From a virus, in IMG/VR virus record IMGVR_UViG_3300042542_003272, positions 1 through 20,080 of that record: DNA of 20,080 nt. One strand, 5' to 3'. The translations under genes and the position numbers were made by a program. Below are positions 1 to 20,080 of this stretch, piece after piece. The notes under the pieces were generated by a model, which was not told the DNA's origin, searched no databases, and saw nothing but the letters and a program-made list of their open reading frames with translations. Each line of letters begins with the position of its first letter. Positions within the stretch are counted from its first letter, which is position 1.

Positions 1-318
1 AAGAAGATTGAGGCCAAGCGCATCAATGGACTTTCCGGCGAAGACTGGCATGGCTGGGAAGGCGATGCTGACTTTGTCCATTACAACTACCGCATCGCCG
101 CTGAGCCGCGAAGATGGCTCATCTACAACTACAACGGCAAAACACTCGCGACACCTTATGATAACTGCCTAGTGTCCGGCGCCACCCTAATCTGCAGCGC
201 CGTAGAAGAGCCGATGCCAACTCAACAACACGTGAACGCATTCATTAAAGATGTGAATAAGATACTCACAACGCCAGAACCCGAGTGTTCGGGCTTGCGG
301 CTGCCGCGCAGCAAATAA
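1..318 (+). CDS. Unknown protein, C-terminal part (5' end outside window)
   Basis: The frame is open from the first base to TAA at 316-318, giving the last 105 residues of a protein that starts upstream. The visible part is rich in aromatics in its first half (HGWEGD, FVHYNYR, WLIYNYNG) and has a short hydrophobic stretch (NCLVSGATLICSA) in the middle. I do not recognise a family. It ends 16 bases before the sigma-54-like promoter, so it probably belongs to the preceding transcription unit. A short hairpin (CCCGA/TCGGG, about 280-293) lies inside its 3' end but has no T-run, so it is not called a terminator. Confidence 0.7.
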   Translation, partial: KKIEAKRINGLSGEDWHGWEGDADFVHYNYRIAAEPRRWLIYNYNGKTLATPYDNCLVSGATLICSAVEEPMPTQQHVNAFIKDVNKILTTPEPECSGLRLPRSK

Positions 319-333
319 ACTAGCGGCTAAAAC

Positions 334-350
334 TTGGCACGCTATTTGCG
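334..350 (+). promoter_or_regulatory. Sigma-54 (-24/-12) promoter, site 1
   Basis: TTGGCAC at 334-340 and TTGC at 346-349 are separated by five bases. GG (336-337) and GC (348-349) therefore have the strict 10-base spacing of RpoN promoters, whose consensus is TGGCACG-N4-TTGC. The match is complete, including the G after CAC. With C349 as -12, transcription would start near 361. The site lies in the gap after the partial gene and heads a unit that ends at the terminator at 1353-1381. The same gap also allows a weaker sigma-70-like reading (TTGGCA, 16 bases, TATCCT), so the sigma-54 assignment is strong but not exclusive. Confidence 0.7.
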
Positions 351-364
351 TTACCTATCCTACA

Positions 365-475
365 ATGAGCACGCTTGCTTACAAAGTCTACGGTCCTTAC
401 GAACTCTCTGCGTTTGACGATCTCAATGTCGTCCGCATTATCCGCCGCGCGCGTCAGTTCGTCAACTCGCGCTAG
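365..475 (+). CDS. Small ORF, 36 aa, doubtful
   Basis: ATG at 365 to TAG at 473-475 encodes a 36-residue basic peptide (MSTLAYKVYGPYELSAF..., ending VRIIRRARQFVNSR). It is the first ATG after the sigma-54-like promoter, but only about four bases beyond the predicted transcription start, so it would have to be read from a nearly leaderless message. The composition is protein-like. The frame at 418-681 picks up where this one stops, so the two could be one gene joined by a frameshift or broken by an indel. No family is recognised. Confidence 0.35.
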   Translation: MSTLAYKVYGPYELSAFDDLNVVRIIRRARQFVNSR

Positions 476-546
476 TCAATTCTAATGACAAGCCATCGAG
501 TGTCTCGCCCGTCTTTCATGCTTTCAGCGGCCGGCTTTCACCGGAT

Positions 547-681
547 ATGCGCCCACCATATGCAACCGATGGCAGTGGGCACTTCACTTTCCAGAGCAAT
601 GAGCGTGTGCTCGTTTCTCTACGAATCATCAGCCGCGTGACTGATGCACAACAATCCTCGCGCAAAGTTAAACACCAGTAA
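547..681 (+). CDS. Small unknown protein, 44 aa; frame open from 418
   Basis: The frame is open from 418 to TAA at 679-681 and reads like protein along its whole length (for example FTFQSNERVLVSLRIISRV). The only ATG is at 547, giving 44 residues. No ATG, GTG or TTG exists between 418 and 547, so the upstream protein-like part would need a frameshift from the 365-475 ORF. The stop is followed after four bases by the ATG at 686, a spacing like that of real gene pairs here. A competing frame, 485-640, looks less like protein. Function unknown. Confidence 0.4.
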   Translation: MRPPYATDGSGHFTFQSNERVLVSLRIISRVTDAQQSSRKVKHQ

Positions 682-685
682 TACT

Positions 686-1327
686 ATGTCCGCTAAGAAC
701 CTGTTCGCCCTCACCCTCGCAGCCGTGTCCATCAACTTCCTTCAAGACGTTCGCGTCATCAAGGCCTCGAAGAAAGACAAGGATGCCGCCAAGGCCAAGG
801 GCGTTGCCGAAGACTCCGCCGAATACCCGAAGGACAAGCAGCTGCCGCTTGTCCGCCCGGATTTCAGCGACAAGCCCAACGCCGTCGCGTTCATCGGCGC
901 CTTCTATGACGCCGCTGAGAAGACTAAGGCCGGCAGCGCCGACGAGTTGCTCGCGAAGGTGTTCCGCGCGCGCACCGGCGATGCCACCGAGCAAGCCATC
1001 ACGGCTGACGGCGAACTCGACCCCGATAAGTATGTCAAGTTCCTGACCAGCGAAGTGTCTGGGACTAAGACCCTGTCGCAGCTCGAAGGCGAGAAGTCTG
1101 CCCTCGCGACCGAGCTCATTACCCTCGGCGAGTTCTATCAGCTGAACGAGAGTGACGTCGCCGCGCTCAATACCGCCGGCTATAGCGACGCTCAGGCACT
1201 GCTGCTCGTGATCAGCAACAAGCGCCGCGCGTGGGGCGAGATCGGCGCCGTCATCGATGCGCGCAAGGCAGAGGCCGCGAAGAAGAAGGCCAAGAAGGAC
1301 GCGAAGGAGGCGCAGAAGACTGCCTAA
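686..1327 (+). CDS. Ala/Lys-rich protein, 213 aa, unknown function
   Basis: I chose the ATG at 686 rather than the in-frame ATG at 644. The 686 start follows the preceding TAA by four bases, has the TACTATG context common in this window, and the extra 14 residues would overlap the upstream ORF. The protein begins MSAKNLFALTLAAVSINFL, is mostly helical and charged in the middle, and ends in a tail dominated by Lys and Ala (about residues 190-213) that could bind nucleic acid. It has no clear signal peptide and no recognised domain. It is followed directly by a strong terminator and lies in the unit headed by the sigma-54-like promoter, so it is a candidate for the main product of that unit. 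Confidence 0.8.
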   Translation: MSAKNLFALTLAAVSINFLQDVRVIKASKKDKDAAKAKGVAEDSAEYPKDKQLPLVRPDFSDKPNAVAFIGAFYDAAEKTKAGSADELLAKVFRARTGDATEQAITADGELDPDKYVKFLTSEVSGTKTLSQLEGEKSALATELITLGEFYQLNESDVAALNTAGYSDAQALLLVISNKRRAWGEIGAVIDARKAEAAKKKAKKDAKEAQKTA

Positions 1328-1352
1328 GTTCTAGTCCTAGGTTCAACCACAG

Positions 1353-1381
1353 AACCCGCTCGGCGACGGGCGGGGTTTTTA
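1353..1381 (+). terminator. Intrinsic terminator with GCGA tetraloop
   Basis: Arm AACCCGCTCG (1353-1362) pairs with CGGGCGGGGTT (1367-1377) around a GCGA (GNRA-type) loop, with one bulged base and one G-U pair. A run of T follows to 1380. It lies 25 bases after the stop of the 686-1327 gene and closes the first sigma-54-headed unit. Confidence 0.85.
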
Positions 1382-1417
1382 TTGAGCTTATGACTAATAA
1401 CAAACCAAACTAACATT

Positions 1418-1840
1418 ATGGGAATGTATACTAAGTTCCACGTCCATCTGCGGTTCAAGGAGACTACACCCGCGGAAGTGATTGGTGTGATGCGCTGGTT
1501 AATTGAACGTCCGCAATTAGAGCCTCCTAATTATCCTGAACATCTACAATTCATGGAGCACGGTCGTATCAAGTGGATGTTGCATCATGCATCCTACTAT
1601 CACTGCATACGCCCGGCGACTGAATTCTGGTTCGACGACATCACAAAACAGTGGATTCTCAACGCGACATGTGACTTCAGGAATTACGATGATGACATCG
1701 ACACATTCATGGCCTTTGTGTTTCCTCATGTGGATAAGCGCGGTTTCGCGGGATACAAAATCTACGAAGAGGATACACATCCGACGTTGATCTACCTTGA
1801 AGAAGGCAAAAGCGCACCGACATACAAGGTTGTCGTATGA
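1418..1840 (+). CDS. Conserved phage-type hypothetical protein, 140 aa
   Basis: The protein starts MGMYTKFHVHLRFKETTPAE, a beginning I associate with a family of short phage and bacterial proteins of unknown function (MGMYTE...TP.EVI...). It has alternating strands and helices with many aromatics and His, and looks like a compact soluble alpha/beta protein. The gene is visibly more A+T-rich than most neighbours, which may mean later acquisition. It follows the terminator by 36 bases, and its leader (1390-1417) is A/C-rich without a Shine-Dalgarno. The stop overlaps the next start (ATGA at 1837-1840), so translation is probably coupled. Confidence 0.8.
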   Translation: MGMYTKFHVHLRFKETTPAEVIGVMRWLIERPQLEPPNYPEHLQFMEHGRIKWMLHHASYYHCIRPATEFWFDDITKQWILNATCDFRNYDDDIDTFMAFVFPHVDKRGFAGYKIYEEDTHPTLIYLEEGKSAPTYKVVV

Positions 1841-2631
1841 CCCCAATCCCCATCTCTCCATCCGATCTCGCCACACTGCTCTTCGGCTCAGTCAATGAGC
1901 GCAACGCCCATATCGACGAGGCCACATTCCACTGGCTACGTCGCCCGGGCGCACCGGCGATGGATATGCCGTCGAAGATCGTGCCTCCTCACATCGCCGC
2001 CGAGGTAGTTAAGTCTGACCCCGACGGCGCGTGGCTACACATCCAAACAGTCACAGCCCCGCACGTCACCTATCACGTCCTCTGGGAACGCCGTCATTGG
2101 CTCGAATCCAACGAGCGCGTGATGCAGGGCTTTCACTCCGCGCGCACGCATCGCGAGGCGTTCTTCACGGCGAAGTCCGAAGAACTCGCGGCGACCACCG
2201 CGCACGCGGCGCGCATGTCGCACATGATACGCGCAATCACCGCGTGCGGTCTGCCGCGTATCAAAGCCACCCTCTTTGTCGAGCACGCGTGGCGTGACGC
2301 CGCGAACGAAGAAGCCTTTCGCGCGAAGATCGAAGGCATCGAGAATCTTTTCGGAATCGTTGGAATATATCAAGAACCATATGAAACAAAACAACAAACA
2401 ACAGAACAAGACAAAGTCGAGCAAGCCCAAGTCGGAGAAGACAATCCTCTCACACCTCAAGCGGGAGGAGAAGCTGAACCACCGGTTATCCATCTCGATC
2501 GACAAGCTGGACCAGCAGATCGAGTTGCTGAGGGAGAAGCGAGTGAGCTACGAGATGGCCCGCACGAACACACTCGCGCGGATGGATATACTGACCGCGC
2601 AGTTGAGTCCAGCCACTCAATTAGTTCTTAG
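1837..2631 (+). CDS. Unknown protein, 264 aa, with overprinted C-terminal tail
   Basis: ATG at 1837 overlaps the previous stop. Residues 1 to about 180 look like a normal folded soluble protein, including a His/Trp-rich stretch (WLHIQTVTAPHVTYHVLWERRHW). From about residue 182 the sequence becomes low-complexity, rich in Glu, Gln, Pro and Gly, and its third codon positions become A-rich, unlike the G/C-rich third positions of the rest. That part coincides with a different gene (2381-2659) in another frame, whose codons look normal. The tail is therefore probably a by-product of overlap or a disordered extension. No family is recognised. Confidence 0.65.
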   Translation: MTPIPISPSDLATLLFGSVNERNAHIDEATFHWLRRPGAPAMDMPSKIVPPHIAAEVVKSDPDGAWLHIQTVTAPHVTYHVLWERRHWLESNERVMQGFHSARTHREAFFTAKSEELAATTAHAARMSHMIRAITACGLPRIKATLFVEHAWRDAANEEAFRAKIEGIENLFGIVGIYQEPYETKQQTTEQDKVEQAQVGEDNPLTPQAGGEAEPPVIHLDRQAGPADRVAEGEASELRDGPHEHTRADGYTDRAVESSHSISS

Positions 2632-2659
2632 TCTCGGTGACATAAAGAAAGCTGCTTGA
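2381..2659 (+). CDS. Coiled-coil protein, 92 aa, overlapping upstream gene out of frame
   Basis: The chosen start is ATG at 2381. The frame is open further upstream, but residues before this point are Arg-rich shadow sequence of the upstream gene. The N-terminus is a polar Lys/Gln/Asn stretch (MKQNNKQQNKTKSSKPK). It is followed by a heptad-like helix of about 45 residues (HLKREEKLNHRL...LDQQIELLREKRVSYEM) consistent with a coiled coil. Third codon positions are strongly G/C, as in confident genes here, which supports this frame over the overlapping one. It ends one base before the helicase start at 2661, so it may be coupled to or act with the helicase. Function unknown. Confidence 0.7.
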   Translation: MKQNNKQQNKTKSSKPKSEKTILSHLKREEKLNHRLSISIDKLDQQIELLREKRVSYEMARTNTLARMDILTAQLSPATQLVLSLGDIKKAA

Positions 2660-2660
2660 T

Positions 2661-5009
2661 ATGAACATCAAACTAAACCTAGTCCCACAGCCTCCGCCAG
2701 TCAGGCATCGCACTGTTCTCACGCCTCCGCCGCCCGTCAAGCTAGTCACCAAATCCCAGACCAACCAAGCGACGGCGACCGCGCGGCTCAAGGCAGACCG
2801 CGCGCTCACACTCTGCACAGTTCAGCACTGGACTTCGTGGGACAGCGTGCGCAATCAAGCTGGCATTATCCTCTCGCCAGTCTACACCTCGCAACCGTTC
2901 AGTCGTCCGCTCCTAGTCACCGCGCTCGATGACTACGTCGCACTCGCGGGCGTGGCGCTCACGAACAGCGTTACGGTCGACGCCGGCGTAGTCTCGACGG
3001 CGGCTATCCGCGCGGACATCACGCACCACAACGTCGCCATCGAACAGTTCGTCCTGCGGCCGCAGCAGCGCAAGTCAGTCGACCAGATCATCGAAGTGCT
3101 GTGGGAAAAGAACCTTGGCAACGCCGTGCTCAACCCACTCAAAACCGGCGCCGGCAAGTCAATCATCGCGGGCACGATCATCAAGTATCTACAAGACAAC
3201 AACTGGCACGGTCGCGAGTTCTTCTTGCCGCAAGCCAAGGTCTTGTTCCTGACAAAGAAAGCCGTCGTCACGAAGATCATCCGCACGTTCCGACGCATGG
3301 GTATTAAGAACGTCGGCGAGTCGTTGTTCGGTAACGACGTGTGCGTCACGCACTATGGGGCAATGCGCGCGAAGGCCAACGACCGTTACTTCGAGGAGTT
3401 CGAAGACATCGCACGCGGCAACAAGGTAATGCTCAAGCGCTACCGCGGCGAAGCACCCATACTCGTCATCTTGGATGAATGTCAGGAGATTAAGAAGTGG
3501 GACAGCACCCGCACGCAGTATGTCTGGGGCTTCCATCACAGCAAGCTCGGCGCGAAAGTAAAATGGTTATTAACTTCAGCCACTCCGGGCGTCACGCTTA
3601 ATGACATGATGTCGTTCGCCGTCTTCGCCGGTATCAAAGCCGACGATATCAACATCCTCGACCGCCACAGTTTCCCGTCGTGGATATATCAGTTCGGCGA
3701 CCCGCGCAAGCCGAACGGCGCGGCGATGGAACGCTTTCGCGATCACATGGGAGCTCTTGTCGTGTCCCCGCCGAACGACCCGTCGAAAGTCAAGGCCACG
3801 AATCGCTGCACGCTGCTGGAGTTCAAGACCGAAGCGGAGCGAATCAGATACCTCAAGGCCGAAGCCGAGTATGTTGCGGCCATTCAGCGCGTCGGCCGCG
3901 GCATCAGCGATCGCGGCATGGCGATGGTGCAGTTCATGATCTACCGAGCGAAGTGTGAGTTGCTATCCGTGCCTTACGTTGTCGAGCTCGCCTTGCAGCG
4001 GTGGCGCGAGGGCTTCGCGCCAGTCATGGCGTTCAGCTTTCAAGAAAGCGTGCGCGACGCAATGCTCGCGTTGATCGAGGCGGGCATACCGCGTGAGCAG
4101 ATCTCGCTGATCTGGGGTGGCGAGAAGTCAATCACCGAGGGCGAGATCTTCAAGTCCGACGAAGCAGGTCAGTGGGTGCTCGCGAAGGTCAAGCTAGATG
4201 ACGTGGTGGATAGAGTGAAGAGCGGCGCGATAACCGATCTGCCCACGTTGGTTGAGGAGACACAAGACGCGTGGACGATGGCTCTAAAACAACTCAAGCT
4301 GTCAACCATACCTCTGACTGAGCCTCCAGATATGTCTGACGGCTGGTCCGCCGACGACGCCGCCGAGTGGGTCACATCCCAACTGCTTAGCCTCCCGCTC
4401 ATCAAGTCGCGCTACCCCGGCGTGCCTCTCAAAAAGCTCCTCACGCGCTACCGCAAGTGGACCAAGTATACTTACGAGCGCGTCAAGCGCGACGAGAAGG
4501 AAGAGGAAGCACGCGAGCGCCGCGAGAAGCTTCATAATCTCCGGCTCACCGCCATGCCTGACGACGAGCGTCAGCGCGAGATCGACCGCTTTCAAGAGGG
4601 TCGCTCGCAGTTCTGCATCTACACGCTGTCCGCCGGTGGCACGGGCGTTGACCTCGACCACCAGATTCCCGAAGCGCGGCCGCGCTGGGTATACAGCACG
4701 GTGTGCTACTACGCCGAAGAGTTCATGCAAGCTCTCGGCCGGTGCATGCGCGTCGCGACCATCAGCGACGTTGTGCAGGAGATCATCTTCTTCAACGGCA
4801 CGATCGCCGCGAAGCACGTGGCCCCGAAACTCATGCGCAAGGTGAAGGCGATCGCGAAGATCGCATCGTCGAGCGACGACCTTGTGTCTGTGCTCGAAGC
4901 CGCCGTCATGGACGAGAGCAAAGCAGTAGACGAGCCGCTCGTGACCGAGGTTGTCGACGACACCGCGAGCGAGGTTGATGAGTCGGTGCTGGAGGATGAC
5001 GCAGACTAA
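2661..5009 (+). CDS. SF2 (SNF2-like) DNA helicase/ATPase, 782 aa
   Basis: Helicase motifs appear in order: RPQQRKSVDQI (133-143), motif I KTGAGKS (161-167), motif II LDECQE (271-276), motif III TSATP (305-309), a motif IV-like PVMAFSFQES (454-462), motif V GGTGVDL (659-665) and motif VI QALGRCMR (690-697). This is an ATP-driven translocase or helicase of superfamily 2, closest in style to SNF2/phage D10-type enzymes, probably acting in replication or recombination. Oddities are DECQ instead of DEAH or DEAQ, an insertion of roughly 150 residues (about 490-640) with a very charged helix between the halves of lobe 2, a proline-rich N-terminus and an acidic tail (740-782). It starts one base after the coiled-coil gene. 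Confidence 0.9.
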   Translation: MNIKLNLVPQPPPVRHRTVLTPPPPVKLVTKSQTNQATATARLKADRALTLCTVQHWTSWDSVRNQAGIILSPVYTSQPFSRPLLVTALDDYVALAGVALTNSVTVDAGVVSTAAIRADITHHNVAIEQFVLRPQQRKSVDQIIEVLWEKNLGNAVLNPLKTGAGKSIIAGTIIKYLQDNNWHGREFFLPQAKVLFLTKKAVVTKIIRTFRRMGIKNVGESLFGNDVCVTHYGAMRAKANDRYFEEFEDIARGNKVMLKRYRGEAPILVILDECQEIKKWDSTRTQYVWGFHHSKLGAKVKWLLTSATPGVTLNDMMSFAVFAGIKADDINILDRHSFPSWIYQFGDPRKPNGAAMERFRDHMGALVVSPPNDPSKVKATNRCTLLEFKTEAERIRYLKAEAEYVAAIQRVGRGISDRGMAMVQFMIYRAKCELLSVPYVVELALQRWREGFAPVMAFSFQESVRDAMLALIEAGIPREQISLIWGGEKSITEGEIFKSDEAGQWVLAKVKLDDVVDRVKSGAITDLPTLVEETQDAWTMALKQLKLSTIPLTEPPDMSDGWSADDAAEWVTSQLLSLPLIKSRYPGVPLKKLLTRYRKWTKYTYERVKRDEKEEEARERREKLHNLRLTAMPDDERQREIDRFQEGRSQFCIYTLSAGGTGVDLDHQIPEARPRWVYSTVCYYAEEFMQALGRCMRVATISDVVQEIIFFNGTIAAKHVAPKLMRKVKAIAKIASSSDDLVSVLEAAVMDESKAVDEPLVTEVVDDTASEVDESVLEDDAD

Positions 5010-5033
5010 TCTCTAACTGTCTGTTCTTTATCT

Positions 5034-5813
5034 ATGATAAAACTAAACCTAACTGACGAACAGAAAGCAGCGAACGTCGCAGCGTTCGCAAAGCTACACC
5101 CGGACGTCGAGTATAAGCAGACGGCTGCCGCCGCTGACAGCTTCATTACTATCACGCCCGCGGGCAAGGAAGTTAAGAAGCTCGCGCAGCGGTTCGCGGC
5201 GATGAAACATCCAGTGCTAATCACCGGCGAGTCAGGCACTGGCAAGGAGCTAATCGCCCGCATCCTGCACGGCGAGCGCCCGTATCAATCGTTCCGCGCA
5301 GTCAACTGCGCCGGGATAACAGACACACTGTTCGAATCAGAGCTCTTCGGCTACGAAGAAGGCTCATTCACGGGCGCGCTGAAAGGCGGCCGCCGGGGCA
5401 TGATCGAGCAGGCACAGGACGGCACGCTGTTCCTCGATGAGATCGGTGACATGCCTGTGTCACAACAAGTTAAGCTCCTACGCGTGCTTCAACAGCGCGA
5501 GTTCTATCGCGTCGGCGGACACAGCCCTATCAAAGCGGAGTGCCGGTTCGTGTTCGCGACGAACAGAGACCTAGGAACCGCGGTCTCCGATGGCACATTT
5601 CGTGCTGACTTATTCTTCCGCATCTATCAGCTACACATCCATATCCCGTCGCTCGCGGAGCGGCCGGATGACGTGTTGCTAATCATCAAAGCCGAGTGCG
5701 ACAAGCTCGGCATGAGCTATGACGACTTGCCGCCGGTGAACGAGCTCCGGTTCAATGAGGGCAACGTGCGTCAGTTACAGGGCGAAGTGCTACGGGCTTT
5801 TTATAGACCATGA
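5034..5813 (+). CDS. Minimal sigma-54 activator AAA+ ATPase (bEBP core), 259 aa
   Basis: The complete central domain of bacterial enhancer-binding proteins is present: Walker A GESGTGKE (65-72), NCAGI (91-95), ESELFGYEEGSFTGA with the sigma-54-contacting loop GSFTGA (110-115), Walker B TLFLDEIGDM (131-140), sensor I ATNRDL (175-180), arginine-finger segment FRADLFFRI (189-197) and sensor II GNVRQL (243-248). This family uses ATP to remodel closed RNA polymerase-sigma-54 complexes. The usual GAFTGA has Ala replaced by Ser. Only about 60 residues precede Walker A, with no receiver, GAF or PAS domain. The protein stops 11 residues after sensor II, so the Fis-type HTH is missing. It probably acts from solution. 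Its stop overlaps the next start (ATGA). Confidence 0.92.
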   Translation: MIKLNLTDEQKAANVAAFAKLHPDVEYKQTAAAADSFITITPAGKEVKKLAQRFAAMKHPVLITGESGTGKELIARILHGERPYQSFRAVNCAGITDTLFESELFGYEEGSFTGALKGGRRGMIEQAQDGTLFLDEIGDMPVSQQVKLLRVLQQREFYRVGGHSPIKAECRFVFATNRDLGTAVSDGTFRADLFFRIYQLHIHIPSLAERPDDVLLIIKAECDKLGMSYDDLPPVNELRFNEGNVRQLQGEVLRAFYRP

Positions 5814-6079
5814 GACTACTACAAACTAGCGTGAGCGAAGCCGCCGTGGAATTGCTGGCTACGTGCGCAATTACTACACTGATCGGGCTTGGTATATATT
5901 CTGTAATCAAACCGTATAAACAAACCTTACCTCCAATCTCCACTTCTCTTACCTTCACACAAACCAATCGTCTCGTCGTTACTCACTACGTCATAATCCC
6001 GGCGACCTTAGAACAATGGTCCGCGATGACGAGTCGTTACCCCGCGAACGTCACGCGCACAACCTTGCGATTCGAGTAG
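5810..6079 (+). CDS. Small membrane protein, 89 aa, one transmembrane segment
   Basis: ATG at 5810 overlaps the stop of the sigma-54 activator by four bases, implying coupled translation. A single hydrophobic segment lies at about residues 13-33 (VELLATCAITTLIGLGIYSVI), followed by a Lys-containing turn and a polar, Thr-rich C-terminal part of about 50 residues. The segment is too far in and too uninterrupted for a typical cleaved signal peptide. It could be a signal anchor. No family is recognised. Candidates are a small lysis-related protein or a partner of the activator next door, but nothing in the sequence decides. The gene is more A+T-rich than its neighbours. Confidence 0.65.
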   Translation: MRLLQTSVSEAAVELLATCAITTLIGLGIYSVIKPYKQTLPPISTSLTFTQTNRLVVTHYVIIPATLEQWSAMTSRYPANVTRTTLRFE

Positions 6080-6084
6080 TCCCT

Positions 6085-6603
6085 ATGCAAACCTTCTTAC
6101 CCTACGCTGACTTCGCGGAGTGCGCACGCGTGCTCGATGATAAACGCCTCGGCAAGCAGAGAGTGGAGTGCTTGCAAATACTCAAGGCACTACAACCGCC
6201 AGAGACGTGCCCAACCTGCAAAGGCACTGGCATCCTATCGGTTGGCTGGATTCGCGACGCCGCGCGCGTAAACTATCAATGCCCCAAGTGCATGGCCGCA
6301 GGCGTATTGAAACGCGCGTGGTCAAATCACCCGGCGACGCGGATGTGGCGTGGGTATGAAAATGCGCTCGTTGCCTACACAGATGATATGTGTCGCGAAT
6401 GGAAGCGTCGCGGATTCGACGACACAGTTCAATCAAAAGTGTGGGCACTTAATAAACCGGGCGAGTGTGATATGCCAACATGGCTAGGCAACTACAATCT
6501 CCACTCCTCTCACCGCGCGGCTCTACTCTATAAGAACCCCGCTCACTACTCTCAATTTGGTTGGACTGAAACACCTAAACAAGATTACTACTGGCCTGTA
6601 TGA
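6085..6603 (+). CDS. Pyrimidine-dimer-glycosylase-like protein with zinc-ribbon insert, 172 aa
   Basis: The ATG at 6085 gives MQTFLPYADFAECARVLDDK, the conserved start of the T4 endonuclease V-related family (Pyr_excise type). The open frame further upstream overlaps the preceding gene and is not used. Other family landmarks are RLGKQRVECLQILKAL (21-36), NHPATRMWRGYENAL (81-95) and LHSSHRAALLYKNPAHY (139-155). Relatives excise UV-damaged bases or are uncharacterised members of the fold. Unusually, residues 40-75 carry CPTCKGTG (42-49) and CPKC (66-69), a DnaJ-like four-cysteine zinc site inserted between two conserved helices. The stop overlaps the next start at 6600. Confidence 0.8.
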   Translation: MQTFLPYADFAECARVLDDKRLGKQRVECLQILKALQPPETCPTCKGTGILSVGWIRDAARVNYQCPKCMAAGVLKRAWSNHPATRMWRGYENALVAYTDDMCREWKRRGFDDTVQSKVWALNKPGECDMPTWLGNYNLHSSHRAALLYKNPAHYSQFGWTETPKQDYYWPV

Positions 6604-7229
6604 ACCCCGTCAAACTAACTCCGCCACCGGGCGTAACACCGGACGACTGGAAGCGCCTGCACGCCGACGCGCGCAAGCCCGGCAACAATCCTGCGGTCGG
6701 CAACGTCACGATGGCGCGGCGTGTGTTGGATTTCGTCCAATGGTGGAACGACACGCACCAGTGCAAACCCGTGAAGCTCGACTGTCGACCATTCAGCAAG
6801 CGCCCGAACAGCGTGCGACAAGAGTTCTTCAACGTCCGCACAGCACTGCGTGACAATCCTGACTTCGCAGACGAGGTCGCGCGGCTATACCCGGATGGAC
6901 TTTACAACACGCTCTACAAAATCCTCGACGGCGGCATTCAATACAACGTCGCGCGGGACGACGACTTCCTCCAGTTCAGCCCCGCGATCTCAGACAAGGT
7001 CAATCCATACATCACGAACGCCTACGTGATCGAGAGCAACAAGATGTCACTCAAAGCGCGCTTCGAAGAGTGGCTGACCGGGGATATGGCTACGCGCTTC
7101 GAGGCCGTCAACGAGAAGATCGACGACGAGCTAGAGGCACAGCTGCGCACGGTCGCGAGTGCCTATGACGACCTCATTGTGTATGCGATCAGTCCGTCGA
7201 CTTTGTTAGCAGCCCGGCGCGAAGGATAA
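6600..7229 (+). CDS. Unknown protein, 209 aa
   Basis: ATG at 6600 overlaps the previous stop (ATGA), consistent with a coupled operon gene. The protein is soluble and mixed alpha/beta, with a Pro-rich start (KLTPPPGVTPDDW), a helical basic region (ARRVLDFVQWWND, RPFSKRPNSVRQEFF) and an acidic helical C-terminus (about 145-195). No signal peptide, membrane segment or catalytic motif is evident. Codon use matches confident neighbours. Its place between a repair-like protein and a nuclease suggests DNA metabolism, but that is context only. Confidence 0.75.
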   Translation: MNPVKLTPPPGVTPDDWKRLHADARKPGNNPAVGNVTMARRVLDFVQWWNDTHQCKPVKLDCRPFSKRPNSVRQEFFNVRTALRDNPDFADEVARLYPDGLYNTLYKILDGGIQYNVARDDDFLQFSPAISDKVNPYITNAYVIESNKMSLKARFEEWLTGDMATRFEAVNEKIDDELEAQLRTVASAYDDLIVYAISPSTLLAARREG

Positions 7230-7234
7230 CTACT

Positions 7235-7471
7235 ATGACCATCGAACAACTACTCGATCTGCCCACTGACGAACTCGGTAAACTCGCCACAGGCCCAGAG
7301 CTCGACCGTGTCTTGCAACCCTATCTACCCTTCACACGCCCCGCGACGGCGCGCGCCACGCAGGTTATCAAAGTGAGCGGTGCGTCCGATGCCCTCGCAC
7401 GCGCTCTCGCGGGCGAATACACTGACCCTTCTGCGGAAACTAATAAACCAAAAATCAAATTGTCCTTATGA
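7235..7471 (+). CDS. Unknown small protein, 78 aa
   Basis: ATG at 7235 follows the previous stop by five bases in the context AACTACTATG, typical of starts here. The protein begins with a helical MTIEQLLDLPTDELGKLATG and ends in a Lys-rich tail (NKPKIKLSL). Its stop overlaps the nuclease start by four bases (ATGA at 7468-7471), so it may be a partner of the nuclease. No family is recognised. Confidence 0.7.
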   Translation: MTIEQLLDLPTDELGKLATGPELDRVLQPYLPFTRPATARATQVIKVSGASDALARALAGEYTDPSAETNKPKIKLSL

Positions 7472-8355
7472 GCTTCTCTCCACCTGTTCCCAAATCTCCG
7501 GACCATCGCATCATCTTTCTCAACGCGACAGCGTTGAAATCCCTCAGCTGCGAAGATCGCTACTACCACCAGTGCGTCAGCGGCTGGACCGATCGCGTCG
7601 AGAACCCGATCTTTAGTGTAGGCAAAGCCATTCACAAGTTCGCCGAAGAGATGGCAAAGGGCACCGACGAAATCGAGGCCATGAGCGCGGGCTGCAAGCA
7701 GCCCGGCGTGACAGACAAGGCCGCGATCGCAAAGGCGTGCGCCGGCTACCGCGCCGCGGGGCATTACCCGCCGCTCATCATCAACGGCGAGACGTTCGTT
7801 GAGCAGCGGTTCTGTGTGCCGTTCGTAGAAGTCCTCAAGGACAATCTCACTTACGAAGTCTATCTCGTCGGCCGCTTCGATCACATCGCACACACGAAGC
7901 ACGGCGTCGTCATCACAGACTATAAGTCAACCCGCAAGTGGGACTTCGGCGACGTCACGCGGGCCTACGCCGACGACGTGCAGTTCCTGTTCTATTACTG
8001 CGTCGCTCGGCAATATGCCTACGAGATTTTCAACGGCGACATGGCCGTCGCGAACGACGCGTGGAATGGGCGCTTGTTCACCCGCGTTTGCGCTATCATG
8101 CTGTCCAAGAAGCCGCAGCCACAATGGATGATGGGTCCGCTGTGGTCTCCGCCCGAGCACTTGTGGTCTGAGTTCCTGACCGACCTACGCTCGCACGTTG
8201 TGCCTAAGATCGTCAACTTGCATCACCGCCAGTATCTACCGCGTCGCGACGGCCTGTTCAAGAACCTGTGCCCGACGTGCAACTATGCGGATTTGTGTCT
8301 AAGGGAGCAGCCGGAGGCTTACGAACGCAGAACGTATAGTCCTTTAACTTGGTGA
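7468..8355 (+). CDS. PD-(D/E)XK nuclease with Fe-S cysteines, Cas4/RecB-like, 295 aa
   Basis: Motifs of the RecB/Cas4 nuclease family occur in order: a His in GKAIHKFAE (H56), an Asp in LVGRFDHI (D138), the D-x-K core ITDYKST (D151, K153) and a Gln/Tyr helix DDVQFLFYY (Q172). The ends carry cysteines in the arrangement of the 4Fe-4S members: one near the N-terminus (C28 or C36) and three near the C-terminus (CPTCNYADLC, C268, C271, C277). Such enzymes cut or resect DNA ends with metal ions. In phages they often accompany an annealing or recombination protein, here the Sak4-like ATPase at 8964. The start overlaps the preceding stop. Confidence 0.87.
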   Translation: MSFSPPVPKSPDHRIIFLNATALKSLSCEDRYYHQCVSGWTDRVENPIFSVGKAIHKFAEEMAKGTDEIEAMSAGCKQPGVTDKAAIAKACAGYRAAGHYPPLIINGETFVEQRFCVPFVEVLKDNLTYEVYLVGRFDHIAHTKHGVVITDYKSTRKWDFGDVTRAYADDVQFLFYYCVARQYAYEIFNGDMAVANDAWNGRLFTRVCAIMLSKKPQPQWMMGPLWSPPEHLWSEFLTDLRSHVVPKIVNLHHRQYLPRRDGLFKNLCPTCNYADLCLREQPEAYERRTYSPLTW

Positions 8356-8367
8356 CTACACACTGTT

Positions 8368-8688
8368 ATGAAACTAATCAAACAACGCGACCTGATTCGA
8401 ACAGCTGCTCAGCGATACGAAGAACAACTGTTCCACACATTCGGACGCTATCCTGCGCGTATCGAAGTTTTAGCAAAACTAAGGAAGTTAGATGCTGAGA
8501 CGGCTACAGCCTCGGAGATTGATGAGATCATTGGTGTTAAAAACTGGTGTAATAGTTTTTGCGACGAATGCAATGAGAACGTTTCAGACGTAGTCCAAAT
8601 CGGCGACGAACCAGACTATGAAAGTCACACAGCGTGGATATGCAAAAAGTGTGCACCAAAACTCATAGCATTATTGCAACAACTATGA
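8368..8688 (+). CDS. Zinc-ribbon protein, 106 aa, unknown function
   Basis: The N-terminal 50 residues are helical and basic (MKLIKQRDLIRTAAQRYEEQ...), followed by a zinc-ribbon-like half with CDEC (65-68) and CKKC (92-95), about 24 residues apart, plus an extra C61. Similar small phage proteins with C-x2-C pairs around a beta-hairpin are common and mostly uncharacterised. The gene is A+T-richer than neighbours. It starts 12 bases after the nuclease and its stop overlaps the next start (ATGA at 8685-8688). Confidence 0.75.
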   Translation: MKLIKQRDLIRTAAQRYEEQLFHTFGRYPARIEVLAKLRKLDAETATASEIDEIIGVKNWCNSFCDECNENVSDVVQIGDEPDYESHTAWICKKCAPKLIALLQQL

Positions 8689-8957
8689 GCTCCAATCCCT
8701 ACCCACAAATCTACCGCTTCGTAATCGTCGACGTTCCGCCTATTCCGATCGAACTGTCTGCGCGGTTCAGTGACGCCGTCGGCAAACCCGGCCACCGGCA
8801 ACAAGCCCTCCTGCACGCGCTCGATCTGAGCGTGCGTTTCAACCGCTCGCGCGTCGCTATCTATCACGGCGACACGCGGGTTACGACCGTAGGTAAATCT
8901 CCGTTCGAGACTACTACGGTTGGCACAGTGATTGCTTCTATACTCTCTCACCGGTAA
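8685..8957 (+). CDS. Unknown small protein, 90 aa, containing sigma-54 promoter in its 3' end
   Basis: The chosen start ATG at 8685 overlaps the preceding stop. The open frame further upstream is a shadow of the zinc-ribbon gene. The protein starts MSSNPYPQIYRFVIVDVPPI and is compact, with a beta-rich start, a helix (HRQQALLHALDLSVRF) and a Thr-rich end. No family is recognised. The sigma-54-like promoter at 8920-8936 lies within its last codons (about residues 79-84), so the end of this gene is also regulatory DNA for the next unit. Confidence 0.7.
   Translation: MSSNPYPQIYRFVIVDVPPIPIELSARFSDAVGKPGHRQQALLHALDLSVRFNRSRVAIYHGDTRVTTVGKSPFETTTVGTVIASILSHR
8920..8936 (+). promoter_or_regulatory. 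Sigma-54 (-24/-12) promoter, site 2
   Basis: TTGGCAC (8920-8926), five bases, then TTGC (8932-8935) and T. GG at 8922-8923 and GC at 8934-8935 are 10 bases apart, exactly as in site 1 at 334-350. The predicted start is near 8947, 17 bases before the ATG of the Sak4-like gene at 8964. The site therefore heads a unit of three genes closed by the terminator at 10601-10627. It lies inside the end of the preceding coding region, so its sequence is partly constrained by coding, but the match is complete over all conserved positions. Confidence 0.7.
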
Positions 8958-8963
8958 ATCACT

Positions 8964-9692
8964 ATGATACCTGTTACACCTAATAAACCTCCCGTCACGT
9001 CTGTCCAGTCTCAACCCGACTTGCCATCCAATCCATACCCGCGCACGCTGATCGCCGTGGTCGGTCCGAGCGGCACTGGTAAGTCCACCTCGCTGCGCAA
9101 CCTCCCGCTTGATAAAACCGCAATCGCGGACTGCGAGCGCAAGGGTATGCCGTTCCGCACCGCGCAAGCACTGTTCTCCCCGAACCGCGTGCAGGAATTT
9201 CGGGACTGGTTCAGCAAACAAATCAAGTCCCCCGACATTCAGATCATCGTCATCGACAGCATGACTGCGCTCGTCGATATGCTCCAGACAGAGTGCGAAG
9301 CGTCGTATAAAGGCTTCGATATCTGGAAGTATTACAACGATGGTATCGGCGACCTGTGTCGGCTGTTCAAAACGTCAGGCAAGTGCGTCGTCATCACCGC
9401 GCTCGACGAGATTGTGCAGATGCCCGACACGATGGGTAACATGACCACTCAGCGCCGCATCTATGTGCAAGGCAAAGAGTGGGCAAACAAGGGCATCGAG
9501 TCTGAGTGTCTCGCAGTCTGGTATAGTCACGGCAAGCGCTCGAAAGAGACGGGCAAGATTGAGTATCTGTTCGGCACGCAGACCGACGGCATCACGAAAG
9601 CCAAGACCCCACAGTTCTGGGGCTTGAATGACCCCGAGCCGAATGACCTACACGCGGTCTTGTTGAAGGCGGCGAAGGCAATTAACTCTTAA
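8964..9692 (+). CDS. Sak4-like RecA-fold ATPase (single-strand annealing/recombination), 242 aa
   Basis: Walker A is GPSGTGKST (34-42) and Walker B IIVIDSMTAL (94-103) in a small RecA-type core, with a later beta-strand GKCVVITALDE. Length and layout match the phage nucleotide-binding/AAA_24 family that includes Sak4-type recombinases, which assist annealing or strand exchange on ssDNA. The next gene resembles an ssDNA-binding protein, as is usual for Sak4 loci, and a Cas4-like nuclease lies 0.6 kb upstream. The first about 25 residues are Pro-rich and disordered. The gene is the first after the sigma-54-like promoter at 8920-8936. A helicase-loader role is a less likely alternative. Confidence 0.8.
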   Translation: MIPVTPNKPPVTSVQSQPDLPSNPYPRTLIAVVGPSGTGKSTSLRNLPLDKTAIADCERKGMPFRTAQALFSPNRVQEFRDWFSKQIKSPDIQIIVIDSMTALVDMLQTECEASYKGFDIWKYYNDGIGDLCRLFKTSGKCVVITALDEIVQMPDTMGNMTTQRRIYVQGKEWANKGIESECLAVWYSHGKRSKETGKIEYLFGTQTDGITKAKTPQFWGLNDPEPNDLHAVLLKAAKAINS

Positions 9693-9730
9693 CATCACTT
9701 TCCACTCTCTCACCTAGAGGGTGCCTCACA

Positions 9731-9761
9731 AAACAAACAAACAAACAAACACAATAATACA
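9731..9761 (+). promoter_or_regulatory. Unstructured AAAC-repeat leader before the ssDNA-binding-like gene
   Basis: Five tandem copies of AAAC (9731-9750) followed by ACACAATAATACA lead into ATG 9762. The leader has no G and no Shine-Dalgarno. It lies in the widest gap of this unit (9693-9761). An unstructured A/C-rich leader like this would favour ribosome loading independent of Shine-Dalgarno pairing, for example through S1, and fits a gene needed in large amounts. That role is inference. Confidence 0.5.
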
Positions 9762-10286
9762 ATGCCTGCTATCGATCGTTCCCAAATCGTCTCACGCGGT
9801 ATGACCCCGAACGGCCTCTATACGGTCCAGATTCTGGAGGTTAAGAACGCGCCCGCCGCGAGCGGCACGCCGCAGACGGTGCTCGAACTCCAGATCGTCG
9901 CCCCGGCGACAGTCAAACACGGCGACACGACCTACGAGGTCGCCGGCACTAAGTGCGAGAAGCGCACGTGGTGGTCTGAGAAGGCTGCCGCGAAGTCCAT
10001 CGAGATGTGCGCGGATATTGGATTGCCAAACGCGAACACCGCCGAGACCACCGAAGAACTCCAGACCGCACTCGAAGGTCTCAAGGGTATGTTCATCAAC
10101 GCCCTCGTCGAGGGCCGCGAGCGCATCAAGCGCACGACCCCGCTGCCGGGTCAGAAGCCGTGGGACGCTGAGCCCGTGCGTGACGAGAACGGCAACGTCG
10201 TGACCGACGGCTGGGAGATCACTAACGTGAGCTTCCGCCGGGGCACGCTCCGCGACATGGACGGCAACTATCCGTTCAGCAACTAA
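9762..10286 (+). CDS. Probable ssDNA-binding/OB-fold-like phage protein, 174 aa
   Basis: The N-terminal part is beta-rich (GLYTVQILEVKNAP, TVLELQIVAPA, KCEKRTWW), as in OB-fold or DUF669-type proteins. It is followed by a helical middle (AAAKSIEMCADIG, TEELQTALEGLKG) and an acidic/aromatic end (DMDGNYPFSN). Phage genes of this size directly after a Sak4-like ATPase are commonly ssDNA-binding or annealing partners, and that context is the main reason for the call. No diagnostic catalytic motif is visible. The A/C-rich leader implies strong translation. It is one base from the next start. Confidence 0.55.
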   Translation: MPAIDRSQIVSRGMTPNGLYTVQILEVKNAPAASGTPQTVLELQIVAPATVKHGDTTYEVAGTKCEKRTWWSEKAAAKSIEMCADIGLPNANTAETTEELQTALEGLKGMFINALVEGRERIKRTTPLPGQKPWDAEPVRDENGNVVTDGWEITNVSFRRGTLRDMDGNYPFSN

Positions 10287-10287
10287 T

Positions 10288-10584
10288 ATGTCACAACTCC
10301 CCTACACACCCATCGGCACGAACGTGCTGCTGCGTGCACCAAACCCCGCGAGTGTCGGCGGCATCATTGTCCCTGACACTGTCAAGGCACCCGAGCGGCG
10401 ACCAGTCTTTGAACTCTGCGCAGTCGGCCTGGACTGCGAAATCGTCGGCGCCGGGCTCGTCGACTCCACTGTCTATGTCAAGCACGGCGGATCGCTGTGG
10501 CCGTTCATGCCCGAGGACGCGAAGCGCGACGAATATCTCTACTACTGCGCCGACGAGAGTGACATCGCGGCGGTGGTGAATTGA
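10288..10584 (+). CDS. GroES-like co-chaperonin, 98 aa
   Basis: Length and landmarks fit the Hsp10 family: the opening PIGTNVLLRA (like PLHDRVLVK), the mobile-loop-end motif GGIIVPDTVK (24-33, like GGIVLTGSA), a central F-x-x-C-AVGLDCE strand, and an ending LYYCADESDIAAVV that closely parallels the GroES end (L-I-x-x-SESDILAIVE). GroES caps GroEL and assists folding. Phage versions such as T4 gp31 redirect host GroEL to large phage proteins. The spacing DSTVYVKHGGSLWPF replaces the usual GD.V.....G loop. It is the last gene before the terminator at 10601 in the sigma-54-headed unit. Confidence 0.75.
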   Translation: MSQLPYTPIGTNVLLRAPNPASVGGIIVPDTVKAPERRPVFELCAVGLDCEIVGAGLVDSTVYVKHGGSLWPFMPEDAKRDEYLYYCADESDIAAVVN

Positions 10585-10600
10585 GTGTAATCTAAACACG

Positions 10601-10627
10601 CCGGATGAACAGAGTTCATCCGGTCTT
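10601..10627 (+). terminator. Intrinsic terminator
   Basis: A perfect 10-base-pair stem CCGGATGAAC (10601-10610)/GTTCATCCGG (10614-10623) with loop AGA is followed by TCTTTTAG. It lies 16 bases after the GroES-like gene stop and closes the unit that begins at the promoter at 8920-8936. The next gene starts only 15 bases after the T-run, so it needs read-through or a promoter overlapping the hairpin. I see no clear one. Confidence 0.85.
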
Positions 10628-10641
10628 TTAGTTTATATCAA

Positions 10642-11193
10642 ATGAAATACACCCTTACTGGCCAACTCCCTCGACACATTTACTGCTGGGTAGACACCCG
10701 CCACACGCACAAAGCCGGCGATGGATTCGCCCGCGCCGTTTGGTTTGGCATAGTCTCCTATCCCGGCCGCATGTGGGGCTGCACGGTCATGCTCGAATCA
10801 GGTGCAATTTATCGCAACCTGCCAGCGCACGCGATCTGCTTTGATCCACTGCCAACCGGCGCGTGGACTCCGCAGGACGCGCAGACGTGGGATTGCTACG
10901 GCCTCGAATTTACCGCGCTAGAATACGACTTCTTGCGCGGACTAGAGTGCAAAGTGCGCGCCAACGGAAAAGAGCACATTGGCGAATACCTGTTCACAGT
11001 CGCACCAGTCGGCGACGGCTTTAGCGCTTACCCAGAGCAGGCCAAAGAATTCACATTCGTCAAACTGGACAGCGGCTGGATGACAGTGCAGCCGACCAAC
11101 CATATCGTGTTCCGCGAGCGTAGCTTCACGGATAACAAGCTGGAGTTTCCAACCGGAATGAAGAGACAGCTAGAAGTGTGGACAGTTGAGTAA
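10642..11193 (+). CDS. Conserved phage-type hypothetical protein, 183 aa
   Basis: The start is ATG 10642, after an AT-rich leader TTTATATCAA with no Shine-Dalgarno. The protein is beta-rich and aromatic, with characteristic stretches PGRMWGCTVMLESGAIYRNLP (with PAHAI following), WDCYGLEFTALEY and KLDSGWMTVQPTNHIVF. I have the impression that such proteins recur in phage genomes next to DNA polymerase genes, but I know no function. No signal peptide or membrane segment. It ends nine bases before the polymerase N-terminal gene. Confidence 0.75.
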   Translation: MKYTLTGQLPRHIYCWVDTRHTHKAGDGFARAVWFGIVSYPGRMWGCTVMLESGAIYRNLPAHAICFDPLPTGAWTPQDAQTWDCYGLEFTALEYDFLRGLECKVRANGKEHIGEYLFTVAPVGDGFSAYPEQAKEFTFVKLDSGWMTVQPTNHIVFRERSFTDNKLEFPTGMKRQLEVWTVE

Positions 11194-11202
11194 TTTTAGA
11201 AT

Positions 11203-12615
11203 ATGCCAACAACCATAATCCTCTCCAATCTCGACCGCTATGCACGCGAGAACGCCACGATGCTCGTCGGGCCGCCCGCGGATTTCGTGCGCGAAGTGTT
11301 AGGTGACGAAGAATACTCGAACGCGCATATTCGCCTCGCGTCTGACCCGCGAGCACTGCCCGCCGACACTACCCATATCCTGTGCCTCGGCGAACTCGCA
11401 CTTAAAACGTGGATGGGCTATGACGGCCTCGACGCGTGGCGCGGCTACGTGACGCTGACGACCCCGCGCGGCGTGCCGCGGGCTGTGCCCACCGTCGCAA
11501 CCTACCTGCCCATTGACTGCGTAGATGTCAAGGACTACGAAGGCGGCGACGACGGCGACGACGATGACGCCGCGGGTAACAACAAAGACACCGCGCCAAC
11601 AGCTAGAAGCAACTATAGGTTCTGGTTCACGAAAGACGTCGCGAAACTCTACTCCAAACCCGCGACGCTCAAGTTCCAGTCAGCGTGCATCGAGCCGACC
11701 ATGTTGGAGTGGGAGAAATTGAACACGGTCGCCGGCTCCACTATCTACTTCGACATCGAAACACACCCCGAGACGAACACTTTGCAATGTTTCTCGCTCG
11801 CGGTCAACGACGGCCCGGTTTTGACGGTCGGCGTGTATGACTGGACGGGTCGACTCATATGCCCGACTGACACTCTGTCTACCCTCGCGCGCCTCTTTAC
11901 GCGCAACCGGGTCGTGATTCACAATGCCTCGTTCGACCTGCCGTTCTTAGCTGTGAATTATCGCGTGCCATTCGGACGCGACATCGCGGACACTATGGCG
12001 ATGCACCACCGCTGCTATCCCGAGGCTGAGAAATCACTCGCGCACGCAATCAGTCTTTGGATTAACTCACCCTATCACAAGGGCGACGCGGGCACATTTC
12101 ATCCGCGAAACCGGGCGCAGTATGTCCAATTATTGACCTACAATATGCGGGACGTTTGCACTTTGCGGGCAGTCTATAAGGCGCAGATGGCACACGCCTC
12201 GCGCGACGCCGGGCTCTTCACGTCCGTGGCCCTCGCGAACGATAGCATCTACCCATATCTCGTCGCCGGGTTGTATGGCTTTAACATCGACCTACAGAAG
12301 AGGATGAGTCTAATCAAGGACCTCGAAATCCGCGGCCGCGCTTATCAAAAGATCCTCGACGCTTTGGTTGGTTCTCCCATGAACTCCGGCTCACCGAAGC
12401 AGTGCATCGACTACTTCCACGGCGACATGGGCTACGAGGTCGTGAAGAAGTCGAAGACCGGTAGTGGCCCGAGCGTGGCGGGCGATGCTTTATACCTGCT
12501 CTTACTTGCGCACCCTGAGAACCCCGTCCCGCGGGTCATCCTCGCGATGCGGGACGTTGACAAACAATTAAGTCAGTTGCAATTTAAACCTTTGAATTTC
12601 ATACACCAGTCATGA
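11203..12615 (+). CDS. Split family A DNA polymerase, N-terminal half: UDG-like domain plus 3'-5' exonuclease, 470 aa
   Basis: Exonuclease motifs of the DnaQ/PolA type are complete: Exo I YFDIETH (D184, E186), Exo II HNASFD (N241, D245) and Exo III YNMRDV (Y313, D317). Residues after about 340 match the start of a PolA thumb (MNSGSPKQCIDYF at 393-405, KKSKTGSGPSV, PRVILAMRDVDKQL). The protein then stops at 470 without any palm or fingers, which are encoded at 14323-15309. Residues 1-100 resemble a uracil-DNA-glycosylase-type fold (MLVGPPADF, HILCLGELALKTW, LDAWRGYV), and an Asp/Gly-rich linker (112-130) follows. It should provide proofreading and combine with the C-terminal half. The stop overlaps the next start at 12612. 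Confidence 0.85.
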   Translation: MPTTIILSNLDRYARENATMLVGPPADFVREVLGDEEYSNAHIRLASDPRALPADTTHILCLGELALKTWMGYDGLDAWRGYVTLTTPRGVPRAVPTVATYLPIDCVDVKDYEGGDDGDDDDAAGNNKDTAPTARSNYRFWFTKDVAKLYSKPATLKFQSACIEPTMLEWEKLNTVAGSTIYFDIETHPETNTLQCFSLAVNDGPVLTVGVYDWTGRLICPTDTLSTLARLFTRNRVVIHNASFDLPFLAVNYRVPFGRDIADTMAMHHRCYPEAEKSLAHAISLWINSPYHKGDAGTFHPRNRAQYVQLLTYNMRDVCTLRAVYKAQMAHASRDAGLFTSVALANDSIYPYLVAGLYGFNIDLQKRMSLIKDLEIRGRAYQKILDALVGSPMNSGSPKQCIDYFHGDMGYEVVKKSKTGSGPSVAGDALYLLLLAHPENPVPRVILAMRDVDKQLSQLQFKPLNFIHQS

Positions 12616-12839
12616 CAGCTCAAGAGACGCTCGCAGCCCTCGCGGCTGTAACCATTACGGTCAAATCAGCGGCCGAGATTCCCGGCTCAAGCAAATGCCC
12701 GCGCTGCTGGCACTGGCATACCATCCAAGGCAACTATCACGATCTCTGCGACAAGTGTTGCAAGATATTGATAACTGACTTCCCCGATCACCCTTCTGTT
12801 CCTCACATCAAAAACGCTTACAAACAATGGACCCGCTAA
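12612..12839 (+). CDS. Small zinc-finger protein, 75 aa, inside the split polymerase
   Basis: The centre holds KCPRCWHWH (C29, C32) and CDKCCK (C46, C49), a four-cysteine zinc finger similar in spacing to the C-terminal zinc finger of isoleucyl-tRNA synthetases and Fpg glycosylases. The N-terminal 25 residues are Ala/Thr-rich and the end is basic (NAYKQWTR). It starts inside the stop of the polymerase N-terminal gene (ATGA) and overlaps the next start at 12827. It is the first gene of the cassette separating the polymerase halves. It may be a DNA-binding accessory to the polymerase or ligase. That is inference. Confidence 0.7.
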   Translation: MTAQETLAALAAVTITVKSAAEIPGSSKCPRCWHWHTIQGNYHDLCDKCCKILITDFPDHPSVPHIKNAYKQWTR

Positions 12840-13000
12840 CTAAAGACCACTGCGAGATAGCCACGGACGAAGACCAGCGTTGGCACGACCAGCAAGAGTC
12901 CAAGATCGACGCCGACTACGACGAGGAAGATCGCCCCAAATACACAGCCCGACAGCGCTGGCTCGACGGCGTTGACAACGGTAACCGTGATCGTATATGA
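12827..13000 (+). CDS. Small acidic protein, 57 aa
   Basis: ATG 12827 to TGA 12998-13000 encodes a strongly acidic, Asp/Glu/Arg-rich peptide (MDPLTKDHCEIATDEDQ..., ending GVDNGNRDRI) with no hydrophobic core, so probably disordered or a single helix. It overlaps the zinc-finger gene by 13 bases and the ligase start by four (ATGA at 12997-13000). It fills an otherwise empty gap in a continuous coupled chain, which is the main support for it being real. Function unknown; an interaction peptide is possible. Confidence 0.6.
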   Translation: MDPLTKDHCEIATDEDQRWHDQQESKIDADYDEEDRPKYTARQRWLDGVDNGNRDRI

Positions 13001-13815
13001 CAAATCCTCCCCTCTACTCCGCCGAAATCGCCCGCAGCCTCATGCACGGATTGCCATTCAACGGGATGCCCATGTTGCCGGCGTTGGTTAGTGAGAAACT
13101 AAATGGCCTTCGCTGTGTCTACATGCCCGGCAAGGGCTTTTATTCGAAGACAGGCAAGCGCTGGCGCGACGGGGTCTTGGACCACATCGTAGTCAACAGC
13201 GACATTCCTGTCGACGGCGAACTCTACTGTCGCGATATGCATCTGCAAGAGATCGTCGAGAACGTGGGCGTGAATAACTTGATCGCGGGGCCACGCGCCG
13301 CCGAGATTAAACTCCACGCATTCGACGTCATTGACAAACGCGCGCCGGCGATCGAGCGCTATGAGACCGTAATGAACGTGCGCAACGCAAGCACGAATGT
13401 CATCGCTCATCATCAGATGATTTATGAACTCGTCCGCGATTACAAGATCGGCTACGACTATGCCAAGCGCGTTGGTATGGAGGGTCTAATGGTCAAGACG
13501 GTCGGTTCGCGCTATGCTCGCGGGCGAACCGGTCAGTTGTTGAAACTTAAATTCTTCCACCACGACGAAGCGCCCGTCGTGCGGTTCGTGGAGGGCGAAG
13601 GGAAAGCCGAGGGTTGCGTAGGCGCGTTTGTGTTCAACTCGCCGCGCGGCGCGGAGTTCGAAATCGGGACGATGCAGCTGTCGTATGAGACCCGCCGGCG
13701 GCTATGGGCCGAACGCGACCGTCCTTACGTCGCGCGGTATAAATACGTGGCACTGTCAACAGACCTCATCCCGCAGAACGCGAGCGTCGAGGCTGTGTGG
13801 GAGGATCAGTTGTGA
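12997..13815 (+). CDS. ATP-dependent DNA ligase, 272 aa
   Basis: Nucleotidyltransferase motifs appear in order: motif I SEKLNGLRC with the AMP-accepting Lys (K34) and R39, motif III-region VDGELYC (E75), HAFDVID (107-113), motif IV EGLMVK (162-167) and motif V LLKLKFF (181-187). A short OB-like end follows (EGCVGAFVFNSPRG, FEIGT). It would seal nicks using ATP by way of ligase-AMP and DNA-adenylate. Motif I has Asn where most DNA ligases have Asp (KxDG), a variant I believe occurs in phage enzymes. The minimal size fits phage ligases. It lies between the two polymerase halves, and its stop (TGTGA) overlaps a GTG-started remnant of the polymerase palm gene. Confidence 0.85.
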   Translation: MTNPPLYSAEIARSLMHGLPFNGMPMLPALVSEKLNGLRCVYMPGKGFYSKTGKRWRDGVLDHIVVNSDIPVDGELYCRDMHLQEIVENVGVNNLIAGPRAAEIKLHAFDVIDKRAPAIERYETVMNVRNASTNVIAHHQMIYELVRDYKIGYDYAKRVGMEGLMVKTVGSRYARGRTGQLLKLKFFHHDEAPVVRFVEGEGKAEGCVGAFVFNSPRGAEFEIGTMQLSYETRRRLWAERDRPYVARYKYVALSTDLIPQNASVEAVWEDQL

Positions 13816-13856
13816 GATACCCCACTCAATACAAGATAACCGGCACGCGTATATGA
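13812..13856 (+). pseudogene. Remnant of the original start of the polymerase palm gene, interrupted by the HNH gene
   Basis: GTG at 13812, inside the ligase stop, opens a 14-codon frame RYPTQYKITGTRI that ends at TGA 13854-13856, overlapping the HNH gene start (ATGA). TQYKITGTR matches the TQYVITGTR at the start of the downstream polymerase half, the motif that in PolA enzymes runs into (T)GTxxxRLSS. The palm gene therefore probably once began here and was cut between the Arg codon (13848-13850) and the following Ser codon when the endonuclease gene arrived. It may still be translated as a coupling peptide. Confidence 0.6.
13824..13850 (+). repeat. Diverged direct repeat, left copy (encodes TQYKITGTR)
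   Basis: This 27-base segment matches 14335-14361 at 20 of 27 positions by eye, and both encode TQY-(K/V)-ITGTR in the polymerase frame. Several differences are synonymous (ACT/ACC, ACC/ACA, CGT/AGG). The copies flank the HNH endonuclease gene. Confidence 0.75.
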
Positions 13857-14347
13857 TTAAACTAAGAACAGGCGGTCGCGATTGCATAACTAAACACGGC
13901 TATGCAACACGTGAAAATCGACATCCATTGTATGGACGATGGAAAGGTATGGTGCAGCGTTGCTATGACCCTAGCGCTGCTTCATATAGAAACTACGGTG
14001 CAAAGAATATTGGAGTTTGTGCCGCATGGCTTGACTTCAAGAACTTCCTAGACTGGTGGCTTACACAGACGTTAGCAACAACTGACAAAGTCGAACTGCA
14101 TCGAAAGGATTCAACCAAAGACTATAGCCCCGATAACTGCGAAATACTTCCACTATCTGAGCATCGCACATTATCAAAGTCTCTACGCGTTAGGTGCGTT
14201 ACCACTGGCAAAGAGTATGCTGACTGTCAGCTAGCCGCTCTGGATAACAATCTTGGACGCAATAGCGTTAGTCGTGCTATACGACTGCGATACGGTAAAA
14301 TTAAAGACTTACAATTTGTTCTATGCGAACCTGCACCCAATACGTAA
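13853..14347 (+). CDS. HNH-type homing endonuclease, 164 aa
   Basis: The start ATG 13853 is used. The frame is open further upstream but there it is an Arg-rich shadow of the ligase. Residues 24-70 (HPLYGRWKGMVQRCYDP, YRNYGAKNIGVCAAWLDFKN) match the family of phage and intron-associated endonucleases with L-x-x-x-W-x-x-M-x-x-R-C-Y followed by YGxxxI.VC..W. Then come ELHRKDS and YSPDNCEI (residues 81-98), the HNH-like core. The end (RCVTTGKEYADCQLAA...SVSRAI) looks like a NUMOD-type DNA-recognition helix. The gene is visibly A+T-richer than its neighbours. It starts at the polymerase remnant's stop, and its last 25 bases overlap the downstream polymerase start. There is no room for a group I intron core, so it is free-standing. 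Confidence 0.82.
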   Translation: MIKLRTGGRDCITKHGYATRENRHPLYGRWKGMVQRCYDPSAASYRNYGAKNIGVCAAWLDFKNFLDWWLTQTLATTDKVELHRKDSTKDYSPDNCEILPLSEHRTLSKSLRVRCVTTGKEYADCQLAALDNNLGRNSVSRAIRLRYGKIKDLQFVLCEPAPNT

Positions 14348-15309
14348 TAACAGGCACGAGGTCATTCCGGCTAGCTAGCCGTATGTGGTTCGATCAATAT
14401 GGATCTCAGCTACAAAACCCCGGCAAGTCAATCATCGAAATCTACTGTGCTCCAAATGGTCGGGTTATTGTGCAAGCAGACCAAGCAGGTGCAGAGGCTC
14501 TGATCGTCGCATACGAGTGTAAGCCCGGCAACTACCGCGCGCTGTTCATCAATGGCATCAAGCCGCACACGTTCCTCGCCATGCACATCTTCGCGGACGC
14601 CCGCGCGGATTGGTTCGCGGGGATAGAGCCAGCCACGTTCTGGCTCAGCAAGTCACCAGAAGAGCTCCGTTTACAAGCTAACTGGAAAACGCTCGATAAG
14701 CGCATCAAAGACAGCGATAAGGAATACGCCATCGGTAAGCGCACCGCGCACGGCAAGTCCTATCGCATGGGCTGGCGAACATACCAACTGGCAAACCTCA
14801 AACAAAGCGACGGCACACTCGTCTTGAACCGCCGAGAGTGCATTGACTTCCTCTCGAAATTCGACGTCCTGTTTCCAGAGGTCATCGAGGGTCAAACTGA
14901 GACCGAATACAAAGTTCGCTCAGCCCGCGAACTGCGCAACAAGTTCGGTCACCCGCGGCGCTTCGAAAAGATCCTCACAGACAGCTATATCCGCGAAGCG
15001 ATAAGCTGGGTGCCTCAGTCTACAGTAGGCTGTCTAACGCACCAAGCGTTCATTAACGTGCAGCGACTGATCGAGCGCGACAACCGATCTCAATGGGACT
15101 TAGTTTCCAACAAGCACGACAGCCTCGCGGTCGAATGTCCAGTTTCTGATGCTACCGACGTGGCCCAGATCTTGCTTTCAGAACTCCGCGTCCCGTTCGT
15201 CGGCCGCGACGGCGTCGAGTATCGCATGGGCGCCGAAGCCGCCGTCGGTCGCAACTGGGGTAAGAAGACCAAGTATAATCCTGACGGGATGCTGGAGCTT
15301 AAACTCTAA
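14323..15309 (+). CDS. Split family A DNA polymerase, C-terminal half: palm and fingers, 328 aa
   Basis: The protein begins MRTCTQYVITGTRSFRLASR, the PolA segment before the palm (GT..GRLSS), followed by SQLQNPGKSI. Motif A is VQADQAGAEA (D53, E58), motif B KRTAHGKSYRMGW (139-151) and motif C NKHDSLAVE (H265, D266). Both catalytic Asp residues are kept, so it should be active. Motif C is HDS rather than the usual HDE, and motif B is the KR..HG..Y.MG form rather than R...K...YG. It lacks any exonuclease or thumb and must join the protein from 11203-12615. The start lies inside the end of the HNH gene. Confidence 0.87.
   Translation: MRTCTQYVITGTRSFRLASRMWFDQYGSQLQNPGKSIIEIYCAPNGRVIVQADQAGAEALIVAYECKPGNYRALFINGIKPHTFLAMHIFADARADWFAGIEPATFWLSKSPEELRLQANWKTLDKRIKDSDKEYAIGKRTAHGKSYRMGWRTYQLANLKQSDGTLVLNRRECIDFLSKFDVLFPEVIEGQTETEYKVRSARELRNKFGHPRRFEKILTDSYIREAISWVPQSTVGCLTHQAFINVQRLIERDNRSQWDLVSNKHDSLAVECPVSDATDVAQILLSELRVPFVGRDGVEYRMGAEAAVGRNWGKKTKYNPDGMLELKL
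14335..14361 (+). repeat. Diverged direct repeat, right copy (encodes TQYVITGTR)
   Basis: Partner of 13824-13850. It lies at codons 5-13 of the polymerase C-terminal gene, and its first half also encodes the last residues and stop (TAA 14345-14347) of the HNH gene. The synonymous divergence from the left copy argues against a recent duplication and suggests that the endonuclease gene brought this flank from a related polymerase. Confidence 0.75.
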
Positions 15310-15551
15310 TGAACCTCATAAACCTTTCCAACCATGCCGCACAGGAAACTGTGCAGTATAAGGCCGCGTTCGGCATGACGCCGACCGTGTTAATCGTCCC
15401 ACCATTCCTCTTAATCGAGCTCTTCGAGCACCCCACTTTTGTGGGTTTCATCGAAGGTCTGCGCGTCATTGAATCCGCCCATGTCACTAAGCCTATCGTC
15501 GCCCATGTCGACCCAATCACCGTGGCAAAATTGGCGCGTATTGACGCGTAA
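15309..15551 (+). CDS. Unknown small protein, 80 aa
   Basis: ATG 15309 shares one base with the polymerase stop (TAATG). The protein is compact and hydrophobic in the middle (TPTVLIVPPFLLIELF), followed by FVGFIEGLRVIESAHVTKP and a short helix. The hydrophobic stretch is interrupted by prolines and reads more like buried strands than a membrane helix. Codon use is like its neighbours. It overlaps the start region of the next ATPase gene by 47 bases. No family is recognised. Confidence 0.65.
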   Translation: MNLINLSNHAAQETVQYKAAFGMTPTVLIVPPFLLIELFEHPTFVGFIEGLRVIESAHVTKPIVAHVDPITVAKLARIDA

Positions 15552-16809
15552 CTTGTCGAGTCCAGAGGTCTACATCGAGGCGGGCTTTTATTCGCTGGTC
15601 GCGGCCGCATTGCAGCGCCGCGTCTGGCACGGCTCGCGGCTCGACGAAGCGCCTCTGTTTCCGAACCTATACATGCTCTTGTCAGGCGACCCGGGGCTTG
15701 GCAAAGGGCTTGTCACAGACACGCTACTCGACATCTTATCGCAAGACGAGTATGTGCCGAAGAAGCCGGACGGTTCGATAGACGTCGAACTCCAGTCGAA
15801 TCTCTTAGCCCGCAAGATGAAGGACGGCACGCCGACGCTGACAATCCCGATTGCGCCGCAGAACATCACGTTCGAGAAGCTTACGCTCAATATGTCCAAA
15901 GCCTCACGCACTGTGCGCGTCAAGCCACCCTACCCGGCGGGCATCAAGAACGGGGTATACATGCACGCGAGTCTACTGTTCCTTCTCGACGAGCTCGAAT
16001 CATTCTTGCACAAAGACGCAGACCAAACCGCGAAGTTCCTCGAAACCGTCTACAACGCGAAGAACTACGACCGCGAAACGAAGCATCACGGCGACGATCG
16101 CATACGAAACTGCTGTCTAAATATGGTCGCCGGCGTTCAGCCAGTGCGATTCAGAAAACTTATCGCGCGGGGCGTGCTTGGCTCGGGCATCATTTCTCGG
16201 ACGATGGTCGTGCACGCCGATGCCGAGCGCCAGCGTATGCCGCGCAAAGAAGCATACTCACCTGAACAGCTAGCCGCGAGACAGGCGTTGATAGCGTATG
16301 TAAAGCGCCTCAGCGAAGTGTTTGGCATGTGCGTCGAAACCGACGACGCGCGGGCTTGGTTCAATGACTTCTGGAATAACGAGCAGGCGAACCGTGTAAA
16401 CCGCTCGCCGGTCTTGAAGGAGTATTATGCACGTAAGAACCAGCACATGCACAAGATAGCGATGCTCGCCGCGTTTGCCCGCGAGGTCGAAATCAACGCG
16501 GATGGTAACTACACTTTAACTGTGTCTGATTACGAAACCGCGCTCCGTGTGCTCGGCGGCTGGGAAAAGGACATGCACAAGGCGTTCGAAGATGCCGGCG
16601 ACAACAAGATCGGCAACAAGGCATCGAGCGTCGAAGCCGTCCTAAAAACGGCCAATCGCGGGCTGACGTTCGACGAGCTCTTCATCTACATGATGAAAGA
16701 CTTGCGACGCGAGGAACTAACAGAACTTCTAAATGACATGGTTCAGCTAAAGCGGCTGGGCCAAACAACGACGGGAAAACATGTAGTGTATAACAGGATA
16801 ACAACATGA
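15505..16809 (+). CDS. DUF3987-like P-loop ATPase, 434 aa
   Basis: I prefer ATG 15505 (MSTQSPWQNWRVLTRNLSSP), because residues from the earlier in-frame ATGs (15439, 15481) are low-complexity and overlap the preceding gene. The order SPEVYIEAGFYSLVAAALQRRVW (19-41), LFPNLYMLLSGDPGLGKG with Walker A (61-68), then LLFLLDELESFL with Walker B (157-168), NMVAGVQP and GSGIISRTMVV matches the DUF3987/primase-helicase-associated ATPase pattern. The C-terminal about 60 residues look like a winged helix (GLTFDELFIYM, LNDMVQLKRLGQT). It probably acts in replication, perhaps as helicase or loader, since no DnaB-type helicase is seen in this window. The stop overlaps the next start. Confidence 0.7.
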   Translation: MSTQSPWQNWRVLTRNLSSPEVYIEAGFYSLVAAALQRRVWHGSRLDEAPLFPNLYMLLSGDPGLGKGLVTDTLLDILSQDEYVPKKPDGSIDVELQSNLLARKMKDGTPTLTIPIAPQNITFEKLTLNMSKASRTVRVKPPYPAGIKNGVYMHASLLFLLDELESFLHKDADQTAKFLETVYNAKNYDRETKHHGDDRIRNCCLNMVAGVQPVRFRKLIARGVLGSGIISRTMVVHADAERQRMPRKEAYSPEQLAARQALIAYVKRLSEVFGMCVETDDARAWFNDFWNNEQANRVNRSPVLKEYYARKNQHMHKIAMLAAFAREVEINADGNYTLTVSDYETALRVLGGWEKDMHKAFEDAGDNKIGNKASSVEAVLKTANRGLTFDELFIYMMKDLRREELTELLNDMVQLKRLGQTTTGKHVVYNRITT

Positions 16810-17120
16810 GTGTAACTATTCCAACAGGAACGGAACTACGGGCTAAAGCTCTCGATCGAGTCAAAGGCTACGTATGCAAAGACCGGCAGGCCACGCATGG
16901 CGACGCGGAAGATAACTTCAACACAATCGCGCGGCTGTGGTCGGCATACAAAGGCGTGGAGTTCAACGCTCTCGACGTCGCGGCGATGATGGCGCTGTTG
17001 AAGGTGTCGCGCATGAAGACTTCGCCCGAGCACCTTGATAACTGGGACGACCTCGCGGGCTACGCGATTTGCGGCGCGGGGTTAGTGGAGGCGCGGAAAC
17101 TAACTACGCCTGTCCTATGA
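16806..17120 (+). CDS. DUF6378-like phage protein, 104 aa
   Basis: The core runs ATHGDAEDNFNTIARLWSAY (29-48), then NALDVAAMMALLKVSRMK and HLDNWDDLAGYAICG (77-91), the pattern of a widespread family of short phage proteins (THGD..ENF..IA.LW..Y, D...MM.LLK..R, DN..D.AGY). It is all-helical. The family's function is unknown to me. It often sits near nucleotide metabolism genes, as here before a MazG-type enzyme. The start overlaps the preceding stop and its own stop overlaps the next start (ATGA). Confidence 0.8.
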   Translation: MSVTIPTGTELRAKALDRVKGYVCKDRQATHGDAEDNFNTIARLWSAYKGVEFNALDVAAMMALLKVSRMKTSPEHLDNWDDLAGYAICGAGLVEARKLTTPVL

Positions 17121-17704
17121 AACCCTCCCCCGCAGAACAGCGCTACGAACTCGTCACAGAGTTCCACGACGCCTTCAAAGTGCAAGCCCCGCGACAGTGG
17201 GCGGACGCGTCGAACGCGACCGCACTCGCGCGGCGCACGCTTCACGACGAAGAGTTCAAAGAATACATGGCCGCGGACGACGACATCGACATGCTCGATG
17301 CGCTCGTCGATATTGAATATATCGCGTGCGGCACGCAGCACCTGCTCGCGTTGAAACAGCCCCGCTTCGATCACACTCACACACTGTATTTCTGCCAACA
17401 GCGCGTCATGGATGAGCTCAACAAGTCGCAGCTGTGTCAGAGCGGGCTGACCACGGCGCTCGGCATTCTACGCGCCGGGCTCGCTCTCATTGCCGACAAC
17501 AACGACTACGATCTGCACGGCGCGTTTCTGCATATCCACGAAACGAACATGAATAAACTGTGGAAGAAAGGACAGATCGATAGCATTCCGCCGAGCGCTG
17601 TTGTTGAGCCGACGGCCGACGGGTTCTATGTGGTCAAACGCGCGGACGGCAAAATCTTGAAGCCGCCCGGCTGGCTGCCTCCGAAGTTGACTCGATATGT
17701 ATAA
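17117..17704 (+). CDS. MazG/PRA-PH-type NTP pyrophosphohydrolase, 195 aa
   Basis: I chose ATG 17117, which overlaps the previous stop. The upstream in-frame ATG at 17069 would extend well into that gene. The all-alpha pyrophosphohydrolase signature is visible: HDEEFKEY (E45, E46, E49) and, about 12 residues on, LDALVDIEYIACG (D61, D65). The C-terminal part (MNKLWKKG, DGFYVVKRADGKILKPPGW, PPKL) is typical of phage members. Such enzymes split (d)NTPs to (d)NMP and pyrophosphate with Mg ions. Here it would shape the nucleotide pool or remove modified nucleotides or alarmones. It is the last plus-strand gene, six bases before the terminator stem. Confidence 0.83.
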   Translation: MKPSPAEQRYELVTEFHDAFKVQAPRQWADASNATALARRTLHDEEFKEYMAADDDIDMLDALVDIEYIACGTQHLLALKQPRFDHTHTLYFCQQRVMDELNKSQLCQSGLTTALGILRAGLALIADNNDYDLHGAFLHIHETNMNKLWKKGQIDSIPPSAVVEPTADGFYVVKRADGKILKPPGWLPPKLTRYV

Positions 17705-17710
17705 ACAAAT

Positions 17711-17740
17711 AACCCCGGCCATCGCGGCCGGGGTTTTTCT
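17711..17740. terminator. Intrinsic terminator between convergent genes, probably bidirectional
   Basis: Perfect stem AACCCCGGCC (17711-17720)/GGCCGGGGTT (17726-17735) with loop ATCGC. A T-run (17734-17738) serves the plus strand. Read from the minus strand the stem is followed by ATTTGTTTAT, a weaker U-rich tail, so it may also end the large minus-strand gene whose stop is 17757-17759. Confidence 0.9.
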
Positions 17741-17756
17741 TTTATCCAGTTCTCTT

Positions 17757-20080
17757 TTATTTCAACTCGTAAGTTCCGCCTTCTTCCCAATTCAGCTTGA
17801 GCACCTTTGCTCGCTTGACGTCGTTGGGTTCTTTACTCGCGAGCAGCAATCTCTTCTGCTCAAGCGCCTTATTAACCGCCTCGGCGACCAGCTTCTTCGC
17901 ATTATAGACCTCGTCGAGTCCCATCCCGGCGACGAGGTTTTCTTTGCGATACGTTTTCCAGAGCTCGGGGTTCGACTTCTCAAGCCACTTGTCGAACGCA
18001 GCGTCTTCACTCGGACCCTTCACGCTCACGTCGGGCGTATCGAGATTCGCCGTTGATACAATCTTCTGCGCGATCTCACGCACCTCATCGACGGTCTTCG
18101 CCTTGTTAAACTGCGTCGTGAGGTTAAACGGGTTGGCCGTGACCGCCGGACGCAGCGTAGTGTTCATCGCCTCATATCGCGAGCGGGCTTGTTCAATCGG
18201 GTCCTTAGTCTCACCACCCACGAGCTTACTAATGTCGCGCCAGTTTGATGAGACCTTGTCGAGCATCGCGTCGACGGCTTTAACATAGTCGTCATACGAG
18301 TAGTCGCGTTTGATCTCTTGTAAAGCAGCGAACTGCTGTAACGTGTTCGGCGCAACCTCGATACCCAAATTCCTCGGCATCTGTTGGTTGCCGACGACGA
18401 CGTTCGCAAACGCCGTGATCGCCGGGAGCACTTGTAGATCGCTCAGCTTTTGCGTTAGATACTTGAGCTTATTTGGATAGCCCGCGGCTTCCCATTCCTT
18501 GAACGACGGATTGCGATCTTCGCGACCGAACATCGTTTGCAGTAGCGTGTTGGCCAAAGCCGTAGCCCCGGCGGCGCCTGCGAGACGTGTCGCGAGCGGC
18601 TTTACTCGCTGACCCGCACTCAGGCTGCTGTCCATTAGAGGTTTCCACGCGCGGTCAATTTGCTGATTGCTGAATGAGAATGCCCAGCGCATGATTGGGA
18701 AGAACTGCGCCCCGGCGCCGCTCGCTTTTAACAAGTGCGTCGGCTGATCCTTCGCGCCCATACTTCCTTGCGAACCCTCGACAACCCACCGCGCAACGAA
18801 GTCTTCAAGTTCCTCTGGCGTCTTCGCGCGCCACTCAGGAATGCCAACTCGTTTGAAGAACGCCTCGTCGTTCTTGGCCATCGCCTCTTTGGCCCGCGCG
18901 ACGCCCGCCGCCGAGCTCACAGCCTGCATGAACTTGTTGAGCGCATCTACGCCCGCGAGACGATTGCCTGCGCGGATGGCGTCGCGGAACAGCTCAAGCA
19001 CTTGGCCGTTCTCGAATGCTTCCCCAACTCTCTGAACATCACCGCTCAGGTTGCCAGTATCTTTAATTAGCCCGCGAGCCTTCAAGTCGCGATACTTATT
19101 CACGCCCTCAAGCACGCCCTTGATTGAGTTCTTCACCCCGGCGTCGTCAACCAACGTGCCGAACATGTTGATCGTGTCGCGAATCGTTGCGCCCGTTTGC
19201 ACGGCGAGCGGATTAGCCACGCCAGACAGCCGCTGCGCGATCGTTTGACGCCCGGGATTTATCTGCAACGCAAAACTATTGAGCGCCGCACGGAACAGTG
19301 CGTCCGTCGTATCTCCCACAGCGCCCGCCTCATCAGGTCGTTGCGTCAACCTTCCAAGATCATCCAACGACTCACGCTGCCCGCGACTCATTGGCCCTAG
19401 CAGCTTGTCTTGATCGATGTATTTGTGCCGCGCCATCTCGAACGCATACTTCGTAGCGTAGCGATTGATCGCATCCTGCGTATTGCCTGCCCAGCCCGGC
19501 GGCAGCGGAATTGTCATCGGACGGTGTAACGCGTCGAACTCGAGGTCGGCGTCCGCGGTCTTGTTCTCGATGTCGAAGCGCTTAATTTCGGTGTCGATTT
19601 GCTTATCAGACAGTCCGTTCTGCCGTGCCCAGTCGCGAAACTCGTCGAGCTTGATATCGCGAACCGGTCTACCGGTCGCTTTATCAATGCTCGTGTCTTG
19701 AAGTTCTTTCACTACCTTCATGCTCAGAGCCTCAGGCACCCAGAACTCATCGACGATCAGCGGCCGCCACTCTTTGCCCTCTTGAATGCGCGGACCCTCG
19801 CGCGCGGCACGTTCGCCGAGCTCGCGCATCAGGTTGCGCGTTTCGAGGTATGCTTGCTCGACCCGCGGGCTCATGCCGCCGGCCCACTTTTTGCGCCACG
19901 CGCGTTCGTATTGGAGGATGTCTTGGAGGTCAGACCGCTCGGAGCTATTTAGCTTGTTCCAAAAGCTCTGGTTCTCATTGATGATCTTCGTGGCATCGAT
20001 CGACGCGACCGTCGCGGTCTCGTTCAATTTGCGATGACCGTAGCGGGCAGTCTCGTCATTGGTTCTATCAGCGTGATCGC
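17757..20080 (-). CDS. Very large helical protein, probably virion-associated (C-terminal part, 5' end outside window)
   Basis: The minus-strand frame is open from the right edge of the window to TAA at 17757-17759. A TTG at 20025-20027 is not a credible start because the frame continues upstream (reading ...DETARYGHRKLNET), so about 774 C-terminal residues are visible. The protein is almost entirely helical, Ala/Lys/Glu/Asp-rich and lacks enzyme motifs. A mildly hydrophobic part (ATRLAGAAGATALANTLLQTMFG) and FFPIMRWAFSFSNQQIDRAW occur mid-way. This fits large internal virion or polyvalent proteins of phages that travel with the DNA. It could also be a tail or ejection protein. Orientation opposite to the replication block suggests that virion genes lie on the minus strand to the right. 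Confidence 0.75.
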   Translation of the reverse strand, partial: DHADRTNDETARYGHRKLNETATVASIDATKIINENQSFWNKLNSSERSDLQDILQYERAWRKKWAGGMSPRVEQAYLETRNLMRELGERAAREGPRIQEGKEWRPLIVDEFWVPEALSMKVVKELQDTSIDKATGRPVRDIKLDEFRDWARQNGLSDKQIDTEIKRFDIENKTADADLEFDALHRPMTIPLPPGWAGNTQDAINRYATKYAFEMARHKYIDQDKLLGPMSRGQRESLDDLGRLTQRPDEAGAVGDTTDALFRAALNSFALQINPGRQTIAQRLSGVANPLAVQTGATIRDTINMFGTLVDDAGVKNSIKGVLEGVNKYRDLKARGLIKDTGNLSGDVQRVGEAFENGQVLELFRDAIRAGNRLAGVDALNKFMQAVSSAAGVARAKEAMAKNDEAFFKRVGIPEWRAKTPEELEDFVARWVVEGSQGSMGAKDQPTHLLKASGAGAQFFPIMRWAFSFSNQQIDRAWKPLMDSSLSAGQRVKPLATRLAGAAGATALANTLLQTMFGREDRNPSFKEWEAAGYPNKLKYLTQKLSDLQVLPAITAFANVVVGNQQMPRNLGIEVAPNTLQQFAALQEIKRDYSYDDYVKAVDAMLDKVSSNWRDISKLVGGETKDPIEQARSRYEAMNTTLRPAVTANPFNLTTQFNKAKTVDEVREIAQKIVSTANLDTPDVSVKGPSEDAAFDKWLEKSNPELWKTYRKENLVAGMGLDEVYNAKKLVAEAVNKALEQKRLLLASKEPNDVKRAKVLKLNWEEGGTYELK

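Follow-up and report, generated by a model that had tools for sequence, protein, structure and literature searches.

A putative sigma-54-dependent promoter before a phage Sak4-like gene, and related sites in phages that encode an AAA+-only activator

The DNA analysed here, IMG/VR virus fragment IMGVR_UViG_3300042542_003272, is a partial record of an uncultured phage, and its whole stretch of 20,080 bases is referred to below as the window. We consider it likely that a -24/-12 site at position 8920 is a sigma-54-dependent promoter belonging to a phage-wide regulon, and that this regulon is opened by an activator that the phage itself encodes and that consists of an AAA+ domain only. Judging by sequence, a sigma-54 promoter system of this kind appears to be family-wide, extending over freshwater and marine relatives. 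The features on which the argument turns are as follows.

334-351, TTGGCACGCTATTTGCGT (core 334..350, TTGGCACGCTATTTGCG), + strand: second -24/-12 (sigma-54) site, intergenic, predicted +1 at 361
686..1327, + strand: gene of unassigned function 3' of site 334, followed by a closing terminator (1355-1374)
5034..5813, + strand: sigma-54 activator of 259 aa, AAA+ domain only (Pfam Sigma54_activat, E 1.5e-59)
8685..8957, + strand: small ORF whose 3' end overlaps site 8920, kept in same-species contigs
8920-8937, TTGGCACAGTGATTGCTT (core 8920..8936, TTGGCACAGTGATTGCT), + strand: -24/-12 (sigma-54) site matching the consensus, candidate promoter
8964..9692, + strand: Sak4-like ATPase, a protein of ssDNA annealing/recombination and the first in its unit (phrog_2872, E 2.2e-18; Pfam AAA_24, E 4.7e-13)
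9762..10286, + strand: SSB-like protein (OB fold), by AlphaFold2 model and Foldseek
10288..10584, + strand: small protein with weak GroES likeness (Cpn10, E 0.0085)
10600..10629, + strand: intrinsic terminator closing the unit, a perfect 11-pair stem with a 3-nt loop (10600-10624), then CTTTT
L114:483-1778 (G003 18708-20003), sister freshwater clade, homologues L195-L208: full-length phage sigma-54 factor directly 3' of a sigma-54-type promoter

Results

The pattern TTGGCAC-N5-TTGC-N-T has exact matches at the two positions of the original prediction, 334 and 8920, both on the + strand, and nowhere else in the window. The sites display the TGGCAC-N5-TTGC of sigma-54 promoters, in which GG and GC are invariant and a set distance apart; at 8920 the -24 GG occupies 8922-8923 and the -12 GC 8934-8935, the invariant pairs falling at -25/-24 and -13/-12. 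The site points at the Sak4-like gene, whose ATG at 8964 lies behind a 17-nt leader counted from the predicted +1 at 8947, the very distance initially proposed. That two such sites are hard to obtain by chance, likewise claimed, is borne out by dinucleotide shuffles of the window, 0 of 1000 of which contained two exact sites. The expected number was 0.01, and the shuffle means per window were 0.001 for the exact pattern and 0.016 for TTGGCAY-N5-TTGC. A third candidate, at 10948 on the - strand (TTGGCGCGCACTTTGCA), was taken as chance; it falls within a coding region and does not satisfy the strict consensus.

Site 8920 is not strictly intergenic, since it overlaps the last codons of ORF 8685-8957. 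Three contigs of the same species (L209, L210 and L065), which diverge from the window by ~2-8% over most aligned stretches, show no substitution across 8907-8986, and the terminator sequence at 10600-10624 is identical in all three. Upstream of ~8690 their DNA is replaced relative to the window, the gene content of window positions 8355-8702, just 5' of the promoter-bearing ORF, being swapped. The gene at 686-1327 and the one that follows the equivalent site in G010 share no similarity.

The unit following site 8920 had been described as encoding a Sak4-like ATPase, an ssDNA-binding-like protein and a GroES-like protein, and these assignments fared unequally. The Sak4-like assignment is solid by profile comparison, the protein matching families phrog_2872 and phrog_124. 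The second protein is supported as SSB-like by its predicted fold: the AlphaFold2 model (pLDDT 77.5) has ssDNA-binding PrgE as its top Foldseek match (E 2.7e-4), followed by SsbA, with modest TM-scores of 0.4-0.55, and the gene is located 3' of Sak4 in most relatives. GroES-like identity of the third is only suggestive, its Cpn10 match of 16.5 bits lying below the Pfam cut-off of 21.1 and the PDB cpn10 match reaching E 0.2. The perfect terminator said to span 10601-10627 is present at 10600-10624, followed by CTTTT. Between the helicase-activator operon and Sak4 no clear terminator was found ahead of 8964, so that this operon could read through into Sak4.

The window does encode the sigma-54 activator that was originally noted. 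The product of 5034..5813 combines the hallmarks of bacterial enhancer-binding proteins, namely a Sigma54_activat AAA+ domain, Walker motifs (Walker A GESGTGKE) and a GAFTGA-type loop (GSFTGA), and ends after the AAA+ domain. It has no receiver domain, and the usual C-terminal HTH DNA-binding domain is absent from it and from its AAA+-only relatives. The same design, mostly 240-290 aa long, is conserved among relatives, and the GAFTGA-type loop, the contact with sigma-54, is present in nearly all of their activators.

Relatives among freshwater and marine IMG/VR phages were collected via the activator and Sak4, and contigs from 24 records were read; a search for closer relatives carrying the helicase found none. 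Across 28 related contigs (1.02 Mb, ~6% of it intergenic), YTGGCAYR-N5-DGCW has 70 matches, 54 of them intergenic. When the spacer is changed by -2, -1, +1 or +2, the same contigs give 26 matches in all and 0 intergenic ones, a control that is independent of the hand-set weight matrix. A co-directional start codon lies within 200 nt of 44 of the 54 intergenic sites, the opposite orientation being seen for 3. The pattern TGGCAY-N5-TTGCW has 50 matches in 50 records and its reversed-pattern control 0, while records with long HTH-bearing activators contain 2 matches in 165 kb. Some scanned records are near-duplicates, so that the site counts are only partly independent; the intergenic sites comprise 9 different sequences in the freshwater group and 32 in the marine group. 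The genome-wide excess of sites that the prediction anticipated is thus found in related phages, including G005 and G010, which are probably complete, given that their contig ends match (G010 has a 127-bp terminal repeat).

The sites recur in three kinds of places. Class 1 sites lie on the + strand, about 4-6 kb 5' of the activator; they include window site 334 and sites in several marine relatives, and occur in 9 of 10 freshwater relatives, the tenth contig stopping short of that position. In the window and these nine relatives the distance to the activator is about 4.2-5.7 kb. Class 2 sites, also on the + strand, lie right after the activator stop in marine relatives, often with the +1 30-65 nt before the next gene; the activators of these phages are only ~38-47% identical to that of the window. 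Class 3 sites are on the - strand, ~12-18 kb from the activator and 125-154 nt before a conserved gene of 425-494 aa. From gene order, its cluster holding a terminase-like match, this gene is probably that of the major capsid protein, a name taken from the order alone (the AlphaFold2 model of the candidate has a pLDDT of 32). A site inside the structural cluster implies a regulon wider than the recombination genes. Class 2 also takes in the sites beside Sak4. There the site precedes the gene in the window and in the distant G001, where the +1 is 19 nt from the start; in the nearest relatives, G009 and G010, its counterpart comes immediately after the Sak4 gene, and the next gene in G009 is SSB-like. 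The analysis supports three parts of the original idea, namely that a sigma-54 promoter lies ahead of the Sak4 unit, that the phage makes an activator and that a phage has more than one site. Its confinement to middle genes was too narrow: the supposedly small regulon is larger in relatives, adding the activator-holding operon and a promoter within the structural gene cluster.

In a sister freshwater clade, the gene behind the class 1 site encodes a full-length sigma-54. Its activator-interacting region and its core- and DNA-binding domains are all recognised (Pfam AID, CBD and DBD, 2.2e-11, 4.5e-18 and 5.3e-50), it carries the RpoN box ARRTIAKYR, and it aligns end to end, region I included, with solved bacterial RpoN (PDB 9mse, 8f1i). 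It differs from bacterial RpoN in length (431 aa versus 477 aa), in being phage-encoded and in the purine at -14 of the accompanying promoters. Fourteen such loci were retrieved from IMG/VR, and in G003 the predicted leader is 23 nt. The gene is present in 10 of the 42 records tested and absent from the window, G009, G010 and the marine records; Sigma54_DBD gave no match in the window record (G000), which is partial. PHROGs has no family for this protein. A phage sigma-54 is described nowhere in the literature searched, of which coverage was partial, and the terms sigma54, sigma-54 and RpoN do not appear in the text of the survey PMC9429907. INPHARED matches to the activator and to sigma-54 were set aside; they mostly resemble bacterial sequence within phage records, and in one of the INPHARED entries, MT121960, no site was found.

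The promoter of the sigma-54 gene bears an inverted repeat (TGCCAA-N3-TTGGCA) that overlaps its -24 element in 7 of 7 contigs tested (G003 18634-18664), and five contigs have a further TTGGCAT-N8-TGCCAA there. Autoregulation is a possible function of this repeat.

The base at -14 divides the family. It is A or G in the sister clade and in G009 and G010 (the purine group comprising G003, G006, G009, G010, G038, G039, G040, G045, G046 and G047) and T in the window and at nearly all marine sites. Classic TTGC sites are almost lacking in the freshwater clade, where the intergenic sites carry the purine. We rejected an exact correspondence between purine -14 and the phage sigma-54 gene: since G009 and G010 have the purine without the factor, and G010 is seemingly complete, the purine cannot simply be a signature of phage sigma-54. 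It may reflect the factor of the host or an earlier loss. Trees place the window as sister to G009/G010 plus the sigma-54 clade (100/100), with long branches.

Two further features of the window deserve mention. The DNA polymerase is apparently split into two ORFs, 11203-12615 and 14323-15309 (region 11203-15309), separated by other genes, of which the one at 12997-13815 looks like a ligase; an HNH-endonuclease-like ORF is also located there, at ~13628-14347. G003, G006, G009 and G010 share the split arrangement. Shine-Dalgarno-like sequences precede the starts of 0 of 17 strong ORFs in the window and ~10% in relatives. Such scarcity is a hint that the host belongs to a lineage making weak use of these sequences, though it does not pinpoint that lineage.

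Discussion

We propose the following mechanism. Host RNA polymerase and sigma-54 would bind the phage -24/-12 sites and wait there as closed complexes. Having neither sensor nor DNA-binding domain, the phage activator should be constitutive and act from solution, and would open these complexes at the expense of ATP. Expression of the Sak4, SSB-like and GroES-like genes would then wait for the activator. The same switch would serve the region 5' of the activator operon and, in relatives, the promoter within the structural genes. As the window encodes no sigma-54, its phage would need a sigma-54-bearing host; two scans of genome contigs for this host gave no match. There is a precedent for such an activator in DctD250, a truncated AAA+ fragment of DctD that, with no enhancer, is a constitutive and promiscuous activator of sigma-54 promoters (PMC3844500). 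It too comprises only an AAA+ domain, of ~250 aa, without sensor and DNA-binding domains, and by analogy the phage protein may work in the same enhancer-independent manner. However, DctD250 was made in the laboratory, and the phage activator comes from a natural gene linked to promoters of the phage. A natural sigma-54 activator that likewise has no DNA-binding domain is CtcC of Chlamydia, but it is cellular and retains a regulatory domain (PMC7482065).

The family regulon could be real and the match at 8920 nonetheless due to chance or coding constraint, with Sak4 transcribed by read-through from the activator operon. The location of the site within an ORF that related strains keep, the lack of an obvious terminator ahead of 8964 and the position of the site after Sak4 in G009 and G010 all fit this explanation. 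Yet we think it unlikely: a near-perfect consensus match is expected only 0.001-0.016 times per window, the leader of 17 nt is close to the 19 nt of the distant G001, the stretch 8907-8986 is free of substitutions among three strains that differ elsewhere, and the Sak4 unit ends in a perfect terminator of its own.

Other explanations accept the sites as functional and assign them to different proteins. Host sigma-54 activators are common, and the phage protein lacks a DNA-binding domain by which to find its targets; the promoters might depend on sigma-54 and respond to host activators that relay nitrogen or stress signals, with another role for the AAA+ protein of the phage. This is very improbable, considering that the AAA+-only activator and the sites co-occur, a site standing immediately behind the activator gene in marine relatives, and that nearly all phage activators keep the loop that touches sigma-54. 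The least probable alternative is that the sites bind not sigma-54 but another factor, such as a repressor of TTGGCA/TGCCAA dyads. The repeat at the promoter in all seven sigma-54-encoding contigs tested would suit such a repressor, but the dyad is absent from the window, G009 and G010, the second half of the site (GC at -13/-12) occurs at one exact spacing, and an activator, plus sigma-54 itself in one clade, is encoded alongside the sites. A sigma-54-dependent promoter opened by the phage activator thus remains our preferred reading of site 8920.

In the sister clade, sigma-54 itself would be supplied from a promoter of this type, and the loop can accordingly feed itself. We see about an even chance that this lineage runs its own sigma-54 system, in which a promoter that activates itself expresses sigma-54 and a minimal activator, both aimed at phage promoters with a purine at -14, the window branch using the factor of its host. 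If so, a dedicated holoenzyme could read the phage genes of the sigma-54-encoding lineage.

The timing of phage genes is known to rely on sigma-70-type factors, on phage-encoded polymerases or on antiterminators. T4 MotA/AsiA and gp55, as well as phage sigma-70-family factors, are switches that act on or replace sigma-70-type factors. Like them, the proposed system would use phage-encoded factors to steer the polymerase of the host to phage promoters in timed order; it differs in its target, which would be ATP-dependent sigma-54 instead of a sigma factor of the sigma-70 type. Such a switch is tight, because complexes stay closed until the activator arrives, and a free phage activator might also turn on sigma-54 genes of the host. 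With the promoters defined to the base, the idea is directly testable. Reliance on sigma-54, with an activator from the phage and, in one clade, a sigma-54 from the phage as well, would be one more way for phages to time gene expression.
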